A stretch of DNA of 64,000 bases. It comes from a virus. The DNA is taken from the IMG/VR virus record IMGVR_UViG_3300045049_000504, positions 1 through 64,000 of that record, one strand, 5' to 3'. Shown here piece by piece: positions 1 through 64,000 of the stretch (its first letter is position 1; every line of letters starts with the position of its first letter). The notes under the pieces were generated by a model that saw only the letters and a program-made list of their open reading frames with translations, was not told the DNA's origin and made no database searches. The position numbers and the translations under genes were made by a program.

Positions 1-75
1 CCCGACGTGTCGCTGGAGTGGGTGACCACCGTCAGCGGCACCGCCTACCTCCGCGTCAGCCGGACGGTGCACTAG
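1..75 (+). CDS. 3' end of a gene cut by the window edge
   Basis: Frame 1 is open from the first base and ends at a TAG at 73-75, giving 24 residues that finish ...TAYLRVSRTVH. Codons end mostly in G or C as in the rest of the window. The product cannot be identified from so short a tail. The alternation of polar and hydrophobic residues near the end looks like a beta strand, but that is only an impression. Confidence 0.5.
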   Translation, partial: PDVSLEWVTTVSGTAYLRVSRTVH

Positions 76-214
76 TGGACGGGCGCGCGCGCGGCGGGCC
101 ATGACGTTGATAGTCCTGGCGTTGGTGCCTCCTGGCTCACTGGAACCAGGCCCTCGAGGTGGAGGGGACCGACGGGGCGAAGGCGACCGCGATCCGCGGC
201 CGGGAAGAGGGTTC

Positions 215-364
215 GTGAGCCGCGATGCCGACGACCTCGACCCCGAGCCGGTCACCGTGGTCGACCCGTGGGCCCACCTGCCCATGGACCTCACCGTCGA
301 GATGGACGAGGCCGAGCGGGCCGCGGCCCAGCTCCTCGCCGAAGAAATTCCCGCTCCCCGCTGA
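215..364 (+). CDS. small acidic protein, unknown
   Basis: 49 residues starting at a GTG preceded by AGAGGG at a normal ribosome-binding distance. The sequence is strongly acidic (runs of D and E, including DADDLDPEP) with one hydrophobic patch (WAHLPMDLTVEM) and resembles no family I know. The frame stays open upstream to 101, but that part is Arg/Gly/Pro-rich and reads like a shadow. In the base -1 frame, 132-218 (LAHWNQALEVEGTDGAK...) has natural codon use and stops in a GTGA overlap with this start, so an upstream small gene without a clear start codon may exist. Confidence 0.45.
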   Translation: MSRDADDLDPEPVTVVDPWAHLPMDLTVEMDEAERAAAQLLAEEIPAPR

Positions 365-402
365 CGCCCACGCGCGCTAGAATGCGCGGTCGGAGGATCC
401 CC

Positions 403-879
403 ATGTCGTATACGGTCGAGATCGAGTTTGACTGCCTCGAGCTGTCCGAGGCGCTCCCAGGCCTGTTGCCGCTGCTCGAGCCCGCCGGCAACTGCGTTCG
501 GCTCATGATCATGCCGACGGGGCCCGGCGGCGGCAACCCCTGCATGGTCGTGCGGTGGGTCGTGCCCAACCGCGCGGGTCTCGCGCCGCTGCTCGCGTCC
601 CGCCGCTCCGCCGCCCGCGTCCGCGCCTGGCTCGCGAAGCGGTGGATGTCGTGGCTCGAGGACGTGGGCACCGACGACGATACCCACGACTACGCCGGCG
701 GGCTCGACGACCACGAGCACGAGTTTATCGAGGGCGGCTCGTGCCCCGGCTGCGAGGCCCTCGCGGGCGCGGCGGACGACGACGGCGGCTGGATCTGCCG
801 GCGCTGCGGCACCATCACGTCGTCGGGCGTCGAGGTATGCTGGGAGTGTTCCGACGGACGCGCCGCCCCGCTGGCGTGA
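403..879 (+). CDS. zinc-ribbon protein, unknown role
   Basis: 158 residues from an ATG with a GGAGG nine bases upstream. The N-terminal two thirds is a mixed alpha/beta segment (SYTVEIEFDCLEL...) followed by an Arg-rich helix. The last 45 residues carry three CxxC pairs (CPGC, CRRC, CWEC), a double zinc-ribbon arrangement as in RNA-polymerase-binding or nucleic-acid-binding small proteins. It lies alone between noncoding gaps; the gap after it holds a GCTTCGCAC element. A role in nucleic-acid binding is inferred from the ribbon only. Confidence 0.6.
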   Translation: MSYTVEIEFDCLELSEALPGLLPLLEPAGNCVRLMIMPTGPGGGNPCMVVRWVVPNRAGLAPLLASRRSAARVRAWLAKRWMSWLEDVGTDDDTHDYAGGLDDHEHEFIEGGSCPGCEALAGAADDDGGWICRRCGTITSSGVEVCWECSDGRAAPLA

Positions 880-947
880 AGCGAGCTTCGCACGACGGTT
901 GGATGGCTTCGCGCTCGTGTAGTATGCACGAGTGGAGGGTAAGCAGC

Positions 948-1523
948 ATGGCCGATCACGATGGGGGCGATGCAACGTATTGGCGCGGGTTGTATCAGAA
1001 GGCGCAAGCGGAGCTGTCGAAGGTCGCGGAGCTGTCGAAGGTCAACGATCAGCTTCAAGTTGAAACGGCGCGCATCGCCGAGTTGCAGGCCGAGATCGAG
1101 CGGCTGACAGCGAAGTGCGCCGAGCACGATGACGAGCGAAAGTGGGCGCACGAAGCGCATAAGACGCGCCTGAAACGCGAAGAGGAGCGCGACGCCGAAT
1201 TGTCGCGCATGGAAGCCGCTCTCGGGCGCGCGGTCGCGACGCTGCAAGGGGAACGCGGGTGCTGCTGGGGTGCGCCCATCTGCAACCCTGCGCTCGGCGT
1301 CAAGTGCACCCCCTGTCAACGAAACACTCGCATCGACGCCATCCTCGCCGACCCGACGAGCGCCGCCGCGGGCGAGGCGTGGCGCGAGCTGGTCGATTAC
1401 GTCCGCTCGGGCGGTCGCGTGCATATCGTATGCGTTGACGGTCGCCACGACTGCAATGATGTGAGCTGCAAGCAGGGGCGCGCGTTGCTCGACAAGGTCG
1501 ACGCGCTGCGCGCCCAGCGTTGA
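948..1523 (+). CDS. coiled-coil protein with C-terminal cysteine cluster
   Basis: 191 residues. The ATG at 948 has GGAGGG upstream. Residues about 10-95 form a long heptad-rich coiled coil with two tandem AELSKV repeats and a repeated AELQAEIERL pattern. The remainder holds seven cysteines (GCCW, C at ALGVKCTPC, IVCVDGRHDC, VSCK) that could bind metal. A weak TTGGAT/TAGTAT pair lies upstream at 899-925. Function unknown; an oligomeric scaffold with a metal site is a guess from composition. Confidence 0.6.
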   Translation: MADHDGGDATYWRGLYQKAQAELSKVAELSKVNDQLQVETARIAELQAEIERLTAKCAEHDDERKWAHEAHKTRLKREEERDAELSRMEAALGRAVATLQGERGCCWGAPICNPALGVKCTPCQRNTRIDAILADPTSAAAGEAWRELVDYVRSGGRVHIVCVDGRHDCNDVSCKQGRALLDKVDALRAQR

Positions 1524-1680
1524 CCCCCGAAGGCGGTTACGGATGCGCTGTAGCGGGTGGCGATGCCCACGAGGCACCCGCGCAATCTTCTTCGCACCTC
1601 TACGACGCCAACTGGCGACCTCGCTTCGCACCATAGCCAGGCGTAAATCCCGACAAAAGCAGGCGCGCTCCTCGCTCGAG

Positions 1681-1711
1681 TTCGCGGCACGATACTAGCA
1701 CTCGCCGCGAA
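1681..1711. promoter_or_regulatory. inverted repeat upstream of the AAA+ gene
   Basis: TTCGCGGC at 1681-1688 and its exact reverse complement GCCGCGAA at 1704-1711 flank a 15-base spacer. The pair sits 31 bases before the start of the AAA+ ATPase gene, in a 218-base gap with no gene. It could be an operator for that gene. The same gap holds two TTCGCACC elements (about 1594 and 1627) related to the hairpins after later genes. Confidence 0.35.
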
Positions 1712-1741
1712 GTCGAACTGCGAACGCAAAGGAGCCAGGAC

Positions 1742-2965
1742 ATGCCGCTGACCGCCCGCTTCGACGCCCTCTGCCCCGCCTGCGGCGGGACCATCAACGC
1801 CGGCACCGCCATCGAGCAGCGCCGGGACCTGTCGACGTCGGCGACCCGCACGTTCGTTCACGCCACCTGTGTGGACCGGCAGCTGTCGGCCTCCCACGTC
1901 TCCCGGTTCAAGCAGCTCCTCGAGATGCCCCGCCCGACGGCCCGCGGTGTCTGCATGCACGTCGGCGTCACCGTGACCCGCGACAAGCGGTACCTCGAGC
2001 ACGTCGAGGTCTGCTACCGCGGCGCCACGGCCGGGGTCGACGACGCCAGGTGGGAGACCGCCGTTGCCCTCACCCGCGGCGTGAAGGCCCCGGCGGCCGG
2101 CGCCGACGCCCCCGCGGCCCCGGCGATCGACGCCGAGGAGGTTCGCCGCATCGCCCGCGAGGCCGCCCGCGAGATCGTGGCCCAGTCGCAGGGCCCCCGC
2201 GAGATCGTGGTCCGGGTCGAGAACCGGGAGCCGGTCAAGCTCAAGGGCCTCGCCCACCGCGCCTTCGAGAGGCTCCTGAAGATGGTCGCCGCCGGCGTCA
2301 ACGTCTGGCTCGCGGGCCCCGCCGGTTCGGGCAAGACCACGGCGGCCGAGATGGTGGCCGAGGCGCTGGGCCTCCCCTTCATGTTCAACGGGGCCATCGA
2401 CACCGAGTACAAGCTCTCGGGGTTCGTGGACGCCCACGGCCGCGTCGTGAGCACGGCCTTCCGCAAGGCTTACACCGAGGGCGGGGTGTACCTGTTCGAC
2501 GAGGTCGACGCCTCGCTCCCCGGCGCTACCCTGGCCTTCAACGCCGCCCTCGCCGGCAGCAAGTGCGACTTCCCGGGCGAGACGGCGCCCGTGGCCCGGC
2601 ACCCCGACTTCCGGTGCATCGCCGCCGGCAACACCTGGGGCCACGGCGCGACGGTCGAGTACGTCGGGCGCAACAAGCTGGACGCCGCCTTCCTGGACCG
2701 GTTCGTGCAGCTCACGTGGGACTACGACGAGGACCTCGAGCGCGCCATGATCCCCGCCGACGAGGCCTCCCAGGCGTGGTGCGCGACGGTTCAGAAGCTC
2801 CGCGCGCGGGCGCGCTCTCGCGGGCTCAAGGTCGTCATCTCGCCGCGGGCGTCCGTCAACGGCTCGAAGCTCATCGCGGGCGGTCTCAGCACGGCGGAGG
2901 CGCTCGAGGCGTGCGTCTACGCGAAGCTCAGCGCCGCCGACCGCGCGAACCTCGAGCGCAACTGA
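1742..2965 (+). CDS. MoxR/CobS-type AAA+ ATPase
   Basis: 407 residues, start supported by AAGGAG. Residues 1-60 carry a CPAC ... C zinc-knuckle-like segment; then a linker, then an AAA+ (AAA_5/MoxR) module with Walker A GPAGSGKT at about 192-199, Walker B LFDEVD at about 250-256, a sensor-1-like Asn in AAGNTWG, and an arginine-rich lid. MoxR-type ATPases remodel protein partners, usually with a vWA-domain or other dedicated partner encoded nearby. The gene at 3864 is the only large candidate partner here, although no vWA MIDAS motif is visible in it. Confidence 0.85.
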   Translation: MPLTARFDALCPACGGTINAGTAIEQRRDLSTSATRTFVHATCVDRQLSASHVSRFKQLLEMPRPTARGVCMHVGVTVTRDKRYLEHVEVCYRGATAGVDDARWETAVALTRGVKAPAAGADAPAAPAIDAEEVRRIAREAAREIVAQSQGPREIVVRVENREPVKLKGLAHRAFERLLKMVAAGVNVWLAGPAGSGKTTAAEMVAEALGLPFMFNGAIDTEYKLSGFVDAHGRVVSTAFRKAYTEGGVYLFDEVDASLPGATLAFNAALAGSKCDFPGETAPVARHPDFRCIAAGNTWGHGATVEYVGRNKLDAAFLDRFVQLTWDYDEDLERAMIPADEASQAWCATVQKLRARARSRGLKVVISPRASVNGSKLIAGGLSTAEALEACVYAKLSAADRANLERN

Positions 2966-2981
2966 GGAACGAGCGACGCAG

Positions 2982-3028
2982 GGGTGCGAAGCGGGTTGCG
3001 CAGTTTTTGGCGACTCCGCTTCGCACCC
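2982..3028 (+). terminator. 13-bp hairpin after the AAA+ gene
   Basis: A perfect 13-base inverted repeat (GGGTGCGAAGCGG / CCGCTTCGCACCC) with a 21-base loop containing a T5 run lies 16 bases after the AAA+ stop codon. It could end the transcript or protect its 3' end. There is no T tract after the stem, so it is not a textbook intrinsic terminator. Related arms occur after other genes in this block. Confidence 0.5.
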
Positions 3029-3129
3029 GCGACGCCAAGTAGCTGATCCCGCTCGAGCAGAACTTTGGCCCGTTCCTGGCAGGTCTCGTCTGCATGCTTT
3101 CGAAACTGAGCACGACGGAGGGCACGACG

Positions 3130-3273
3130 ATGGCGAAGCGGACCGCAAAGAAGGACAAGCGCGTTTTCGTCTGCGTATGCCCGAAGTGCAAAGGGACGGG
3201 CCGCGTCGGCATCGACCGTAAGACGTGTTCCGTTTGCAGTGGCTACGGGTTCTTGACCGAGGAGAAGCACTGA
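3130..3273 (+). CDS. DnaJ-type CxxCxGxG zinc-knuckle miniprotein
   Basis: 47 residues, start preceded by GGAGGGC in the leader CACGACGGAGGGCACGACG that recurs before the next small genes. Two zinc motifs are seen: CPKCKGTGRVG and CSVCSGYGF, the CxxCxGxG signature of DnaJ cysteine-rich domains. In phages such minimal knuckles are common and presumably hold one zinc between the two motifs. An N-terminal basic stretch (AKRTAKKDKR) precedes it. Role unknown; binding of a protein or nucleic acid is likely. Confidence 0.65.
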   Translation: MAKRTAKKDKRVFVCVCPKCKGTGRVGIDRKTCSVCSGYGFLTEEKH

Positions 3274-3341
3274 TGCGCGTGCACATCGCTAAACAGGCCG
3301 GAGAAGACAAAGCGATGTGCGGGCGCCCATATCGATTCTGA
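3273..3341 (+). CDS. possible 22-residue peptide
   Basis: ATG overlaps the previous stop in TGATG, a coupling arrangement used throughout this genome, and the frame runs MRVHIAKQAGEDK to a TGA. It is too short to judge by codon use and has no recognisable motif apart from a single CGRP. Could equally be a chance frame. Confidence 0.25.
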   Translation: MRVHIAKQAGEDKAMCGRPYRF

Positions 3342-3458
3342 TCAATTGGGCCACGGCGCGGTGGGTGCTTGGATTGACGCATCCATGGCTGTGCCGTAGC
3401 TGCGTCCGCTAGCCCTGCACAGCGCGCGATGACGCAACGAACGACGGAGGGCACGACG

Positions 3459-3662
3459 ATGAAGACGACGATGACTTGGAAGAATCGCCGCAGCGCTAAC
3501 GGAATCGTGATGTATAGCGATCTCTTCGTTAACGGTAAGCTCTTCGCGTCGGTCTACTTGCCGCAAGGATCGGAGCAATGGCGCTTGTCGTGCGGCGACA
3601 ATAGCGGATGGTTCAATTCGAAGGCCGAAGCCAAGAGCGCTGCCGAAGCGCTGAGCAAGTAA
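3459..3662 (+). CDS. small beta-rich protein, unknown
   Basis: 67 residues from the ATG at 3459, which follows the recurring GGAGGGCACGACG leader. An in-frame upstream ATG at 3429 would place the ribosome-binding site inside the coding region and is less likely. The protein alternates short strands (VMYSDLFVNGKLFASVYL) and ends with an alanine-rich helix. Base use is less GC-biased than in neighbours (codons such as AAT, GAT, TTC mixed), suggesting a different recent origin. No family recognised. Confidence 0.55.
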   Translation: MKTTMTWKNRRSANGIVMYSDLFVNGKLFASVYLPQGSEQWRLSCGDNSGWFNSKAEAKSAAEALSK

Positions 3663-3687
3663 CCATGCGCACGACGGAGGGCTAGCA

Positions 3688-3867
3688 GTGGACGAGATCA
3701 TCACCGTCACATTGATCGTGACCGCCGGATGCTTGCTCTTCGCGGGCGCAGTCTGGTTTTTCTGGGGGCGCGATGAGAAGTCCGTTACTCGCGCCCTCTG
3801 CGACCACGACTTCGGCCTCGAGGGCGCCTGCGCCCGCTGCGGCCTCAAGGTGGAGGCGCGGTCGTGA
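3688..3867 (+). CDS. single-pass membrane miniprotein with zinc knuckle
   Basis: 59 residues from a GTG after ACGACGGAGGGC. Residues 4-26 (IITVTLIVTAGCLLFAGAVW) form one membrane helix; the tail holds CDHDF...CARCG, a C/H metal-binding pattern found at the ends of many phage membrane miniproteins. It overlaps the next start (GTG at 3864) by four bases, so translation is probably coupled. Function unknown. Confidence 0.55.
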   Translation: MDEIITVTLIVTAGCLLFAGAVWFFWGRDEKSVTRALCDHDFGLEGACARCGLKVEARS

Positions 3868-4721
3868 TCGCCGACGTCGCCCCGACGCCCCGCCGCGAGA
3901 TCCGGTACCACTGGGAGTCGCCCGCCGAGCTGGGTGAGGCCTGCGAGCGCGAGCGCTGCGGCATCACGTGGCAGGGCTGGGCCGGCCCGCCCGACTTCAT
4001 CGCCCGGTGGACCGGCGAGACGTGGTCGCAGGCCGTCGAGCGCGCCAAGCGCGGCCGCGCCGACCTCGTGGCCGAGGCCGAGCGCCTGATGGAGCAGATC
4101 TCCGCGCAGGTCGACTCGCCGCGGTCGCAGTGGGTCGCGTCACGCGCCGGCGCCTACCCGATGGTCCCGGACGCGCTCTGCGGCCACCCCGACTCGATGC
4201 GCCGGCGCGTCGAGGTCTGCGACGACCGCGCCCCGGTGCGCGTCTACGTCGACCTGGTGTCGCAGGTGTCGGTCACGCACGAGGACCTCCGCCGCCGCGG
4301 CGCCGCCTGCCTCGCGCTCGCGATGCTGCTCTCGGCCGAGCGCCCCGTCGAGCTGTACGGCGTCGTGGTCAACGACGTGACCGACCGCGCATCGGCCGTC
4401 GTCCACGTCATTCGCGTCGGCACGGCGCCGCTGGACCTCGCCACGGCCTGCAACGCGCTGACGTCGGTGGGCCTGGTCCGCGACCTCGCCTACGGCTGGT
4501 CGCGCCGCCACGGCTACAACGGCGGGTGGGGCTGGTCGCTGCCGCCCAGCGACGAGGCCTCCCGCGCCCAGTACGTGCGGCTCCTGCGCGCCGCCCTCGG
4601 GGCGAGCGAGTCCGACATCATCGTCCCGCCGGCCATGGACGCGTACCGCGACCCGGCCATGCGCGACCCCGTCGGGTTCGTGCAGCGCTCGCTCGACGAG
4701 CACAGCAAGCGCGAAGAGTAG
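3864..4721 (+). CDS. 285-aa conserved-looking phage protein, possible AAA+ partner
   Basis: 285 residues from a GTG that overlaps the previous gene. The N-terminus (GITWQGW, TGETWSQAVERAKRG) resembles the start of a phage family found beside MoxR/CobS-like ATPases (DUF7192-like in my memory, not checked). The central part has alpha/beta character (RVYVDLVSQVSV..., VVHVIRVGTAPLD) like a Rossmann-type or vWA-like fold, but no DxSxS MIDAS motif is present. With the AAA+ protein at 1742 it may form a two-component remodelling unit; this is inference from position. Confidence 0.6.
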   Translation: MIADVAPTPRREIRYHWESPAELGEACERERCGITWQGWAGPPDFIARWTGETWSQAVERAKRGRADLVAEAERLMEQISAQVDSPRSQWVASRAGAYPMVPDALCGHPDSMRRRVEVCDDRAPVRVYVDLVSQVSVTHEDLRRRGAACLALAMLLSAERPVELYGVVVNDVTDRASAVVHVIRVGTAPLDLATACNALTSVGLVRDLAYGWSRRHGYNGGWGWSLPPSDEASRAQYVRLLRAALGASESDIIVPPAMDAYRDPAMRDPVGFVQRSLDEHSKREE

Positions 4722-4730
4722 TCGCCAGGG

Positions 4731-4810
4731 TGCGAACGGGCTTGCGCAGTCGGTTGGGAACCCGGCTGCGCAGCTCGAGCGCTAAGCGCTTGAGATCGCG
4801 TCGCAGAACT
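4731..4810 (+). repeat. diverged copy of the GGGTGCGAA element in an intergenic gap
   Basis: GGGTGCGAACGGG followed by TTGCGCAGT repeats, in the same order, the sequence that begins the hairpin at 2982. The second half of the hairpin is not conserved; instead a TCGAGCGC-TAA-GCGCTTGA stem follows at about 4776. The gap 4722-4842 has no gene. Confidence 0.4.
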
Positions 4811-4842
4811 TCTGGCTCGGAAATAGCAGACGCGTCAAATGC

Positions 4843-4983
4843 ATGACGAACGAAGCGACGCGGGTGGCGAAGGTCTGGCAGCCGCCGGCGCTCGAGGCCC
4901 CGTGGGAGCCGCTCCCGCTGGTCCCCGAGTGCGACCGCCGGTCCGACGTCGCCCCGTGCGCCCACATGCTCGTCGACGAATAG
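4843..4983 (+). CDS. 46-aa protein, unknown
   Basis: Frame MTNEATRVAKVWQPPALEAP... to a TAG at 4981, with strongly G/C-ending codons. An alternative ATG four bases upstream opens a different frame that reads as Arg/Pro-rich shadow. Contains two cysteines (VPECDRR, APCAHM) and no known motif. The next gene follows after nine bases and has its own GAGGAG site. Confidence 0.4.
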   Translation: MTNEATRVAKVWQPPALEAPWEPLPLVPECDRRSDVAPCAHMLVDE

Positions 4984-4992
4984 GAGACTGCC

Positions 4993-5241
4993 ATGACCAA
5001 GCTCACCGCCCCGCAGCGCGCCGCCCTCGCCCTCGCCGCCCACGGCACCCTCGTCTGCGCCTACGGCAACGAGTTCTTCGTCTCGGGGTCCGACGGTCGG
5101 GCCACCGCCGAGCGCTCCACGCTCAAGGCGCTCGAGCGCCGCGGCCTCCTCGCCTACGCGCCGGGGCTCACCCGCCGCGGCGAGTACCGCCTGACGGACG
5201 CCGGCCGCGACGCAGTCGCCGCCTCGGCGGAGGTGGCCTGA
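4993..5241 (+). CDS. winged-helix-like small protein
   Basis: 82 residues, GAGGAGA upstream of the ATG. The pattern of N-terminal helices (TAPQRAALALAAHG), a strand, a recognition-like helix (STLKALERRGLL) and a final wing (RRGEYRLTDAGRDAV) matches MarR/PadR-type winged helices, where LTDAGR closes the wing. Probably binds DNA; target unknown. Overlaps the next gene by a TGATG junction. Confidence 0.55.
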   Translation: MTKLTAPQRAALALAAHGTLVCAYGNEFFVSGSDGRATAERSTLKALERRGLLAYAPGLTRRGEYRLTDAGRDAVAASAEVA

Positions 5242-5477
5242 TGGACACCGCCAAGTTCGTGCTCGAGACCGCCACCACCCTCGCCGACCGCGGCCTCGCC
5301 GTCTTCGAGCCCGGCCCGCAGGGCCTGGCCATCGCCCACGTCTTCCCCACCAAGGCCGCCGCGGGCGTCTTCCTGCGGTCCGAGGGGCGCCGCGGCGGCA
5401 CCAAGGCGCTGTGCTCGGTGCTCGTGCCGCCGCTCTTCCGGCCGCTCGGCGCCCCGGGCGAGGTCGTGTGGTCGTGA
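5241..5477 (+). CDS. 78-aa protein, unknown
   Basis: Starts in the TGATG overlap with the winged-helix gene and ends in a GTGA overlap with the next gene. Sequence: amphipathic N-terminal helix (TAKFVLETATTLADRG), a strand-rich middle and a Pro-rich end. No family recognised. The tight stop-start overlaps on both sides support it as a real cistron. Confidence 0.5.
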   Translation: MDTAKFVLETATTLADRGLAVFEPGPQGLAIAHVFPTKAAAGVFLRSEGRRGGTKALCSVLVPPLFRPLGAPGEVVWS

Positions 5478-5674
5478 TCGCTCTCTACGACCGCGTCGTC
5501 GTCGCAGACACGCCCCGCGTCGGCGAGGCCGAGACCGGCCGCGTCGTCGAGTGGTCGCCGACGGGCGACAGTGCCCTCGTCCTGCTCGACGACCCGCACG
5601 CGACCGAGTGGCCCGGCGACCGCCGCCTGGTGTGGGTGTCCGAAGGCCGTCTGTCGCCGGAGGTCGCGTCGTGA
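5474..5674 (+). CDS. 66-aa beta-rich protein
   Basis: GTG start overlapping the preceding TGA. The sequence VIALYDRVVVADTPRVGEAETGRVVEWSPTG suggests a small SH3/KOW-like barrel: short strands around a GEAETGRVV turn. Such barrels often bind nucleic acid or protein tails; no closer identification is possible. Overlaps the next start by four bases. Confidence 0.45.
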   Translation: MIALYDRVVVADTPRVGEAETGRVVEWSPTGDSALVLLDDPHATEWPGDRRLVWVSEGRLSPEVAS

Positions 5675-6486
5675 GCCGCGAGGCCCTGATGAGCGCCGAC
5701 GAGATCGGCGCCGCGCTCGACCGCCTGCAGGCGGGCATCCGCGCGGACGTCGCCAACCACCACCGAGGAGGGTCCATGGAAGCCGCAGAGAAGACCGAGA
5801 CCGAGTCGAAGCCCAAGAAGTACGGAGACCTGGTGCGCGAGGCCCGCGAGCTGGAGGCGCGCGGCGCGCACAACGCGGCCGCGACCCTGTGGGACGTCGC
5901 CAAGGACCTGGCCCGCCGCACGAAGCGGTCGACGGCCGAGGCGGTCGAGGGCGCGATGCGCTGCCGCGCCGCCGCCGGCGACCCGCGGGCCGCGGGCGTC
6001 GCCAAGGTCGGCGCCATCCTCGACGACGCGGCCGCCGAGTCCGAGACCGACGACATCGCCGAGGAGATGGCGGCCCTCGAGGCCGAGGTCGAGGCCGCCG
6101 CGAACGAGGGCGAAGGAGAGCCCGCCCGCGCGAAGCCCGAAAAGAAGGCGCCGAAGGCCCCTCGTAAGCCCAAGGCCGCGTCGAAGAAGTCGGCGGCCAT
6201 GGACGCGCACGAAGAGAACCTCGCGAAGCGGGAGGCCACCCGCGCGCGTCAGAACGACCTCAAGGTCGGCACCAAGCTCGAGCACAAGGTGCGCGGCGAG
6301 GTCCTGGCGACGTGCACGTGGCACGGGCCGCGCGACTGGCGCTACCGCAACAAGTCGTACACGTCGATCAGCGCCGCGGCGAACGCGGCCGCCGCCCACC
6401 TCCGGGAGACGGGGGTGTACAAGCCCGGCGGCCGGCTCGCGCTCAACGGGTGGGTGTTCTGGGGCGTCGAAAAGCGGGAGCCGTAG
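5671..6486 (+). CDS. protein with C-terminal RAMA-like domain
   Basis: 271 residues from the overlapping GTG at 5671; a second in-frame ATG at 5776 has a better GGAGGG site and would give 236 residues, so either or both may be used. Middle region is an acidic/alanine-rich helical segment and a Lys/Pro/Ala-rich linker. The last about 75 residues (LKVGTKLEHK... YTSISAAANAAAAHL ... LNGWVFWGVE) match the RAMA/DUF4357 pattern, a domain associated with DNA methylase and restriction-linked proteins. A second copy lies at 6620. Confidence 0.6.
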   Translation: MSREALMSADEIGAALDRLQAGIRADVANHHRGGSMEAAEKTETESKPKKYGDLVREARELEARGAHNAAATLWDVAKDLARRTKRSTAEAVEGAMRCRAAAGDPRAAGVAKVGAILDDAAAESETDDIAEEMAALEAEVEAAANEGEGEPARAKPEKKAPKAPRKPKAASKKSAAMDAHEENLAKREATRARQNDLKVGTKLEHKVRGEVLATCTWHGPRDWRYRNKSYTSISAAANAAAAHLRETGVYKPGGRLALNGWVFWGVEKREP

Positions 6487-6487
6487 T

Positions 6488-6595
6488 ATGGCCTCGCGGA
6501 CGCGGGTCGTGATACTGGTCGTGGTACTGGTCGTGGTCGGAGCGCTCGCGGGTGCGGCGCTCGGCATCCTCGGCGCCTGGCTCGGCGCCGGTTGA
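6488..6595 (+). CDS. 35-aa membrane peptide
   Basis: MASRTRVVILVVVLVVVGAL... : a short basic N-terminus followed by one long hydrophobic segment ending LGAWLGAG. Starts immediately after the previous stop. Typical of single-helix phage membrane miniproteins; role unknown (ion-channel or holin-like functions are possible). Confidence 0.45.
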   Translation: MASRTRVVILVVVLVVVGALAGAALGILGAWLGAG

Positions 6596-6619
6596 CAACG
6601 CTACGCGGAGGACGCACGT

Positions 6620-6925
6620 ATGGCGACGAAGTCGAAGAAGGGCAACGGTAAGGCGACGGACGGCAAGGTGGGGAAGGTCGCGCGGAAGTTGCGCGTGGGC
6701 GCGGTGCTGACGCACCGGACGAGGGAGGGGAAGGAGGTGACCTGCACCGTCACGAAGGACGGCTTCAAGTTCGGACGGCAGGTCTTCACGTCGATCAGCG
6801 CCGCGGCGAACGCGGCGTCGGAGAAGCTCGGGCAGCAGTCGCGGACGCTGAACGGGTGGGTCTTCTGGGGCGTCGAGCGCCGGACGGGCGGCGACCGACG
6901 CCAGGCGGACAGTGCCGTCGAGTAG
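6620..6925 (+). CDS. stand-alone RAMA-like domain protein
   Basis: 101 residues, GGAGG upstream. A basic 30-residue N-terminus (KSKKGNGKATDGKVG) is followed by a domain almost identical in pattern to the end of the 5671 protein: LRVGAVLTHRTREGKEV ... FTSISAAANAA ... LNGWVFWGVE. The nucleotide sequence is also nearly identical over the SISAAANAA segment, indicating a recent duplication. RAMA domains are thought to read DNA or accompany methylases. It is the last plus-strand gene before the convergent late operon; only one base separates the two stops. Confidence 0.6.
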   Translation: MATKSKKGNGKATDGKVGKVARKLRVGAVLTHRTREGKEVTCTVTKDGFKFGRQVFTSISAAANAASEKLGQQSRTLNGWVFWGVERRTGGDRRQADSAVE

Positions 6926-6926
6926 G

Positions 6927-7547
6927 CTACCCGAGCGCCGACGCGAGCCGCGCGGCGCCGCCCCACCTGCCGAACGCGTCGAGCGCGTCGGCCTCCCAGC
7001 CGTCCCGCTTCCACGCCGGCGACGACGCAGACCCCGCGAAGATCACGTAGGACACGACCGGGTACGAGACGCCGCCCGTGCGCGGGTCGCTCGGGATGCC
7101 GAGCGCGCGCGCCGCGGCGATCGAGACCTCGCCGGGGTGCGGTCCGACGTCGGCGACGATGCAGGGCACGACCTTGTCGCCGAGGCACGCGACGGCCAGG
7201 TCGCCCATGCGGACGCCCGAGCCGCGCATCGCCCGCGTGCACGTCACGTACGCCACCTGCTCGGAGTCGACGTAACGGCGCGGGTCGCGGACCTCGTGCA
7301 CGCTCGCGTCGATGAGCGAGGTCGTCGACACGTAGAAGCCCGGCGCCGGGTCCGTGTCGCGCTGGACGTACTCGACGCCCGACGGGTCGCACGCGAGCGC
7401 CCACGGGTGCTCGAGCGGGCCCGCGTTCGCGAGCTTGTCGAGGCCCTTCGCCGAGTCGGGGTGGTACGCGCGCGGCGAGCCGTCCGCGTCGATCGCGGCG
7501 CCCGAGCGCCAGACGACAGCGCCGTCGACTACCTTGTAGGCGTCCAT
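6927..7547 (-). CDS. GH75 (chitosanase)-type hydrolase, candidate endolysin
   Basis: 206 residues from the ATG at 7547; upstream sequence in frame is Arg-rich shadow. The C-terminal half fits glycoside hydrolase family 75: GVRMGDLAVACLGDKVVPC..VADVGPHPGEVSIAAARALGI, with the family's acid/base pair as Asp133 (VADVGP) and Glu140 (GEVS). An N-terminal AIDADG matches the family's DxDG segment. As the last gene of the late operon, behind membrane proteins and a lipoprotein, it is the best endolysin candidate; the bond cut (peptidoglycan glycan or another amino-sugar polymer) cannot be decided. Confidence 0.65.
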   Translation of the reverse strand: MDAYKVVDGAVVWRSGAAIDADGSPRAYHPDSAKGLDKLANAGPLEHPWALACDPSGVEYVQRDTDPAPGFYVSTTSLIDASVHEVRDPRRYVDSEQVAYVTCTRAMRGSGVRMGDLAVACLGDKVVPCIVADVGPHPGEVSIAAARALGIPSDPRTGGVSYPVVSYVIFAGSASSPAWKRDGWEADALDAFGRWGGAARLASALG

Positions 7548-7876
7548 GCCTGCCTCTCGTGGTCTGGTCGGTCGACGACGCGGGCGCCGATGACGCGCGC
7601 GTTCTCGCGTTCCTGCTCGAGCACGCGCTCGAGGTCGTCGTGGATGTAGCCCTCGACGGCCTCGACCTTGCCGACGCGCTCGCTGAGCCTGGCGCGCGCG
7701 GTACGCTCTTCGTCGACGTGCTCCTCGAACTTCGAGGCGCGGGCGAAGCGCTGCGAGAACAGCCCTCCGCCGACGCCCAGGGCCAATAGAGAGCCGATCG
7801 CGGCGAGGATGACTCGCCAGCTGGTGATCCGCTTCGCGAGCTGCTCGAGCGGCTGCGGTGAAGCCGTGGCTGCCAT
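7529..7876 (-). CDS. membrane-anchored coiled-coil protein (spanin/holin-like)
   Basis: 115 residues. After a short polar N-terminus there is one membrane segment (VILAAIGSLLALGVGGGLF, about 24-42) and then a charged coiled coil (EEHVDEERTARARLSERVGKVE ... DDLERVLEQERENA). This layout is that of an i-spanin or a phage membrane-accessory lysis protein. It overlaps the start of the GH75 gene by 19 bases and follows the lipoprotein gene at 7882 by five bases, consistent with a lysis cassette. Confidence 0.55.
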   Translation of the reverse strand: MAATASPQPLEQLAKRITSWRVILAAIGSLLALGVGGGLFSQRFARASKFEEHVDEERTARARLSERVGKVEAVEGYIHDDLERVLEQERENARVIGARVVDRPDHERQAWTPTR

Positions 7877-7881
7877 CGTCG

Positions 7882-8136
7882 TTACCACCCGCGGTGCGGG
7901 TCGACCCAGACAAAGTGGCCGAGGCCGCGGTCGTCTCTGACGAGACACACGCACTGCCGGCGGTCACGGTCGTAGGTCGAACCCTCGACCACGCCCCCGA
8001 GGAGGGCGGCCTGGTCGGGACAGGTCCGCAGCTCGCACGCCTTCTCGTGCGGGCCCGGACCCGGAAGCGGCAGCAGCGGGCCGAGGCAGCCCGCCGACAC
8101 CGCCGCGAGAGCGGCTACCTGGACGGCCCGGCGCAC
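7882..8136 (-). CDS. small lipoprotein, candidate o-spanin-like
   Basis: 84 residues from a GTG. Signal peptide MRRAVQVAALAAVSAGC with a lipobox (VSAGC), then a Pro/Gly stretch and a four-cysteine globular part (CELRTC ... CVCLV). Outer-membrane attachment is likely. Sits directly upstream of the membrane coiled-coil gene, as o-spanins pair with i-spanins; it lacks the typical long Pro-rich body, so assignment is tentative. Its start overlaps the end of the 8115 gene by 22 bases. Confidence 0.5.
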   Translation of the reverse strand: MRRAVQVAALAAVSAGCLGPLLPLPGPGPHEKACELRTCPDQAALLGGVVEGSTYDRDRRQCVCLVRDDRGLGHFVWVDPHRGW

Positions 8137-8801
8137 GCCAGAAGCTCACCGGGCGCGAGGCCCTCAAGGTCGCCGAGCGCGACGAGCACCTGGTCGGCGA
8201 CGTCGGCCTGGGCCTTCATGCCCGCGGCCTTGAGGTCGTCGCGGATCGTCGACCAGGCGCACGCGAGCGCCTTCGCGTCCTGGACGACGACGGGGTACGC
8301 GGCGACGACGGCCATGAGGTCGCTGAACGCGTCGGTGGGGTTCGCGGCGACGGAGAGGATGCTCGTGAAGACCGGCGCGAGCGGCGCGTACTGCGGGCCG
8401 CACTTCGTCTTGACGTCGTTCACGCACTTCTCGATGAGCGCGGCGTCGGCGCTGAGCTTCTGGCTGAACGTCGCGCCCTTCGGGGCCGCGGTCGTCGCGC
8501 AGCCCGACGCGAGCATCGCGCCCGCGGCCAGCAGCGCCAGCAGCGCCAGCAGCGCGCCGGGGGCCTTCGACGGCTCGTCGGGCTTCCGCGTGCCGAGGCC
8601 AGGCAAGCTCACGGGCGTGCCGAAGAGACCGCCCTTCGCGTGCTCGGCGACCCACGACAGGCGGTCGGCGAGCTTGCCGAGGACGCCCTGCGCCTTCGGG
8701 AGCTTGCCGAACAGGACGAACAGGTTGCGCAGGGTGGCGAGCAGGGTCGCCAGGGCGCCGGCGACGGCGCCGACGGCTTCGATCTTCTGGTCGATGGTCA
8801 T
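8115..8801 (-). CDS. lysis-cassette protein with internal lipobox
   Basis: 228 residues, start with GGGAGGAACCCC upstream. Residues 8-35 (AVGAVAGALATLLATLRNLFVLFG) form a hydrophobic, holin-like helix. A second segment at about 83-101 (ALLALLALLAAGAMLASGC) has a perfect lipobox in the middle of the chain, followed by an alanine-rich helical domain (SAVVAAYPVVVQDAKALAC...). A GTG at VSLPGLGTRK could start a separate lipoprotein in the same frame. Either a two-topology product or a fusion of holin-like and lipoprotein genes; function inferred from position. Confidence 0.5.
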   Translation of the reverse strand: MTIDQKIEAVGAVAGALATLLATLRNLFVLFGKLPKAQGVLGKLADRLSWVAEHAKGGLFGTPVSLPGLGTRKPDEPSKAPGALLALLALLAAGAMLASGCATTAAPKGATFSQKLSADAALIEKCVNDVKTKCGPQYAPLAPVFTSILSVAANPTDAFSDLMAVVAAYPVVVQDAKALACAWSTIRDDLKAAGMKAQADVADQVLVALGDLEGLAPGELLACAGPSR

Positions 8802-8833
8802 GGGGTTCCTCCCGAATGCGGTGCGGGTTGCCA

Positions 8834-8854
8834 GGCCTGGTAGTAGACCAGGCC
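8834..8854 (-). terminator. hairpin between tailspike and lysis genes
   Basis: GGCCTGG and CCAGGCC pair across a seven-base loop in the 136-base gap after the tailspike gene. No T tract follows on the minus strand, so it may be a weak terminator or a processing stem. Nothing else is seen in the gap. Confidence 0.35.
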
Positions 8855-8937
8855 CGAGCGCGCGAAGTTCGCCTGCTACGGGCCGCAGACCGTCGCCTGG
8901 ACCGCGGCGACGCCGTTCAGCACGCGGCCGAAAACGG

Positions 8938-11034
8938 CTATGCCGCGTTCCAGGCCGAGACGCCGTCCGTGAAGATGCGGAGTTCGCCGTAGGCGACGGA
9001 CAGCGTCACCGACGTCGTGCCGTTGACCGTGTCGCTGCCGGAACGGCTCAGGGTGATGGTACCGGCGCTGCCGCCGACCTCGTTCAGGTAGAACTGCTGG
9101 CCGGGCTTGCAGGAACTCGCCGGGGGCAGTGTGACCGAGCGGGCGCCTGAGCCTGAGACCCCGACGCGGCAGTCGCTCGACGTCATGGTCACGGGCGAAG
9201 CGGCCGAGCGGTAGGCCGGGGCAAGACCGCCCTTGATGAGCGTCGGCGTACCAGAGGCACCAATGTCGACCTCCAACGTGTTGACGTCGCCGATCGTGGC
9301 CTTGCCGTTGGCGGCGCCGCCCGATCCCGTCCCGCCGCGCACGATCGCGTCGCCTCCCACCGCGCTCCCGACGCCGCTGACGCTGCCAGCGTTGCCGCCC
9401 AGCAGCTGCGCCTGGCCGCCCGCGGCGGGGCCGTTCGTGCTGCTCGCCCCGTTGCCGCCCTGGCCGCCGACGACGATCGCGGCGCCGCCCTGCGCAGCGA
9501 CGCCGCCCGACGTGGTAGACGCGGCACCGCCCTGGCCGCCGCGCGACGTGATCGCGCCGCCGCCGCCCGCCGCCGTGGCGCCCGATGCGGCGCCGCCGTT
9601 GCCCTGCCCGATCGTGATCGCAGTGCCACCGACGCCGGCACCCGGCGTCGACGCGCGAATGACGCCGCCGGGTAGGATCACATTGATCCCCGTCTTGCCG
9701 AGCGTCACCTGCGTGGCGTTGACGGTGCCGAGCTCGAGCGTGCTCCACGAGTCGAGCAGCGTCGTGTCGGTCGTCAGGTTGTTGATGTTCTTATAGTAGA
9801 CCGTGGGCGCGAGGTTCGTGCTCGCGCTCGACTTGGGCAGCTTGAAGACAGGTTTCAGCGACGAGCCGATCGTAACTGCGGGCCCGGGGTTGAACGAGCA
9901 GGTATCGATCAGGACGTCATCGCAGTTGCCCAGGTTCAGGTGCGTGCCGCTGGCGCTGTTGAGCAGGAACGAGCAGCTGCGCAGCGCCAGGCCGAAAACG
10001 CCATTCAGATAAATGCCGTTGTCGTGCTGGGAGTCGTGGCAAAAGTTGTCGATCACCATGTTGGTGGTCCCTTTGCCCGTGTTGACGTAGATCGCCCAGT
10101 TGTCGACGAAGTCCGTGGTCTGGGGCGTCTCCGTCTCACACCGCAGGTTTCGCAGGGAGACGTTGACGCCGCCGAGCAGCGCGGTGGACGTCGGGTCGTT
10201 CCAATAGAACCCGTAGCGGTCGATCAACCACACGCCGTCGTCGATGTTCAGGTTGATTACGACGGCGGCCGGGTCGATCAGGACGATTGGATTACCGCTG
10301 CCGGGGGTGGCCGACAGATACGAATCCGTCATGTAGAGCGTGTCGCAGCTGATCAGCGTCAGATTCGGATCGATGCTCACTTGCAGCGGGATGTCGCAGT
10401 AAGCGCGGTAGTCGTTGATGCGAATGAACTCGCGCCCGTTGACATGCACGCCAACGCTGTTGTTGCCTTGCCAGGTCGACGCGCCTTGGACGAGCGGGTC
10501 GATCCACACGTGCTCGACTCGGAAACCCGACACCGACACCATGTTGATGGCGGTCTTCTTGAAGGCGTTGCCGGCCTGGCTCAAGAAGAACATGCTCGAG
10601 CAGCCGCCGCCGTAGATGGTCGTCGGTGACATCGTCCAACTGAAACAGATCGCGTCGGCCGTCGGGACGAATTTGATCTTGGTCGCCTTCGGGCCGGCGC
10701 CCTGCAGGTAGATCCAGTGGCCGGCGACGGTGATCGTCGACGTGACCAAGTACGTCCCGGGAGGGAAGAAAACGGTAGCGCCCGTGCCGGAGCCCGCCGC
10801 CGCGGCGTCGTTCACGGCTGCCTGGATCGCTGCCGTGTCATCAGCGACGCCGTCTCCGACGGCGCCGTAGGCCTTGACGTTGTAGTTGCTGAAGACCCAG
10901 GTTCGCAGGTCTGATAGCGCCGACGTGACGGCGTTAAAATCCGCCGCGGCGATGTAGTTCGGGCCGTTGCCAGGCGCGAAGAGATCGATCTTCGTGCCCG
11001 GCAGCGGCAACATATCCTTGATGAAGTTGCTCAC
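8938..11034 (-). CDS. tailspike with pectate-lyase-type beta helix
   Basis: 698 residues. After an N-terminal attachment segment, residues 52-75 (VKAYGAVGDGVADDTAAIQ) are the signature start of the pectate_lyase_3 parallel beta helix, followed by repeated helix rungs (FFPPGTYLVTS, IYLQGAGP ...). Residues about 455-575 are a glycine-rich collagen-like stretch of GGxGG and GGNAG repeats; the last 90 residues form a beta-rich tip (RSVTLPPASSC...). Such spikes bind and cut surface polysaccharide and decide host range. Catalytic residues cannot be picked by eye. It is the last structural gene before lysis. Confidence 0.8.
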   Translation of the reverse strand: MSNFIKDMLPLPGTKIDLFAPGNGPNYIAAADFNAVTSALSDLRTWVFSNYNVKAYGAVGDGVADDTAAIQAAVNDAAAAGSGTGATVFFPPGTYLVTSTITVAGHWIYLQGAGPKATKIKFVPTADAICFSWTMSPTTIYGGGCSSMFFLSQAGNAFKKTAINMVSVSGFRVEHVWIDPLVQGASTWQGNNSVGVHVNGREFIRINDYRAYCDIPLQVSIDPNLTLISCDTLYMTDSYLSATPGSGNPIVLIDPAAVVINLNIDDGVWLIDRYGFYWNDPTSTALLGGVNVSLRNLRCETETPQTTDFVDNWAIYVNTGKGTTNMVIDNFCHDSQHDNGIYLNGVFGLALRSCSFLLNSASGTHLNLGNCDDVLIDTCSFNPGPAVTIGSSLKPVFKLPKSSASTNLAPTVYYKNINNLTTDTTLLDSWSTLELGTVNATQVTLGKTGINVILPGGVIRASTPGAGVGGTAITIGQGNGGAASGATAAGGGGAITSRGGQGGAASTTSGGVAAQGGAAIVVGGQGGNGASSTNGPAAGGQAQLLGGNAGSVSGVGSAVGGDAIVRGGTGSGGAANGKATIGDVNTLEVDIGASGTPTLIKGGLAPAYRSAASPVTMTSSDCRVGVSGSGARSVTLPPASSCKPGQQFYLNEVGGSAGTITLSRSGSDTVNGTTSVTLSVAYGELRIFTDGVSAWNAA

Positions 11035-11231
11035 GCGACAACCTCAAGCACTACGGGCCGCAGATCGCGGATTGCAGTCGGAGGCTGTGATGAACCCGAG
11101 CGGGTTCGCGCCGACGGGCGGCGGGAAGAGGTCGTACTGGTGACCAGGGGCGTGCCGTTGAGCACGAAGTCGGCCCTGGCCGGGCCCGCGAGGCCCACCA
11201 AAACGCCGAGCAGAATCAGTAGCTTGCGCAT
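11031..11231 (-). CDS. small secreted protein, possibly frameshifted
   Basis: 66 residues: MRKLLILLGVLVGLAGPARA is a clear Sec signal peptide; the mature part turns Ser/Arg-rich (SSRRPSARTRSGSS). In the alternative frame the same bases encode HQYDLFPPPVGANPLGFITA..., which looks more natural, so a one-base indel may have broken the gene near 11130. It overlaps the tailspike start by four bases. Weak ribosome-binding site. Confidence 0.35.
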   Translation of the reverse strand: MRKLLILLGVLVGLAGPARADFVLNGTPLVTSTTSSRRPSARTRSGSSQPPTAIRDLRPVVLEVVA

Positions 11232-11297
11232 TTTCCCCACTTTCATGCGATGGGCCGCCAGGCCTCGGGGTAGACTTCTGGGGTAGGAGGTGCCCAG

Positions 11298-11708
11298 ATG
11301 CGTACGACGGCTGCGATGACGGCCTTGTTCCTGGCGGCGGTGGCGGGTTGCGGCGGGAGCGGCGAGACTGGCGCGGAGGCGGCCTCGTGGGTCGCGACCG
11401 CGCCGCCCGCGGCCGACGTCGAGACCGCGTTCGAGATGACGTTCGACACGTCGCTCCCGCGCGAGCAGCGGCCGCGGGTGCAGTGGTACGACAACACGAG
11501 ATGCCCGACGCTCTGCGGGGCCCAGATCGACAGCGACGGCGTCGCCACGGTCGGCTGGCACCACGGCGAGAAACTCAGCGAGACCGACCTCGCGCTCGTC
11601 CTCGCGCAGTGGCTCGAGTACAAGATGGTCGGGTCGTTCGAGCCCACGCCGTACCAGACCGCGTACCGCGACCAGTTCACGCAGCGGCTCCGCGCCGTCG
11701 GACTCTAG
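11298..11708 (+). CDS. plus-strand lipoprotein inside the late operon (moron candidate)
   Basis: 136 residues with a strong AGGAGGTG site. Signal peptide MRTTAAMTALFLAAVAGC ends in a lipobox (AVAGC) with Gly-Gly-Ser after it; +2 Gly suggests outer-membrane sorting if the host is diderm. The mature part has one CPTLC pair and a helical end (DLALVLAQWLEYKM). It is read against about 30 kb of minus-strand late genes and its stop overlaps that of the next gene by four bases. This independent insertion is typical of morons that alter the host surface or block superinfection; function is inference. Confidence 0.6.
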   Translation: MRTTAAMTALFLAAVAGCGGSGETGAEAASWVATAPPAADVETAFEMTFDTSLPREQRPRVQWYDNTRCPTLCGAQIDSDGVATVGWHHGEKLSETDLALVLAQWLEYKMVGSFEPTPYQTAYRDQFTQRLRAVGL

Positions 11709-12271
11709 GCGATGTCGTAGACCGCGTAGTTGAACAGGTACGTACCCGTCGACCACGCCGCCCCGGATCCGGTCACCAGTTGCCAGTCATTGCCGCTGTA
11801 GCTCACGTACGGACGCTGCGTCGCGCCGAGGTTGCCCGCGTTCGGGTTGACGGGCGTTATGACGACGAATGGAGCAGCGGCACGACTCGCACCGCCCACC
11901 AGCTTCACAGTGCAGATGACGGCGTTTGCGCCTAGCGCGCCTGATGCAGGCATCGCGATATTGAGCTGCCCCGCGGCGTCAGTGCTGCCGAGACTGCATA
12001 CGACGTTGCCGCTGGGCGAGTTGACTGCCGGCCCATTTACGATAGTCGGCTGGGTTCCGCTGTTCTTGACGATGAGACGCCCGGCAAACTGGATCGCGCC
12101 GGCCGCCGCCGTCACGGCCGCGCCGCCGACACCGTCGACGACGAGCCCGTACGCGCTCGAGGTCGCGGCGTAGAGGCCGTTGATGGCGGTCTGGAGCGCG
12201 TTCCCGAGGGCGGCGTCCCAGAACGTCGAGCCGTCGACCATGGTGCGGAACGGGGAGAGTGGCCACGCCAT
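11705..12271 (-). CDS. tail fibre/baseplate-tip protein
   Basis: 188 residues; TAGGAGG site upstream. The N-terminus (SPFRTMVDGSTFWDAALGNALQTAINGLY) is a fibre-attachment-like helix pair; the rest is a beta-rich, Gly/Ala/Thr-rich body ending ...TGTYLFNYAVYDIA. Placed directly after the gp48-like baseplate gene, where Mu-type phages carry fibres. No closer match recognised. Confidence 0.5.
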   Translation of the reverse strand: MAWPLSPFRTMVDGSTFWDAALGNALQTAINGLYAATSSAYGLVVDGVGGAAVTAAAGAIQFAGRLIVKNSGTQPTIVNGPAVNSPSGNVVCSLGSTDAAGQLNIAMPASGALGANAVICTVKLVGGASRAAAPFVVITPVNPNAGNLGATQRPYVSYSGNDWQLVTGSGAAWSTGTYLFNYAVYDIA

Positions 12272-12281
12272 CGGGGACCTC

Positions 12282-13361
12282 CTAGACGGTGTTGCTGACG
12301 AATGGCCCGTACAGCGTCGGGCCGCATTTTGCCGTGGTGCCGACCACGAAGTACGCGTTGGAATCGGCGGGCTGGACGCGCTGGAGCGCGGCCTTCGCGG
12401 CGGGGACGTTCGGCGAGTTCACGAGGTTGGGGTTGACCTGCACGCCCCAGTCGTGCATCTGCTCGCCGAGCCCGGAATTGCCGGCGCGGTCGCGCTTGCC
12501 GCCGCCCTCGACGAAGAGTGACCACGACACGAGCGTGACGCCGGCCGCGCCGGCGGTGACCTGCAGCGACCAGGTGCCGAAGAGGTACTTGCCGGGGCTG
12601 ACGCTCGCGTCGGGTAGCCAGAACGACTTGGACGTCACCGCGCCGGCCGCGAGCGAGCCCGCGGGGAACGTGACTACCGCCTGGCCGGTACCGGTGACGT
12701 TGCCGGTGGCCGCGACCGGCGGCGCCGCGCCCGACGGACCCGTGAGCGTGAACGAGACCTGCTCGGGGTTCGAGCCCGTCAGCACGACGCGGAGCTGGAG
12801 CCCGGCATCGCTGACGCCGCCGTCGTCGGGCACGTAGACGGTCTGCGTCGTCGAGCCGAGCGCGCCGAGCGTCGCGCCCGTCGAGTTCGCGTAGGTGTGA
12901 GCCGCGGTCAGTGCCGCGCGGTTCGCCTCGACGACCGCGAGCGCCGACGCGCTCGAGTAGCCGAGGAGCGGCGCGATGATGCCCTGGATGTTCGAGACGG
13001 TGAAGGCGCCCTGCTCGCGCAGCTTCGAGACGATCTGCAGGCGGCGCAGGACCGTGTTACCCGACAGCGCGATGGGCGTCTGCGACAGCCCGAGCGCCGC
13101 CTCCCACTCGGGGAGCTTGTACGCGGTCGTGGCGGGGTTGATCTCGCCGCGGAGGATGGCGATGCCGTCGTACCAGAAGGCCTTGAGCGCGTCGGCGGTG
13201 GCGGCGTAGAAGTTGTAGACGTCGCCGACCTTGTTGCGGATGCCGTACCAGCGCGACGCCCCGACGGGCAGCAGCTGGACGAGCAGGTCGAGCACCTGGT
13301 CGCTCGAGAGCCCGCTCGGCGGCACTCCGAGCGGGTATGCGAGGCTCCCCGTGAGCGGCAT
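12282..13361 (-). CDS. Mu gp48-like baseplate/tail protein with C-terminal beta domain
   Basis: 359 residues; start follows TAGGAGT. Residues about 80-140 (LPEWEAALGL ... RRLQIVSKLREQGAFT) match the DUF2313/YmfQ (Mu gp48) family, which sits at the baseplate edge and connects fibres. Mu gp48 proteins are about 200 residues; the extra C-terminal part is a beta sandwich (RVVLTGSNPEQVSFTLTGPSG...) resembling a P/Homo-B-type domain, plausibly a carbohydrate-binding or fibre-anchoring addition. Order after the J-like gene agrees with Mu. Confidence 0.7.
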   Translation of the reverse strand: MPLTGSLAYPLGVPPSGLSSDQVLDLLVQLLPVGASRWYGIRNKVGDVYNFYAATADALKAFWYDGIAILRGEINPATTAYKLPEWEAALGLSQTPIALSGNTVLRRLQIVSKLREQGAFTVSNIQGIIAPLLGYSSASALAVVEANRAALTAAHTYANSTGATLGALGSTTQTVYVPDDGGVSDAGLQLRVVLTGSNPEQVSFTLTGPSGAAPPVAATGNVTGTGQAVVTFPAGSLAAGAVTSKSFWLPDASVSPGKYLFGTWSLQVTAGAAGVTLVSWSLFVEGGGKRDRAGNSGLGEQMHDWGVQVNPNLVNSPNVPAAKAALQRVQPADSNAYFVVGTTAKCGPTLYGPFVSNTV

Positions 13362-13370
13362 GCGGGACTC

Positions 13371-14915
13371 CTAGTCGGTGACGGCGATCGACGCGCAGGT
13401 CAGGATCTGCACGCCGGTCGTGGTCCCGTCGTCCGTCGCGGTGACGTCGGTGGTGCCGCCGTTGATCGTGACCGCGAGCACGCGGCGAACCGGCCGGGTG
13501 ACCCCGTCGGTGTCGACGGCGTCGAGCGCGGTATCACCGACGGTGAAGATCGACGCGGTGTCGGCCCACACGTCGAGCGGGTTCGCGTAGCCGCTCGCGC
13601 GCGACGGGCCGAGCGAATCGACATAGCCCTGGATGCCCGCGACGACCGCGGCGCTCGGGCCGGCCGCGACGATCGGCACGATCGGCCCGTACGGGTAGAT
13701 CTTGTCGTTCGCCGACGGCGCGGTCCACGCGCTCGGGATGGGCGTCTGCAGCGTCAGCGTCTTGGCGCCGGCGTTGTAGGCGACGACGCTCACCGGGGTC
13801 GCGATGCCTGGCGACGCCATACCGGTCGAGATGACCTGCAGGCGCGGCGGGCTGACCGTCGTCGGGCTCGCCAGGTACGCGTCGACGGTCTGCGTCAGCG
13901 ACGCCGGCAGCGCCTCGTTGGTGGTGATGGTCGGGCTCGAGTACGACGCCACGCTGAGCGTGCTCGAGCCGAGTGCCCAGTCGAAGGCGTACTTGCTGGC
14001 GGACGGCACGACGCGGACGCGGATCGCGAGCCCGCCGCCCGTCGTCGAGGGGCGGATGGCCGTCACGCCCGACGACGTCACCGGGCGCTGCCCGACGACG
14101 CCGGTAACCGAGTTGCCGTTGATGTAGTCGTTGACGGCGGAGGTGACGGCGGCCGACGGGACGCGGCCCGCGCCGCTGCCGGCCGACGTGATGACGATGT
14201 CGACGGTGCCGGTGCCATCGCGCTTCGGGTAGACGTAGGCGCGGAAGGCCCCGATGACGGTCTCGGCCCAGCTCTTGTAGTCGGCCGCGGTCCCGCCCTT
14301 CGGCGGGTTCTGCCAGCGCGCGAAGATGCGCGCGAGCAGTGCCGCGTCGGCCTCGGAATCGAGCCCGCCCGACGTGCCGGTGGTGAGCGTGAGCGTCCCG
14401 TCGACGCCCGTCGGCGCGGCCTGGAACGTCAGCACCTGGCCGGCGGCGAGGTTGCCCGCGGAGCCGGCCGTGACCGCGACCACGTTGACGTTCACCGAAC
14501 CCGAACCCGGCGGCGTGCCCGGGATGGTCTGCGAGCCGGAGGTCTTGAACACCGTCTGCCCGTCGGGCCCGGTGAGCAGCGTCCCGTCAGGGATGACCGA
14601 ACCCTTCGTGCCCGTCGCGGGCCCGAGGCCGCCGCTCGCCGCGGTCGGTCCGTTCGGCCCGAAGCCACCCGCGTTCGACGGCAGCCCGTAGGCGAAGGCC
14701 ATGTTGTTGAGGGCGACGCGGCTCGTCTTCTGCGACGGGACCGCGTCGTTGTCGACGCTCTGCAGGCTCGAGAGCAGGTACAGGATCGTGCGCGCGAGCG
14801 CTCGAGCGGCCTTGCCGAGGAACGACTCCGAGTGCGTGTCCTTGCCGGGGAACCGGTTGCGGTAGAACGCGAGGACGACGGCCTCGATCGTGCTGTAGTC
14901 GGGTATCGTGATCAC
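13371..14915 (-). CDS. baseplate J-like protein (Mu gp47)
   Basis: 514 residues from a GTG after TAGGAGG. N-terminus (YSTIEAVVLAFYRNRFPGKDTHSESFLGK ARALARTI) and the central QTIPGTP / AGSAGNLAAGQVLTF pattern are hallmarks of the Baseplate_J family that forms the inner wedge ring of contractile tails. A typical RTYVYPKRDGTGTVDI-like segment follows. Longer than Mu gp47 (about 380), mostly through a C-terminal extension. Confidence 0.85.
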   Translation of the reverse strand: MITIPDYSTIEAVVLAFYRNRFPGKDTHSESFLGKAARALARTILYLLSSLQSVDNDAVPSQKTSRVALNNMAFAYGLPSNAGGFGPNGPTAASGGLGPATGTKGSVIPDGTLLTGPDGQTVFKTSGSQTIPGTPPGSGSVNVNVVAVTAGSAGNLAAGQVLTFQAAPTGVDGTLTLTTGTSGGLDSEADAALLARIFARWQNPPKGGTAADYKSWAETVIGAFRAYVYPKRDGTGTVDIVITSAGSGAGRVPSAAVTSAVNDYINGNSVTGVVGQRPVTSSGVTAIRPSTTGGGLAIRVRVVPSASKYAFDWALGSSTLSVASYSSPTITTNEALPASLTQTVDAYLASPTTVSPPRLQVISTGMASPGIATPVSVVAYNAGAKTLTLQTPIPSAWTAPSANDKIYPYGPIVPIVAAGPSAAVVAGIQGYVDSLGPSRASGYANPLDVWADTASIFTVGDTALDAVDTDGVTRPVRRVLAVTINGGTTDVTATDDGTTTGVQILTCASIAVTD

Positions 14916-14924
14916 GCGGACCTC

Positions 14925-15317
14925 CTACGACCCGATCGGTAGTCGCACGTTGCGCTGGTGTCCGCTGCGGCTGCGGTAGCCGATGCGCACCGAGTAGCTG
15001 CCGGGCCCGCGCTTGACGACGGCGACGTCGGCGGAACGGATGAGACCCTGGTCGAGCGCGTACTTGAGCGCGCCCTCGGCGGCGCTGCGGAGCTGCGCGT
15101 CCGTACCCGTGCGGTCGAGCGTGACGCGCATGAGCTTCGACGCGCGACGCGGGTTCGCCCAGTAGGCCTCCTCGTTGATGCTGCTGAGGACGACGTGCTC
15201 GTCGGAGTCGTCGAACGTCGGGTTGCCGCTTGCGTCCCAGTCGAACGAGTCGAACGCGCCTGTGGTCGGGTTGCGCAGCAGTCGCACATCGCGGCCGCTG
15301 TCGTTCGGCATCGGCAT
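14925..15317 (-). CDS. Mu gp46-like baseplate wedge protein
   Basis: 130 residues, TAGGAGG site. Begins with a short DVRLLRNPTTGAFDSFDWD segment and continues with a helical part (STRKLMRVTLDRTGTDAQLR-type) and a final strand pair (SVRIGYRSRSG). Size, position between the gp45-like and gp47-like genes and the N-terminal pattern match the gp46/gp25-like wedge protein that starts sheath assembly. Confidence 0.7.
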   Translation of the reverse strand: MPMPNDSGRDVRLLRNPTTGAFDSFDWDASGNPTFDDSDEHVVLSSINEEAYWANPRRASKLMRVTLDRTGTDAQLRSAAEGALKYALDQGLIRSADVAVVKRGPGSYSVRIGYRSRSGHQRNVRLPIGS

Positions 15318-15325
15318 GGCGCCTC

Positions 15326-15853
15326 CTATCGGACGTAGACGGTCAGGCCCGTCGTCGAATCAAAGGTGCCGGTGCCGACGTTGACCGAGGCGCGGATCGC
15401 GATCGAGTGCGAGCCCGCGGTCAGCGGGATGCGCTGACGCCAGGACGCGTTGTGGCGGACGGTGTCGTTACCGACGATCTTGCCGGCGTTGACGGAATAC
15501 ACGGTCGTGCCATCGACGAGGATGGTGAACAGCATCGAGTAGTTCGCGGCGCTGTTCTCCATGCCGGCGATGTCGACGGAGAATTCGTACGTGCGGGTCA
15601 TCGGCGCGGTGTACGTCGCGCTCGCCAGCGTCACGGCAGTCGTCGTGAACGTGGTGCCACTACCGACGGTATCGATCAGCGCCGTGTCCTGGCCGGCACC
15701 CAGCGCGATGATCGCGTCGAACAATGCCGCTGGCGCCAGGTTTCCGCCGGCGATGCTCGACTGCAGCGCCGTGAGCGGGGTCGCGAGCGACGCCTGATTG
15801 CTGCCGGCGAGCACGGCGGCGGCCTGGGCGGCGGTGCTGGGGCTGTAGCTCAT
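15326..15853 (-). CDS. beta-sandwich structural protein inserted in the baseplate block
   Basis: 175 residues. Short helical N-terminus, then a Thr/Ser-rich beta body (TTTAVTLASATYTAPMTRTYEFSVDIA ... SIAIRASVNVG). Resembles fibre or adhesin-type beta sandwiches but no family is certain. Mu has no gene at this place (between gp45 and gp46), so it is an extra component, perhaps attached to the spike. Confidence 0.5.
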   Translation of the reverse strand: MSYSPSTAAQAAAVLAGSNQASLATPLTALQSSIAGGNLAPAALFDAIIALGAGQDTALIDTVGSGTTFTTTAVTLASATYTAPMTRTYEFSVDIAGMENSAANYSMLFTILVDGTTVYSVNAGKIVGNDTVRHNASWRQRIPLTAGSHSIAIRASVNVGTGTFDSTTGLTVYVR

Positions 15854-15856
15854 GGG

Positions 15857-16444
15857 TTAGCCTGCCTGCGTCTCGGTCGGCGTGACCTGCGTGACCGGCA
15901 CGCCCCACGAATCGACCGCGAGCGTCTGGATCAACACGTTGCCCTTGACGGCCGTTCCGAGCTTGATGCTTCCAGGCGCCCCGCCGCCCTTGACAGCGAC
16001 ATTTCCCGAGCCGTCGAGCTTCACCTGCGAACCTGCCTGGTCGACGACGACGACCGAGCCGTCCTGCCCGAGCTTGATGACGACGCCGGTGACCTTGTTG
16101 TAGATCGCGACTTCGCCGTCGGCGAGGTCCGACGGACCGAAACGGCTCGACTCGGCGCCGACGATGACGCCGTCGCCCGAGCCGCCGCCCTTGCCGAGCC
16201 ACACGCCCCACGTGCCCGACGGCGGCACGGAGCGGATGCCGAACGGGAAGACGCGGCGCCCCTCGAAGTCGTACGGCTGCTCGTCGGCGCCCTGCGTCAG
16301 GTAACCGCTGATCTTGTCGTGCTCGCCGCTCGAGCTGGAGCGCGAGTAGGCACCGTACTTGAGCAGGTTCGCCGCGAGCTTCTGGCGGACCCAGTCCTTC
16401 AGCTCGGCGCGGAGCGCGCGGATGAGGTCGTAGTTAACGGACAT
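15857..16444 (-). CDS. baseplate spike, Mu gp45 / gpV-like
   Basis: 195 residues, TAGGAGG site. N-terminal helix, an OB-like middle (YDFEGRRVFPFGIRSVPPSGTWGVWLGKGG) and a repetitive beta C-terminus (VVIKLGQDGSVVVVDQAGSQVKLDGSGNVAVKG) that fits the trimeric beta-helix needle of the Mu gp45 family. Pierces the outer membrane at injection. Short strand repeats with Gly/Asp turns support the needle model. Confidence 0.8.
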   Translation of the reverse strand: MSVNYDLIRALRAELKDWVRQKLAANLLKYGAYSRSSSSGEHDKISGYLTQGADEQPYDFEGRRVFPFGIRSVPPSGTWGVWLGKGGGSGDGVIVGAESSRFGPSDLADGEVAIYNKVTGVVIKLGQDGSVVVVDQAGSQVKLDGSGNVAVKGGGAPGSIKLGTAVKGNVLIQTLAVDSWGVPVTQVTPTETQAG

Positions 16445-16453
16445 GTCGTCCTC

Positions 16454-17689
16454 CTACGCTGCGAGCAGGTTCGGCAACCTGATCTGCAGCGTCGAGCGCG
16501 TCCCGCCGCGGTCGTCGCGGTCGTACCGCACCGCGCTCACGTAGAACTTGCCGTCGAGTCCGAAGAACTCGTCGTGCACCTCGCACATCGTGTCGGGCTC
16601 GTAGAAGTTGCCGCTCTGCGAGTGGCCGCGGACCTCGATCTCGTAGACCCACGCGTCGAAGTCGCCGCGGTTCACCATCCACTGCGCTCGAGCTGATGCT
16701 TGCGCGCTGCTGAGGCGGTCCGGGTCGGCGAACGCGACGAGCCGCGTGAACGGCAGCCCGGCCTGGTACGACGGGGCGAGCACTCCGACGGGCCGCACGT
16801 ACTGGCCGCGGAAGTTGTTCGTGTTGGGGTTGTTCGGGTCGACGCCCTGTGACTGCGGGATGAGCGTCGTGCCGACGCAGATCGCCTTGGTGTACCTGGT
16901 CGCGAGCGAGCGCGTCAGCGTCGCGCGTTGGACGTTGTTCTTGCCCTTGACCAGGTCGCGGTAGTGGTAGAACGTGTAGGCGACGGGCGTGTCGTATCGC
17001 GGCTTGAAGAGGCAGAGCTTTCCGTCGGCCGTCACGTTGACGAGCTTGTTGGCGAGCTTCGCGAACTGGATGAAGTAGTCGGCCGGCTTGTCGCCGGGCT
17101 CGACCTGGACGATCGGCGGGCGGTCTTGGTCGCCGAGCGTCGCCACCGAGCGCGCGTAGTTGCCGCCGAGCTTGATCTTCGTGTTGCGGTCGCGGCCGAA
17201 CTCGATGCCGGTGAAGCCCCACGACGGGTCGACGAAGAGGTCGTAGAGACCGCCGAACGTGCGGCCCTCGAGCCGCTTCCAGATCGGCGCGTCGCAGTTC
17301 ACGAGGAACCAGCCGAGGTCGGCGCCGGCCACGTTGAGCGTGGACGCGCCGCCGCGGTCGACGCTGCGCCGGACCTGCGTGACGACGCCCGTCACCTTGG
17401 GCACGCGCTGGCCGTTGCCGACCTGCGGGCTCGCGAACTGCAGCGTGATCGGCGAGCCCTCGACGACGTTCGCGAACCGCCCGTGCGGGTCGGGTACGTC
17501 GACGGAGAACGGGTCGCCGAGCTGGAGCAGGTCGGTATCGTAGCAGTAGCGCGTGATGAGGTCGGTCTCGACGCCGTTGATGGTGACGGTGACGAGCGGC
17601 GTCTCATCGACGGAGTACGGGTCGACGGGACCTGTCGTCGGCGCCCTGACGAGCGACGTCGCCCCGTACGGGGTCAGCAGCCCGGCCAC
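16454..17689 (-). CDS. baseplate hub, Mu P (gp44)-like
   Basis: 411 residues from a GTG four bases after the N-like gene. Early segment TVTINGVETDLITRYCYDTDLLQLGDPFSV and later TGVVTQVRRSVDRGG match the two-barrel hub (gp27/gpD-like) fold. Central part carries KIKLGGNYARSVATLGDQD and a domain with the FAKLANKLVNVTADGKL motif. Forms the trimeric hub above the spike. Confidence 0.8.
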   Translation of the reverse strand: MAGLLTPYGATSLVRAPTTGPVDPYSVDETPLVTVTINGVETDLITRYCYDTDLLQLGDPFSVDVPDPHGRFANVVEGSPITLQFASPQVGNGQRVPKVTGVVTQVRRSVDRGGASTLNVAGADLGWFLVNCDAPIWKRLEGRTFGGLYDLFVDPSWGFTGIEFGRDRNTKIKLGGNYARSVATLGDQDRPPIVQVEPGDKPADYFIQFAKLANKLVNVTADGKLCLFKPRYDTPVAYTFYHYRDLVKGKNNVQRATLTRSLATRYTKAICVGTTLIPQSQGVDPNNPNTNNFRGQYVRPVGVLAPSYQAGLPFTRLVAFADPDRLSSAQASARAQWMVNRGDFDAWVYEIEVRGHSQSGNFYEPDTMCEVHDEFFGLDGKFYVSAVRYDRDDRGGTRSTLQIRLPNLLAA

Positions 17690-17693
17690 GGCG

Positions 17694-18632
17694 TCACACC
17701 GTCGCCGGCGCCATGAGGAGCTGCGTCCCGGCGGGGATCATCGCCGGGTCGTAGAGGACGCCGGCGTTGTTGGCGAGGATCTCGGCTTCGCGCCGCGGCC
17801 CGTCGGCGGCGCCGTAGAACAGCATCGAGAGCGCGGTGATGTGCATGGTCATCGGCACCACGTAGACGGTGAGCGTCGGGCGGAGCGCCCGAGCGGCGTC
17901 GTCCACCTGCGCGCACGCGTCGTAGAGGACCTCGCACGCGGCGACCGCCGGGTCGGAGAACCCGGGCGACGCGGCGGGGTCGGCGACGATGGCGGCGATG
18001 GCCGCGTTCGTCAGCGACAGCACGCTCGCGAGCTGCTGCGGGAGCGTGGCGTCGAGCGTCGCCGAGGTGGCCGACGCGACGGCGGCTGCGGCGTACGTCG
18101 TCGCGGCGGACGTGAGCGCGGTGATCGCCGACGCGGCCGTGGCGAAGAGCGGCGCGTACTGCGCGAGGTTCGTCACGGCCGAGCTGACGATCTGCTGCTT
18201 GGCCGACGGGCCCTGCTGCGACGCTGGCGCGTTGGACGAGGCGTTGGTGTCGACCTGCGACTCCTCGAAGAGGACCGTGACCTCGTAGAAGTTCGGCGCG
18301 TTCTCGACGTCCATGCGCCCGCTGCCGCGCGTGTGGCGGGCGGTGATGGCGCCGTAGACCGGGTGCGTGAGCGTGCCGATCGGCGTCGAGTCGAGCGTCG
18401 CCTGCAGCTGCAAGAAGTCGGCGCGCCACGTCGGGCCGATGAAGGCGAGGTGGACGGTGCAGCGGAAGGGCTCGCGCCCCATGTCCTCGCCCTCGCCGCC
18501 GTCGCGCTTGTTGTACTTGTGCGTGGTCCCGGCGCGGTCGCGGCTGTCCTCCCAGGCGGTGACGAACCTGGAAAAATCGACGCCCGCGAAGGCCGCGCCG
18601 CGCCAGTCGGAGACAATCGGCTGTCGGCTCAT
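17694..18632 (-). CDS. Mu N-like (DNA circulation) tail/baseplate protein with LysM-like end
   Basis: 312 residues. N-terminus (DWRGAAFAGVDFSRFVTAWEDSRDRAG THKYNKRDG) fits the DNA_circ_N family of Mu gpN; middle is alanine-rich helix (TNLAQYAPLFATAASAITALT). The last 45 residues (SMLFYGAADGPRREAEILANN ... DPAMIPAGTQLLMAP) have the pattern of a LysM-like motif common to hub-associated proteins. Start overlaps the tape-measure stop as ATGA. Confidence 0.75.
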   Translation of the reverse strand: MSRQPIVSDWRGAAFAGVDFSRFVTAWEDSRDRAGTTHKYNKRDGGEGEDMGREPFRCTVHLAFIGPTWRADFLQLQATLDSTPIGTLTHPVYGAITARHTRGSGRMDVENAPNFYEVTVLFEESQVDTNASSNAPASQQGPSAKQQIVSSAVTNLAQYAPLFATAASAITALTSAATTYAAAAVASATSATLDATLPQQLASVLSLTNAAIAAIVADPAASPGFSDPAVAACEVLYDACAQVDDAARALRPTLTVYVVPMTMHITALSMLFYGAADGPRREAEILANNAGVLYDPAMIPAGTQLLMAPATV

Positions 18633-20305
18633 TGCTTACCCGCGGCGCCCTTCTGCACCTGCACGACCTGGTTGGGGTGCCCGGACGCGTCCTCGATCTT
18701 GACGTTGACCTCGAACGGGGCGGGCTTCGCCGCGACGGGCGGCTTCTCGTTCGGGTGGTCGGCGTAGTAGAGTGCGCGCCCCTTGTCGAGGCCTTGCGCC
18801 TCCAGCTCCTTGACCCGCTTCTGCCGCGCGGCCTCCTTGGCCGAGAGCTGCTCGCGGTTCGCGGCGACACCCGCCTCCTCCTTCTTGGCGGAGTCGCGGT
18901 CGAGCGCGTTCGCGATCTTCGTCGAGAGCCCGAGCTTGTTGTCGAGGTACGTGCCGACCGCGTAGCCGGCCGCGCCGGCTGCGCCGACGAGCCCGAGCTT
19001 GCCGGCGATCCCGAGCGCGCCGCGCCCGAAGGTGCTGAGCCCCAGCGCGGCCTTCTCGCCGGCCACGTTGACGGAGAAGAGGCCCTTGGCGGCGAGCCCG
19101 GCGGCCTTCTCGAAGCCCTTGGTGGCCACGGCGCTCGTCACCGCGCTGGCTACGCCGCCGCCGACGCCCGTGAGGAGCATGCGGGCGAGCGAGTTGCCCG
19201 GCGCGGCGTTCGCGACCGCTTGCTGGGCGGCGTTCGCCTTGGCGCCGACGTTCTCGCGAGTCTCGCGGTCGCGGGCGTTCTCGCGCGCGGTCTCGATGCC
19301 GTGCTGCGACGCGCGCAGCTTCGCGAGCGCGTCCGGGCCGGCGGTCGAGCGCGTCGCCTCGGCCTTCTTCAGGTCCTCGACGAGGCCCGGCCGGAAGAGC
19401 GCGGTCGCGAGCTGCGGCCCGAGGTTGCCGCTGAACGACGCGAGCGACTTCGCGCGCTCGACGTCGCCGCCGGTACGCTTGAGGTAGAAGTCGCGGAGGC
19501 GCTGGACGTTCTCGGCGTTGACCTTGACGTTGCCGTTCTCGTCGTAGAAGTCCTTGCGCTTGATGCCGAGGTTGAGCCGCATCTGCTCGCCGCCGGCGGC
19601 GAACCGCCCGACGAGGGACTGCTGCACCTGGCGCGCCTGGTCGACGCTGCGGCCCTTGCCGATCGCCGCCATGACGCCGACGAGGTCGGCGGCGCCGCGC
19701 TTGCCCGACGTGGACACCTGGCTGAGCACGCCGCCCAGCGCCTGCAGGTCGTCCATCAGCGCCGCGGGGCCGCCCGTCGTGCCGAGCGACTTCGCCGACG
19801 CCTCGATGGTGCCGAGCATGTCGGGGATGTCGGAGAACGAGACGCCCATCTGGTTGTGCAGCGTCTCGGCGATGCTGCCCATCTCCTCGAGCGAGCGGCC
19901 CGTCGCGAGACCCGACCCGCGCAGCGCCTCGACGGCCTTGCGCGAGTCGTTGAAGTCGTAGGTCGCGCGCCCGAGCGCCTGGGAGAAGTCGGCGACCTGC
20001 TCGTCAGGGAGCAGCGTCTTGTCGGAGAGCCCGGCGAACTGGCTCTTGAGGTCCTGCACCGATCGCCCTGACGCGACGGACATCTCCGTCACCGTGCGCC
20101 GGAAGTCGCGAAATTTCTGCGCCGCCTGACCGGGGTCGACACGTGCCAGCTCGAGCGACATCGACCCGAGGTTCGTCGCTACGCCCGCGACGATGCCGCC
20201 GATCGTGCGGCCCCAATCCTTGAACCCGTCGGAGATGCTCTTGAGCTTGCGCTTCGCCTCGGCTTCGCCCTCGACGTCAATCTTGACCTTGGCCTCGTCC
20301 GACAT
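18629..20305 (-). CDS. tail tape measure protein
   Basis: 558 residues, GGAGG site; the stop of the frameshifted chaperone product is part of this site. Long alpha-helical protein: N-terminal coiled coil (EGEAEAKRKLKSISDGFKD), a central region with GLSDKTLLPDEQVADFSQALG, and hydrophobic stretches at about 380-460 (LARMLLTGVGGGVASAVTSAVATKG..., GLVGAAGAAGYAVGTYLDNKLG). Helical tape measures span about 0.15 nm per residue, so this suggests a tail near 80-85 nm. Shorter than Mu gp42 (about 680). Confidence 0.85.
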   Translation of the reverse strand: MSDEAKVKIDVEGEAEAKRKLKSISDGFKDWGRTIGGIVAGVATNLGSMSLELARVDPGQAAQKFRDFRRTVTEMSVASGRSVQDLKSQFAGLSDKTLLPDEQVADFSQALGRATYDFNDSRKAVEALRGSGLATGRSLEEMGSIAETLHNQMGVSFSDIPDMLGTIEASAKSLGTTGGPAALMDDLQALGGVLSQVSTSGKRGAADLVGVMAAIGKGRSVDQARQVQQSLVGRFAAGGEQMRLNLGIKRKDFYDENGNVKVNAENVQRLRDFYLKRTGGDVERAKSLASFSGNLGPQLATALFRPGLVEDLKKAEATRSTAGPDALAKLRASQHGIETARENARDRETRENVGAKANAAQQAVANAAPGNSLARMLLTGVGGGVASAVTSAVATKGFEKAAGLAAKGLFSVNVAGEKAALGLSTFGRGALGIAGKLGLVGAAGAAGYAVGTYLDNKLGLSTKIANALDRDSAKKEEAGVAANREQLSAKEAARQKRVKELEAQGLDKGRALYYADHPNEKPPVAAKPAPFEVNVKIEDASGHPNQVVQVQKGAAGKQ

Positions 20306-20317
20306 CGGGGCGACCTC

Positions 20318-20940
20318 CTATTGATCGAGGAGAGCGACGGGCACGGGCGTCTCCGCCGCGGCCTTCATCCAGGCTCGCCACCGCCAGACATCTGCGTCGG
20401 CGTCGACCTGCCAAAGTGGGCAACCAAAGAAGGCCACGCCCGCCTGATCTTGGAGGAGTCGAACAGCGAGAACAGGTCGGGCAGCGATTTTTTTGAGGCC
20501 GCCTCCACCAGCTCGTCGAAGGTCTCGTCGTCCACGATCTCGGGGAACTCTTCCTTGACCCACTCGACGTACGTGTTGTAGACGTCGACCGCGACGCGCT
20601 CCTGCAGCGCGCCCTTCAGCTCGTCGACCGACGAGGCGAACGGGACTCGCGGGTCGTCGACGTCGCGGAGCGCCCGCTGGAGCACGTGGAACGCGCGCGC
20701 GTTCAGCAGCAGCTCCACCGGTGCGCCGTCGGGGAACTTCTTGCGAAGCTCCTTCTCGGCGGCGACCTTGCACTCCTCGGCCGCGTCCTCGGGGACGAAG
20801 CGGAGCACGGCTCGAGCGTCGGCGACGAACAGCTCGCCGTCGATGTCGCGCACGACCTTGAACTTGACCGACTTGGTCGGCGCCCTGAAGACGCCGCTGC
20901 CGGCTTTCGAGGCGCCGGCGAAGATGTCTCCCAGCTGCAT
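20318..20940 (-). CDS. tail assembly chaperone, -1 frameshift product
   Basis: Proposed long form: 151 residues in frame zero, then a -1 slip on A AAA AAA (20494-20488) and 56 residues ending ...ETPVPVALLDQ at a TAG (20318-20320). This TAG is embedded in the TAGGAGG site of the tape measure gene, as happens at five neighbouring gene junctions. Tail chaperone pairs made by a conserved frameshift just before the tape measure are a known feature of long-tailed phages, including Mu. The extension (CPLWQVDADADVWRWRAWM) reads like a real domain. Confidence 0.75.
20365..20940 (-). CDS. tail assembly chaperone, short form (Mu gp41-like)
   Basis: 191 residues, GGGAGG site. Begins MQLGDIFAGASKAGSGVFRAPTKSVKF and continues acidic and helical (PEDAAEECKVAAEKELRKKF). 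Frame zero continues past the slippery site for 40 residues to TGA at 20365. Lies between tube and tape measure, the standard place for the G/T-type chaperone that coats the tape measure during tail assembly. Confidence 0.75.
   Translation of the reverse strand: MQLGDIFAGASKAGSGVFRAPTKSVKFKVVRDIDGELFVADARAVLRFVPEDAAEECKVAAEKELRKKFPDGAPVELLLNARAFHVLQRALRDVDDPRVPFASSVDELKGALQERVAVDVYNTYVEWVKEEFPEIVDDETFDELVEAASKKSLPDLFSLFDSSKIRRAWPSLVAHFGRSTPTQMSGGGEPG
20488..20494 (-). other. slippery heptamer A AAA AAA
   Basis: Seven consecutive A on the coding strand, in the X XXY YYZ phase relative to the short-form frame (TCA AAA AAA TCG). In a genome this GC-rich an A7 run is unusual. A -1 slip gives the 207-residue fusion. 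A downstream stimulatory structure was not identified by eye. Confidence 0.8.
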
Positions 20941-20985
20941 GACCTTGCCTCCCGGAAAATTTCCCCCGAGTGAGAAAAGGCGGGC

Positions 20986-21020
20986 GAGGTCCGGGCGCCG
21001 GGGGCGAACGCCCGGACCTC
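20986..21020 (-). terminator. 12-bp hairpin between tube and chaperone genes
   Basis: GAGGTCCGGGCG and CGCCCGGACCTC pair perfectly across an 11-base loop in the 118-base gap after the tail tube stop. On the minus strand it is followed by CGCCCGCCTTTTCTC, a short T run. It would reduce transcription downstream of the abundant tube and sheath genes. Confidence 0.65.
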
Positions 21021-21058
21021 ATGACGCGCGCTCGCGAGGCACGCGCTGCCCATAGGTG

Positions 21059-21439
21059 CTACGCGATGCGGATCATCTCCGTCGCGACGATGCGGACCTG
21101 GTTGTTGGTCTCGGCCATCAGCGGGTCGTTGTCGAACCCGTCGTCGGCGATGTGGCAGCCGGTGACCAGGTACCGAAACGCGCCCTTCGAGAACTGCAGC
21201 GAGAAGCCGAGCGGGTTGGCCGAGAGCGTGTCGATGTCGATCTCGAGACCGGCCAGCGGCGCGGCAAGGTCGAGCGTGCCCTCGAACTTGTACTGACCCG
21301 GCGCGGACCCGATGGGACCGAGCGGGCCGTATTTCTGGGTAACGTTCCGCGTGCGGCGGAACGAGACCTTGACGGTCGTGGCGAGCGGCACGTTGTTGAG
21401 CTTCGTGACGACTCCGCCGACGAGAGGCGTGTTGGCCAT
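21059..21439 (-). CDS. tail tube protein (Mu M-like)
   Basis: 126 residues, GGAGG site. Starts MANTPLVGGVVTKLNN and has a beta-barrel pattern (VKVSFRRTRNVTQKYGP, GQYKFEGTLDLAAPL, NNQVRIVATEMIRIA). Length and position right after the sheath match gpM, the tube monomer that polymerises on the tape measure. Confidence 0.8.
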   Translation of the reverse strand: MANTPLVGGVVTKLNNVPLATTVKVSFRRTRNVTQKYGPLGPIGSAPGQYKFEGTLDLAAPLAGLEIDIDTLSANPLGFSLQFSKGAFRYLVTGCHIADDGFDNDPLMAETNNQVRIVATEMIRIA

Positions 21440-21454
21440 GGTTCCTCCGACTCG

Positions 21455-23239
21455 CTACTGCTGCGAGATGACGGGTGCGAGCTGGTGGAGATTCACCGGG
21501 TAGCGCACCGGCACGGTCGCGTCGACGCGGCCGGCGTTCACCGCGTTGACGTTCGCGGCGACGGCCGCCTTGAGCTGCTGAGCCCCGTCGACCACGTCGG
21601 CGTTGTCGAGATTGATGAGGATCTCGATGATGGCGTCGACGATGTCGCCGGTGGTGACGGTGTTGGGCGTGTGGGGCGCGCCCGACGACTTAAGGCTCTT
21701 GTTGGTGCCGAACCGGTCGCGCAGGCCCTTGCGCACGTTGTAGCGCGTGAACGCGGCGCACTGGAGGAACGACGTGTCCCACTGCTTGACGTCGCTCGAG
21801 GTCAGCGTGTTGCGGCCGCGCACGATGGTGAGCTGCCCCGTCGCCTCGTTCACCGCGAGCGGCGTGAGGTTCTGGCTGGTGATGGCCGCGTTGAGCGCGT
21901 CGACCGACGGGCGGACCATGCGGTCGGGCAGCAGCAGCGGCACGGTCGACGTCTGGCTCTGCAGCGCGAAGCCGTCGTAGTTGGTGGCCGGGTAGACGTT
22001 CGACTGCGTCGCCACGATGGCCGCGAACCGCGCCGCGTTCTCGAACGCCTGCGTCGGCTGGTCCGGGCACCACACGCCGTGGTAGCGCCCCGACGCGGTG
22101 AGCGCCGGAGTCGTCCCCGACGGCACGCCGCCCGCCGCAGTGAGCGAACCCGAGTGACCGAAGAACAGGAATTGGTCCTTCATGTAGACGCCGTTCGCGT
22201 ACGCCTCGATGTACGCCGACATCGCGCCCAGCGAAGTCACGTCGTTGAACGACGTCGCCCAGTACCCGAACTGACCCTGCGCGGCGAGGACCGCGAGCGC
22301 GTTGGTGAGCGTCGGGGTGCCCGTGCCCAACGTGCCGGCGGCGACGGTGACGGTGACGGCGGTGGTGGTCACCATCGCGGCCGACGGCCGCTGCACGACG
22401 CGCGTCTGGCCCGACGGGTCGTTGCGGAAGAACAGCGTGACCACGCCCGCGTTCGCCGACGCCGTCACCGGGCCGTTCGTCGCGTTGATGGCCGCGGCGA
22501 CGTTGCTGGCGATGACGGTGATGCTGTCGGCGTTGTTGACCGCGGCCGAGTAGGTCGTCGACCCGATCGTCACGGTCGCCGAGCCGGCGCCGGACGCCGG
22601 ACCGCCAGAATAGGTGATGGTGCCCGGCGACAGCTGGACGTTCGACGCCGCGTTGTTCGGCACGAAGCCCATGAACGGGCTGTCCTCGCCGCCCACACCC
22701 TTGTGGCGGTAGGTCAACGTGACGGTGCCCGTCGACGCGGCCGCGGTCCACGGGATGTCCTTCACCGCGTTGATGGCCGCGGCCAGGTTGGCGGCGATGA
22801 CGGTCGCCGTGTCGCCGCTCGAGACGAGCGCCGAGACGTAGTACCCGGCGAGCCACAGGTTGATCGAGTCCTGCGCGGCCGCGGCCAAGCCGGTCGAGAA
22901 CGACACGGTCAGCGTGCGCGTCGCGGCGGTGCCGCTCGAGGGCTCGACGACCGGCAGCACGTACACATCGCACTGCCCGCCGCCGATTTGGGAGTTGAAG
23001 GCGGCGTAGAGGCGCGCCAGCTCGGAGCCCTGGCCGCCCTTGAGGTTCGCGTCGGACTGGCCGAGGCACAACGTCGGGGCGTCCTGCGCAGCGATGCCCG
23101 ACGCGAGCTTGGTGCCGACGAGGAGGGCGCGCAGCTGCGGGAGCCCGAGACTCGCGCTCGCGCCCGAGAAGTTGAACTGGACGTAGACGCCAGGGAGGAC
23201 GTACCCGGGCGAGAGGTCCGTGTTGACGGCAGCGGCCAT
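21455..23239 (-). CDS. contractile tail sheath protein (Mu L-like)
   Basis: 594 residues, AAGGAG site. N-terminal arm (LSPGYVLPGVYVQFNFSGASASLG) and C-terminal domain (DVKQWDTSFLQCAAFTRYNVRKGL ... RYPVNLHQLAPVISQQ) fit the sheath family. Between about 110 and 290 it holds two tandem copies of a domain with the signature SxNVAAAINA + VTLxxR (SGDTATVIAANLAAAINA and NADSITVIASNVAAAINA). This makes it longer than Mu gpL (about 495); the insert is expected on the outer surface. Confidence 0.9.
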   Translation of the reverse strand: MAAAVNTDLSPGYVLPGVYVQFNFSGASASLGLPQLRALLVGTKLASGIAAQDAPTLCLGQSDANLKGGQGSELARLYAAFNSQIGGGQCDVYVLPVVEPSSGTAATRTLTVSFSTGLAAAAQDSINLWLAGYYVSALVSSGDTATVIAANLAAAINAVKDIPWTAAASTGTVTLTYRHKGVGGEDSPFMGFVPNNAASNVQLSPGTITYSGGPASGAGSATVTIGSTTYSAAVNNADSITVIASNVAAAINATNGPVTASANAGVVTLFFRNDPSGQTRVVQRPSAAMVTTTAVTVTVAAGTLGTGTPTLTNALAVLAAQGQFGYWATSFNDVTSLGAMSAYIEAYANGVYMKDQFLFFGHSGSLTAAGGVPSGTTPALTASGRYHGVWCPDQPTQAFENAARFAAIVATQSNVYPATNYDGFALQSQTSTVPLLLPDRMVRPSVDALNAAITSQNLTPLAVNEATGQLTIVRGRNTLTSSDVKQWDTSFLQCAAFTRYNVRKGLRDRFGTNKSLKSSGAPHTPNTVTTGDIVDAIIEILINLDNADVVDGAQQLKAAVAANVNAVNAGRVDATVPVRYPVNLHQLAPVISQQ

Positions 23240-23242
23240 CGG

Positions 23243-23662
23243 TTACTCCTTCACCGGCGGGAGCCGCTTCGCGGCGTCAGCCAGCTTGAACTCGTGGCCG
23301 CAGTCGCAGCCGTCGTCGTCGTCGTGCTTCGGATGCAGCGCGCGCCAGTGCTCCAGCTCCTCGGGCGAGTGCGCGCCGCCGGCGACGGCGGGCTTGCCGT
23401 CGGGACCGCACTCGTGCGGGTGGCGGACGTGGGTGGCCTGCACAAAGCTGACGCTCGGGTCGCTGAAGAGCACCGCGCCCTGGCGCGCCATCTCCTGCAG
23501 CCAGGCGGACCAACGGACCGTCTGGCCCGGCCGCAGCACCGGCGCCGGCAGGATCTGGACGCCACTCGGGGTCTCGATGACGCTCGGTGGCGCCGCGTGC
23601 ACCGTCGTCCCGGGGCGCGGCCAGACCTTGACCTCGTCCCCCGCGTTCAACGTGTGAAGCAT
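23243..23662 (-). CDS. DUF2635 / Mu gp38-like protein
   Basis: 139 residues, AAGGAGC site. Residues 1-60 (EVKVWPRPGTTVHAAPP ... PAPVLRPGQTVRWSAWLQEMARQGAVLF) match the short DUF2635 family found immediately before the sheath gene in Mu-like phages. The C-terminal half is extra: His/Asp-rich with HVRHPHECG, HPKHDDDDGCDCGHEF, a possible metal site. Confidence 0.7.
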   Translation of the reverse strand: MLHTLNAGDEVKVWPRPGTTVHAAPPSVIETPSGVQILPAPVLRPGQTVRWSAWLQEMARQGAVLFSDPSVSFVQATHVRHPHECGPDGKPAVAGGAHSPEELEHWRALHPKHDDDDGCDCGHEFKLADAAKRLPPVKE

Positions 23663-23673
23663 GGTCTCGCTCC

Positions 23674-25098
23674 TTAGGTTGCGGTGAGCGTCGCCGTGTT
23701 GGAGGTGACGCCGTTGAGCGTCGCCGTGACGTGCGCCGTCCCGGGCGAGCTTGTGTTGGCCACGCCCGCGGGCGTGAATGACGTATTGGCGTTGTCGGCC
23801 GACCAGGTGACCAGGGCGGTGACATCGCACGAGTTGCCGTCGGAGTCGGTGCCCGTCGCGGTGAACTGGACCGGCGTGCCCGTCGGCACCGAGATGTTCG
23901 TGGGCGAGATCGCGACCGACGTGATGGCCGCCGGCTCGTACTCGTCCGTCGGGCCGTACGGGACCAGCGACGCGGCGAGCAGCCGGTCAGCGCGGACGCC
24001 CGTGCCGTCGGTGACGGTCACGCCGAGTCGCACGCGCCCGTACGCGAGCGCCGGCGGCGCGTCGCCGAAGTTGCCCGTCGAGTAGTACAGCGCGCCGCTC
24101 GAATCGACGTCGCGGTAGGTCAGCACGTTCGGTGCGAACGTCTTCGAGGCGCCAGCCACGGTCAGCGGCGCGCCGTTGAAGTTCATCGTCCCGCCCGCGA
24201 ACGACTTCGTGAGTCCGTCGCCAAGCGCGAACTGTAGCCCCGTCGACGTGACGTCGTTGCCGAGGTCGAGCGCGCCGGTCTGGTCGAGGTCCGCCAGTTT
24301 GTACGAGACGTTGAAGGCATGCGGGTACGTGAGCGGCACGAGCGTCGTGTCGGGCAGCGTCTCGGTGTAGCGGACCTCCAGCTCGAGCGCGTCGATGAAC
24401 CGCCCGCGCGCCAGGTCCTTCACCACCGGGGACTCGTTGCCGACGCGGACGTAGGCCACGTCGTTGATGCCGAGCTGCGCGCCCTTGAGGACGAGCATCG
24501 CGTCGCCGAGCATCGCCGCGGTGCCCGGGTCCGCCGCGGCCTCGCTCAGCACGGGTGAGCCCTGGCGGGCTGCCTGGCGACCGCGCGGGTTGAAACTCAC
24601 CGCGAACAGGGTGAACCGCGCGACGCACCAATCGATGCCGCCCACGACGCCGTTCGACTTGGGCTCGCGCTCGATGCCGTCGAAACTCAGCAGCAGCGCC
24701 GGCACGCCGCCGAAGATGCGCTGCATGTAGACGTCGAGGTCGCTCGAGTCGTCGTTGTAGTTCTCGCAGCGGACCAGGTAACCGGTCGCGGCCGGCGACG
24801 TGATGCCGGTCGACGACGCGCGACACCAGCGGCCGGGCAAGCCTGGCGCGACGTCTGCGGGCTGCACGTAGTTGACGCCGTCGTCCGCGGCGAGCTGCGC
24901 GACCTGCCACTGCCAGGCGAGCCCGGTCGCGGTCACGACCCGCATCGAGCGGTCGGGGATGCTGACGGACGCAGTCGCGCGCAACGTCGCGACGTCGGCG
25001 ACGGCGGGGAGCCGCAGGCCGTACGCCCACGACAGCGCGTCAACGATGGCGTTCTCTATGACCGTGCGGGCGCTGCCGAGCGTGATGTCGACGCCCAT
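23674..25098 (-). CDS. Mu gp37-like tail terminator with Ig-like C-terminus
   Basis: 474 residues, GGAGG site. N-terminal region (DITLGSARTVIENAIVDALSW) fits the gp37/DUF1834 family, which closes the tail tube. Mu gp37 is about 185 residues; here an extended beta middle and a BIG2-type Ig domain (TSVAISPTNISVPTGTPVQFTATG, GVTSNTATLTAT) follow. The Ig domain would be displayed near the neck and could bind cell-surface sugars. Confidence 0.65.
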   Translation of the reverse strand: MGVDITLGSARTVIENAIVDALSWAYGLRLPAVADVATLRATASVSIPDRSMRVVTATGLAWQWQVAQLAADDGVNYVQPADVAPGLPGRWCRASSTGITSPAATGYLVRCENYNDDSSDLDVYMQRIFGGVPALLLSFDGIEREPKSNGVVGGIDWCVARFTLFAVSFNPRGRQAARQGSPVLSEAAADPGTAAMLGDAMLVLKGAQLGINDVAYVRVGNESPVVKDLARGRFIDALELEVRYTETLPDTTLVPLTYPHAFNVSYKLADLDQTGALDLGNDVTSTGLQFALGDGLTKSFAGGTMNFNGAPLTVAGASKTFAPNVLTYRDVDSSGALYYSTGNFGDAPPALAYGRVRLGVTVTDGTGVRADRLLAASLVPYGPTDEYEPAAITSVAISPTNISVPTGTPVQFTATGTDSDGNSCDVTALVTWSADNANTSFTPAGVANTSSPGTAHVTATLNGVTSNTATLTAT

Positions 25099-25100
25099 GG

Positions 25101-25784
25101 TTACCTCCGACCCTGCACGTGCATGGTGATGAGGATGAGCAGCACGTCGACGTCCGCGTCGGTGAGGTCGAGGAACTGGCGCTCGGGGAGCTTCGCGCCG
25201 TGCCCGACGGTCGCGCCTTCGTTGTGGGCGCCTGCCCACGGGATCGTGGACTTGATCTCGACCGCGTGCTTCTCGACCTTCGACTTGATGGACTGCGCGA
25301 TGCGCCCGAGCGGGCGGGCCGCGGCCTTCACGGCCGCGCGGGCGTGTCGGTCGCGGAGCCCGCGCACGCTCTTGTCGAGCTTCGCGTCGCCGGTGCTGCC
25401 GAGACGAACCTCGCCGCCGGAGACGATGCGCTCGAACTCCTTGAGGACCGCGTACCGCCGCGCCATCGCGGCGGCGCTCTTGGTCGCGTCACCGCGGCCG
25501 CTCGCGTGTCTGCGCTGGGCCCGCTTCAGCTCCTTGCGCAGCTTGTTGCGGAGGATGTCGTCCGCGCGCCGTCGCACCGACGCCTCGCTGCCGCGCGCCC
25601 CGTCACCACTGCCGCCCTCTTTCTTCTGTGGCCAGCCGGGCCCGCCGGCGTCGAAGATCTCTTGGACCTGCTTGCGCTTGTACTGGTTCCAGGCCTTGAG
25701 CGGGACCTCGAGGTCGCTAAGGTGCTCCGCGATCGTCTCGACCTCCCGGAGGTTTCCGTTGACCGAGACGCGGAGCGTGATCAC
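25101..25784 (-). CDS. virion morphogenesis protein (Mu G / gpS-like)
   Basis: 227 residues from a GTG that overlaps the previous stop (GTGA). The end, LPERQFLDLTDADVDVLLILITMHV, is the hallmark of phage virion morphogenesis proteins (Mu gpG, P2 gpS), needed for stable head-tail joining. The middle is Lys/Arg-rich helix. In Mu this gene lies further upstream near F; here it sits between gp36- and gp37-like genes. Confidence 0.8.
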   Translation of the reverse strand: MITLRVSVNGNLREVETIAEHLSDLEVPLKAWNQYKRKQVQEIFDAGGPGWPQKKEGGSGDGARGSEASVRRRADDILRNKLRKELKRAQRRHASGRGDATKSAAAMARRYAVLKEFERIVSGGEVRLGSTGDAKLDKSVRGLRDRHARAAVKAAARPLGRIAQSIKSKVEKHAVEIKSTIPWAGAHNEGATVGHGAKLPERQFLDLTDADVDVLLILITMHVQGRR

Positions 25785-26287
25785 CTGAAACCGCGCATCA
25801 ACCCGGCGATGCTGATGCGCGCCGCCGGCGCGCCGCTCGAGTCGAGCCCGCCGTCGCCGTTCGGGTCCTGGTCGACGACGCCGGCCACCTTCGCCTGCGT
25901 GACGGCCGCCTGCGTGCCGCCGGCGACGCGCCCGAGCCGGCGGAACCCCTTCGCCAGGTCGTCGAGGAACTTGTCCGCGCGCTCGGCGCGGTCGCGAACC
26001 CATTCGGGCATCGCGGCGCCCTTGCCGCCCTTCTCCCAGGCGATGCGCGCCGACAGGGCCGCGTTCGCGTCGAGGAGGCGGCGCAACGACGGCGAGTCGA
26101 GCGCGGTGATGACCTCCGGGTCGTGCTTCACCTCGACAGCGGTGCGGACCTCCGCCGCGCCGCTCTCGAGGTAGTCCGTCACGACGGCCGCATCGGCCAC
26201 GCCGTCGAGGTTGTAGTCGGCGAGCTGCGCGAGGACGCGCGGCCCGCCGAGGGCGGTCTCGAGGTCTGGCTGAGTGCAGTACGCCAT
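25781..26287 (-). CDS. DUF1320 / Mu gp36-like connector
   Basis: 168 residues. Starts MAYCTQPDLETALG, the classic start of the gp36 family, with DSPSLRRLLDANAALSARIA and a final DPNGDGGLDSSG linker. Acts at the head-tail connector. GGGAG site upstream. Confidence 0.85.
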   Translation of the reverse strand: MAYCTQPDLETALGGPRVLAQLADYNLDGVADAAVVTDYLESGAAEVRTAVEVKHDPEVITALDSPSLRRLLDANAALSARIAWEKGGKGAAMPEWVRDRAERADKFLDDLAKGFRRLGRVAGGTQAAVTQAKVAGVVDQDPNGDGGLDSSGAPAARISIAGLMRGFR

Positions 26288-26311
26288 GACGGACTCCCCG
26301 GCCTAACTAGG

Positions 26312-26818
26312 CTATTTCTTCTGTTTCGGTTGCGAAGAGAGCGGCGGCTTCGACTTACCACCGGGCTGCGGAAGCGGGGCGGCCGGCGGCAGTTCGCCGA
26401 GTTCCACCTCCGCCTCCGGCTCGTCGGCGAGCGGGATGCCCTCGCTGGCCGTGTTGACCACCGGCCTGGCCTCCGGCGCCGCCGGCGGCGCCTCGGCCTC
26501 GCGAGCGGCCCGCTCGAGCTGCTTCGCCTGGGCGGCCCTGGCGAGGCGCTCGAGGCCCTCGTCCACGGCGGCCGATATCGGCGTCTTCTTCGGCTCGGCG
26601 GCCTTCTTCGCCTTGGCGGCGCGGTCGGCGAGGTACTTCTCGTAATCCTCTTCCGACATGCACGCTTCCATGGTCGACCGGTTCTGCAGCTCGCACGCGT
26701 CGACGCGAACGCGCTCGCCGGCGTGCGCCGGGCCGTACTTGTTGCCCTTGCGCACGATGAGGACGACCCCGTCGCCGCTGCCGCCGCCGCTGCGCAGGTC
26801 GTGGATCTTTGCTTCCAT
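26312..26818 (-). CDS. Mu gp35-position protein, Pro/Ala/Glu-rich
   Basis: 168 residues. First 45 residues form a small beta domain (EAKIHDLRSGGGSGDGVVLIVRKGNKYGP ... RVRVDACELQNR); the rest is a charged helix (EDYEKYLADRAAKAKKAAEPKK) and a Pro/Ala/Lys-rich tail. Placed between capsid and gp36-like genes as Mu gp35. Function unknown. Confidence 0.5.
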   Translation of the reverse strand: MEAKIHDLRSGGGSGDGVVLIVRKGNKYGPAHAGERVRVDACELQNRSTMEACMSEEDYEKYLADRAAKAKKAAEPKKTPISAAVDEGLERLARAAQAKQLERAAREAEAPPAAPEARPVVNTASEGIPLADEPEAEVELGELPPAAPLPQPGGKSKPPLSSQPKQKK

Positions 26819-26831
26819 CTCGCTGCCCCCG

Positions 26832-26849
26832 CTGGCTCGCTCGAGCCAG
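26832..26849 (-). terminator. short hairpin after the capsid gene
   Basis: CTGGCTC-GCTC-GAGCCAG stem-loop in the 46-base gap between the major capsid stop and the next start. No T tract follows on the minus strand. Could lower readthrough after the most abundant transcript. Confidence 0.4.
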
Positions 26850-26864
26850 GTTAGCCCGACCTAA

Positions 26865-27890
26865 TTAGATCGAGACGTAGTTACCGTACGAGGTGGTGTC
26901 GGCGCTGTTGATGACGCCCTTGAGCAGGTAGCCCAGCTCGGGGCGGATGATCTTCGGGTCGATGACCGTGAAGGCACGCAGGTCGTCGACGGGGATCATC
27001 GTGTTGGTGTAGCGCGGCACCGAGATGATTGCCTGCGGGTCGTTGGAGTACGCGCTCCACTGGAACCCGGCGGAGAGCGACCACTTGCGCAGCCCCAGCT
27101 CCTCCACGTAGCCGAAGACGATATCCGGCCCCATGAAGGTCACGTAGTTCGGGGTGGCGCCGGCCTGCGCGGCGTTGTACGTCGCGTCGGACACGACGAT
27201 GGTGCCGGGCTTCACGCCGATCAGCTGCTCGATCAGCGCGATGTAGCCGACCTCCTGAAGCTCGCCGCGCGCGTCGACGACGCGCTGGTACTTCGAGAGG
27301 TCCTTGAACTCTTCCGACTGCGCGACCGCCTGCCAGGCGTAGGTCGTGCCCGCGATCAGGTTCGGCTTCTTGCCCTGGTTCGCGTACCCGATCGTGTTGA
27401 CGATCAGGCGGAGGGTCGAGATCGGGGTCGAGCTGCCCGACGTGTAGTTGTCGAAGCGCTGCGCGGCGCTCAGGGTCGAGTTGTTCGTCATGAACGTCGT
27501 CGACCGCAGGCGCAGGTTCACGCGCAGGTACTCGAGCCGCAGGCGCAGCGCGGTGGTGAGCTGGATCGTCCGCTCCGTCTCGTAGTCGAGCGACGGGTCG
27601 GCGTTCTTCTCGGTGATCCACTTGCCGGGGCTGTTGATGCCGTAGACCTGGCAGTTGAAGCTCGTGTCGGGGTCGAGCCGCAGCTCGACATCCGGCGGAG
27701 CCTCGTCGTCGCCGAGCGGCGACAGCTCGTCGAGCGCGAGCAGATTCGCCTTCGACCAGACCGCGAACTGATCGGTCAGGAAGTCGACCGGCCAGCGCGG
27801 GAAGAACTTCTCGCCGATCGAGGTGAACTCCCACGGGTAGTGCAGGGAGATGTTGGTTAGGCGGCGCTTAACGTGCACCGTAGCGGGCAT
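26865..27890 (-). CDS. major capsid protein
   Basis: 341 residues, GAGGAGAT site. No signal peptide or membrane segment; the pattern of an N-terminal arm, a long spine-like helix region (ERTIQLTTALRLRLEYLRVNLRLRS) and P-domain strands fits an HK97-fold capsid protein. Features such as TYAWQAVAQSEEFKDLSKYQ and DDLRAFTVIDPKIIRPELGYLL occur in the capsid family of Mu-like phages. Position after decoration and protease/scaffold genes matches Mu T. Confidence 0.85.
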   Translation of the reverse strand: MPATVHVKRRLTNISLHYPWEFTSIGEKFFPRWPVDFLTDQFAVWSKANLLALDELSPLGDDEAPPDVELRLDPDTSFNCQVYGINSPGKWITEKNADPSLDYETERTIQLTTALRLRLEYLRVNLRLRSTTFMTNNSTLSAAQRFDNYTSGSSTPISTLRLIVNTIGYANQGKKPNLIAGTTYAWQAVAQSEEFKDLSKYQRVVDARGELQEVGYIALIEQLIGVKPGTIVVSDATYNAAQAGATPNYVTFMGPDIVFGYVEELGLRKWSLSAGFQWSAYSNDPQAIISVPRYTNTMIPVDDLRAFTVIDPKIIRPELGYLLKGVINSADTTSYGNYVSI

Positions 27891-27919
27891 GTACTATCTC
27901 CTCAGCTGCTGGCTACGGC

Positions 27920-28360
27920 TTACGAGCCGCGGCGGGTGATCTGCAGGCGGACGCTGATGCGCCCGGTCGCGGCCAGCGTGATGGCCTGGAGCGAGTAGCC
28001 GAGCACGTCGGCGCCGGACTCGGCGGCGAGCTTCTTGCCCGCGCCCGCCGTGGTCGAGGTGATGATGGGGTCGCCGACGGCGTAGGTGCCGGCGACCACC
28101 AGCACCTCGGCGTCGCCGAGGTCGCGGACCGACGCCTGGTCGCCGACGGCGAAGAGGCCCGAGTTGTTCGGGTCGCCCTGGCTCGTCACGACGCCCATGA
28201 CGCCGGTCGCGCCGGCGGTCGTGGTCGTCTGCATGTCGGCATGGTTGCCCGTGCCGGCCTGGACGAGGATCGAACCGAACTGCGCGAGGGCGTCCTGCAT
28301 GACGCCGGTGCGCGAGTGGATGTTCGTCGCCTTCGGGGGGTTGAGGCCGATGTCAGCCAT
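27920..28360 (-). CDS. head decoration protein (DUF2190-like)
   Basis: 146 residues, AAGGAG site. A beta-rich barrel-like protein with the pattern MGVVTSQGDPNNSGLFAVGDQASVRDLGDAEVLVVAG ... GKKLAAESGADVLGYSLQAITLAATG, as in DUF2190/lambda-D-type decoration or capsid-cement proteins. Located directly before the capsid gene. Confidence 0.75.
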   Translation of the reverse strand: MADIGLNPPKATNIHSRTGVMQDALAQFGSILVQAGTGNHADMQTTTTAGATGVMGVVTSQGDPNNSGLFAVGDQASVRDLGDAEVLVVAGTYAVGDPIITSTTAGAGKKLAAESGADVLGYSLQAITLAATGRISVRLQITRRGS

Positions 28361-28371
28361 GTGTCAGCTCC

Positions 28372-29256
28372 TTACTCGGCCGTCTCGGCCAGGTCGGGGT
28401 GTTCGGCGCGGACGACGCGCTCGGCGGCGAGCAGCCGGTGGAACATGATCGGGCGGTGCGCGGCGGGCAGCAGCTTGTCCACCTTCGCCATCGTCACCGG
28501 GTCCTTCGACTCGGCCATCTCGTTCACCTTGTCGGCGAACGCGCTGTCGGTCTCGACGAAGCGGCCGAACGGGGTCTTGACCTCGCGCGGCTTCGGGGCA
28601 CCGTTGCTGAACTCGCGCGCGCCGCCGTGCGCCGGGGGCGCGCCGATGGGGCCGCCCTGGTTGCTGGCGCGGTCGAAGAGGTGCGCGGGCGCGCCGCTCC
28701 TCGGCAGCAGCGCCGCGACGGTGCGCTGGGCGGCGTCGAAGTTGCTGCGGGCGAACGCGATGAGGTCGCCGCGGTTCTCCGCCGGGTAGCCGCCGCGGAC
28801 GGCGGCGTCGGCGAGCGCGACGCACTTCCGCTCGCGCTCGGCCTCGGCGGCCTTGGCGCGGTCGGCCTCGGTGCGCTCGAACGTCGCGACGCGCTTGGAG
28901 AGCGAGGCGATGGTCGCCTGCATCGCGGCCATCTGAGCCTTCTCGCCTTCCTTCTTCTCGTCGTCGGCGTCCATCGTCGCGGCGTCGTCCTCGAACTTCG
29001 ACATGCGCTTGAAGTTCGAGGCCATCTTCGACATCTTCGCCGCGAACGACTTCGCCTCGTCGTCGTCCTCGAACTTCGACATCTCCGACGCCATCTCCTC
29101 GAGCTTGGCCGCCTCTTCCTCGTACTGGAAGGCCTCTTCCTCCATGGCCTCCTGCGCGAGCTTGGCGAGCCGGGCCGAGAGGCCCGTCTTGATGGCGGCG
29201 TCGTCGGCTCCCTCGGCCGCGCCGGCGAACTTCGCGTACTTCTGGAACTTGGGCAT
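28372..29256 (-). CDS. nested scaffold protein (Mu Z-like)
   Basis: 294 residues in the same frame as the protease, beginning MPKFQKYAKFAGAAEG. The AAGGAGGGCACC before the ATG is as strong as any site in the operon, which would be unlikely by chance inside a coding region. Mu I/Z and lambda C/Nu3 use the same nested design, giving excess scaffold over protease. Confidence 0.75.
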   Translation of the reverse strand: MPKFQKYAKFAGAAEGADDAAIKTGLSARLAKLAQEAMEEEAFQYEEEAAKLEEMASEMSKFEDDDEAKSFAAKMSKMASNFKRMSKFEDDAATMDADDEKKEGEKAQMAAMQATIASLSKRVATFERTEADRAKAAEAERERKCVALADAAVRGGYPAENRGDLIAFARSNFDAAQRTVAALLPRSGAPAHLFDRASNQGGPIGAPPAHGGAREFSNGAPKPREVKTPFGRFVETDSAFADKVNEMAESKDPVTMAKVDKLLPAAHRPIMFHRLLAAERVVRAEHPDLAETAE

Positions 29257-30066
29257 GGTGCCCTCCTTCTGAGCCGGCGCGGAGCCGGCGGGTGAACTGT
29301 GCTGCTGGGCCTTCGACGCCTCGATGGCGGCGAGCTGCCTCTCGGCGCCCTCGCGCGTGTCGTGGGTGCCGAGCACGCGGTCGCCGCTCTCGGGCAGGAC
29401 GACGAATTTCCCGTCGCGCTGCTCGATGCGCATCGTCACGTGCTCGGGTCGGCCGTCCGGTGTCGCGGTCACGTCGTCGAGGCGCTGTGCCTGGCCGAAC
29501 GTGATCTGCGTCTCACCCTGCCACGGCGTGTTGGTCGCGGCGACGGCGGCGAGCGCGTACCCGATCTCCGTCCCGTCGCGCTTGGTGGCGTGCGACATGA
29601 ACGTCGGCGAGACGTACTTGAAGTTCGGGAGCAGCTGCTGCCCCAGCTCCGTCACCTCGCAGCGGTACGCCCACAGGCCCTCGCGCGAGAGGTCGAGACC
29701 GTCCTCGGTGCCCGACGCGACGACGTCGCGCGCGCAACCGAGTTTGATGACCTGGCCGCCCGCGACGATGGCGAGCGCGCCGTACCAGGCGAGCGCCGGC
29801 GCAGGCTGACCGTTGACGTGCGAGTAATTACTCTGGTGGTTGTAGTCCAGCGGGATCTGGTCGCCGCGCTCGACGAAGTTGTCCACCATCTCCGACAGCG
29901 TCTTGACGGAGAACTCGGTGTGCTGGCCGTCCTTCTCGTCGACGCCGGGCACGCACACGCGGTCCCACACGCCGGCGCGGACGCGCCCGTCGGCGCCCCG
30001 CAGCGACGCGTCGAACTCGCCGCAGCGCGCGCGCCGCAGCCAGCGTTCGAACTTAGTCAGGGCCAT
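28372..30066 (-). CDS. head maturation protease with fused scaffold (Mu I-like)
   Basis: 564 residues. N-terminal protease domain with the family's IPLDYNHQ segment at 71-78 (Mu I-type phage_protease). From about residue 270 the protein is a long acidic coiled coil (QYEEEAAKLEEMASEMSKFEDD, KMSKMASNFKRMS) typical of scaffold. A second start at residue 271 (ATG 29256) has AAGGAGGGC in front and would yield scaffold alone. The final 100 residues bind capsid in related systems. Confidence 0.85.
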   Translation of the reverse strand: MALTKFERWLRRARCGEFDASLRGADGRVRAGVWDRVCVPGVDEKDGQHTEFSVKTLSEMVDNFVERGDQIPLDYNHQSNYSHVNGQPAPALAWYGALAIVAGGQVIKLGCARDVVASGTEDGLDLSREGLWAYRCEVTELGQQLLPNFKYVSPTFMSHATKRDGTEIGYALAAVAATNTPWQGETQITFGQAQRLDDVTATPDGRPEHVTMRIEQRDGKFVVLPESGDRVLGTHDTREGAERQLAAIEASKAQQHSSPAGSAPAQKEGTMPKFQKYAKFAGAAEGADDAAIKTGLSARLAKLAQEAMEEEAFQYEEEAAKLEEMASEMSKFEDDDEAKSFAAKMSKMASNFKRMSKFEDDAATMDADDEKKEGEKAQMAAMQATIASLSKRVATFERTEADRAKAAEAERERKCVALADAAVRGGYPAENRGDLIAFARSNFDAAQRTVAALLPRSGAPAHLFDRASNQGGPIGAPPAHGGAREFSNGAPKPREVKTPFGRFVETDSAFADKVNEMAESKDPVTMAKVDKLLPAAHRPIMFHRLLAAERVVRAEHPDLAETAE

Positions 30067-30069
30067 CGG

Positions 30070-30516
30070 CTAGCCGTTGATCCAGACTTCGAACTTGTAC
30101 GCGGTCGACGCACCGAAGGTCGGCGTGCCCTGGCTCACGGCCTTGAAGACGAGGCTGGTCGCGGTGCTCGCCGCGCGGTCGTAGTAGACCGACATCGCCT
30201 GCGAGCCGCCGACGAGGCCGCCGGCCTCGAGCAGCGCCATCGCCGAGTTGGACGGCTCGACGCTGCAGAACGGGGCGGCCTGAAAGAGACCCGTCGGGGC
30301 GGTCAGCGTGAAGAGCGTGACCGGCGTCGAGGCGGTAAACGCGGACGGGGCCGAGCCGGTGGTGACGGTCAACTCGAGCGCCATGCCCGAACCGGCGACG
30401 ATGGCGGCGGCGGGGCCGGTGCCGAGCTGCGCGGCGTTGCCGACGGCGACGGTCGGCGCGGGGCCCGAGCCGATGAGCGCCGGGCGGATGACGGGCTTGT
30501 TCGCTGCGTCGTTCAT
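30070..30516 (-). CDS. small head/fibre structural protein
   Basis: 148 residues, GAGGAG site. Ala/Thr/Gly-rich beta protein (GMALELTVTTGSAP, TPVTLFTLTAPTG, TAYKFEVWING at the end). Between portal and protease, where Mu has gp30 (F-like) and gpG; it resembles neither. Perhaps a head fibre. Confidence 0.5.
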   Translation of the reverse strand: MNDAANKPVIRPALIGSGPAPTVAVGNAAQLGTGPAAAIVAGSGMALELTVTTGSAPSAFTASTPVTLFTLTAPTGLFQAAPFCSVEPSNSAMALLEAGGLVGGSQAMSVYYDRAASTATSLVFKAVSQGTPTFGASTAYKFEVWING

Positions 30517-30529
30517 AGGTGTAGGCTCC

Positions 30530-32170
30530 TCACTCGTCGTCGTCGGCTTCTTCCGACGCGGTTGCGATCGCGTGCGCCGCGGTCGCGGCGTTCGCCTTGG
30601 CTGTCTGTTCTGCGGCGACGTCGGGGTTGACCGTGCCGCCGGGCTTGTCCGCCGCGTCGGCGGAGGTCATCAGCGCCCCGCCCTTGGCGACGGCCTGCGC
30701 CTCGCCGCGGATGCGGTCGTCGTCGTCGACGGCGCGCGGCCAGTCGATGCGGTCGAGCGCGCCCTCGATGGAGAGCGGCAGCCCGAGCCGGTTAACGTAG
30801 ATGTCGGCGGCCTGCGCTTCAACCAACGGGTCCGACTCGCGCGGGACTCGGTGCTTGCCGCGCGGCACGCGGCGCGCGAGCAGCTCGGGCGTGACCTCGC
30901 GGTAACCGGCGGCGTTGAGCGCGTCGGCAAGCCGCTCCGCGTTGAAGAGGACCAGCGGCTCGGTGAGCTGCTCGTCGATACGCTCCCACATGCGCCCGAC
31001 GTCGTTCTCTTCCTTGCTGTACTTCACGTCGGCGTGCGTGTCGCTCGCGGCGAAGCTGCCGACGTTGCCGATCTTGGTGGTCAGCGTCGCGCCGAGCACG
31101 CGGATCGACTGGCCGGCGTCGCACGCGTCGGAGAGCGCCGAGGCGGGGTCGTTCGAGCGGCCGCCCTGCGGCGGGTCCTTGATCTCGATCTCGCCGCCGT
31201 CCTTCGGGAGGATCGCGCCCTTGCCCTGGCCGAGCGAGTTCAGGATGTCCTGGTAGCTGGCCTGATACTCGGGGTACTGCGCGATGTCGGAGTCGTAGCG
31301 GATGATCGGCACCGGCAGCGAGAAGCGGTCGACGTGCGTCGCCCACGCGGCCCAGCCGGCGGAGCGGAACATCGAGTACCAGACGCACTGCCAGGCGTGC
31401 CCGCGCCGCGCCTTGATGGGGTGCAGCCCGTCGCCGTCCATGAAAACGAACTTGCCGAGCGGGAGCGGCTGGTACGTGTTGCCGAGCCAGAACAGCGGGT
31501 CGTCCGACTCGAGGTCGAACCGGAAGTGCTTCGGGTGGACGTTGTGGAGCCGCTTCGGCAGCACGACGTCGACCGGCCCGATGGTCTCGCCCTTCGGGCC
31601 TGGGAACCACACCCGCGTCTCGTGCCACTCGACCTCGACGGCCGAGTAGCCGTAGAGGTTCGAGTAGAGCAGCCAGCCGAGCCCGTCGCGCCAGCGCGAG
31701 ACGTGCCCGTAAGCCTCGGCGACGAAGTTGCGCATCGCCGTGCCGGCGTCGTCGGGCGCGGCGCGCGTCAGACGCCAGGTACCCTTGATGCAGTCCTCGA
31801 CGCGCTGGTTCGTGACGGCGGCGTAGTGCCCGTCGCGCGAGTAGATCTGGTCGACCAGCTCGACCCACTTGTACGGGATGCCGCTCGCGACCGCATCGCG
31901 CTGCGCCGAGACGATGACGGCCGGCGTGAGCCCGTCGCCGGGCCACAGTGCCCAACGCGTGCGGGCGGGCCCGGCGAGCGGCGAGACGCGCGACTCGTAC
32001 ACGCCCCACGACTCGAGCACGCGGCGCGTTTTCGCGTCGGGCGGCTGCTGGCCGTAGTGGGCGGCGCCGGGGATGTCGGCGACGCGCGTCGTCTCGGGGC
32101 CGCGGAAGGCGCGGACCGCGGCCTCGAGGCCGGCGGACGCGCGCTCGAACAAGGTAGGCCGTCGGGCCAC
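30530..32170 (-). CDS. portal protein (DUF935, Mu gp29-like)
   Basis: 546 residues from a GTG after GAGGTGACC. Segments SRDGHYAAVTNQRVEDCIKGTWRL, RFSLPVPIIRYDSD and VGSFAASDTHADVKYSKEENDV are hallmarks of the DUF935 portal family. Forms the dodecameric head vertex and DNA channel. Directly follows the large terminase gene. No F-like head morphogenesis gene follows, unlike Mu. Confidence 0.9.
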   Translation of the reverse strand: MARRPTLFERASAGLEAAVRAFRGPETTRVADIPGAAHYGQQPPDAKTRRVLESWGVYESRVSPLAGPARTRWALWPGDGLTPAVIVSAQRDAVASGIPYKWVELVDQIYSRDGHYAAVTNQRVEDCIKGTWRLTRAAPDDAGTAMRNFVAEAYGHVSRWRDGLGWLLYSNLYGYSAVEVEWHETRVWFPGPKGETIGPVDVVLPKRLHNVHPKHFRFDLESDDPLFWLGNTYQPLPLGKFVFMDGDGLHPIKARRGHAWQCVWYSMFRSAGWAAWATHVDRFSLPVPIIRYDSDIAQYPEYQASYQDILNSLGQGKGAILPKDGGEIEIKDPPQGGRSNDPASALSDACDAGQSIRVLGATLTTKIGNVGSFAASDTHADVKYSKEENDVGRMWERIDEQLTEPLVLFNAERLADALNAAGYREVTPELLARRVPRGKHRVPRESDPLVEAQAADIYVNRLGLPLSIEGALDRIDWPRAVDDDDRIRGEAQAVAKGGALMTSADAADKPGGTVNPDVAAEQTAKANAATAAHAIATASEEADDDE

Positions 32171-32178
32171 GGGTCACC

Positions 32179-33801
32179 TCACAGGATGCGGGGCCCGCGC
32201 GGGGCGATGTCCAGGGCGCGGATGCTGCCCTTGGGCGGCGGTTCGCCGCGGCGGCCGGGCTTCGGCTCGAGCCGCCAGACCGCGTAGCACGCGGCGTCGA
32301 GGATGTGGGCGAGCTGCCCCTTCGGCACGCGCGTGCCGGTCTCGGTCTTGCGCAGCTGGCACTTCGCGAACGACGTGGCCAGCCAGGTGCACTCGGGCGC
32401 GACGCGGATGCGGCGGGCCTGCATGAGGCGCTGCATGAGCCCGAGGCGCTGTCCGACGTCGGGGTTGCGCGGCCGCTCGCTGCTGGAGCCCTTGACGATC
32501 TCGGCCGGCACGACGTACCAGCCCTCGGCCTCGAGCAGCGAGAACGACGTGCGACCCTTGATGCGCTCGGCACCCTGCCACGAACCCGAGCAGTCGCCGA
32601 CGATCATCGCCGACCGCTGCTCGCCGGACTTCTGCCGGTAGGCGTGCGGGTCGCCGAGGAGGTCCGTCGACAGCTCGACCTCGGTGCCGACGGTGCCGAC
32701 GGTGTCGACGAACCAGTAGACCGGCAGCTCGCAGTCGGGGACCTTGAGCACGCGGAGCACCGCGGCCGCCTGGGGCTTGCGCTGGAAGTCGGCGCCGACG
32801 ACGTGCTCGAACGCGCGACCGAACTCCTTGCGCGTCACCGACGGCGTCAGGTCCGTGAGCCCGATGTCGGGGAGCGGCGCGATGAGCGACTTGTCCCACG
32901 CCGGGCACGCGAGGTCGCCCCACCGCCGCCAGGTGCCCTCGGCGTCGCCGTCGGCCATGTCGGGGTCGATCTTCGCGGCGATCTTCGCGACGCGCTGGCG
33001 CGCCGGCTGGTCGACCTTCGTGTTCTGCTTGGACGAGAAGTTGAAGTAGCGCGCGATGCGCTTGATCTCCTTGTCGTCCTGGATGCCGTCGTACAGGTCG
33101 CGCAGCCAGTCGCCGTCGGGCCCGTCGGGCGGGTTCGCCGCGAGCACGCACAGGCCGCCGGCGTCCGACGTGCCGTAGAGCCCGTTCTTGATGGCCTTCG
33201 GGCTCATCTTCTGCGGCTCGTTGTAGAGCAGGAAGTCGACGCGGCCCTGCTTGAGGCTGGCCGGGTCGTCGGCGGAGAGGTTGCGCAGGTACGACCCGTG
33301 CGGGAAGATGTAGCGGAACTCCGGCGCGCGCTGCGTGCGCAGGAACCCGTCGGGGAGGCGCTGGATCAGCTGGTCCAGCTCGTCGCGCTCCTTGTAGGTG
33401 CGCGAGATGACCCAGCCGATCGTCGGCATGCCCGACGGCAACCGCGGCACGTCGACGAGCGCGGCGACCGTGCAGAAGAGCGTGTCGAACGTCTTGCCGC
33501 CGCGTCGGTCGCCGGCGACGAGCGCGAGGCTCACGTCCCGCGGGTAGCCCTCGCGGTAGTCGCGCAGGAACTCGGCGAACCAGCACGTGAACGCGACCTG
33601 GCTCTCCTCGAGCCGGATGACGACGACGCTCTCGGGCTCACGCTCGCAGAACCGTCCGTCGAGGTGGTCCCACACGCCGCCGGCGAAGAGCAGCGTCTCG
33701 TCGTCCTTGTCGCGCACGAGCGCGAGCGCGAGGTCGCGGTAGCGCGCCTCACCGGAGAGGCGCGACTCGACCTCGCCGAGCCTGTCTCGGAGCGAGGGCA
33801 T
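32179..33801 (-). CDS. terminase large subunit
   Basis: 540 residues, GGAGG site. Packaging ATPase with Walker A LVAGDRRGGKTF at about 94-105 and a Walker-B-like VDFLLYNEP at about 190. RuvC-type nuclease acids: Asp in VGADFQRKP, Asp in MIVGDCSGSW, Asp in HILDAACYAVW. Mu gp28-type by position. Cuts and packages DNA with the small subunit and portal. Confidence 0.88.
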   Translation of the reverse strand: MPSLRDRLGEVESRLSGEARYRDLALALVRDKDDETLLFAGGVWDHLDGRFCEREPESVVVIRLEESQVAFTCWFAEFLRDYREGYPRDVSLALVAGDRRGGKTFDTLFCTVAALVDVPRLPSGMPTIGWVISRTYKERDELDQLIQRLPDGFLRTQRAPEFRYIFPHGSYLRNLSADDPASLKQGRVDFLLYNEPQKMSPKAIKNGLYGTSDAGGLCVLAANPPDGPDGDWLRDLYDGIQDDKEIKRIARYFNFSSKQNTKVDQPARQRVAKIAAKIDPDMADGDAEGTWRRWGDLACPAWDKSLIAPLPDIGLTDLTPSVTRKEFGRAFEHVVGADFQRKPQAAAVLRVLKVPDCELPVYWFVDTVGTVGTEVELSTDLLGDPHAYRQKSGEQRSAMIVGDCSGSWQGAERIKGRTSFSLLEAEGWYVVPAEIVKGSSSERPRNPDVGQRLGLMQRLMQARRIRVAPECTWLATSFAKCQLRKTETGTRVPKGQLAHILDAACYAVWRLEPKPGRRGEPPPKGSIRALDIAPRGPRIL

Positions 33802-33837
33802 GCGGCGACCTCCGCGGCCGCCGCGTAGGAGGCCGGA

Positions 33838-34338
33838 CTACTTGGTGGGTTCGTCTGGCGGCAGCGCGTCGGGCGGGATGGCCCGCGGTCCCGGCGGGGC
33901 GGCGCCGCGCGCGGTCGGTGGGCGCTTGACCTTCGCGCCGGACTCGACGCGGGCGATATTATTGCCGGTGTCGGCGCGCTGCTTGAGCGCGGCCTCGAGC
34001 TTCTTGACCTTCGCCTCGAGCTGCGCGCGGTTCGACGTCATGCCGACGACGGCGCTCATCTCTTTCAGAGAGCGCCAGCACTCGCGCTGCCGCGGCGTCG
34101 GCTTCGGCGTCGTCACCATCTGCTTCAGCGCGATGAGCTGGAGCTTGCGGACGTAGTCGAGGTCCTGACCGGGGTTCTCGAGGTCGGGCGCACCCGCGCT
34201 CTTGAACTCCTCGGCCCACGCGCCGTCGTCGGGCGACGCGGCCTCCTCGGCTGCCTCGGCCTTCTCGCGGGCGCGGCGGCGCCCAGCGGCGCCGGACTTC
34301 GTCGAGCGGCCCTCTTCATCGAGATCGTCGGCGCTCAC
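33838..34338 (-). CDS. candidate small terminase subunit
   Basis: 166 residues from a GTG that overlaps the upstream stop. Charged N-terminus, a helical core (DLDYVRKLQLIALKQMVTTPKPTPRQRECWRSL), a coiled coil (NRAQLEAKVKKLEAALKQR) and a Pro/Lys-rich tail. Position right before the large subunit and the helix/coiled-coil plan fit a small terminase; no HTH is obvious, so the call rests mainly on context. Confidence 0.55.
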   Translation of the reverse strand: MSADDLDEEGRSTKSGAAGRRRAREKAEAAEEAASPDDGAWAEEFKSAGAPDLENPGQDLDYVRKLQLIALKQMVTTPKPTPRQRECWRSLKEMSAVVGMTSNRAQLEAKVKKLEAALKQRADTGNNIARVESGAKVKRPPTARGAAPPGPRAIPPDALPPDEPTK

Positions 34339-35135
34339 CGGAGGACTGCCCGCCCGAGCGCGTCGAAGCTCGCGACCCGGCGGCCGGCGCCGTCGCACAC
34401 GCCGCCGTGCGCGCGGTGCTCGCCGAGCGAGCCGCGCGACATCGCGACGGAGCGCGAGCAGTACGGGCACAGGGCCGACGTCGCGGACATGACGGCGTAC
34501 TGGGCGGCGGCCGCCTCGTCGCCCGACGGGTCGACGCAGACCTCGACGCCGCCGTCGGGCGCGACCTTGACCTCGGTGAGGTCCATCCGCTGCCAACGAC
34601 CTGCCATACCCTCGCGTACCGCAACAACGCGGCCGCGTCCCTTGCCGTGGTTCGTTCCGTCGGAGGTCGTCTCGCCGCGGATTGTGATCTCGGCGCCCTT
34701 CGGGGCAGCAGAGTCAGCTGCGCGCATCGCGCCGTCAACTGTATTGGACTCCCATGATCCGAGTTCGTTGCCGCGGTGGCCGACAGCCTTCGCGACGAAC
34801 GTTTCCATCATTGCCATCTTCTGGACCTTCGTCGGGTGGACCGAGACGACCTTGCCGCTGTCGGTGCGGTACTGGACGTTGCTCTCGTTCGGCTCGCCGA
34901 TCACGGTCCCGACGGCACGATCCGTGAGGTCGCGCACGCGGTCACCGGGTTTGAAACTCGCCATGGTCGTTGCCTCCATGCGCTGACAGTCGTCGGCCAG
35001 CCCACGCCAAGCGTACCCCGAATCTTCCTTGACGACGACGTACCGCGACGCGACGGACTCGACGGTGCCGACGTCGCCGTTGGGCGTGCGGACGCGGTCG
35101 CCGCGCTTGAGGTCGGCGTCGAAAGTCTGCGACAT
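34335..35135 (-). CDS. two KOW/SH3-like repeats plus zinc knuckle protein
   Basis: 266 residues from the ATG at 35135, chosen because GGAGCAGAAG lies just upstream; the frame remains open to 35222. Two related segments, LKRGDRVRTPNGDVGTVESV and FKPGDRVRDLTDRAVGTVIG, each look like a KOW/SH3 barrel. The C-terminus carries CPYCSRSV ... H ... C (zinc-finger-like). Perhaps binds nucleic acid near packaging. See the probable frameshift just upstream. Confidence 0.5.
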   Translation of the reverse strand: MSQTFDADLKRGDRVRTPNGDVGTVESVASRYVVVKEDSGYAWRGLADDCQRMEATTMASFKPGDRVRDLTDRAVGTVIGEPNESNVQYRTDSGKVVSVHPTKVQKMAMMETFVAKAVGHRGNELGSWESNTVDGAMRAADSAAPKGAEITIRGETTSDGTNHGKGRGRVVAVREGMAGRWQRMDLTEVKVAPDGGVEVCVDPSGDEAAAAQYAVMSATSALCPYCSRSVAMSRGSLGEHRAHGGVCDGAGRRVASFDALGRAVLR

Positions 35136-35310
35136 CTTCTGCTCCTGCGCGCTAACCCAGGCCTCGGCACTCGACTTCGAGAAGAACTCGCCGGCGTCGC
35201 GGTCGTTCTGGTTGTCGCGCACGACCCCAGACGAGGCCGCCGCGCTGGTTGACGTCCGTTCGCCACGGCGCGCGTCGCTCAGTTCGTCTGATCGTGTAGC
35301 GTGTCATCTT
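35136..35310 (-). pseudogene. broken 5' extension or separate small gene
   Basis: ATG at 35310 has the same GGAGCAGAAG site. It encodes MTRYTIRRTERRAPWRTDVNQ then GGLVW, after which a one-base excess in the C4 run (35225-35228, plus strand) moves the natural sequence (VVRDNQNDRDAGEFFSKSS) into the frame of the downstream gene. Removing one base gives a continuous protein into the 34335 gene. Either a real frameshift, a programmed slip or an assembly error. Confidence 0.4.
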
Positions 35311-35466
35311 CTGCTCCGCGGCCGCGCGGCCGAGAAATGTAGTTTCGCCTGCCCCTTAGGCCAGGTGGCTATCGCAAAGGCGGCCGCACCCTGGGCTGTT
35401 CCCTCGGAGCCTGATAATTTTCGCGCAAGCTCGTGAGGTGTGGGCGACGGGCGAGCATTGTAAGGT

Positions 35467-35673
35467 CTAGCGCTTCGCGCGGTAATCGTCGACGGAGAAC
35501 GCGCCGCGCTCTCGCTTCACGGCGTCGAGCTGACGCATCCCGGCGAGCATGTGGTAGACGTGCCCGCGCTGAAACTCGCGGCAGCGGGCGTCGCTCTCGC
35601 GCAACTGCTCCATCCGCTCGTCGCGCTCGCGCAACTTCGCGTCGAAGATGGAGCCCGCGCCCGCGGCGCTCAC
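35467..35673 (-). CDS. 68-aa helical protein
   Basis: GTG start overlapping the stop of the gene before it. Sequence SIFDAKLRERDERMEQLRES ... GMRQLDAVKRERGAFSVDDY is a charged helix pair, possibly a DNA-packaging or regulatory helper. The following 156 bases (35311-35466) hold no gene. Confidence 0.5.
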   Translation of the reverse strand: MSAAGAGSIFDAKLRERDERMEQLRESDARCREFQRGHVYHMLAGMRQLDAVKRERGAFSVDDYRAKR

Positions 35674-36047
35674 AGGCGGCTCACGCCCGCGACGCGCGCG
35701 GTCGGGGTGCCCGAGGTGTAGGCGGTGCAGTTGAGGCGCACCCACGCGGCCGGCTTCGTCACCTCGAGTGTGCCCGCGGTGGTGAGCGCGGCGCCTTCGT
35801 TCTGCCACGAGGCGGCGGCCGGGGTGGCTGAGGTGTCGAGGCTGATCTGCACCTGGTAGGTCGCGGTGAACGTGCCCTCGATGCTGATCGTCTTGCGCTC
35901 GAGCGTGCCGACGGCCGTGGCGGCGCCGGCGCTGACCGAGGTCGGCGCGGCGAGCGTCTGGAAGACGAGCAGCCCCGCCGACGCGGTCGCGGCGACGAGC
36001 AGCACGATGAGAACGGCGACGGCGGCGACAGCGTTCTTGCGGGTCAT
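35670..36047 (-). CDS. secreted or membrane-anchored beta protein
   Basis: 125 residues, GGAGGAAG site. Residues 5-25 (NAVAAVAVLIVLLVAATASAG) form a signal anchor; the rest is a Thr/Ala-rich beta domain (KTISIEGTFTATYQVQISLDT ... ASWQNEGAALTTAGTLEV). Looks like an exported small Ig-type domain. Role unknown. Confidence 0.5.
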   Translation of the reverse strand: MTRKNAVAAVAVLIVLLVAATASAGLLVFQTLAAPTSVSAGAATAVGTLERKTISIEGTFTATYQVQISLDTSATPAAASWQNEGAALTTAGTLEVTKPAAWVRLNCTAYTSGTPTARVAGVSRL

Positions 36048-36109
36048 ATCTTCCTCCGACGGAAGGAAAGTGGCCCCGACGCGCGCCGGACCAGGCCCGC
36101 GGGCAGCGG

Positions 36110-36721
36110 TCAATCGGCGGCGTCGGGGTAGAAGTTGCGGGGGTAGGTGACGCGGAGGTGCGGTTCGTCGAGCGCGCACAGCGCCTCGGCGTTCTGGCGC
36201 GCGAGCCCGCGGCACGTCTTGCCGAGCCACTCCGTCGAGCCGAGGTCGTACCCCAGCTCGTCGCGCGTGAACCAGCGCGGCGGCTCGAACTCGTCTATCG
36301 GCGGCGAGGCGCCGCACCGCCACTCGAACCAGGCGGCATTCACAATTGCCTGGTCTGTGGGGTTCATATATAGGCGCCCAGAATCGACCAAATCGGCCTC
36401 TTCTGGCTCTGCGACTTGGTCTAAGCCTCTGTAACGATAGAGCTTTAGCAGCAGGAGTTCTTCGTGGATCTCGGAGACCCTCGAGCGACTCACGTCACAG
36501 GCGGCGGCGATCTCGGCGTGGGTCGCGTCCGACGCGCCGATGCGGACGCGCGCGAGCGCCGCCACGATGAGAGCCCGACGCGGGTCGAGCGTCTCGACGT
36601 CGAGCGGTTCGACGCCGCGACCGCACACCCAGCCGACGTTGGCCTGATCGGCGCGGCAGCGCGCGCACACGAAGTGCGTGCCGTACGCGTCCGCGCAGAC
36701 CTCGCAGCGCGGGTCGCTCAC
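36110..36721 (-). CDS. zinc-ribbon plus HTH regulator
   Basis: 203 residues from a GTG overlapping the upstream stop (an ATG 12 bases earlier is possible). N-terminal CEVC ... CARC ribbon; then a helix-turn-helix-like segment (THAEIAAACDVSRSRVSEIHEELLLLKLYRYRG, split as helix/turn/recognition helix); C-terminal acidic domain with a WFTRDELGYD-type segment. Binding to the adjacent heptamer cluster is a testable guess. Confidence 0.65.
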   Translation of the reverse strand: MSDPRCEVCADAYGTHFVCARCRADQANVGWVCGRGVEPLDVETLDPRRALIVAALARVRIGASDATHAEIAAACDVSRSRVSEIHEELLLLKLYRYRGLDQVAEPEEADLVDSGRLYMNPTDQAIVNAAWFEWRCGASPPIDEFEPPRWFTRDELGYDLGSTEWLGKTCRGLARQNAEALCALDEPHLRVTYPRNFYPDAAD

Positions 36722-37080
36722 TTGACGCGCCACTCGAGCTGCTCGAGCGCGCGCAGCAGCGGCTCGTCCACGTCCTCGACGAACGCCTCCTCACGCGACA
36801 TCGGGATGACCTGGTTCGAGCACGCGTGCAGCAGCTCGTGCAAGAAGGTCGCCGCCTCCTTGCGCGGGTCGTCGTGCTCCGCGAGGTGGATCTCGCGCTT
36901 CGGCCCGCGCTTGAACCCGCTGGGGTACGTCACGCCCTCGAGGAACGACAGCTGGTTGCGCGCGCGCGCGTCCAGGGCGCCGTTGTACGGCTGCAGCTCG
37001 TGCTCGCGGACCACCAACCAGCGCTTGCCGCGGATCAGCAGCTCGCGCGGTATTTCGAACGGTGCTCTGGGCTTGGCCAT
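36718..37080 (-). CDS. small HExxH metallopeptidase
   Basis: 120 residues, first gene of the minus-strand operon. Zinc protease motif FLHELLHAC (HExxH at 81-85) and a following EEAFVEDVDEPLLRALEQLEW helix that may supply the third ligand. Resembles the small phage/ImmA-like metallopeptidases that cleave regulators. Shares a GTGA overlap with the HTH gene, a pairing like ImmA/ImmR or repressor-protease modules. Confidence 0.65.
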   Translation of the reverse strand: MAKPRAPFEIPRELLIRGKRWLVVREHELQPYNGALDARARNQLSFLEGVTYPSGFKRGPKREIHLAEHDDPRKEAATFLHELLHACSNQVIPMSREEAFVEDVDEPLLRALEQLEWRVK

Positions 37081-37635
37081 GCCGAACAACCTAGCCCGCG
37101 CTCGGGCGCGCGCCGCGCCTGGCGTTCGCGGTCTGCCCACGTTATGGGCGGTGCCGACCTGCGATCCAACCTCTTCGCGTAAGTCCTTGAAATTACTCGA
37201 GCGCCGACCAAGGTTGGACTGGTTGGATCACGCGAAAAGCGAGCGATACCAACAACTTGTCCAACCTACGCCGACCTTGCGCGAAAACGGCCCCGCCTCT
37301 TATATACACCACTTTCGGGGGGTACTGGCTACCACTCTAGCCTCCCACCTCCCCACCCTTCACCTATAAACCTACTAAGAAAGAGGTTGGATCAAGGTTG
37401 GACGTTGGGCAGGTCCAGGTCGCGACTGATCTTTTTCGCGCGCCAACCTAGCACCAACCTCTCGAAAGGTTGGTTTCGACCGCTTCCGCGCTGGACGCGT
37501 CTCGGCGGCGAGCGCGCGCCGCGCCCTCCCCCTCTGTTTCACCGCGCAACGTTGGCTCAGGCGGCCCGCCGCGCTCGAGCGGCCCTACGGTAGGCGCGTA
37601 CCGACCACGCTGACGCCTATTAGAAGGAGGGCGCG
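37081..37635. promoter_or_regulatory. divergent control region
   Basis: 555 bases without a gene separate the minus-strand late operon from the plus-strand replication operon. It has more A+T than elsewhere (TTATATA at 37300, CTATAAACC at 37364) and eight AGGTTGG heptamers. TTGCGC (37277) and TATATA (37301) spaced by 18 bases are a possible plus-strand promoter. It probably carries both promoters and perhaps an origin. Confidence 0.6.
37166..37474. repeat. AGGTTGG heptamer cluster
   Basis: Exact AGGTTGG or CCAACCT at 37166, 37211, 37261, 37384, 37395, 37443, 37454 and 37467, plus GGTTGG at 37221. Copies at 37453-37460 and 37467-37474 form a perfect 8-base palindrome (ACCAACCT ctcgaa AGGTTGGT). 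Direct, inverted and half sites coexist, as in iterons or operator arrays. Confidence 0.75.
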
Positions 37636-38019
37636 ATGGGCTGGAAGGCCGACGTCGCTCGCTGGCGCGCCGAGAACCGCGAGCTGCTCGTGAGGACGCG
37701 CGCGCTGCTGATCGCGTTCTCGCACCACTCGGTGCTGAAGCGCATCTTCTTGAACCGCCTCATGGACGTAGAAGACGACCTCTCTCTCCCCGACGACGAG
37801 CGCTGGTGGCCGAGCGGGCTCCGCTGCTCGCGCGAGGCCGTCGCCGCCTGGCGGCTGCCGGAGGGCGCCACCGCCGAGCTGCCGCCGGGCTCGTCGGCGC
37901 TGCTCGACCGCGCGGACCTGTGCCGCGGCTGCCTCAAGCGCGGGCGCGAGCGCCGCCCGTCGGGCACCTACCGCGAGCTGTGCGCGCGCTGCCGCCGCGA
38001 CGGACGGGAGATCAAGTGA
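37636..38019 (+). CDS. zinc-ribbon protein at the head of the replication operon
   Basis: 127 residues, AAGGAGGG site. Helical N-terminus (KADVARWRAENRELLVRTRALLIAF), acidic middle and a C-terminal ribbon LCRGCLKRGRE ... LCARCRRDGR. First gene after the control region, so probably early. Its stop overlaps the primase-helicase GTG. Confidence 0.55.
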   Translation: MGWKADVARWRAENRELLVRTRALLIAFSHHSVLKRIFLNRLMDVEDDLSLPDDERWWPSGLRCSREAVAAWRLPEGATAELPPGSSALLDRADLCRGCLKRGRERRPSGTYRELCARCRRDGREIK

Positions 38020-40415
38020 GCGAAGTCAAGGACTACTGGGGCCGGCCGCTGTCGCTGTACGTCAACGGCTTCTTCGACAACGAGCCGCGCGACTCGGGCT
38101 TCACGGCCGAGGAGGTGGTCTCGTTCCTGACCGACTTCGACGAGCCGGGCTGCGACGTCGCGACCTGCGTCGGGAAGGAGTGCCCCGCCAAGACGTCGGC
38201 GACGAGCTGGAGCCCCGTCGAGTACGACGGCGCCGACACGCGCGCCAACGCGAACGTGCGCGCCGTCAACTACCTGGTGATCGACCTCGACCACCTCCGA
38301 GCCGGCGACCTCGACAGGATCCGCGCGAGCTTCGGCGACTACGAGCACGTCGTCCACTCGACGCACAGCCACGCCCCCGGCGACGAGGCCTACCGCGTCG
38401 TGTTCCCGCTCTCGCGCCCCGCCACCCCGCAAGAGTGGCCGCGCGTCTGGGGCTCGTTCGTGCGCGTGCTCGGGTTGCCGGCCGACCAGCAGTGCAAGGA
38501 CCCGAGCCGGCTCTACGGCGGGCCGACCTGCCGCGCCGGGGCGCCGAGCTTCAGCGACCACAGCCGCGGCGAGCCGGTCGACGTCGACGAGGCGCTCGAG
38601 GTCGCCGAGCAGCTCGGGCTCGGCCGCGCGCGCCCGGCGCCCGCCCCGCGCGCGACCTCCGACGCGCCGCCGCCCTCGAGCGCGCCCGCCGCGGTCGACC
38701 TCGCGGCCCTGCGCGAGCGCCTGGCCGAGGCGCGCCGCTCGAAGGCGCACGGCGACGAGCGCGCGAAGGAGCAGGCGGACCTCCTCGGGCGCGTGCTCGA
38801 CGGGCGGGCCATCGCCGAGGTCGGCGCGCGCCACGGCGCCCGCGTCCGCGTCGCGGGGCTCCTCGCGCACTGGCTCCCGGGCGGCACGCCGTGGGAGGTC
38901 GCGCTCGAGCTGCTGCGCCCGTGCCTGGTCGCGACGCCGCTCGCCGACGGCGAGAGCTTCGACGCCGCGGTCGAGAAGACGCGCGCCCTCTACGAGGACT
39001 CGATGCGCGGGCGCGTCGCGGCCGACGAGAAGCGCGCCGCCGAGGACGCGGCCATCAAGGCCATCGCGAAGAAGATCAAGAACAAGGCCGGCGCCTCCCA
39101 CGCCGAGATCGCCGAGGCCGCCGGCGGCGACGAGGACGCCTGGCAGGACCAGCTCATCCTCGCCCGCGACGGCGTCAAGGGCAACGAGTGGAACGCCAGG
39201 CTCATCCTCACCTGCGCGCCCGAGACCCGCGGCATGATCCGCTGGAACGAGATGGCCAAGCGGGTCGAGGTGGTCGGCGGCGCGCTGGCGGGCGTGCCCG
39301 TCGACGACCTGCCCGTCGCGGCCGCGGCGCTCGCGCAGAAGGAGTACGCGTTCGGCGGCGGCAAGCACGTCATGGCCGACGCGCTCCTCCGCGTCGCCCG
39401 CGAGAACCCGCGCGACCCCCTGCGCGAGTACCTCGGCGAGGTCGCCTGGGACGGCGCGCCGCGGCTCGACACCTTCCTCGAGGCGTACGTCGGCGCCGCG
39501 GTCGACTCCGACGAGCGGCGGCGGTACGTGCGCGCGGTCTCGCGCCGCTGGCTCATCTCACTCGTCGCCCGCGCGCTCAGGCCGGGCTGCAAGGTCGACA
39601 CCGTGCTCATCCTCGAGGGCGCGCAGGGGCTCGGCAAGTCGTCGGCGCTCGAGGCGCTCGTCGGCAGCGAGTATTTCCTCGACACCGCGCTCGACATCGG
39701 GTCGAAGGACTCGATGCAGGCCATCGCCGGCGCCTGGCTCGTCGAGCTGGCCGAGCTGGCGAGCTTCCGCCGCGCCGACACCGAGCGCGTCAAGTCGTTC
39801 CTGACGTCGAAGGTCGACAAGTTCCGCCCGCCGTACGGGGCGACGCTCCTCGACTCGCCGCGGCGCTGCGTCGTTGCCGGCACCTGCAACCCCGAGGAGG
39901 GCGTCGGCTACCTCAAGGACCGCACCGGCAACCGCCGCTTCTGGCCGGTCGCGATCGACCGGCGCCCCGACCTCGACGGCATCCGCCGCGACCGCGAGCT
40001 GATCCTGGCCGAGGCGGTGCGCGCGCTCAACGCCGGCGAGCGCTGGCACCTCGACCACGAGGAGGGCGCGCTCGCGGCCGAGGAGACCGACCTGCGCATG
40101 GAGGAGGAGTCGCCCATCATCACGGCCATCGGGCGGTGGTGGCGCGGCGAGCGCCCCGAGCGCCGCCCTCGCCAGGTGACGTCGCTCGACGTCGCCGAGA
40201 TGGCGCTGAAGATGGACGCGCGCGAGGTCGACCGCTCGGTGCAGACCCAGATCGGGTACGCGATGACGCTGCTCGGGTTCGAGCGCGGCTCGGGTCGCGA
40301 GCGCCCGCGGCGGTACCTGGCGACGGAGGAGCTGCTCTCGATGCCGCAGGAGACGCCGGCCGCGCGCCAGGCGGGGCTCGCGCTCGTGCGCGGGCTCAAG
40401 GACGCGAAGAAATGA
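38016..40415 (+). CDS. VapE-type primase-helicase
   Basis: 799 residues from GTG in a GTGA overlap. N-terminal primase-polymerase-like region (VNYLVIDLDHLRAGDLDRIR ... YRVVFPLSRPATP) with the acidic LDHL motif; a linker; then the Virulence-associated E/SF3-like helicase: LGEVAWDGAPRLDTFLEAY, P-loop EGAQGLGKSSALEAL at about 533-545, IGSKDSMQAIAGAWLVELAEL and GNRRFWPVAI. Initiates and unwinds at the origin. Likely the phage's replication initiator. Confidence 0.85.
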   Translation: MSEVKDYWGRPLSLYVNGFFDNEPRDSGFTAEEVVSFLTDFDEPGCDVATCVGKECPAKTSATSWSPVEYDGADTRANANVRAVNYLVIDLDHLRAGDLDRIRASFGDYEHVVHSTHSHAPGDEAYRVVFPLSRPATPQEWPRVWGSFVRVLGLPADQQCKDPSRLYGGPTCRAGAPSFSDHSRGEPVDVDEALEVAEQLGLGRARPAPAPRATSDAPPPSSAPAAVDLAALRERLAEARRSKAHGDERAKEQADLLGRVLDGRAIAEVGARHGARVRVAGLLAHWLPGGTPWEVALELLRPCLVATPLADGESFDAAVEKTRALYEDSMRGRVAADEKRAAEDAAIKAIAKKIKNKAGASHAEIAEAAGGDEDAWQDQLILARDGVKGNEWNARLILTCAPETRGMIRWNEMAKRVEVVGGALAGVPVDDLPVAAAALAQKEYAFGGGKHVMADALLRVARENPRDPLREYLGEVAWDGAPRLDTFLEAYVGAAVDSDERRRYVRAVSRRWLISLVARALRPGCKVDTVLILEGAQGLGKSSALEALVGSEYFLDTALDIGSKDSMQAIAGAWLVELAELASFRRADTERVKSFLTSKVDKFRPPYGATLLDSPRRCVVAGTCNPEEGVGYLKDRTGNRRFWPVAIDRRPDLDGIRRDRELILAEAVRALNAGERWHLDHEEGALAAEETDLRMEEESPIITAIGRWWRGERPERRPRQVTSLDVAEMALKMDAREVDRSVQTQIGYAMTLLGFERGSGRERPRRYLATEELLSMPQETPAARQAGLALVRGLKDAKK

Positions 40416-40669
40416 GCGCGGACCACGGCGAGGTCGCGGCGCTGAAGAGCGAGGTCGCGCGGCTCAAGGGCGAGCTGGCCGCGGCGCGCCTGGCCGCCCG
40501 CGCGACGCCGCCGTCGGAGCTGGAGGAGGAGCGCGACGCCCTGCGCCGCCGGCTCGCCGAGCGCGACCGCGAGCTGGACGCGCTGAAGAGGCGACAGGCG
40601 TCGGAGGAGACGCGCGAGGCGGTATCAATAGCGCAAGGGGAAGACTTCGCGGTCGAGACCGCGGACTGA
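40412..40669 (+). CDS. coiled-coil miniprotein
   Basis: 85 residues, ATGA overlap with the primase-helicase. Heptads throughout (EVAALKSEVARLKGELAAARLA ... ERDRELDALKRRQ). May assist the helicase; no family. Confidence 0.5.
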   Translation: MSADHGEVAALKSEVARLKGELAAARLAARATPPSELEEERDALRRRLAERDRELDALKRRQASEETREAVSIAQGEDFAVETAD

Positions 40670-40701
40670 CGGACGGCGCGCCGAGGGGCGCGCGGTGTCA
40701 C

Positions 40702-41412
40702 ATGGAAGACCTGCGCATCGATCTGCCGGGCGACGACGGGCGCGTGCGGTTCCGCTTCAAGAACGGCCAGTTCACGGTCGAGATCGCGGACGACGACCTC
40801 GGCAGGTCCGCCGAGGCGGTCTTGTTCGCGAGTGACGTCGACCTCGCGGTCGTCCGCGACTGGCTCGCGCGCGCCGCGGCCGAGGCGCCGAAGCCCGACC
40901 CGCTGAAGGTTTACCACTTCCGCGTCGGGCGCGGGTACGCTACCGTCGCCGCGAACGAGAAGACGCTCGTCGCCGGCGTCGCGCTCTGCGCCCCCGGGGA
41001 CGCGTTCTCGGCCGCCGAGGGCGAACGCATCGCCCGCAGCCGCGCCGACGACAACTGGGACTGGGGCGACCCGCAGTGGCAGCGGCTCCAGATCTCCGAC
41101 CTCCCCGCGCACGTCTCGCTCGGGGAGCGCGCGCGCCGCAACCTCGAGTTCATGATCGACGCCTGCGACGCGCCGGCGTGGGCGAAGGGCGCGGAGATCG
41201 CGCCGGTCGCGGAGACGCACGTCGGCGCCTGGCTCGACGGTGGCTGCGCGATGTGCGGCAAGGACTCGCGCGACCACAACAACTTCGCCTGCGACGAGTG
41301 TTCCAACGGCATCTATGGCGTCGGTTGGCGCGGGTTCAAGGCCAGGTTCAACGAGGCGGTCGAGGCTTGCAAGCGCTACGCCGCCGGCCGCGTCGCGAAG
41401 CCCGCCCGATGA
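40702..41412 (+). CDS. 236-aa zinc-binding protein, unknown
   Basis: N-terminal beta segment (VRFRFKNGQFTVEIADDDLG) and a metal site CAMCGKDSRDHNNFACDECSN near residue 180-200, then a basic helix. Lies between replication and HAD-like genes. No family recognised. Confidence 0.55.
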   Translation: MEDLRIDLPGDDGRVRFRFKNGQFTVEIADDDLGRSAEAVLFASDVDLAVVRDWLARAAAEAPKPDPLKVYHFRVGRGYATVAANEKTLVAGVALCAPGDAFSAAEGERIARSRADDNWDWGDPQWQRLQISDLPAHVSLGERARRNLEFMIDACDAPAWAKGAEIAPVAETHVGAWLDGGCAMCGKDSRDHNNFACDECSNGIYGVGWRGFKARFNEAVEACKRYAAGRVAKPAR

Positions 41413-41918
41413 TGCGCCCGGTCTTCCTCGACCTCGACGCCCTGGTCTCGGCCGGGCGCGTCGAGGTCGCCTGGCGCGAGGTCGTGCCGCAGCTCTCGCC
41501 GCAGGAGGCGATCGACGAGACCATCGCCTCGGTGGCGGCGACGTTCGAGCCCGCGGCCGTGGCGGCGCTCGACCGCGCGTGCCGGCGCGGCGGCGCGACC
41601 CACGTCGTCTTCGCGACCCGCTGGCGCGGCGCCTGGTCGACGATGGAGATGGCGCGCATGCTCGTGACGGCGGGCTTCCGCGCGACGAACCGGTTCTCCT
41701 CGACCCGCGCGCCGCTCGACGACGAGCCCGCGCACGCCGGCGTCCGCGCCTGGCTCGAGGAGTGGGCGGGTGAGGTCGACTCCTTCGCGCTCGTCGCGCC
41801 GCGCCCGCTCGCCGACGGCGACCCGCTCGCCCCGTTCGCCTGCGCCGGCGCGCGCGAGGTCGTGGACCTCGACGCCGCGCAGCGGGCGGTGGCGATCCTG
41901 ACCGGAGGTCTGTCGTGA
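41409..41918 (+). CDS. HAD-like phosphatase-type protein
   Basis: 169 residues; ATG overlaps the previous stop (a second ATG at 41412 is equally possible). Begins RPVFLDLDALVSAGRV, a HAD motif-I pattern (DLDAL), with HVVFATRWRG as motif II and GAREVVDLDAAQRAV late. Resembles compact phage HAD folds (polynucleotide phosphatase-like). The second aspartate of motif I is present; a phosphatase role is likely but not certain. Confidence 0.55.
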   Translation: MMRPVFLDLDALVSAGRVEVAWREVVPQLSPQEAIDETIASVAATFEPAAVAALDRACRRGGATHVVFATRWRGAWSTMEMARMLVTAGFRATNRFSSTRAPLDDEPAHAGVRAWLEEWAGEVDSFALVAPRPLADGDPLAPFACAGAREVVDLDAAQRAVAILTGGLS

Positions 41919-42403
41919 GGTTCGCGTTCGCGACCGCGCTGTTCTTGCTCCTGACGGGCTGCGAGCGCGAGGGTCCGCACCGCCACGAGCGCGCGCAGGT
42001 CGTCTCGCTCCCGTACGTGCCGGCGTCGCGCTCGTCGACGAGCGGCGTCGGCGTCGACCCGGAGAACGGGCACGTCGTCGTCGTGGGCGGCGAGTCGTCG
42101 TCGCCGGCCGTGTACGGGGTCGTGCTGCGCTGCCCGCACGGCAAGTTCGCGACGTCGGGCTCCGACGAGTGGCACGAGCGCCTGTGGAAGTCGCTGCGCG
42201 AGGACGAGTGGGTCGACGTCGAGTACGTCGAGATCCTCGACGACCGCGGCAAGGTCGTGCGCATGAAGACGACGGCCATCACGCCCGACCTCGAGGCGCG
42301 AGCGCCGTGCAGCTGGCACCCGAAGATCCCGTCGAAGCCGTCGCCCGACGACCTGCCCGACTACGGCTGGGCGCCCGAGGACTACTACGAGGCGTCGCTG
42401 TGA
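41915..42403 (+). CDS. lipoprotein, unknown
   Basis: 162 residues from GTG. Signal peptide MRFAFATALFLLLTGC with lipobox LLTGC; mature part is Ser/Val-rich then CPHGKFATSGSDEWHERLWKSLREDEWVDVEYVEILDD. The domain could be a small exported enzyme or adhesion protein. Why a lipoprotein sits inside a replication operon is unclear; superinfection immunity is one idea. Confidence 0.5.
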   Translation: MRFAFATALFLLLTGCEREGPHRHERAQVVSLPYVPASRSSTSGVGVDPENGHVVVVGGESSSPAVYGVVLRCPHGKFATSGSDEWHERLWKSLREDEWVDVEYVEILDDRGKVVRMKTTAITPDLEARAPCSWHPKIPSKPSPDDLPDYGWAPEDYYEASL

Positions 42404-42501
42404 CGTCCCTGCGCGCCTGGTTGCGCGACCTCAGCTACCTCGCCGCGGCGGTCGCCGGGTTCGCGCTCGGCGTCGTCGATCGGCTGCTCGGTCGCTCGTG
42501 A
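42400..42501 (+). CDS. 33-aa membrane peptide
   Basis: GTG in a GTGA overlap; SLRAWLRDLSYLAAAVAGFALGVVDRLLGRS has one membrane helix with basic ends. Overlaps the next start too. Confidence 0.45.
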   Translation: MTSLRAWLRDLSYLAAAVAGFALGVVDRLLGRS

Positions 42502-42683
42502 GCCGCCCCGTCCACGCCGGTGACCACAAGGCTCCGCACGAGCCGTGGTGCCGCGAGTGCGAGAACTACTACTGGCACGAGACCTGGTGCCAGACCGGCG
42601 CGGTGCCGCCGCTCGCCGACCACCACCGCTGCCCCAGCTGCGGGACGAGGGTGCCGTGCCCGTCGACTACGCCGCGCTCCTGA
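42498..42683 (+). CDS. zinc-finger miniprotein
   Basis: 61 residues from a GTG in the overlap. Two metal pairs: WCRECENYYWHETWCQ and HHRCPSCGTRVPC. Its end overlaps the start of the nuclease gene (GTG 42656) by 28 bases in another frame. Confidence 0.5.
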   Translation: MSRPVHAGDHKAPHEPWCRECENYYWHETWCQTGAVPPLADHHRCPSCGTRVPCPSTTPRS

Positions 42684-44623
42684 AGAAGCTCCCGCCGCCG
42701 AAGGCGGCCGCCCCCGACGCGGCGAAGCCGAGGCTCGAGCGCAAGTGGGGCAACGGCCCCGTCATCGGCCCGTGGGGCGACGGCGCGGCAGACGGCGAGC
42801 TGCGGTACGTCTCGCCGAGCCAGCTCGAGCGGTTCGACCCCGAGTCCGAGGGCGGCTGCATGCGCAAGTGGTGGTTTCGCTACCGCCTGCGCCTGCCCGA
42901 CAAGAAGACGAAGGCGAAGGACCTCGGCACGCAGGTCCACGCGCAGCTCGAGCACTACCTGAAGACCGGCGACGACGTCCTCGGCGACCTCGCCGCGGCG
43001 GGGCGGCGCTTCGTGCCGTCGCCCGGGAGCGACCTCCTCGTCGAGTCGGAGTACGGCGTGCCCGCGTGGCCCGGGCCGGTCGACGCGCCGGTCAGCTCGC
43101 CCGTGCGCGCGGCAGGCGTGCCGATCGTCATGAAGATCGACCTCATGCACGCGCGCGGCACGTTCCTCGACGACTCGGGCGCGCTCGTCGCCGACCCGCC
43201 GCGCACCGTCGAGGTCCGCGACTGGAAGACGACGAAGCAGATCGACGACCTCTACGACGACGACGGCAACCTGGTGCAGCGCGGCTACGCCAAGCGGGCC
43301 GAGGACCTCATCAAGACGTGGCAGATGCCCGCGTACGGCGCGCTCGCGCTAGCGACGGGCGGCCCCTGGTCCTACGTGCGGCTCTCGCACGGCTACTTCC
43401 AGACGTACAAGTCGCGCGCCGCCGCCCTAAGGTCGTCGCTGCACGCGGCCGACGAGATCCGCGCGAGGTGGGACGCGCCCGCCGAGCGCCTCGTGGAGAA
43501 GATGAAGGCGGTCGCGCGAGCGACCAGGGTCGAGGACGTCCCCGCGAACGCGCCGCGCGCCTGCCAGGCGTTCGGCGGTTGCCCGTACCAGAACCAGTGC
43601 CCGCGCGACAAGAAGGCCGTGCTGGCCGCCATGCTCGGAAAGAACAAGGAGAGGACCGCGATGAGCCTGAAGGCGCTGCTGAAGAACAAGAACGCCGCGC
43701 CCGCCGCCCCGGCGACGAAGCCGGCCGCGTCGGAGGTCGAGACCGAGAAGGCGAAGCTCCTCGCCGAGGAGCGCGCCGTCAAGCGGGGCGGCGGCATCGA
43801 GCCGCCGGACAAGCCCGCCCCCGACAAGATCGCCGAGCCGCACCCGACGATGTTGATCAAGGTCGAGGCCGAATGCGGGCACACGGTCCCGCTCGAGCAG
43901 ACGTCGAAGCTGCCGAACGGCGTCGTCAAGCACATCGGCTGCGACAAGAAGGTCGAGGCCGAGGCGCCGAAGCCCGCCCCCGAGGCAAAGGCCGAGCCCG
44001 CGAAGCCGGCGCCCGGCGACGACTGCCCGGTCGGCGGCACGCAGCAGAAGATGGACGCGTCGGCGAAGAAGTACGAGTGCGCCTGCGGCGCGACGCTGAA
44101 GGTCAAGAAGCCGTCGAAGATGCCCGACGGCGCGCACTACTCGATCGTGCCGGCGCACGAGGTGCCGGGCGACATCGCCGGGCCGCCTGCCGAGGAGAAG
44201 CCGGTCGTCGCGGAGCCCGCCAAGGTCGAGAAGGTCGTCGAGAAGGTAGCCGCCGCAGCCGCGCCAACGGACGACCACTACCACTACTGGAAGCCGGTCG
44301 CCGGCGTCGACTGCCAGCGGAAGACGGTCGACCTCTACCTCGACGCGGTCGAGGACGGCGTCGCGACCCAGCGGCTCGAGGCGTACGCCGAGAAGCTCTG
44401 CGCCGACCTGGCCGAGCAGTACGGCGCGGCCGACGTCCGCTGCGCGCCGTCGGACAGCCCGCTCGCGTTCGGCAAGTACAAGGGCGCGCTCGCCGCGGTC
44501 GTCCGCGCGCAGCCGCCGGCGCCCGGCGCGTACGTCGTCAGCGGCGCGTCGGAGCTGGGTATGATCGCGTTCGAGACGCTGTCGTCGATGAAGCTCGGAC
44601 GCGTCGTGCGGGGCGCCAAGTGA
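42656..44623 (+). CDS. PD-(D/E)XK Fe-S nuclease (Cas4/AddB-like) with long C-terminal extension
   Basis: 655 residues from GTG with GAGGG upstream. N-terminal nuclease: SPSQLERFDPESEGGCMRKWWF (first Cys), EVRDWKTTKQ (active Asp/Lys) and a three-Cys cluster CQAFGGCPYQNQC, the Cas4/AddB arrangement that holds an Fe-S cluster. From about 330 a Lys/Ala/Pro linker, two Cys-rich segments (VEAECGHTVPLEQ, DDCPVGGTQQKMD ... YECACGATLKV) and a final domain (DHYHYWKPVAGVDCQRKTVDLYLD). Probably a 5' exonuclease for recombination. Confidence 0.75.
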   Translation: MPVDYAALLKKLPPPKAAAPDAAKPRLERKWGNGPVIGPWGDGAADGELRYVSPSQLERFDPESEGGCMRKWWFRYRLRLPDKKTKAKDLGTQVHAQLEHYLKTGDDVLGDLAAAGRRFVPSPGSDLLVESEYGVPAWPGPVDAPVSSPVRAAGVPIVMKIDLMHARGTFLDDSGALVADPPRTVEVRDWKTTKQIDDLYDDDGNLVQRGYAKRAEDLIKTWQMPAYGALALATGGPWSYVRLSHGYFQTYKSRAAALRSSLHAADEIRARWDAPAERLVEKMKAVARATRVEDVPANAPRACQAFGGCPYQNQCPRDKKAVLAAMLGKNKERTAMSLKALLKNKNAAPAAPATKPAASEVETEKAKLLAEERAVKRGGGIEPPDKPAPDKIAEPHPTMLIKVEAECGHTVPLEQTSKLPNGVVKHIGCDKKVEAEAPKPAPEAKAEPAKPAPGDDCPVGGTQQKMDASAKKYECACGATLKVKKPSKMPDGAHYSIVPAHEVPGDIAGPPAEEKPVVAEPAKVEKVVEKVAAAAAPTDDHYHYWKPVAGVDCQRKTVDLYLDAVEDGVATQRLEAYAEKLCADLAEQYGAADVRCAPSDSPLAFGKYKGALAAVVRAQPPAPGAYVVSGASELGMIAFETLSSMKLGRVVRGAK

Positions 44624-45018
44624 GCGCCGCCGTCGACCCCGAGTCGGAGCTGCGCCGGGCGATGAAGATCGCCGAGGCGGGCGGGCTCACCATCGTGCGC
44701 GAGGAGTTCGGCGTCGACATCGCCGAGTACAGCGGCGCGCCGCGCTTCGGCCGCGACAAGCGCTGCTGCGCGTTCGGCGCGCTGCTGCTCTCGTCGGTCT
44801 GCGAGGTCGAGCGCCGCCCGGACGGCTTGCGCCCCGACGCCGAGGCCGCGTCGCGCGCGCTCGCCAAAGAGAAGTTCGGCTGGACCGACGCGCAGTTCAA
44901 CGCGTTCCTCGGCGGGTTCGACGACGGCGACGCCGACGGCGTGGACGGCTCTCCGTCGGAGATTGGCCGCAAGCTCTCGCTCGAGTTCGTCGGGCCGTTC
45001 GCGGAGGTGGACGCGTGA
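44620..45018 (+). CDS. 132-aa protein, unknown
   Basis: GTG in a GTGA overlap. Residues include SRFGRDKRCCAFGALLLSS and a helical end (GWTDAQFNAFLGGFDDGDADGVDG). No family recognised; acidic, soluble. Confidence 0.5.
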   Translation: MSAAVDPESELRRAMKIAEAGGLTIVREEFGVDIAEYSGAPRFGRDKRCCAFGALLLSSVCEVERRPDGLRPDAEAASRALAKEKFGWTDAQFNAFLGGFDDGDADGVDGSPSEIGRKLSLEFVGPFAEVDA

Positions 45019-45263
45019 GCGAGACCCGCCCGCTGAAGTTTGCCTCCGTCGAGGAGGCCGAACTCGTCCTGCGCCCGTACCTCATCAAGGACCGCCTGGC
45101 GGCGATGCGCGCGCTGGGCTTCGACCTCTACGCGTACACGCGCCAGGAGGTCGCCGACTTCATCGGCGCGAGCCGCGAGCGCGTGACCCGCGAGATGCTG
45201 CGCGCCCGCCGCGACGCGAACGAGGCCAAGGCCGACGGCGGCTGCGTCGGAGGTGTCGAGTGA
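45015..45263 (+). CDS. small HTH-like protein
   Basis: 82 residues from GTG. The segment YTRQEVADFIGASRERVTREMLRARRD is a helix-turn-helix pattern (helix, SxE turn, recognition helix). Possibly a regulator or DNA-binding accessory of the exonuclease that follows with a GTGA overlap. Confidence 0.5.
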   Translation: MSETRPLKFASVEEAELVLRPYLIKDRLAAMRALGFDLYAYTRQEVADFIGASRERVTREMLRARRDANEAKADGGCVGGVE

Positions 45264-45937
45264 ACACGCTCGATCCCAAGACCCGGTTCCTGTGGCTCGA
45301 CGTCGAGACCACCGGGCTCGACCCGTCGGAGGACCTCCTGCTCGAGGTCGCCTGGTGGCCGTCGCGCTCGTCCGACCCGTTCGACCTCGACCCGTGCGGC
45401 GCGCGCTCCGTCGTCCTCGGGCACGACGGCGCGGACCTCGGCAAGAAGCTCAGCCCCGTCACCTGGGACATGCACTGCAAGAACGGGCTCCTCCCCGAGG
45501 TCGTCCGGTCGAAGGTCGACCGCGCCGAGCTGCGCAACCGGCTCCTGACCGAGGTCATGGGCGCGGTCATGCATTTCGGCAACCTCTCCGACAACCTCTC
45601 CGACGGGTGGAAGCCGTCTGAGACGTGGCACCTGGCCGGCAACTCGGTCCACTTCGACCGCGCCTTCCTCGACTGCAACGCCGGCGCGTTCGCTCGCCGG
45701 CTCTCGCACCGCGTCCTCGACGTCTCGGCCGTGGCGCTGCTGGCGCGCTCGGTCGGGATGCCGATCGACCGGCGCGTGCCGGCGCACCGCGCGCTCGACG
45801 ACGTGAAGTCGTCGATCCTGCAGCTGCTCGCGTGCCGGCGCTTCTTTAACGACGTCTACGACATCAAGTACACCTTCGTGGCGCACGACCTCGAGTTCGA
45901 GAAGATGGTCCGCGCCGCACCCGCCAACGTCGGTTAG
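45260..45937 (+). CDS. DEDDh 3'-5' exonuclease (oligoribonuclease-like)
   Basis: 225 residues. Motif I LWLDVETTGLDP, motif II AGNSVHFDRAFL, motif III HRALDDVKSSI match oligoribonuclease/DnaQ-like DEDDh enzymes. Probably degrades short RNA or DNA during replication. The family is usually about 180 residues, so a short middle insert is present. Confidence 0.8.
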   Translation: MNTLDPKTRFLWLDVETTGLDPSEDLLLEVAWWPSRSSDPFDLDPCGARSVVLGHDGADLGKKLSPVTWDMHCKNGLLPEVVRSKVDRAELRNRLLTEVMGAVMHFGNLSDNLSDGWKPSETWHLAGNSVHFDRAFLDCNAGAFARRLSHRVLDVSAVALLARSVGMPIDRRVPAHRALDDVKSSILQLLACRRFFNDVYDIKYTFVAHDLEFEKMVRAAPANVG

Positions 45938-45956
45938 GTTGGCGCGCCCCGAACTC

Positions 45957-47780
45957 ATGACCCGCGCCGCGGTGCGGGGGAGCGAGGACCTCGACCGCGT
46001 CCTCGCCCTCCCGCGCCGCGAGCCCGTCGAGGCCGGCTCGGCGCGCGCCCGCGCGCTCGTCGAGCTGGTCACGGCGCGGTTGCGGCGCCCGGACCGCCCG
46101 CCGGGGGCGGCGTGCGGGTGCCGCGCGCTCGGGCGCAAGCGCTGCGTCGAGGAGCTGCTCTTCGAGCAGGCGTGGGCGCTCTACGAGGCGCCGCTCGCGG
46201 GCGGACTCCTCGCGCCCATCGGGGTCGGCGGCGGAAAGACGATCCTGAACCTTCTCATGGCGATGGTCATGCCCGACTGCCGGACGGCGGCGCTGTTCGT
46301 GCCGCCGGGGCTCGTCAGCCAGCTCCGCGACGAGTACCTGGCCGTGCGCGAGCATTTCCGCGTGCCGTCGATCGTCTTCCCCGACGGGTCGGGGTACTAC
46401 GTGGCCGGCGCGCCCGTCGTCCACGTCATCCCGTACTCGAAGTTCTCGCGCAAGGAGGCGACGGACAAGCTCGAGAAGCTCAAGCCCGACCTCTGCCTCG
46501 CCGACGAGGCGCACAACTTCAAGAACCCGGCGTCGATCCGCACGGGGCGGTTCTTGCGGTTCTTCGCGGAGCACCCCGACACGCGGCTGTGCGCCTGGTC
46601 GGGCTCGATCACGTCGAAGAGCATCAAGGACTTCGCGCACATCGTCGCGCTCGCGCTCGGCGACGGCAGCCCGCTCCCGCTCGACCCGGACCTGTGGGAC
46701 TCGTGGGCGGCGGCGATCGACCCCAGCGACTGGCCGGCACCGCTCGGCGCGCTGCGGGCGTTCCTCGACCTCTACCAGGTCAAGTCGATCTGGGAGGCGC
46801 TGCGGCTGCACATCACGCGCACCCGCGGCGTGGTGACGACGACGTCGGCGGGCTCGTGCCCGGCGAGCATCTACCTGCGCGAGCGGGAGTGCGCACCGAT
46901 GCCGCGGCGCCTGCGCGAGATGATCGACGACGTCAAGACCTCGTGGACGCGCCCCGACGGGGAGGAGTTCGTCGAGGCGCTCGAGGTCGCGTCGTGCGTC
47001 GAGCAGCTCGCCAGCGGGTTCTACTACCGGTGGCGGTTCCCGACGCGCCCACCACTCGAGCTGGTCGAGGAGTGGTACGCGGCCAGGAAGGCGTGGAAGC
47101 GCGAACTGCGCGACGAGCTTCGCGACCCGCGCCCGCACCTCGACTCGCCCGAGCTGCTCAAGAACGCGGCCGAGCGGCACGAGCGCGGTTACGTCGGCGA
47201 GCTTCCGACGTGGCAGTCCGAGACGTGGGCGCGCTGGCGGGACGTCAAGGACCGCGTGCCGCACGAGACCGAATGCGTGTGGGTCGACGACTACCTGGTC
47301 AAGGACGCCGCCGACTGGGCGCGCGCGCACCGCGGGATCGTCTGGTACGAGTACTCGGCCTTCGGCCCGGCGGTGGCGAGGCTGGCCGGGGTGCCGCTGT
47401 ACGTCGGCGGCGAGAAGTCGGCGGCCGAGCTTCGCGCCGAGAAGGGGAAGCGGTCGTGCGTGATCACGTGGGTGAGCCGCGGCACGGGCTGGAACGGCCT
47501 GCAGCACATCTACGACGAGCAGCTGGTGGCGAACCCGCCGTCGGACGGCGGACTGTGGGAGCAGCTCCTCGGGCGCACGCACCGGCTCGGGCAGGATTCC
47601 GACGAGGTGGTGGCGCACTGCTACCGCCACGCGCCCGAGTTCCGCGACCCGCTCGACCGCGCGCTCGTCCTCGCCAAGTACATCGAGGGGATCAGCGGCA
47701 ACAAGCAGAAGCTGCTGGCGGCGAACGTGGAGTGGGACCTGAAGAAGAGCGTGGCGAGGTTGCTGGGCGACGGGCGGTGA
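45957..47780 (+). CDS. SNF2-like helicase/ATPase
   Basis: 607 residues from ATG; a TTG start 18 bases earlier would add six. Motif I IGVGGGKT, motif II CLADEAHNFKN (DEAH), TSKS-like motif III region, and motif VI QLLGRTHRLGQDS as in SNF2-type SF2 proteins. The residue pattern matches phage SNF2-like helicases that remodel DNA. Acts in replication or recombination. Confidence 0.8.
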   Translation: MTRAAVRGSEDLDRVLALPRREPVEAGSARARALVELVTARLRRPDRPPGAACGCRALGRKRCVEELLFEQAWALYEAPLAGGLLAPIGVGGGKTILNLLMAMVMPDCRTAALFVPPGLVSQLRDEYLAVREHFRVPSIVFPDGSGYYVAGAPVVHVIPYSKFSRKEATDKLEKLKPDLCLADEAHNFKNPASIRTGRFLRFFAEHPDTRLCAWSGSITSKSIKDFAHIVALALGDGSPLPLDPDLWDSWAAAIDPSDWPAPLGALRAFLDLYQVKSIWEALRLHITRTRGVVTTTSAGSCPASIYLRERECAPMPRRLREMIDDVKTSWTRPDGEEFVEALEVASCVEQLASGFYYRWRFPTRPPLELVEEWYAARKAWKRELRDELRDPRPHLDSPELLKNAAERHERGYVGELPTWQSETWARWRDVKDRVPHETECVWVDDYLVKDAADWARAHRGIVWYEYSAFGPAVARLAGVPLYVGGEKSAAELRAEKGKRSCVITWVSRGTGWNGLQHIYDEQLVANPPSDGGLWEQLLGRTHRLGQDSDEVVAHCYRHAPEFRDPLDRALVLAKYIEGISGNKQKLLAANVEWDLKKSVARLLGDGR

Positions 47781-47888
47781 AAAATAAATTCGGCCTCAGG
47801 CGAAGCGGCGCTCGAGTTGGGCGCTAGCTTAGCACTCAAGCGCGGCCGCTCACGGGCGGCCCCATCGGGTAAACGGGAACGGTTCGGG

Positions 47889-48464
47889 ATGGCTCTCAAG
47901 GCGAGCGTGGCGAAGAAGATCGCGGACGCGAAGGCGGCGGGCGGCGGCAACCGGTTGTGCGACAAGAAGGGCGACTACGTTCTGGCGGTCCGTCGCATCC
48001 TCATCAACGACGGGCACAAGGGGCTCATGTTCATCCCCGAGATGCGGGTGATGAAGTCGACCGCCCACGACGGCGCGGCAGCTCCCTGGCCGGAGGGCTC
48101 GAACGTCAGCTGCGCGTGGCCCCTCAACAAGGGCGGCGACGCGGGCTCGGCGGCGCTCGGCAACATCAAGGAGTTCTGCGCGGCGACGTTCGGCCTCAAC
48201 CTCGACGGCATGACCGAAGAGCAGGTCCTCGAGGAGGTCGGGCCGTACGTCGGTGAGAAGGGCGACCCCGACTCGGAGGCCGCGCGCGGCGTCATCCTCC
48301 TCGCGAGCACCTACGACAAGAAGATCGAGCGCGGCGGCAACGCGGGCAAGGTGGGGACGTTCGCCCACTTCACCCACATCAGCGAGGAAGACGGCAACTC
48401 CGCCGAGGCCATCGAGGAGCGCAAGGCGCTGATCGACGCCTCGGAGAAGGGCGCCGGCAAGTAG
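47889..48464 (+). CDS. candidate ssDNA-binding protein (DUF669-like)
   Basis: 191 residues. A basic first helix (LKASVAKKIADAKAAGG), then KKGDYVLAVRRILINDGHKGLMFIPEMRVMKSTA and NVSCAWPLNKGGDAGSAALGNIKEFCAATFG, a beta-barrel plus helix plan like phage DUF669 ssDNA-binding proteins placed between helicase and polymerase genes. No OB signature can be proved by eye. Confidence 0.45.
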   Translation: MALKASVAKKIADAKAAGGGNRLCDKKGDYVLAVRRILINDGHKGLMFIPEMRVMKSTAHDGAAAPWPEGSNVSCAWPLNKGGDAGSAALGNIKEFCAATFGLNLDGMTEEQVLEEVGPYVGEKGDPDSEAARGVILLASTYDKKIERGGNAGKVGTFAHFTHISEEDGNSAEAIEERKALIDASEKGAGK

Positions 48465-48896
48465 CCGTAGTCGACCCGGCCCGCGCGTCGCGGCCTGGCT
48501 CACACCAGGCTCGGCGCGCGGGGCCTGCGGTGCGACGATTCGCCGCACCCTCGGTCCGCGCGTCGCGGCCTGGCTCACACCAGGCTCGAGCCGCGCGGCT
48601 CTTGCGGTGTGACAATTCGCCGCACCCTGCCACCAGGCTTCGCCAGGTCGAGCAGCCTGGTTCGCAGCAGGTCGAGACCTGGTGAGAAGCAAGAGCGACA
48701 ATTTTGACAGGTCAGACTGCCAATTTTGGGCGCGTAGGCGACGGTAGGCGCCTGTAGTTAGCGAGCGAGATCAGCGCGTTGCGCGGTCGGATAGCGAGCG
48801 TGCACCGCTGGCACGCATTGTGCATAGCGTGCAACTCGCGTGTTGACCATTACACGCGTTTCGCAGCAAAACAGCGTTTGCGAGGAGAGCGTAGAC
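48465..48896. other. 432-base noncoding region
   Basis: No convincing gene. Besides the 75-base repeats it has more CCAGG/CCTGG stems (48632-48680) and two inverted repeats near 48798-48840 (GCGTGC accgctg GCACGC and a TTGTGCA ... TGCAAC pair) before a TTGACC. It looks like an operator and RNA-structure zone in front of the 48897 gene. Confidence 0.5.
48481..48630. repeat. two 75-base tandem repeats
   Basis: CCGCGCGTCGCGGCCTGGCT starts at 48481 and again at 48556; both copies also contain CACACCAGGCTC and end GCCGCACCCT. Copies differ mainly in their middle. Each contains a CCTGG-CTCACA-CCAGG hairpin. Confidence 0.75.
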
Positions 48897-49340
48897 ATGC
48901 GTGAGACGGAAAAGACGGGTCTTCAACCTACGGACGTTTCACCCACAAAGCGCCGGGTGGTCGGGTCGGTCGCGGCGACCCACCGCGGCCGGGCCGTGAC
49001 GCGCGGCGGGCGCTGGGTGCCGGGCCTCCCCGTCGTGGACGGACGCGAGGTCCGCGCCGACCAGTGCCTCCACGACTGGCGCCCGGTGCCGGGCAAGGAG
49101 CGCGGGACCGAGGCGTGCTCGCAGTGCCCGGCCACGTGCCGCCGCGGCGAGGACGACAAGATCGAGTCGTACTCGGCGGGGCTCGCCGCCCCCGAGCGCC
49201 CGGCGCGCGAGTGGCGCCAGGCGGCCAAAGCCGAGCGGCTCATGGCGCAGCAGTTCGCGTCGGGGGTCGGGCCGCGCAAGCTTGCCGACGACGAGATCGT
49301 CGCCGGCATGCGGACCGTCGGGATCGAGGTGGGCTCGTGA
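48897..49340 (+). CDS. 147-aa zinc-binding protein
   Basis: ATG with GAGGAG upstream; a GTG 57 bases earlier is possible but lacks one. Contains CLHDWRPV ... CSQCPATCRRGE (Cys4-type) and an Arg-rich helix end. First gene after the noncoding repeat zone. Function unknown. Confidence 0.55.
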   Translation: MRETEKTGLQPTDVSPTKRRVVGSVAATHRGRAVTRGGRWVPGLPVVDGREVRADQCLHDWRPVPGKERGTEACSQCPATCRRGEDDKIESYSAGLAAPERPAREWRQAAKAERLMAQQFASGVGPRKLADDEIVAGMRTVGIEVGS

Positions 49341-49519
49341 GCGGCCCGCGCAAGCCCCAGGCGCCGAAGAAGGTCGCGGCCGATTACAGCGCGCTCGAGT
49401 TGCGGCTCATCGCCGACTACCTCATGAAGCGTGAGCGCGAGAAGCCGTTCAAGGCCAAGTCCGGGCTGGGCGGTCGGCGCCGCCGCGCGCGCCGTCGCGC
49501 CAAGGCGGTGCGCTCGTGA
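49337..49519 (+). CDS. 60-aa basic protein
   Basis: GTG in overlap; helix DYSALELRLIADYLMKREREK followed by a Gly/Arg-rich tail (GLGGRRRRARRRAKAVRS). Probably binds nucleic acid. Overlaps the next start. Confidence 0.5.
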   Translation: MSGPRKPQAPKKVAADYSALELRLIADYLMKREREKPFKAKSGLGGRRRRARRRAKAVRS

Positions 49520-50034
49520 CGCTGCGCGAGGCGATCACGGCGTACCTCTCGGGGCTGGGCGGCTTCGTCACCGCCACCGAGATCATCGACGGCGTCGTCG
49601 CCGCGGGCTGCACCGACGGGCGCGAGGTCCGGTCGACGCTCTCGCGGCTCCTCGCCGCCGGCGAGGTGACCCGCTATCGCGACGAGTCGCAGGTCGGGCG
49701 CGCGTACGTCTACTCGCTGGCGACGGCGGAGGCCAAGGCGACCGCGGCCAAGAAGTCGCGCCCGTCGGCGCTCGCGGCCAAGAAGAAGCCCGAGCGCGCG
49801 GCGGCGAAGGACCCGGCCGTCGCCGAACTGGAGGACCAGGTGCAGTTCCTCATCAAGCGGAACCGCCGCCTGCTCGACCTGCTCGGCTCCATTCACGACG
49901 CGGTCGACTTCGGCGTGCGCAACCAGCTCGCCGATGAGGTCCGCAAGATCGTCGCGAACGACCGCGGCTACGCGCTCAGGAAGATCGAGATCGAGACGAC
50001 CACCACGACCACGACGGAGGCGACCCAATGCTGA
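49516..50034 (+). CDS. winged-helix protein with coiled coil
   Basis: 172 residues from GTG. MTLREAITAYLSGLGGFVTATEIIDGVVAAG ... VRSTLSRLLAAGEVTRYRDES is a winged helix; then an Ala/Lys linker and a helix (DQVQFLIKRNRRLLDLLGSIHD). Ends with seven Thr in a row, from a repetitive ACC/ACG run. A likely DNA-binding regulator. Confidence 0.6.
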   Translation: MTLREAITAYLSGLGGFVTATEIIDGVVAAGCTDGREVRSTLSRLLAAGEVTRYRDESQVGRAYVYSLATAEAKATAAKKSRPSALAAKKKPERAAAKDPAVAELEDQVQFLIKRNRRLLDLLGSIHDAVDFGVRNQLADEVRKIVANDRGYALRKIEIETTTTTTTEATQC

Positions 50035-50297
50035 TGAAGGCTGGAAAGTTCTGCGGGCATTTCGAGGGCAAGGGTCACGACTGCGCCTACGTCGACTGGC
50101 GCGACGCGCTGGTCCCGCTCGCGACGCAGCACGCCGACAAGCTCTGCGGGCCCGAGCCGTCGGACCCGGTGGACGCCGCGCGCTGGTCGCAGCGCTGGGA
50201 CTCCACCTACCACCGCGAGATGAAGCGCCTGACGGAGGACCCGTTCACGCGCGCCTCGATGGTCCTCGCGGCCGCGCGCTCGTCGGAGGTGCACTGA
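50028..50297 (+). CDS. 89-aa protein, unknown
   Basis: ATG with GGAGG nine bases upstream, overlapping the previous stop. Begins MLMKAGKFCGHFEGKGHDC and continues as helices (STYHREMKRLTEDPF). No family. Confidence 0.45.
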   Translation: MLMKAGKFCGHFEGKGHDCAYVDWRDALVPLATQHADKLCGPEPSDPVDAARWSQRWDSTYHREMKRLTEDPFTRASMVLAAARSSEVH

Positions 50298-50674
50298 TGG
50301 TCCGCCCCATCTGGTACTACCACCTCAAGCGCGCCAAGCTGATGTGGAACATCATCAGGCTCGGCGGCGACCTGCGCGGCGGGCTGCGTCGCCTGTCGAT
50401 CCGCGCGCTCGGCCGCGCGCTGCAGCGCGTGCAGCTCGCCCGCCGCGATGCGAACGTCGACGCCCGCGCGGACCGCGCCGCCGCCCGCGCCGAGAAGCGG
50501 GCCGCCCGCGCGCGCGGCCTCGACGTCTACGGCTCCGTCGCCCACCGCGCCGCGTCCGCCGAGCGCGACGCCGCCGAGGCCGCGAGGCCGGTCCGGTCGG
50601 TGTTCTCCGGCGGCGCGGGTTTCCTGAACCTGCGCCCGATCGAAGAACGCGTCGCCAGGCGGAAGGGGGCCTGA
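50297..50674 (+). CDS. 125-aa basic helical protein
   Basis: Starts in a TGATGG overlap. Long Arg/Ala-rich helix (LSIRALGRALQRVQLARRDA ... RADRAAARAEKRAARARG), then NLRPIEERVARRKGA. Possibly nucleic-acid bound. The region after it is degraded. Confidence 0.5.
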   Translation: MVRPIWYYHLKRAKLMWNIIRLGGDLRGGLRRLSIRALGRALQRVQLARRDANVDARADRAAARAEKRAARARGLDVYGSVAHRAASAERDAAEAARPVRSVFSGGAGFLNLRPIEERVARRKGA

Positions 50675-50676
50675 CC

Positions 50677-50898
50677 GTGGGCAAGGTTGACGCCGGACGA
50701 GTGCCGGGCGATGGCGCGCGCGCTCGAGAAGCGATCGAGAAGGGGTGGCCGAAGTGATCCCGCGGCCTGACCTTCCAGGGGCACCACCAGCTCGAGCTGG
50801 CGGGCAACAAGGCGCGGCTGCGGGACGACCTGCGCCGCTACTTCCGCGCGCGGGCCGAGGACTCGATGGACGACGACGCGCCCGGGCTGGCGCGATGA
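50677..50898 (+). pseudogene. decayed small gene(s)
   Basis: Reading by codon quality, natural sequence appears in three pieces: VGKV in frame 1, then TPDECRAMARALEK two bases on, then (frame 1) AIEKGWPK followed by an in-frame TGA and LTFQGHHQLELAGNKARLRD ... DDDAPGLAR. Two compensating one-base changes and a stop would explain it. No single open frame covers it. Might be decay or sequence errors. Confidence 0.45.
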
Positions 50899-51101
50899 GC
50901 CGGGAGCATCCGCAGACAGCCAAGGCGCGACAGCGGCTCATCCAATGGGCGCTGCCACGAGCGCTGCTGGCACTCGTGGCCATTGCAGAAGACGAGTGCC
51001 TTGATCGCCGAGCACGGCTGATCGCTGGGGGCGAGCTCGATGCCATCATCGGACGAGCAAAGCGGTCGCGACTGTGGCGCCGCGCAGGTAGGAGCAAGTG
51101 A
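50895..51101 (+). CDS. 68-aa helical protein of different base use
   Basis: ATG overlapping the preceding TGA. Helices SREHPQTAKARQRLIQWALPRALLALVA and ECLDRRARLIAGGELDAI. Codons are less G/C-ending than the flanking genes (CAA, ATT, GAT, GCA), as in 51101-51439. Suggests recent acquisition. Function unknown. Confidence 0.5.
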   Translation: MSREHPQTAKARQRLIQWALPRALLALVAIAEDECLDRRARLIAGGELDAIIGRAKRSRLWRRAGRSK

Positions 51102-51439
51102 TGACCAGAGTGCCGAGTACGTGGCCCGAGATTGATTTTGAACTGGTGCAACCACAAGGGGCGACTCCGCCGACCGCGGACGACGGTCCCTTTCTGCGTG
51201 CCAGCACGCTCGCTCCCGATGGCACACCGCTCGCCATACAGGCGGACCTCCGGCACGTTGCCGAAGAGCAAGCGCGCGGGATGTTGGCGGAGTGCCTGCG
51301 CGCGCTCGTCGGCACGCGGCTGCCGCCGCCCACGGGCCAGGAGACCGCGCCGGGCGTGGCCGCGCATCCCACTGAGCGGCGCTTTGAGTACGTGGGCGGC
51401 GTGGACTTCCAGCGCTACCCGGGCCTCGACGAAGGATGA
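51101..51439 (+). CDS. 112-aa protein, unknown, atypical composition
   Basis: ATG with GGAG; sequence MTRVPSTWPEIDFELVQPQG ... ADLRHVAEEQARGMLAECLRALVGTRL. Base use again differs from neighbours. No family recognised. Confidence 0.45.
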   Translation: MTRVPSTWPEIDFELVQPQGATPPTADDGPFLRASTLAPDGTPLAIQADLRHVAEEQARGMLAECLRALVGTRLPPPTGQETAPGVAAHPTERRFEYVGGVDFQRYPGLDEG

Positions 51440-51444
51440 TAGCC

Positions 51445-51573
51445 ATGTCCATTGGCCCCTCGCGCAAGCAGGTGCTGAACCTCGTCGCCCCCGCCATCGG
51501 CACCCTCGTCGGGCTCGCGGTCCGCGTCGCGGCGGGGACGCTCGGCCGCCTGCTAATCGAGATCGCCCGATGA
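51445..51573 (+). CDS. 42-aa membrane peptide
   Basis: MSIGPSRKQVLNLVAPAIGTLVGLAVRVAAG... one membrane or amphipathic helix. ATGA overlap with the polymerase gene start. Confidence 0.45.
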   Translation: MSIGPSRKQVLNLVAPAIGTLVGLAVRVAAGTLGRLLIEIAR

Positions 51574-53897
51574 GCTTCGGCGACGAGCGCGACTGGGCGT
51601 CGGAGCTGCCGCAGTTCCGGGCGCTCGACCTCGAGACGCACCTGATGGAGCAGGGCATCCTCGCTCCCAAGATCGTCTGCGGGTCGGGCGCCCGGTTCGA
51701 CGTCGCCGGCCAGGTCGAGGGGCACTTCATCCCCGACTGGCAGGCGGCGCTCGCCGAGGCGCGCGAGCTGCTCGAGGACCCCGAGGTCGTGATCGTCGGC
51801 GCCAACGTCGCCTACGACCTCGGGTGCCTGGTCGCGGCCGACCCGTCGCTGCTGCCGCTCGTGTTCCGGGCGTACGGCGCCGGCCGCGTCTACGACGCCC
51901 TCGTCGCCCAGTCCCTCGACGCGATCGCCCGGGGCGAGCTGTACGTCGAGCCCGGCACGCGCCAGCCCATGCGCGGGCGGTATTCGCTCGACACCTGCGT
52001 GCGCCAGACCCTCGGGCGCGACGACGCCAAGGATCACGACTACTGGCGCAAGCGGTACGCGCTGCTCGACCCCGTGCCGCGCTCGGAGTGGCCAGCCGAC
52101 GCGCTCCAGTACCCCGTCGACGACGCGAAGAACACGCTCGAGCTGGCCGGCGCGCAGGTCGCCGGCGGCGGGCTCGGCGCCGCGCCCGGACCGCACCGCA
52201 ACCTCGGCGACCTGCCGGCGCAGGTCGAGACCGCGTGGGACCTGCACCTCGGCGCGATCTGGGGTTTCCGCACGAGCCGCGAGCGCGTCGCGCGCCTGCG
52301 CGCCCGCGTCGAGGCGCAGCACGCCGCCTTCGTCGACAAGTTCCGCGCGCTCGGCTTCATCAAGCTCCCCGTCGAGGGGCACGGCACGGCGTGTCGGTGC
52401 AAGGACTGCCGGGCTGCCGCCGAGTCGAAACTCGACCGCCGCGCCGTCAAGCGCGCCGTCGTGCGGGCGTACGCGACGTCGGAGGTCGGCCCGTGCCCGC
52501 GCTGCGTCGGCGGCAAGGTCCTGTCGCAGAAGTCCGGCAAGCCCGTCAACTGCGACGCGTGCGACGGCACGGGGCTCGACATCGACGCGTCGGGGGCGCC
52601 GCGCACCGACGGCGGCGGCGTGAGCGCCGACCGCGACTCGCTGCTCGAGTCCGGCGACGAGGACCTCATGGCCCTCGGCGAGAACGAGGCCGAGAAGATC
52701 CGCGACACCTACCTGCCGTTCCTCGAGTCCGGCGTCGAGCGGCCCATCTCGCTCCGCCCCAACGTGCTCGTGGCGTCGGGGCGCACGTCGTACGACGGGC
52801 TCATCCAGCTCCTGCCTAGGGAAGGCGGCGTCCGCGAGTGCATCGCCGCCAGGCCGGGCTACGTCTTCTGCTCGGTCGACTACGCCGCGCTCGAGCTGTG
52901 CACGCTCGCGCAGGTCTGTCTGTGGGTGCTCGGCAAGTCGACGATGGCCGACACCATCAACGCCACCGGCGACCCCGGCATGCTGCACACCGCGCTCGCC
53001 GCGCAGCTCGCCGGCTGCACGACGGAGGAGATGGTCGGGCGGCTCAAGAGCGCCGACAAGGTCGTCGCGATGATGGCCAAGCGCTACCGCCACGCCGCCA
53101 AGGCCGGCAACTTCGGCTTCCCCGGCGGGATGGGCGCGTACAAGTTCGTGCTCTCGAAGCGCAAGAAGAACGAGGGGTCGACCGAGGCGCCCGACGGGTT
53201 CAAGTATCCCGGCATCCGGTTCTGCCTCCTCCTCGGCGGCGCCGAGCGCTGCGGCGTCGAGAAGTTCTCGCAGCCCGACCGCAACGGCAACCCGATGCCG
53301 CCGATCTGCCGGGCGTGCTTCGACCAGGTCAACGACGTCCTGCGCCCCGCCTGGTTCCGCCAGTGGGACGACATCGGCCCGACGTCGAAACCCGGCACCT
53401 ACTTCGCGTGGGTGCAGGACCGCATCGGCGAGTGGGGCGACGGCGAGCTGCCGTGCTTCGGCACGCACCGCGTCCGCGGCGGGCTCGACTTCACGAACGG
53501 GTCGAACAACGGGTTCCAGGCGCTCGCGGCCGACGGCGCGAAGAACGCGCTCCGCAAGCTCGTGCGCGAGTGCTACCTCGACGAAGGTTCGCCGCTGTGG
53601 GGCACCAGGCCGATCTTCTTCGTCCACGATGAGATAGTGGCGGAGATCCCCGAGGAGCGCGCCGCGCTCGCCGGGCCGCGCATGGCGGAGGTCATGGTCG
53701 CCGCGATGCGCGAGTACGTCGAGGACGTGACGGTGAAGGCCGAGCCGGCGCTGATGCGGCACTGGGTGAAGATCGCCGAGCCGGCGTACGTCGGCGTCGA
53801 CGACGGGTCGCTCAACGAGAAGGGCAAGCCGTGGGACAAGCCCGCGCCGGGCAGGGTGCTCGTGCCGTGGGACGACTACCACGAATACGCGTACTGA
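51570..53897 (+). CDS. family A DNA polymerase with 3'-5' exonuclease
   Basis: 775 residues. Exonuclease motif I RALDLETHL at about 17-26 and NVAYDLG; polymerase motif A CSVDYAALELC at about 433, motif B AKAGNFGFPGGMGAYKF at about 511, motif C FVHDEIVAE at about 682. A segment at 270-330 adds two Cys pairs (CRCKDC, CPRC ... CDAC), a zinc knuckle insert. Replicates the phage genome with the primase-helicase. Confidence 0.9.
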   Translation: MSFGDERDWASELPQFRALDLETHLMEQGILAPKIVCGSGARFDVAGQVEGHFIPDWQAALAEARELLEDPEVVIVGANVAYDLGCLVAADPSLLPLVFRAYGAGRVYDALVAQSLDAIARGELYVEPGTRQPMRGRYSLDTCVRQTLGRDDAKDHDYWRKRYALLDPVPRSEWPADALQYPVDDAKNTLELAGAQVAGGGLGAAPGPHRNLGDLPAQVETAWDLHLGAIWGFRTSRERVARLRARVEAQHAAFVDKFRALGFIKLPVEGHGTACRCKDCRAAAESKLDRRAVKRAVVRAYATSEVGPCPRCVGGKVLSQKSGKPVNCDACDGTGLDIDASGAPRTDGGGVSADRDSLLESGDEDLMALGENEAEKIRDTYLPFLESGVERPISLRPNVLVASGRTSYDGLIQLLPREGGVRECIAARPGYVFCSVDYAALELCTLAQVCLWVLGKSTMADTINATGDPGMLHTALAAQLAGCTTEEMVGRLKSADKVVAMMAKRYRHAAKAGNFGFPGGMGAYKFVLSKRKKNEGSTEAPDGFKYPGIRFCLLLGGAERCGVEKFSQPDRNGNPMPPICRACFDQVNDVLRPAWFRQWDDIGPTSKPGTYFAWVQDRIGEWGDGELPCFGTHRVRGGLDFTNGSNNGFQALAADGAKNALRKLVRECYLDEGSPLWGTRPIFFVHDEIVAEIPEERAALAGPRMAEVMVAAMREYVEDVTVKAEPALMRHWVKIAEPAYVGVDDGSLNEKGKPWDKPAPGRVLVPWDDYHEYAY

Positions 53898-53909
53898 CGG
53901 AGGATACCG

Positions 53910-53954
53910 ATGACGCTCTCGAACGGCTGCGCCGCGAAGCGGGTGGCGCTGTGA
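53910..53954 (+). CDS. 14-aa leader peptide candidate
   Basis: ATG with GGAGG 6 bases before it; MTLSNGCAAKRVAL stops in a GTGA overlap with the next gene's GTG. Could couple translation of the UDG-like gene. In the other frame the same bases read DDALERLRREAGGAV, which also looks protein-like, so a frameshift is the alternative. Confidence 0.3.
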   Translation: MTLSNGCAAKRVAL

Positions 53955-54445
53955 TCCGGGCCATCATCGTCGGCGAGGACAACCCGCGCTCGAGCGACCC
54001 GCGGGACGCGCTCTTCCCGTATCCGATAAACTGCGCCGGCGAGCGGCTGCAGCGGCTCGTATTCGGCGTGTCGGTCGAGACGTACCTCAGCGACTACGAG
54101 CGCGTGAACCTCTGCGAGTCGGGGCGCTGGTCGGCGAGGGTCGCGCGCGAGAAGGCGTACCAGGTCGGGATCCGCGCGAGCCTGCTCGGCGGCGGCGCCA
54201 AGATCGTCATGCTCGGGCGCAAGGTCGCCGACGCGTTCGACCGCAGCTGGACCGGCGTGCCGCGCGAGCTGTTCACCGCCGCCGGCCCGTTCGTGCTGCT
54301 GCCGCACCCGTCGGGTCGCTGCCGCGAGTGGAACGCCCCTGGCGCGTTTGCGCGCGCCCGCAAGCTCCTGGTCGACGTCGGCGTCGTGCCGACCTGTCAG
54401 TTCGAATGCGCCGCACCAGGTTGCGGCGGAGGGTGCCGCACATGA
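53951..54445 (+). CDS. uracil-DNA glycosylase superfamily-like protein
   Basis: 164 residues from GTG. IIVGEDNPRSSDPRDALFPYP (motif A-like GExxP) and LLPHPSGRCREWNAPGAF (HPS motif near the end) follow the UDG-superfamily plan. The catalytic Asp/His details differ from family 1. May remove uracil or act on modified bases. Located in the nucleotide cluster. Confidence 0.5.
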   Translation: MIRAIIVGEDNPRSSDPRDALFPYPINCAGERLQRLVFGVSVETYLSDYERVNLCESGRWSARVAREKAYQVGIRASLLGGGAKIVMLGRKVADAFDRSWTGVPRELFTAAGPFVLLPHPSGRCREWNAPGAFARARKLLVDVGVVPTCQFECAAPGCGGGCRT

Positions 54446-54861
54446 AGTTCTACGTCGCCGCTTCGCTGAAGGACGAGGCCGCCGCTCGGGCCGTCATGGA
54501 CGCGCTCCGCGGTCGCGGGCACGAGATCACGTTCGACTGGGTCGCTGAGGAGGAGCGCGGCGCGCAGTGGGGCGAGGACAAGCGCCGCGAGGTCGCGCAG
54601 CTCGAGATCGACGGCGTTCGCGCCGCCGACGCGGTCGTGTTCATCGCGCCCGGCGGCCGCGGCGCGCACTGCGAGCTTGGCGCGGCGCTCGCGCTCGGCG
54701 CGCCGGTGCTCCTCGTCGGAGTGTGGGAGTTCTCGCTCTTCTACTACCACCCCAACGTGACCTGGCTGCGCGGCGTCCTCCGCCGGGACCTCACCGACGA
54801 GCAGCACGGCCCCGCGTTCGCGGACATCGTCGCCGAGCGCGCCGAGAATCTCGCGTGCTGA
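54442..54861 (+). CDS. nucleoside 2-deoxyribosyltransferase-like
   Basis: 139 residues. KFYVAASLKDEAAARAVMDALRGRGHEITFDW and ADAVVFIAPGGRGAHCELGAALALGAPVLLVG match the NDT fold, with Glu in HCELGAAL as the usual nucleophile. Would exchange bases on deoxynucleosides for salvage or modified-base synthesis. ATG overlaps the previous stop. Confidence 0.6.
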   Translation: MKFYVAASLKDEAAARAVMDALRGRGHEITFDWVAEEERGAQWGEDKRREVAQLEIDGVRAADAVVFIAPGGRGAHCELGAALALGAPVLLVGVWEFSLFYYHPNVTWLRGVLRRDLTDEQHGPAFADIVAERAENLAC

Positions 54862-55408
54862 GCCTCGACGAGGTCGAGGCCGCCGGCGGCTACACGGTCA
54901 TCTACGCCGACGCGCCGTGGAGGTACACGCAGAACGGGCGCGGCGCGGCGGAGAACCACTACCGCACGATGTCGCTCGAGGAGATCCGCGCGCTCCCCGT
55001 CGCGCGCATCGCCGCGCCGACGTCGGTGCTCTTCCTGTGGGGCACCTGGCCGAAGCTGCTCGAGGTCCAGTCGGTGATCCCGGCGTGGGGCTTCGAGTAC
55101 AAGACCCTCGGCTTCACCTGGATCAAGCACTACGGCAAGTCGGAGAAGCCGTTCTGTGGCGGCGGGTCGTGGACGCGGTCCAACGAGGAGTTCTGCCTCC
55201 TCGCGGTCCGCGGCAAGCCGCGGCGCGCCGACACGCAGGCGGCGAGCACCCCGGCGAGCATTCCGCGAAGCCGGCGATCGTGCGCGATCGCATCGTGCAG
55301 CTCCTCGGCGACGTGCCGCGGATCGAGCTTTTCGCCCGCGAGCGCGTCGCGGGTTGGGACGCATGGGGCCTTGAAGTGCCCGGAGGTAGTGACATTGTTC
55401 TGGGATAA
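54855..55408 (+). pseudogene. MT-A70 adenine methyltransferase, frame-disrupted
   Basis: GTG start. YADAPWRYTQ (DPPW-type active site), LFLWGTWPKLLEVQSVIPAWGF and SNEEFCLLAVRGKPRRADTQ in one frame; then a -1 shift near 55240-55259 is needed for GGEHPGEHSAKPAIVRDRIV, RIELFARERVAGWDAWGLEV and a TAA at 55406. The unshifted frame runs to 55469 with unlikely sequence. So the gene is broken or has one missing base. It would place N6-methyladenine. Confidence 0.75.
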
Positions 55409-55473
55409 GGTTGACGTCGGTGACGACCCGAAGCTGGGCGCGCCCGACGTAGACCTGACGGGAGGCTGAGGCG

Positions 55474-55770
55474 ATGGCGAACGGGGAGTCGATCTTGGAG
55501 TCGCTCGACGACAACATCGCGGCGCTCGTGGCGGCGGCGGTGAAGTCGGCGAAGGACACGTTCGAGGCGGTCGAGAGCGGGCGCGTGAGGTTGCCCGACG
55601 GCGACCAACCAGACCTGCGCGCGATGGCGGTGTCGTGGGTGGCGGTGTTCCACCTGTGCCTGTCGCTCGGGCTCGAGCTGCCGACGGGCCCGACGCCGAC
55701 GACGGGCGTCGCGGTCGTGCTGAACTTCGTCGCGCGGCACCTGCTCAGGCTGAAGAAGGAGGCGAACTGA
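55474..55770 (+). CDS. 98-aa protein with membrane-like segment
   Basis: Acidic N-terminus (NGESILESLDDNIAALVAAAVKSAKDT), then SWVAVFHLCLSLGLELP, a possible membrane or hydrophobic helix. ATG overlaps next gene's start at 55770. No family. Confidence 0.5.
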   Translation: MANGESILESLDDNIAALVAAAVKSAKDTFEAVESGRVRLPDGDQPDLRAMAVSWVAVFHLCLSLGLELPTGPTPTTGVAVVLNFVARHLLRLKKEAN

Positions 55771-56066
55771 TGGGCTCGAGGTCGAAGAAGTGGTCGGACA
55801 AGGCGACGACGCCGGGGCGGCGGCCGCCCGCCGAGCGGCCGCGCAAGCAGGAGGTCCTGAACTTCACGGCCGCGTTCTGGGACGCGGTGCGCGACCGCGC
55901 CAGCCGCGCGTCGCTCGAGGAGGACTGCTCGATCCGCAAGAACCGCCGGCGCCGCGCCGCGAAGCCCGCGCCCGAGCGCCAGGTCTCGCACCGCGACCGC
56001 GGGCGGCCCGGCTACAAGCTCGCGTCGGCGCTCGTCTGCGCGCTCGGCTCGCTGGTGCGGCGGTGA
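55770..56066 (+). CDS. 98-aa basic protein
   Basis: Lys/Arg-rich (MGSRSKKWSDKATTPGRRP, RKNRRRRAAKPAPERQ). Contains EVLNFTAAFWDAVRDRASRA helix. Starts in a TGATGG overlap; probably nucleic-acid associated. Confidence 0.45.
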   Translation: MGSRSKKWSDKATTPGRRPPAERPRKQEVLNFTAAFWDAVRDRASRASLEEDCSIRKNRRRRAAKPAPERQVSHRDRGRPGYKLASALVCALGSLVRR

Positions 56067-56209
56067 CGTTCGCCGCGTTCCAGGCCGCGACCACCGGCGC
56101 GACGCTGGGGTTCTTCGCGTGCGTCGCGACGGGCACGTCGCCGAAGGCCTCCGCCGTCGGGGCGCTGGCCGCGCTCGCGGTCGCGGTCGCCGTCATGGTG
56201 CTGTGGTGA
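56063..56209 (+). CDS. 48-aa membrane protein
   Basis: GTG in a GTGA overlap. Two hydrophobic stretches (TTGATLGFFACVATG, GALAALAVAVAVMVL). Small phage membrane protein; role unknown. Confidence 0.45.
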   Translation: MTFAAFQAATTGATLGFFACVATGTSPKASAVGALAALAVAVAVMVLW

Positions 56210-56346
56210 GCGCGCCGAAGCTCCGCGGGCACGCGTACTTCGTCGAATTCGCCGGGCGGAACGGTCCGGGCTGGGGCCCGTGGCTGGCCGCGCTCGCGGT
56301 CGGGGCGATGCTCGTCGCCGGGTTCGTGGCGGAGGCGCTGCGGTGA
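56206..56346 (+). CDS. 46-aa membrane protein
   Basis: GTG overlap. Polar N-terminus with GHAYFVEFAGRNGPGWG then helix WLAALAVGAMLVAGFVAEAL. Overlaps the RuvC-like start. Confidence 0.45.
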   Translation: MSAPKLRGHAYFVEFAGRNGPGWGPWLAALAVGAMLVAGFVAEALR

Positions 56347-56864
56347 GCCTGCTCGCGGTCGACCCCGGCATCCGCGGCTGCGGCGCCGCCGTCTTCCGCG
56401 GCGGCAAGCTCGTCGCGGCGGCGTACGTGAAGAACCCGCTGCGCTCGGGCAACCGCGCGCGCGAGGCCGCGGCGATGGCGGAGGCCGTGCGCGACTGGTC
56501 GCTCGCGCTCGACGTCGACGAGCTGGCCGTCGAGTGGATGCAGGTCTACTGGGGGGACGAGCACGGCAAGGACCCGAACGACCTCCTCGCGCTGTGCGGG
56601 ATCGGCGCCGCGCTCTCCGCCCTCGTGTCGGAGGACGCGACGTCGTACCTGGTCAGCGAGTGGAAGCGCACCATGAAGAAGGAGCCGTGCCACGCGCGCA
56701 TCAGGTTGCGGCTCGAGCCCGATGAGCTTAAGATAGCGAAGGCGGCCGTCGCCGCCGCGGGCTCGCTCGGCCACAACGTGTGGGACGCGGTCGGCATCGG
56801 TCTGCACCACGTGCGACGGCTCGGGATCGTCGGTCCCGGGCGGCACCGCGTGATCCCCGTCTAG
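56343..56864 (+). CDS. RuvC-like Holliday junction resolvase
   Basis: 173 residues from GTG. LLAVDPGIRGCGAAVF is the RuvC first-acid motif; Glu in LAVEWMQVYWG; late Asp in HNVWDAVGIGLHH complete the usual acidic set. Resolves recombination junctions before packaging. Confidence 0.75.
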   Translation: MSLLAVDPGIRGCGAAVFRGGKLVAAAYVKNPLRSGNRAREAAAMAEAVRDWSLALDVDELAVEWMQVYWGDEHGKDPNDLLALCGIGAALSALVSEDATSYLVSEWKRTMKKEPCHARIRLRLEPDELKIAKAAVAAAGSLGHNVWDAVGIGLHHVRRLGIVGPGRHRVIPV

Positions 56865-56882
56865 CGACGGGGCAGAGGTCTC

Positions 56883-57350
56883 ATGAGCGAAGCTCCGAAG
56901 CTGGACACCGGCAAGCTGCCGATGCACCTCATCCCGCCCGCGTTCCTGCGGGCCATCGCGGCCGTGCTCGCGTTCGGCGCGAAGAAGTACGCCGCGTGGT
57001 CGTGGACCAAGGGCAAGGAGTGGTCGCGCGACTACGCCGCGATCCAGCGCCACCTCAACGACTGGTACGACGGCGTCGACAACGACCCCGAGACCGGCCT
57101 GTCGCACCTGGCACACGCCGCCTGCGATCTCATGTTCCTCTTCATCTCGCAGCTCTGCGCGCTCGGCACCGACGACCGCCCGGCGATGACGCGCCCGCCG
57201 CGCCCGACGCTGGCGCCGCCCGCGTTCGACCTGCCGGTCCTGCCGCTCGACCCGAGCGACCTCACGGTGACGTGCGTCGGCGAGACCTCCGTCGAGCGCA
57301 ACTTCTTCCACGTCGGCGACGCGTCGCCGTACAAGAAGAGCGACCAGTGA
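56883..57350 (+). CDS. dATP/dGTP diphosphohydrolase-like
   Basis: 155 residues. KLPMHLIPPAFLRAIAAVLAFGAKKYA and IQRHLNDWYDGVDNDPETGLSHLAHA match the phage dGTP diphosphohydrolase N-terminal family (all-alpha MazG-like), with the E/D-rich metal site. A C-terminal tail is Pro-rich. Depletes purine dNTPs and may favour altered base use. Confidence 0.7.
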   Translation: MSEAPKLDTGKLPMHLIPPAFLRAIAAVLAFGAKKYAAWSWTKGKEWSRDYAAIQRHLNDWYDGVDNDPETGLSHLAHAACDLMFLFISQLCALGTDDRPAMTRPPRPTLAPPAFDLPVLPLDPSDLTVTCVGETSVERNFFHVGDASPYKKSDQ

Positions 57351-58834
57351 GCAAGAAGAAATTCGCGCGGCCGAAGAAGCTCGCGAAGAAGACCAGGGGC
57401 GAGAAGGCGTGCCGCAGGTGCGGCGTCGCCGGCGGCACGCTCGCGTCGGGGTTCCGCGAGCGCGGCGACCGCCCCGGCCGCACGCACGCGATCTGCCGCG
57501 AGTGCGAGGCCGCGGCCGAGCGCGCCCGCCGCGAGGAGCGCGTCGCGCGGCTCGAGTCCGACTACGCCAGCCTCAAGCCTGAGGACTTCCGCGTCGGGGT
57601 CGGCAACGTCGGCGACAAGGACGAGCACGCTGACGAGGAGAAGAAGCAAGAATACTCGGCCCGCATGGGCGAGATGCTCGACGCGCTCGTGCAGAGCGGC
57701 GGCGACCCGGCGTTGATCCCGGGCCACCTCGGCGAGTACAACGCGCGGCTCGGCGAGCAGGAGCGCCGGTTCATGAACCGCCGCCTGGCGCGCACGGTGT
57801 CGATCCACGTCGCCCGCGAAGAGCTGCACGTCCGCATGTTCAAGCAGGCGTGCGACGAGCACCTGCGCGGGCGCGTCGAGCCGACGGGGTACGCGCGGTT
57901 CAAGCCGGACGGGTTCGCTGCCAAGCGCGCCGCCCTTCTGCTGCTCAGCGACATCCACCTCGGCGCCGAGCTGCTCGCGCGCGACAACCCGCGCCCGCAC
58001 GGCGCGATCGAGGAGGCGCGCGCGGTCGAGTTCGTCGTGCGCCAGCTGCTCGACTTCAAGCCGCAATACCGCGAGCAGACCGAGGCGGTCGTCATCTTCA
58101 ACGGCGACCTCGTCGAGGGCAAGCTCCAGCACAGCCTCTTCACGGGCATCCCGCTCGTCGAGCAGAAGCTCGTGTTCTGGCGCATCTTCCGCGTCGCCAT
58201 CGGGCTCATCGCGCAGCAGTACAAGAAGGTCCGCGTCGTCTTCCGGCCGGGCAACCACGGCCGCGACACCGTCAAGCACCCGGGCCGCGCCACGTCGGAC
58301 AAGTGGGACGGGCACGAGTGGGAGATGGGCTACGCGCTCATGTGCATGTGCGACGGGCTGAAAAACGTCGAGTGGGACCTCGACCTCAAGCCCTACGCGA
58401 TCGTGGACCTGTTCGGCCACAAGGTCCTCGTCTCGCACGGCGACACGGAGCCCAAGACGGGCGACCCCGACACGAAGGCGAAGGAGAACGCGGCCTCGCT
58501 CGACCGCCTCAACTCGACGCTCGAGTACGGCTGCGCGTTCGACGCCGCCGTCTTCGGCCACTACCACAAGGGGCGCTACATCCCGGGCCGCGTCAAGCAG
58601 CTCTGGAACGCGGCGCTGCTGCCGTCGAACGGGCACGCCCGCACGAGCGGCTACGTGGGCGAGCCGCTCGGGCAGTGGTTGTGGGAGGCCGTCGAGGGCC
58701 ACCCCGTCGGCGACGTGCGGTTCCTCGAGGTCACGCAGTCGGTCCTGCGCGACGAGCGGCTCGGGCGGATGATCCCGCCCTTCCGCCTCGGCGCGGACGG
58801 CCGAGGGCTCGCGGCGCCGGCGGTGGCGCCGTGA
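57347..58834 (+). CDS. calcineurin-like metallophosphoesterase with zinc ribbon
   Basis: 495 residues from GTG. N-terminal ribbon CRRCGVAGG ... CREC; metallophosphatase motifs LLSDIHLG (about 200), FNGDLVEG, FRPGNHGRD (about 303), VSHGD and FGHYHKG. All metal ligands appear present. Likely a nuclease or phosphodiesterase (SbcD-type fold) active in DNA repair. Confidence 0.8.
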   Translation: MSKKKFARPKKLAKKTRGEKACRRCGVAGGTLASGFRERGDRPGRTHAICRECEAAAERARREERVARLESDYASLKPEDFRVGVGNVGDKDEHADEEKKQEYSARMGEMLDALVQSGGDPALIPGHLGEYNARLGEQERRFMNRRLARTVSIHVAREELHVRMFKQACDEHLRGRVEPTGYARFKPDGFAAKRAALLLLSDIHLGAELLARDNPRPHGAIEEARAVEFVVRQLLDFKPQYREQTEAVVIFNGDLVEGKLQHSLFTGIPLVEQKLVFWRIFRVAIGLIAQQYKKVRVVFRPGNHGRDTVKHPGRATSDKWDGHEWEMGYALMCMCDGLKNVEWDLDLKPYAIVDLFGHKVLVSHGDTEPKTGDPDTKAKENAASLDRLNSTLEYGCAFDAAVFGHYHKGRYIPGRVKQLWNAALLPSNGHARTSGYVGEPLGQWLWEAVEGHPVGDVRFLEVTQSVLRDERLGRMIPPFRLGADGRGLAAPAVAP

Positions 58835-58899
58835 GGAAGATCCCCTGTCTCTTCGAGCGCGACTTCTCGAACCCGCGCGCGCCGCTGGTGAAGCGATGA
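58831..58899 (+). CDS. 22-aa peptide resembling a KIPxLFxRD start
   Basis: VRKIPCLFERDFSNPRAPLVKR ends in an ATGA overlap with the next gene. The KIPxLFxRD pattern resembles the first residues of some phage RNA-ligase-like proteins (from memory), so this may be a truncated remnant. GTGA overlap with the upstream gene supports translation. Confidence 0.35.
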   Translation: MRKIPCLFERDFSNPRAPLVKR

Positions 58900-59267
58900 G
58901 CGAGCAGAATGTGACGTGGACGCTCGGCGCCGTCAAGGCCTGGGACAACCTCTGCTCGGCGGCGAGCGACCCCGTCGCCGACGTCGCGCTCGCGGTCGCG
59001 TGGGTGCAGCAGGCGTCGGGCGGCCGCGACCCGGCGCTGATCTCGATCCGAGCCGGCGCGTGGGCAGCGCTGCTGGCCTCTGAGTCGGGGCGACAGATGA
59101 CGTTCGCGCGCGGCATGTCCGTCGAGAAGTTCCGGCAGTACACCGGCGCGCGCGACGTCAGGCTGTTCGCCGACGACTCGCCCGTCGACTACGACCTGCG
59201 CGTGGTCGGCGCCGACGGCGAGACGTTCGAGCTGCGCCACGCGTGCATGTTCCAGTGGAGGAGTTAG
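58896..59267 (+). CDS. 123-aa protein, unknown
   Basis: NVTWTLGAVKAWDNLCSAA ... GRDPALISIRAGAWAALLAS and a C-terminal strand pair (YDLRVVGADGETFELRHA). No family recognised. Starts in ATGA overlap. Confidence 0.5.
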   Translation: MSEQNVTWTLGAVKAWDNLCSAASDPVADVALAVAWVQQASGGRDPALISIRAGAWAALLASESGRQMTFARGMSVEKFRQYTGARDVRLFADDSPVDYDLRVVGADGETFELRHACMFQWRS

Positions 59268-59269
59268 TG

Positions 59270-59836
59270 ATGAACGACTTCCAGGTCAAGGTCCGCGCCT
59301 ACTGCCGCGACATCATCGGCGCGCCGCACGGGCCGGCGGACCCGCAGATCCGCGACGGGCGCCTGCGCGCGAGGCTCATGCTCGAGGAGTCTCTCGAGAC
59401 CGCCATCGGGCTCGTCGGCGAGGACGAGGCCTTCAAGGTCCTCGACGAGATCGACGGCGAGACCTGCCGCAAGCTCGCCCGCGACGGGCGGGTCGGCTGC
59501 GGGCCCGACATCGTCGAGGTCATCGACGGCGTCTGCGACACGATCTACGTCGCGCTCGGCACGGCCGAGGCGCTCGGCGTCGACGTCGCGCCGTTCTTCG
59601 AGCTGGTCCACGCCGCGAACATGGCGAAAACACCCGCGCCTGTCGACGGGCACGGCAAGCGCGGTGGCAAGCCCGACGGGTGGCAGGACCCGAAGCACGG
59701 TATCCGCCGCCTGCTGGAGGAAGTGCGCCGGCGCGCCCGCGACGCCCACGAGTACGGCACGTTCTGGGACGGCGGTGAGGTCACCGACGACATGATCGTG
59801 TCCGTCGCCGACGCGATCGAGAGGAGGGGAGAGTGA
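59270..59836 (+). CDS. MazG-like NTP pyrophosphohydrolase
   Basis: 188 residues, GGAGGAG site. RARLMLEESLETAIGL and VEVIDGVCDTIYVALGTAEALGVDV hold the E-E-x-x-D-like metal site of all-alpha NTP-PPases. Ends in a 27-base repeat. Cleaves nucleoside triphosphates in the modification cluster. Confidence 0.7.
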   Translation: MNDFQVKVRAYCRDIIGAPHGPADPQIRDGRLRARLMLEESLETAIGLVGEDEAFKVLDEIDGETCRKLARDGRVGCGPDIVEVIDGVCDTIYVALGTAEALGVDVAPFFELVHAANMAKTPAPVDGHGKRGGKPDGWQDPKHGIRRLLEEVRRRARDAHEYGTFWDGGEVTDDMIVSVADAIERRGE

Positions 59837-59863
59837 GACGCGATCGAGAGGAGGGGAGAGTGA
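59810..59863 (+). repeat. 27-base tandem duplication over a stop and RBS
   Basis: GACGCGATCGAGAGGAGGGG continuing to AGAGTGA occurs twice back to back (59810-59836 and 59837-59863). The first copy ends the MazG-like gene; the second places a new GAGGAGGGG before the next GTG. Confidence 0.85.
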
Positions 59864-59931
59864 GCCGCTTCTTCAGCGAGGCCGAGGAGCAGCTCGAGGC
59901 CTACGCCAACGAGCTGGTGTCCCGTGGCTAA
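59860..59931 (+). CDS. 23-aa peptide
   Basis: GTG preceded by the duplicated GAGGAGGGG; SRFFSEAEEQLEAYANELVSRG is a helix ending in overlap with the methylase start (GTG 59924). Possibly a leader. Confidence 0.35.
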   Translation: MSRFFSEAEEQLEAYANELVSRG

Positions 59932-61003
59932 ACGGAAATACCGCGCGCTCGGCGCGCACATCTACGCCGGCGGCCACACGCTCGGGGTCCGTGCGACGAA
60001 GCGGTTCGACACGCTCGCGCACCTCGAGGAGGGCGCGTTCGGCGCCGAGACGTCGCGCAAGAACCTCGGCGTCGAGGTCCGCGTCGGGATGGACCAGTGG
60101 AAGGCCGATCTCTGGCGCAACGACGTCGACTGGCTCTACACCAACCCGCCGTGCGCGGCGTGGTCCAGCGCCGGCACGCGCCGCGGCGCCGCGCACGACC
60201 TGGCGCGCCACACCGAGCGCGTCTTCGACCTCATCCCCGAGGTGCGCCCGACGGTGTTCTCGTGGGAGTGCGTCACCAACGTGGCGACGGCCGGCAAGGA
60301 GTTCGTGCTCGAGCGCGCGCGCCAGGCGCTCGGCTGGGGCTACGACGTCCACCTGGTCACGCTCGAGGTCGCCGACCTCGGGCTGCCGTCGATGCGCAAG
60401 CGCTTCTTCTTCGTCGCGTCGAAGGTCGCGATGGAGTTCCCGCTCCCGTTCGCCCGCCGGACGACGGTGCGCGAGGCGTGGAAGGACCTGCCCGCCGACC
60501 GCGGGCCCGGCGCGGGCGCGTCGGCGGAGGAGGTCAAGCTCCTGAAGCTCATGCCCGTCGGGCAGCACAACGGCTCGCTGCGCAACTTCGTCGACAACGA
60601 CCTGCGCGCCGCGGCGGAGAAGTACGGGCTCAAGATCCGGCCCGCGTTCTCGCAGAAGCGCCTGCGCTGGGACGAGCCGTCGTACACGGTCATGGGCGGC
60701 TCGCATCTGTGGCACCCCGACGAGCCGCGCCGCATCACCATCCTCGAGCAGCAGGTCCTCGCCGGCTACCCGGCGGACTACAAGTTCTCGGGGTCGATCC
60801 AGAACCAGTACGCCGAGATCGGCAAGGCCGTGACGCTGCCGGCGGCGAGATGGCTCGCGACCGCGGTCGCCGGCTCGCTCGACGCGGACGCCGACGGGAC
60901 CGCGCCGAACGGCTCGCGCCGCAACGCCCGCAAGCGCACGTTCCAGGTGCACGACTTCACCGGCGGGCGGTTCGCGAAGCTCTACGAGGGGGTGACGCCG
61001 TGA
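59924..61003 (+). CDS. C5 cytosine-specific DNA methyltransferase
   Basis: 359 residues from GTG. Motif I-like IYAGGHTLGVRA; motif IV TNPPCAAWSSAG with the catalytic Cys77; motif VI WECVTN instead of ENV; motif VIII MRKRFFFVA; late YAEIGKAV as motif X. Target recognition lies between 200 and 280. Modifies cytosine in phage DNA. No matching restriction enzyme is seen. Confidence 0.82.
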   Translation: MAKRKYRALGAHIYAGGHTLGVRATKRFDTLAHLEEGAFGAETSRKNLGVEVRVGMDQWKADLWRNDVDWLYTNPPCAAWSSAGTRRGAAHDLARHTERVFDLIPEVRPTVFSWECVTNVATAGKEFVLERARQALGWGYDVHLVTLEVADLGLPSMRKRFFFVASKVAMEFPLPFARRTTVREAWKDLPADRGPGAGASAEEVKLLKLMPVGQHNGSLRNFVDNDLRAAAEKYGLKIRPAFSQKRLRWDEPSYTVMGGSHLWHPDEPRRITILEQQVLAGYPADYKFSGSIQNQYAEIGKAVTLPAARWLATAVAGSLDADADGTAPNGSRRNARKRTFQVHDFTGGRFAKLYEGVTP

Positions 61004-61275
61004 AGATGATCTCGACGGAGAAGATGGTCGCCGCGTTCTACCTGGCGGTCGCGCTGATCTTCGCGCTCGTCGCGGGGTACGTCGTCCGCTCCGGCCGCTC
61101 GAGCGAGCCGGCGGCGCCGCCCGACGCGGGCGCGTTCCGCGCGGCCGACGGCTTCCGCGAGCTGTTCTGGCTCGGGCCCGACGGCGAGCTGGTCGTCGGC
61201 GGCGACGTGACCGCGCGGGACGTGGCGTGCGCGTGGGCGCGCGAGCGCGGGACCCGCGCGAAGGGGTGCCCGTGA
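61000..61275 (+). CDS. 91-aa membrane-anchored protein
   Basis: GTG overlap. One membrane helix (AAFYLAVALIFALVAGYVV), then a Pro/Ala spacer and a soluble part with DVACAWARERG. Unknown role. Confidence 0.45.
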   Translation: MKMISTEKMVAAFYLAVALIFALVAGYVVRSGRSSEPAAPPDAGAFRAADGFRELFWLGPDGELVVGGDVTARDVACAWARERGTRAKGCP

Positions 61276-61454
61276 AGGGCGCGCCGCCGCGCGTCGGCCC
61301 GCCGTCGGTGCACGACCGCATGTCGCCCGCCGAGGAACGCGCACTCGGCGGCGCCGTACTGGCGCTGCTCGTGTTGCTCGGGCTGCTGTGCGTCGTCAAG
61401 GCCTGCTACGACGCGCCGCCGCCCGCCGCGACGACGTCGCAGGTGAGACCGTGA
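61272..61454 (+). CDS. 60-aa membrane protein
   Basis: GTG overlap. Polar start, then GGAVLALLVLLGLLCVVKACYD. Single membrane helix. Unknown role. Confidence 0.45.
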   Translation: MKGAPPRVGPPSVHDRMSPAEERALGGAVLALLVLLGLLCVVKACYDAPPPAATTSQVRP

Positions 61455-62023
61455 AGCGCCTGCTCCTCGACGTCGACGGGCCGCTGACCGCGAGCTTCGC
61501 CGAGTTCACGTGCCGCGAGCTGCGGCTCCGCGGCGTCGAGCGCGCGCGGCCCGGCGACATCACCGACTGGGACATCTTCCAGTGCTTCGGCGTCAAGGGC
61601 ACCGAGGTCGAGAAGAGGGTCTACGCGGCGATGGGCGAGCCCGGCTACTGCGAGGAGTTCGAGCCGCGCGCCGGCGCGCTCGAGTTCTGCCGCTGGGCGC
61701 GCGAGCGGCTCGCCGTCTACGCCGTCACGGCCGCGCTCGGCTCGAGCCCGACGTGGGCGCACGACCGCGAGCGCTGGCTCAAAGACCAACTCGAATTTGA
61801 TGGAAAGCGCGTGATCTTCGCGGCCGACAAGTCCCCCGTCGCTGGCGACATGTTCGTCGACGACAAGCCCTCGAATCTCGTCGATTGGCAGGCGGCGAAC
61901 CCCGGCAAGCTCGCCGTACTGTGGCGGGCGACGTACAATCGCGACTTCGCCTGGCCGCACGTCGCGAACAACTACCTCGACCTGGCGGCGTACGTCGCCG
62001 AGATCGAGCGCGCGAGGCTCTGA
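61451..62023 (+). CDS. 5'(3')-deoxyribonucleotidase-like HAD protein
   Basis: 190 residues from GTG. LLLDVDGPLTASFAEF (motif I DxD), VTAALGSSPTWAHDRERWL, and FVDDKPSNLVDWQ as motif IV. Resembles NT5C-type HAD enzymes acting on dNMPs. Sits between membrane genes and ThyA-like gene. Confidence 0.7.
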   Translation: MKRLLLDVDGPLTASFAEFTCRELRLRGVERARPGDITDWDIFQCFGVKGTEVEKRVYAAMGEPGYCEEFEPRAGALEFCRWARERLAVYAVTAALGSSPTWAHDRERWLKDQLEFDGKRVIFAADKSPVAGDMFVDDKPSNLVDWQAANPGKLAVLWRATYNRDFAWPHVANNYLDLAAYVAEIERARL

Positions 62024-62925
62024 TGGACTTCACCGCCGACAGCTTCGACGAGGTGCAGTACCACCTGCTCGAGCGGCTCTACTACGATTACAAGTACGAG
62101 TCCAAACCGCGCGGGATGCTGATCCGCGAGGACCTCTGCGTCGGGTTCGAGCTGACCGACCCGCGCGCGCGGCTCACGTCGGCGCCGGCGCGCGCCGCCA
62201 ACTACGGCTTCGCCGCGGGCGAGTTCCTGTGGTACCTGCGCGGCGCGCGGGATCTCGAGTCGATCTCGTACTACAACAAGCGTATGCCGTCGTTCTCCGA
62301 CGACGGGCTCACGGTCAACTCCGCGTACGGCGCGCGGCTCGGCATCGCGGACGGCAGCCCCGCGTCGTCGCAGTGGGCGCGCGTCGTCGACGAGCTGGCG
62401 CGCGACCGCGATTCGCGCCGCGCGGCGCTGACGATCTTCGCGCCGTCGGACCTGCGCGCGGCCACCAAGGACGTCCCGTGCACGCTGTCGTTGCAGTTCT
62501 TCATCCGCGACGGGCGGCTCGACCTGCACGTCTCGATGCGCTCGAACGACGTGATCTGGGGCCTCTGCAACGACATCTTCAGCTTCACGCTCATGCAGGA
62601 GGTGATGCTGCTCGACCTCCGCGAGCGCGGTGCCGACGTCGAGCTGGGCTCGTACTACCACACCGCCGGGTCGATGCACCTCTACGAGCGCCACTTCCCG
62701 ATGGCGCACGACATCCTCCACGAGGACGTCGAGCCGGCCGCGCCGATGCCGCCGCTGACGTCGCGCGCCGAACTGGGGCGGCTCCTCGCCGACGAGGCGA
62801 ATCTGCGCGCCGGCTTCCGCACGGTCGCGACGTACGACGTCGGCAGCGGCGAGGCGTGGCTGCTCGCGCGGCTGCTCAAGCACCGCTGCAGGCGCGACGC
62901 AGAACTCGCGAAGGCCGCGACGTGA
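62023..62925 (+). CDS. ThyA-family pyrimidine methylase, candidate dCMP-type
   Basis: 300 residues. Catalytic Cys153 in DVPCTLSLQF; MRSNDVIWGLCNDIF aligns with thymidylate synthase QRSxDxxLGLPFNI, where the dUMP-specific Asn is here Asp184; SMHLYERH supplies the His. Asp at this position is the hallmark of dCMP hydroxymethylases. So it may make hydroxymethyl- or methyl-dCMP. Alternative: a divergent dTMP synthase. Confidence 0.7.
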   Translation: MDFTADSFDEVQYHLLERLYYDYKYESKPRGMLIREDLCVGFELTDPRARLTSAPARAANYGFAAGEFLWYLRGARDLESISYYNKRMPSFSDDGLTVNSAYGARLGIADGSPASSQWARVVDELARDRDSRRAALTIFAPSDLRAATKDVPCTLSLQFFIRDGRLDLHVSMRSNDVIWGLCNDIFSFTLMQEVMLLDLRERGADVELGSYYHTAGSMHLYERHFPMAHDILHEDVEPAAPMPPLTSRAELGRLLADEANLRAGFRTVATYDVGSGEAWLLARLLKHRCRRDAELAKAAT

Positions 62926-63095
62926 GCGCACGCGACCGCGATGCGCTGGCGCGGCTGATCGCGCGCGAGGTGCGGCGTTTCCTCGCTGATCTCCGACGGG
63001 TCGAGGAGCGCCAGGCGCCGCGGCCGCGCGTGAACGTGCGAGAGTTGCAAGAAGAGGCGGCGCGACTCGGGTCGCGCGGGAGGGCGAAGCGATGA
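62922..63095 (+). CDS. 57-aa basic helical protein
   Basis: GTG overlap. SARDRDALARLIAREVRRFL ... VRELQEEAARLGSRGRAKR. Probably nucleic-acid or protein binding. No family. Confidence 0.5.
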   Translation: MSARDRDALARLIAREVRRFLADLRRVEERQAPRPRVNVRELQEEAARLGSRGRAKR

Positions 63096-63337
63096 GCAAT
63101 TTCGGAATGAGCGAGCCCGCGAAGAAGGAAGTGGTCGACTCCGTGAAGGCGCTGTCGGTCGCGTGTGACGCGATGGAGCGGGTGCGGCATCGGCTCGACG
63201 TCGCGCAGGCCGAGCTGGAATCCGCCGAGCGCAGCATCGCGCAGGCGCGCGAGCGCCGCGACGCGATCGGCGCCGAGCTGGCCGCGGCCCGCGCCAAGGT
63301 CAAGAGCGCCGCGAGGGTGGTCGCCTCCGAGGGATGA
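63092..63337 (+). CDS. 81-aa coiled-coil protein
   Basis: ATG overlap. VRHRLDVAQAELESAERSIAQARERRDAIG is a heptad coil. Function unknown. Confidence 0.5.
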   Translation: MSNFGMSEPAKKEVVDSVKALSVACDAMERVRHRLDVAQAELESAERSIAQARERRDAIGAELAAARAKVKSAARVVASEG

Positions 63338-63519
63338 GCGACCCGCCCGGCGCGGACCCCGAGCGCGCGACGGTGTTCTGCGGCCTGTGCCGCCGCCCGC
63401 ACGTGTTCGAGGTCCGCGCCGGCCTGCAGTTCCGCGAGTGCCCGTGCGGCGGGATTGTGTCGCTGCTCGCGCGCCCTCGCCCCGCTCAGTCGCGGTGGCG
63501 GCTGCTCGAGATCGACTGA
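63334..63519 (+). CDS. zinc-ribbon miniprotein
   Basis: 61 residues. CGLCRRPHVF ... FRECPCGGIVS is a ribbon. Starts in an ATGA overlap with the coiled-coil gene. Confidence 0.5.
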   Translation: MSDPPGADPERATVFCGLCRRPHVFEVRAGLQFRECPCGGIVSLLARPRPAQSRWRLLEID

Positions 63520-63666
63520 GTCCTGCGCCGCGCGCTTCGCACCTGCGAAGCTCCCTTTACACCAAACTGCCGACCAGGCTGCGCAGGTCGACGCGCAAGT
63601 CGGCGGATCTGCACGCTCGCGCGACCTGGCCCGTTCGTAGCATAGCCGCGAAGCCGGAGGCGCTTC
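63520..63666. other. 147-base gap with GCTTCGCAC elements
   Basis: Contains CGCTTCGCACC followed by TGCGAAGC (63534-63555), a palindrome related to the left-end hairpins, and CCAGGCTGCG stems. No gene seen. Confidence 0.4.
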
Positions 63667-63792
63667 ATGGACGAGGTGGCGAGGTTGCTGGCGGAAGCGC
63701 GTGAGTCGTTCAGGCGGGCCCGGGAGGCCCTGAAGGCCTGCACACGCGGGCGCAGCGACGGCCGCGCCCGCGGATGGAGGTGGCTACGATGA
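63667..63792 (+). CDS. 41-aa protein
   Basis: MDEVARLLAEARESFRRARE, helical, with an Arg-rich end. CGGAGG lies upstream. ATGA overlap with the next gene. Confidence 0.45.
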   Translation: MDEVARLLAEARESFRRAREALKACTRGRSDGRARGWRWLR

Positions 63793-64000
63793 CACTCGAC
63801 GATTGCGACGGCTGGCGCGAGTACGATGCAGCCGCGGAATGGTGCGCGGCGCACGCCGGCAAATGGCGCGACGGTGATCCGCTTCCCGACGGTGTCTCGG
63901 CGCGCGTGCGCGCCGAGATAGACGCGGATCCCGACGCGTTCGCCGAACGGGTGCGCGGCGCGGCGTACGCGCGCGCGATGGACGTGAAGGGAGGCGCCGA
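63789..64000 (+). CDS. 5' end of a gene cut by the window edge
   Basis: ATG in the ATGA overlap; MTLDDCDGWREYDAAAEWCA and acidic helices (EIDADPDAFAERVRG) remain open to the last base. Unknown. Confidence 0.5.
   Translation, partial: MTLDDCDGWREYDAAAEWCAAHAGKWRDGDPLPDGVSARVRAEIDADPDAFAERVRGAAYARAMDVKGGA

Follow-up and report, generated by a model that had tools for sequence, protein, structure and literature searches.

The open reading frame at positions 62023 to 62925 on the plus strand of the window (the whole 64,000-base stretch analyzed, bases 1 to 64000 of a 65118-base IMG/VR virus record; such uncultivated records may be fragments) very probably encodes a dCMP 5-hydroxymethylase of the ThyA fold. 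Enzymes of this kind are already known from phages, T4 gp42 being one, and the predicted protein is another example. The reading frame runs from an ATG start to a TGA stop and specifies 300 amino acids, and its codon-position GC (0.70/0.49/0.90, with an upstream TTG taken as the start) is what coding DNA of this genome usually shows. A sequence-only reading had placed a ThyA-family gene here; its coordinates proved exact, and the protein matches PF00303 above the Pfam cut-off (E 2.2e-22). On the other hand, all NCBIfam thymidylate synthase models scored far below their cut-offs. The best PHROGs placement was phrog_5131, the best solved relative found by sequence search was MilA (E 9e-43), and a family profile search ranked MilA first and T4 gp42 next.

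The residue expected to read the base is Asp184 (codon at 62572 to 62574, plus strand). Pairwise and multiple alignments place it on Asn177 of Escherichia coli ThyA, on Asp179 of T4 gp42, and on the equivalent Asp of MilA. Thus, the proposal that GLCNDI aligns with GLPFNI of ThyA, with Asp replacing Asn, was borne out, and the alignment with T4 gp42 and MilA that the sequence-only reading had called for gave Asp at this column in both. Its further suggestion of a cytosine substrate is supported when Asp184 is taken together with all the T4 gp42 active-site residues tested; Asp184 by itself, the only residue which that reading had cited, is insufficient, as a dCMP methylase or a flavin-dependent dCMP hydroxylase could carry it too. 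The residues that point to a folate hydroxymethylase are Asp150, Ser100-x-Tyr102, and Asp176. Asp150 opens the stretch Asp150-Val-Pro-Cys153 (62470 to 62481, plus strand), which holds the catalytic Cys with an Asp at C-3 and corresponds to Asp145/Cys148 of T4. The second hydroxymethylation mark, Ser100-Ala-Tyr102 (62320 to 62328, plus strand), corresponds to T4 Ser94-x-Tyr96. In T4 gp42, the Asp at C-3 and the Ser-x-Tyr pair form the signature of hydroxymethylation as opposed to methylation, and the D145N substitution abolishes hydroxymethylation (PMC6400193). Asp176 lies in Arg173-Ser174-Asn175-Asp176 (62539 to 62550, plus strand) and equals T4 Asp171, a member of the hydrogen-bond network at the folate site that is Asn in the flavin-dependent hydroxylase. 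Altogether, none of the 16 active-site columns compared differs between the protein and T4 gp42, and the two share a fold (PDB 1b49 and 1b5d for gp42), although overall identity in the structural alignment is only about 24 to 25%. The catalytic Cys153 and the Glu67 of the thymidylate synthase fold are both present and are invariant in our alignment A3.

Asp184 is not there by chance, since it is conserved in at least 90% of 63 aligned proteins and the column carries Asp in 92 of the 97 proteins of a larger alignment. In those 92 proteins, the residue at C-3 is also Asp and the Cys is followed by Thr. The five with Asn at the 184 column are E. coli ThyA, whose residues at the 184 column, at C-3, and after the Cys are Asn/Leu/His, and four proteins of the dUMP-hydroxymethylase type (from SPO1, Montesquieu, LuckyBarnes, and locus L004), which have Asn/Asp/Asn. 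Because most loci of the 97-protein alignment were fetched with patterns that include the KD..CT stretch and not the Asp184 column, only the latter column is independent of that choice. The MetaGPA study found that contigs with modified cytosine are best told apart from unmodified contigs at two positions, the counterparts of E. coli 177 and 147 (PMC8670742); here these are Asp184 and Thr154.

We predicted the structure with AlphaFold2 from a 63-row alignment of the window protein and its relatives at the collected loci, and the model had a mean pLDDT of 96.2 and a pTM of 0.93. When the model was searched with Foldseek, the seven best matches were all chains of MilA, the CMP 5-hydroxymethylase of Streptomyces rimofaciens (PDB 5jnh and 5b6d), with TM scores of 0.85/0.81 (0.85 by query length) and 35% identity over the whole chain; thymidylate synthases and T4 gp42 followed. 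This ranking and the whole-chain match indicate a predicted scaffold that is MilA-like, including a helical C-terminal region that T4 gp42 lacks, around an active site that is T4-like in its residues. In the tree, the protein falls within a strongly supported clade (100/99) of eight viral-contig proteins. Deeper nodes are uncertain, and some branches were flagged as long.

Four other identities were weighed. One, highly improbable, is a thymidylate synthase or dUMP hydroxymethylase in which the Asp is a neutral substitution and which makes dTMP or hydroxymethyl-dUMP. The family does bear the name thymidylate synthase in Pfam, NCBIfam, and PHROGs, and the phage has no other thymidylate synthase of the same family; however, Asp150, Thr154, and Ser100 likewise belong to the cytosine or hydroxymethyl type, ThyA having Leu, His, and Pro, respectively, at these places, and the thymidylate synthase models fell below cut-off, as noted above. 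A canonical ThyA would be expected to show Asn177, His147, and Leu at C-3, and was rejected given Asp184, Thr154, and Asp150. A dUMP hydroxymethylase such as Bacillus phage SPO1 gp29 shares the fold and the Asp at C-3 with the window protein but is expected to have Asn both at the 177 position and after the Cys, as do all four relatives of this type at the columns of Asp184 and Thr154; it was likewise rejected.

There is an equally slight chance that the enzyme is a flavin-dependent dCMP 5-hydroxylase (5-hydroxy-dCMP synthase) of the kind found in Mosigvirus and HY126 phages. According to a 2026 paper, the 5-hydroxy-dCMP synthase that Mosigvirus uses is a homologue of the hydroxymethylase (PMC13390438). 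Such an enzyme shares the fold, the cytosine-reading Asp, and the catalytic Cys with the window protein, and the recently solved structures 9iqc and 9iqu, almost the same in sequence as the Mosigvirus protein moskry_66, are among the structural matches of our model (TM 0.85 to 0.88 by target length). Yet it has Glu at C-3, Asn for Asp176, Gln for Asn175, Val for Gly180, and Phe for Tyr221, whereas the window protein is of the folate type at all five, diagnostic residues that were taken from a single lineage. Since the flavin enzyme thus differs at 5 of the 16 columns and the window protein at none from T4 gp42, folate-dependent dCMP hydroxymethylation is favored.

We consider it just as improbable that the product is 5-methyl-dCMP, made by a dCMP methylase of the kind reported for phage Xp12. 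Asp at position 177 alone suffices to convert ThyA to a dCMP methylase (PMC8670742), but the Asp150 at C-3 together with Ser100-x-Tyr102 is the hydroxylation signature whose Asp is indispensable in T4. Finally, no solved relative is closer than MilA in sequence or in fold, C-terminal region included, but it is extremely improbable that the enzyme is a CMP hydroxymethylase of the MilA type with ribonucleotides as substrates, as the protein has the deoxyribose-type pair Arg132 and Ser174 (T4 Arg123 and Ser169) in place of Lys133 and Ala176, which favor CMP in MilA and whose A176S/K133R exchange reverses the preference to dCMP (PMC5175136), and as its clade is separate from MilA plus its Leuconostoc relative. 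By the same pair of residues, dCMP rather than CMP would be the substrate.

On the plus strand, the gene order leading up to the predicted dCMP hydroxymethylase is a PRA-PH/MazG-type NTP pyrophosphohydrolase (59243 to 59836; PF01503, E 3.3e-8), a C5-cytosine DNA methyltransferase homologue (59924 to 61003; PF00145, E 5.3e-26; TIGR00675 below cut-off), small open reading frames, an NT5C-type 5'(3')-deoxyribonucleotidase-like HAD protein (61451 to 62023; PF06941, E 3.1e-11), and the hydroxymethylase. The stop codon of the nucleotidase gene overlaps the start of the hydroxymethylase gene (TGATG, 62021 to 62025), which suggests that the two are translationally coupled. The pyrophosphohydrolase, about 2.2 kb upstream of the hydroxymethylase gene, is a candidate dCTPase. 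It is homologous to gp30 of Stenotrophomonas phage AXL3 (phmmer, 2.6e-8), small homologues of it are encoded close to the hydroxymethylase in L088, L091, and L095, and PF01503 is among the domains that co-occur with thymidylate synthase on modified-cytosine contigs in MetaGPA (PMC8670742). The viral-contig scan returned no relative of the C5-methyltransferase. Searches of the window with Pfam, with PHROGs, and with phmmer using the relatives' genes gave no nucleotide kinase, glycosyltransferase, or carbamoyltransferase, and no dCMP deaminase was found there either. The record terminates about 2.2 kb past the hydroxymethylase gene, and the missing genes could sit beyond its end.

Other nucleotide-pool genes lie near this cassette. 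A DUF5664/dGTP_diPhyd_N dNTP pyrophosphohydrolase-like protein is encoded at 56883 to 57350 on the plus strand (PF18909, E 2.5e-31), and tested relatives of this type act on dATP, dGTP, and dUTP (PMC12884076). PurZ was searched for and is absent, so this gene does not point to 2-aminoadenine DNA, and that reading was rejected. A nucleoside 2-deoxyribosyltransferase-like protein is encoded at 54328 to 54861 (plus strand; PF05014, E 1.8e-7), and an MT-A70 adenine methyltransferase homologue at 54567 to 55469 (plus strand). The C-terminal part of the latter seems to carry on in another frame (RDRIVQLLGDVPRIELFARERVAGWDAWGLEVP), an apparent frameshift that is either real or a sequencing error.

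The window comes from a GC-rich bacterial virus, a Mu-like myovirus for which close relatives were not found. Mu-like morphogenesis genes (portal, protease, baseplate J, Gp48, Gp45, and GpP) occupy 8000 to 33000 on the minus strand, and a VapE/PolA replication module adjoins them; judged from its genes, a Mu-type myovirus virion is combined with a different replication strategy. The replication-module relatives L008, L100, and L101 have no hydroxymethylase in the stretches examined, and L008 carries an Asn/Leu/His thymidylate synthase instead. The hydroxymethylase gene therefore looks like an accessory acquisition.

From the residue pattern, the predicted fold, and the gene order, we infer the following chemistry and pathway. 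Cys153 would attack C6 of dCMP while Asp184 reads and protonates the N3/N4 edge of the cytosine, and one carbon would be passed to C5 from methylene-tetrahydrofolate. A water molecule placed by Asp150 would then quench the methylene to yield 5-hydroxymethyl-dCMP and tetrahydrofolate. The candidate dCTPase may supply dCMP by degrading dCTP, a host kinase or an unseen phage kinase may phosphorylate the product, and the phage's family A DNA polymerase (51132 to 53897, plus strand; PF00476, E 1.5e-10; phrog_17, E 2.4e-36) may insert the modified nucleotide into DNA.

By judgement rather than computation, we think it reasonably probable that virion DNA contains a modified cytosine, and somewhat doubtful that cytosine is replaced completely. 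Three features of the window are misfits with complete, T4-like modification. One is that no kinase, glycosyltransferase, carbamoyltransferase, or dCMP deaminase gene was found; the T4 neighborhood, by comparison, has a beta-glucosyltransferase. The second is the C5-methyltransferase in the cluster: such an enzyme cannot act on cytosine already substituted at C5 and would be useless on fully substituted DNA. The third is a depletion of GAGCTC, with 2 sites in the window (9730 and 51033) against 41.8 (sd 6.3) expected from shuffles (about 42 to 45), and 1 in coding DNA against 37.3 (sd 4.4) expected from codon shuffles. GAGCTC is not depleted in AXL3 (44 versus 43.2), L019 (17 versus 20.3), or L023 (18 versus 18.6). 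The simplest reading of the depletion is that the phage DNA has been exposed over a long time to a GAGCTC-cutting restriction enzyme, which suggests pressure from such an enzyme in the host, and this strong avoidance counts against long-standing complete modification. It is possible that the hydroxymethylase was acquired recently, that modification is partial, or that the restriction enzyme is one that 5-hydroxymethylcytosine does not block. An unlikely version is that 5-hydroxymethylcytosine is partial or sugar-free and stands alongside the product of the phage's own C5-methyltransferase, giving DNA with both 5mC and 5hmC; such mixed DNA would be in keeping with the missing glycosyltransferase and with the continued avoidance of a single restriction site.

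Relatives of the predicted hydroxymethylase occur in varied settings. The viral-contig proteins L019 to L021 and L024 (IMG/VR) are 51 to 53% identical to it, with identical active-site residues. Around L019 lie an RNR, a DnaE-type polymerase, a dCTPase/dUTPase-like protein, and a glycosyltransferase-like protein; homologues of the C5-methyltransferase and the NT5C-type nucleotidase were not detected there at 1e-5. Other relatives have glycosyltransferase-like, RGP, and kinase-like genes in their vicinity. The single match in a chromosomal scan with the window protein was a MilA-type gene in Leuconostoc litchii MB7 (L099, 5989 to 6960 of the 1.24-Mb contig NZ_SDGY01000001.1), which has the MilA-type Lys/Ala, pairs with MilA in the tree (100/100), and is a candidate CMP hydroxymethylase gene.

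In AXL3, gp28 (24942 to 25751 of L102) has cytosine-type residues as in the window protein but is annotated, and was described in PMC7504290, as a thymidylate synthase; that phage also has a kinase, a dCMP deaminase, and ThyX. Only 2 of 37 enzymes cut AXL3 DNA, both with A/T-only sites (PMC7504290), and on our reading a cytosine-type gp28 would explain its resistance to enzymes with G or C in their sites. Automatic annotation by Pfam, NCBIfam, or PHROGs would name the window protein a thymidylate synthase, a label that the present analysis corrects. The finding adds a cytosine-modification candidate for a GC-rich Mu-like myovirus, and a case in which one genome combines a predicted hydroxymethylase, a cytosine methyltransferase, and strong avoidance of a restriction site. 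If the cytosines of this phage are modified, about one-third of its bases would be affected.
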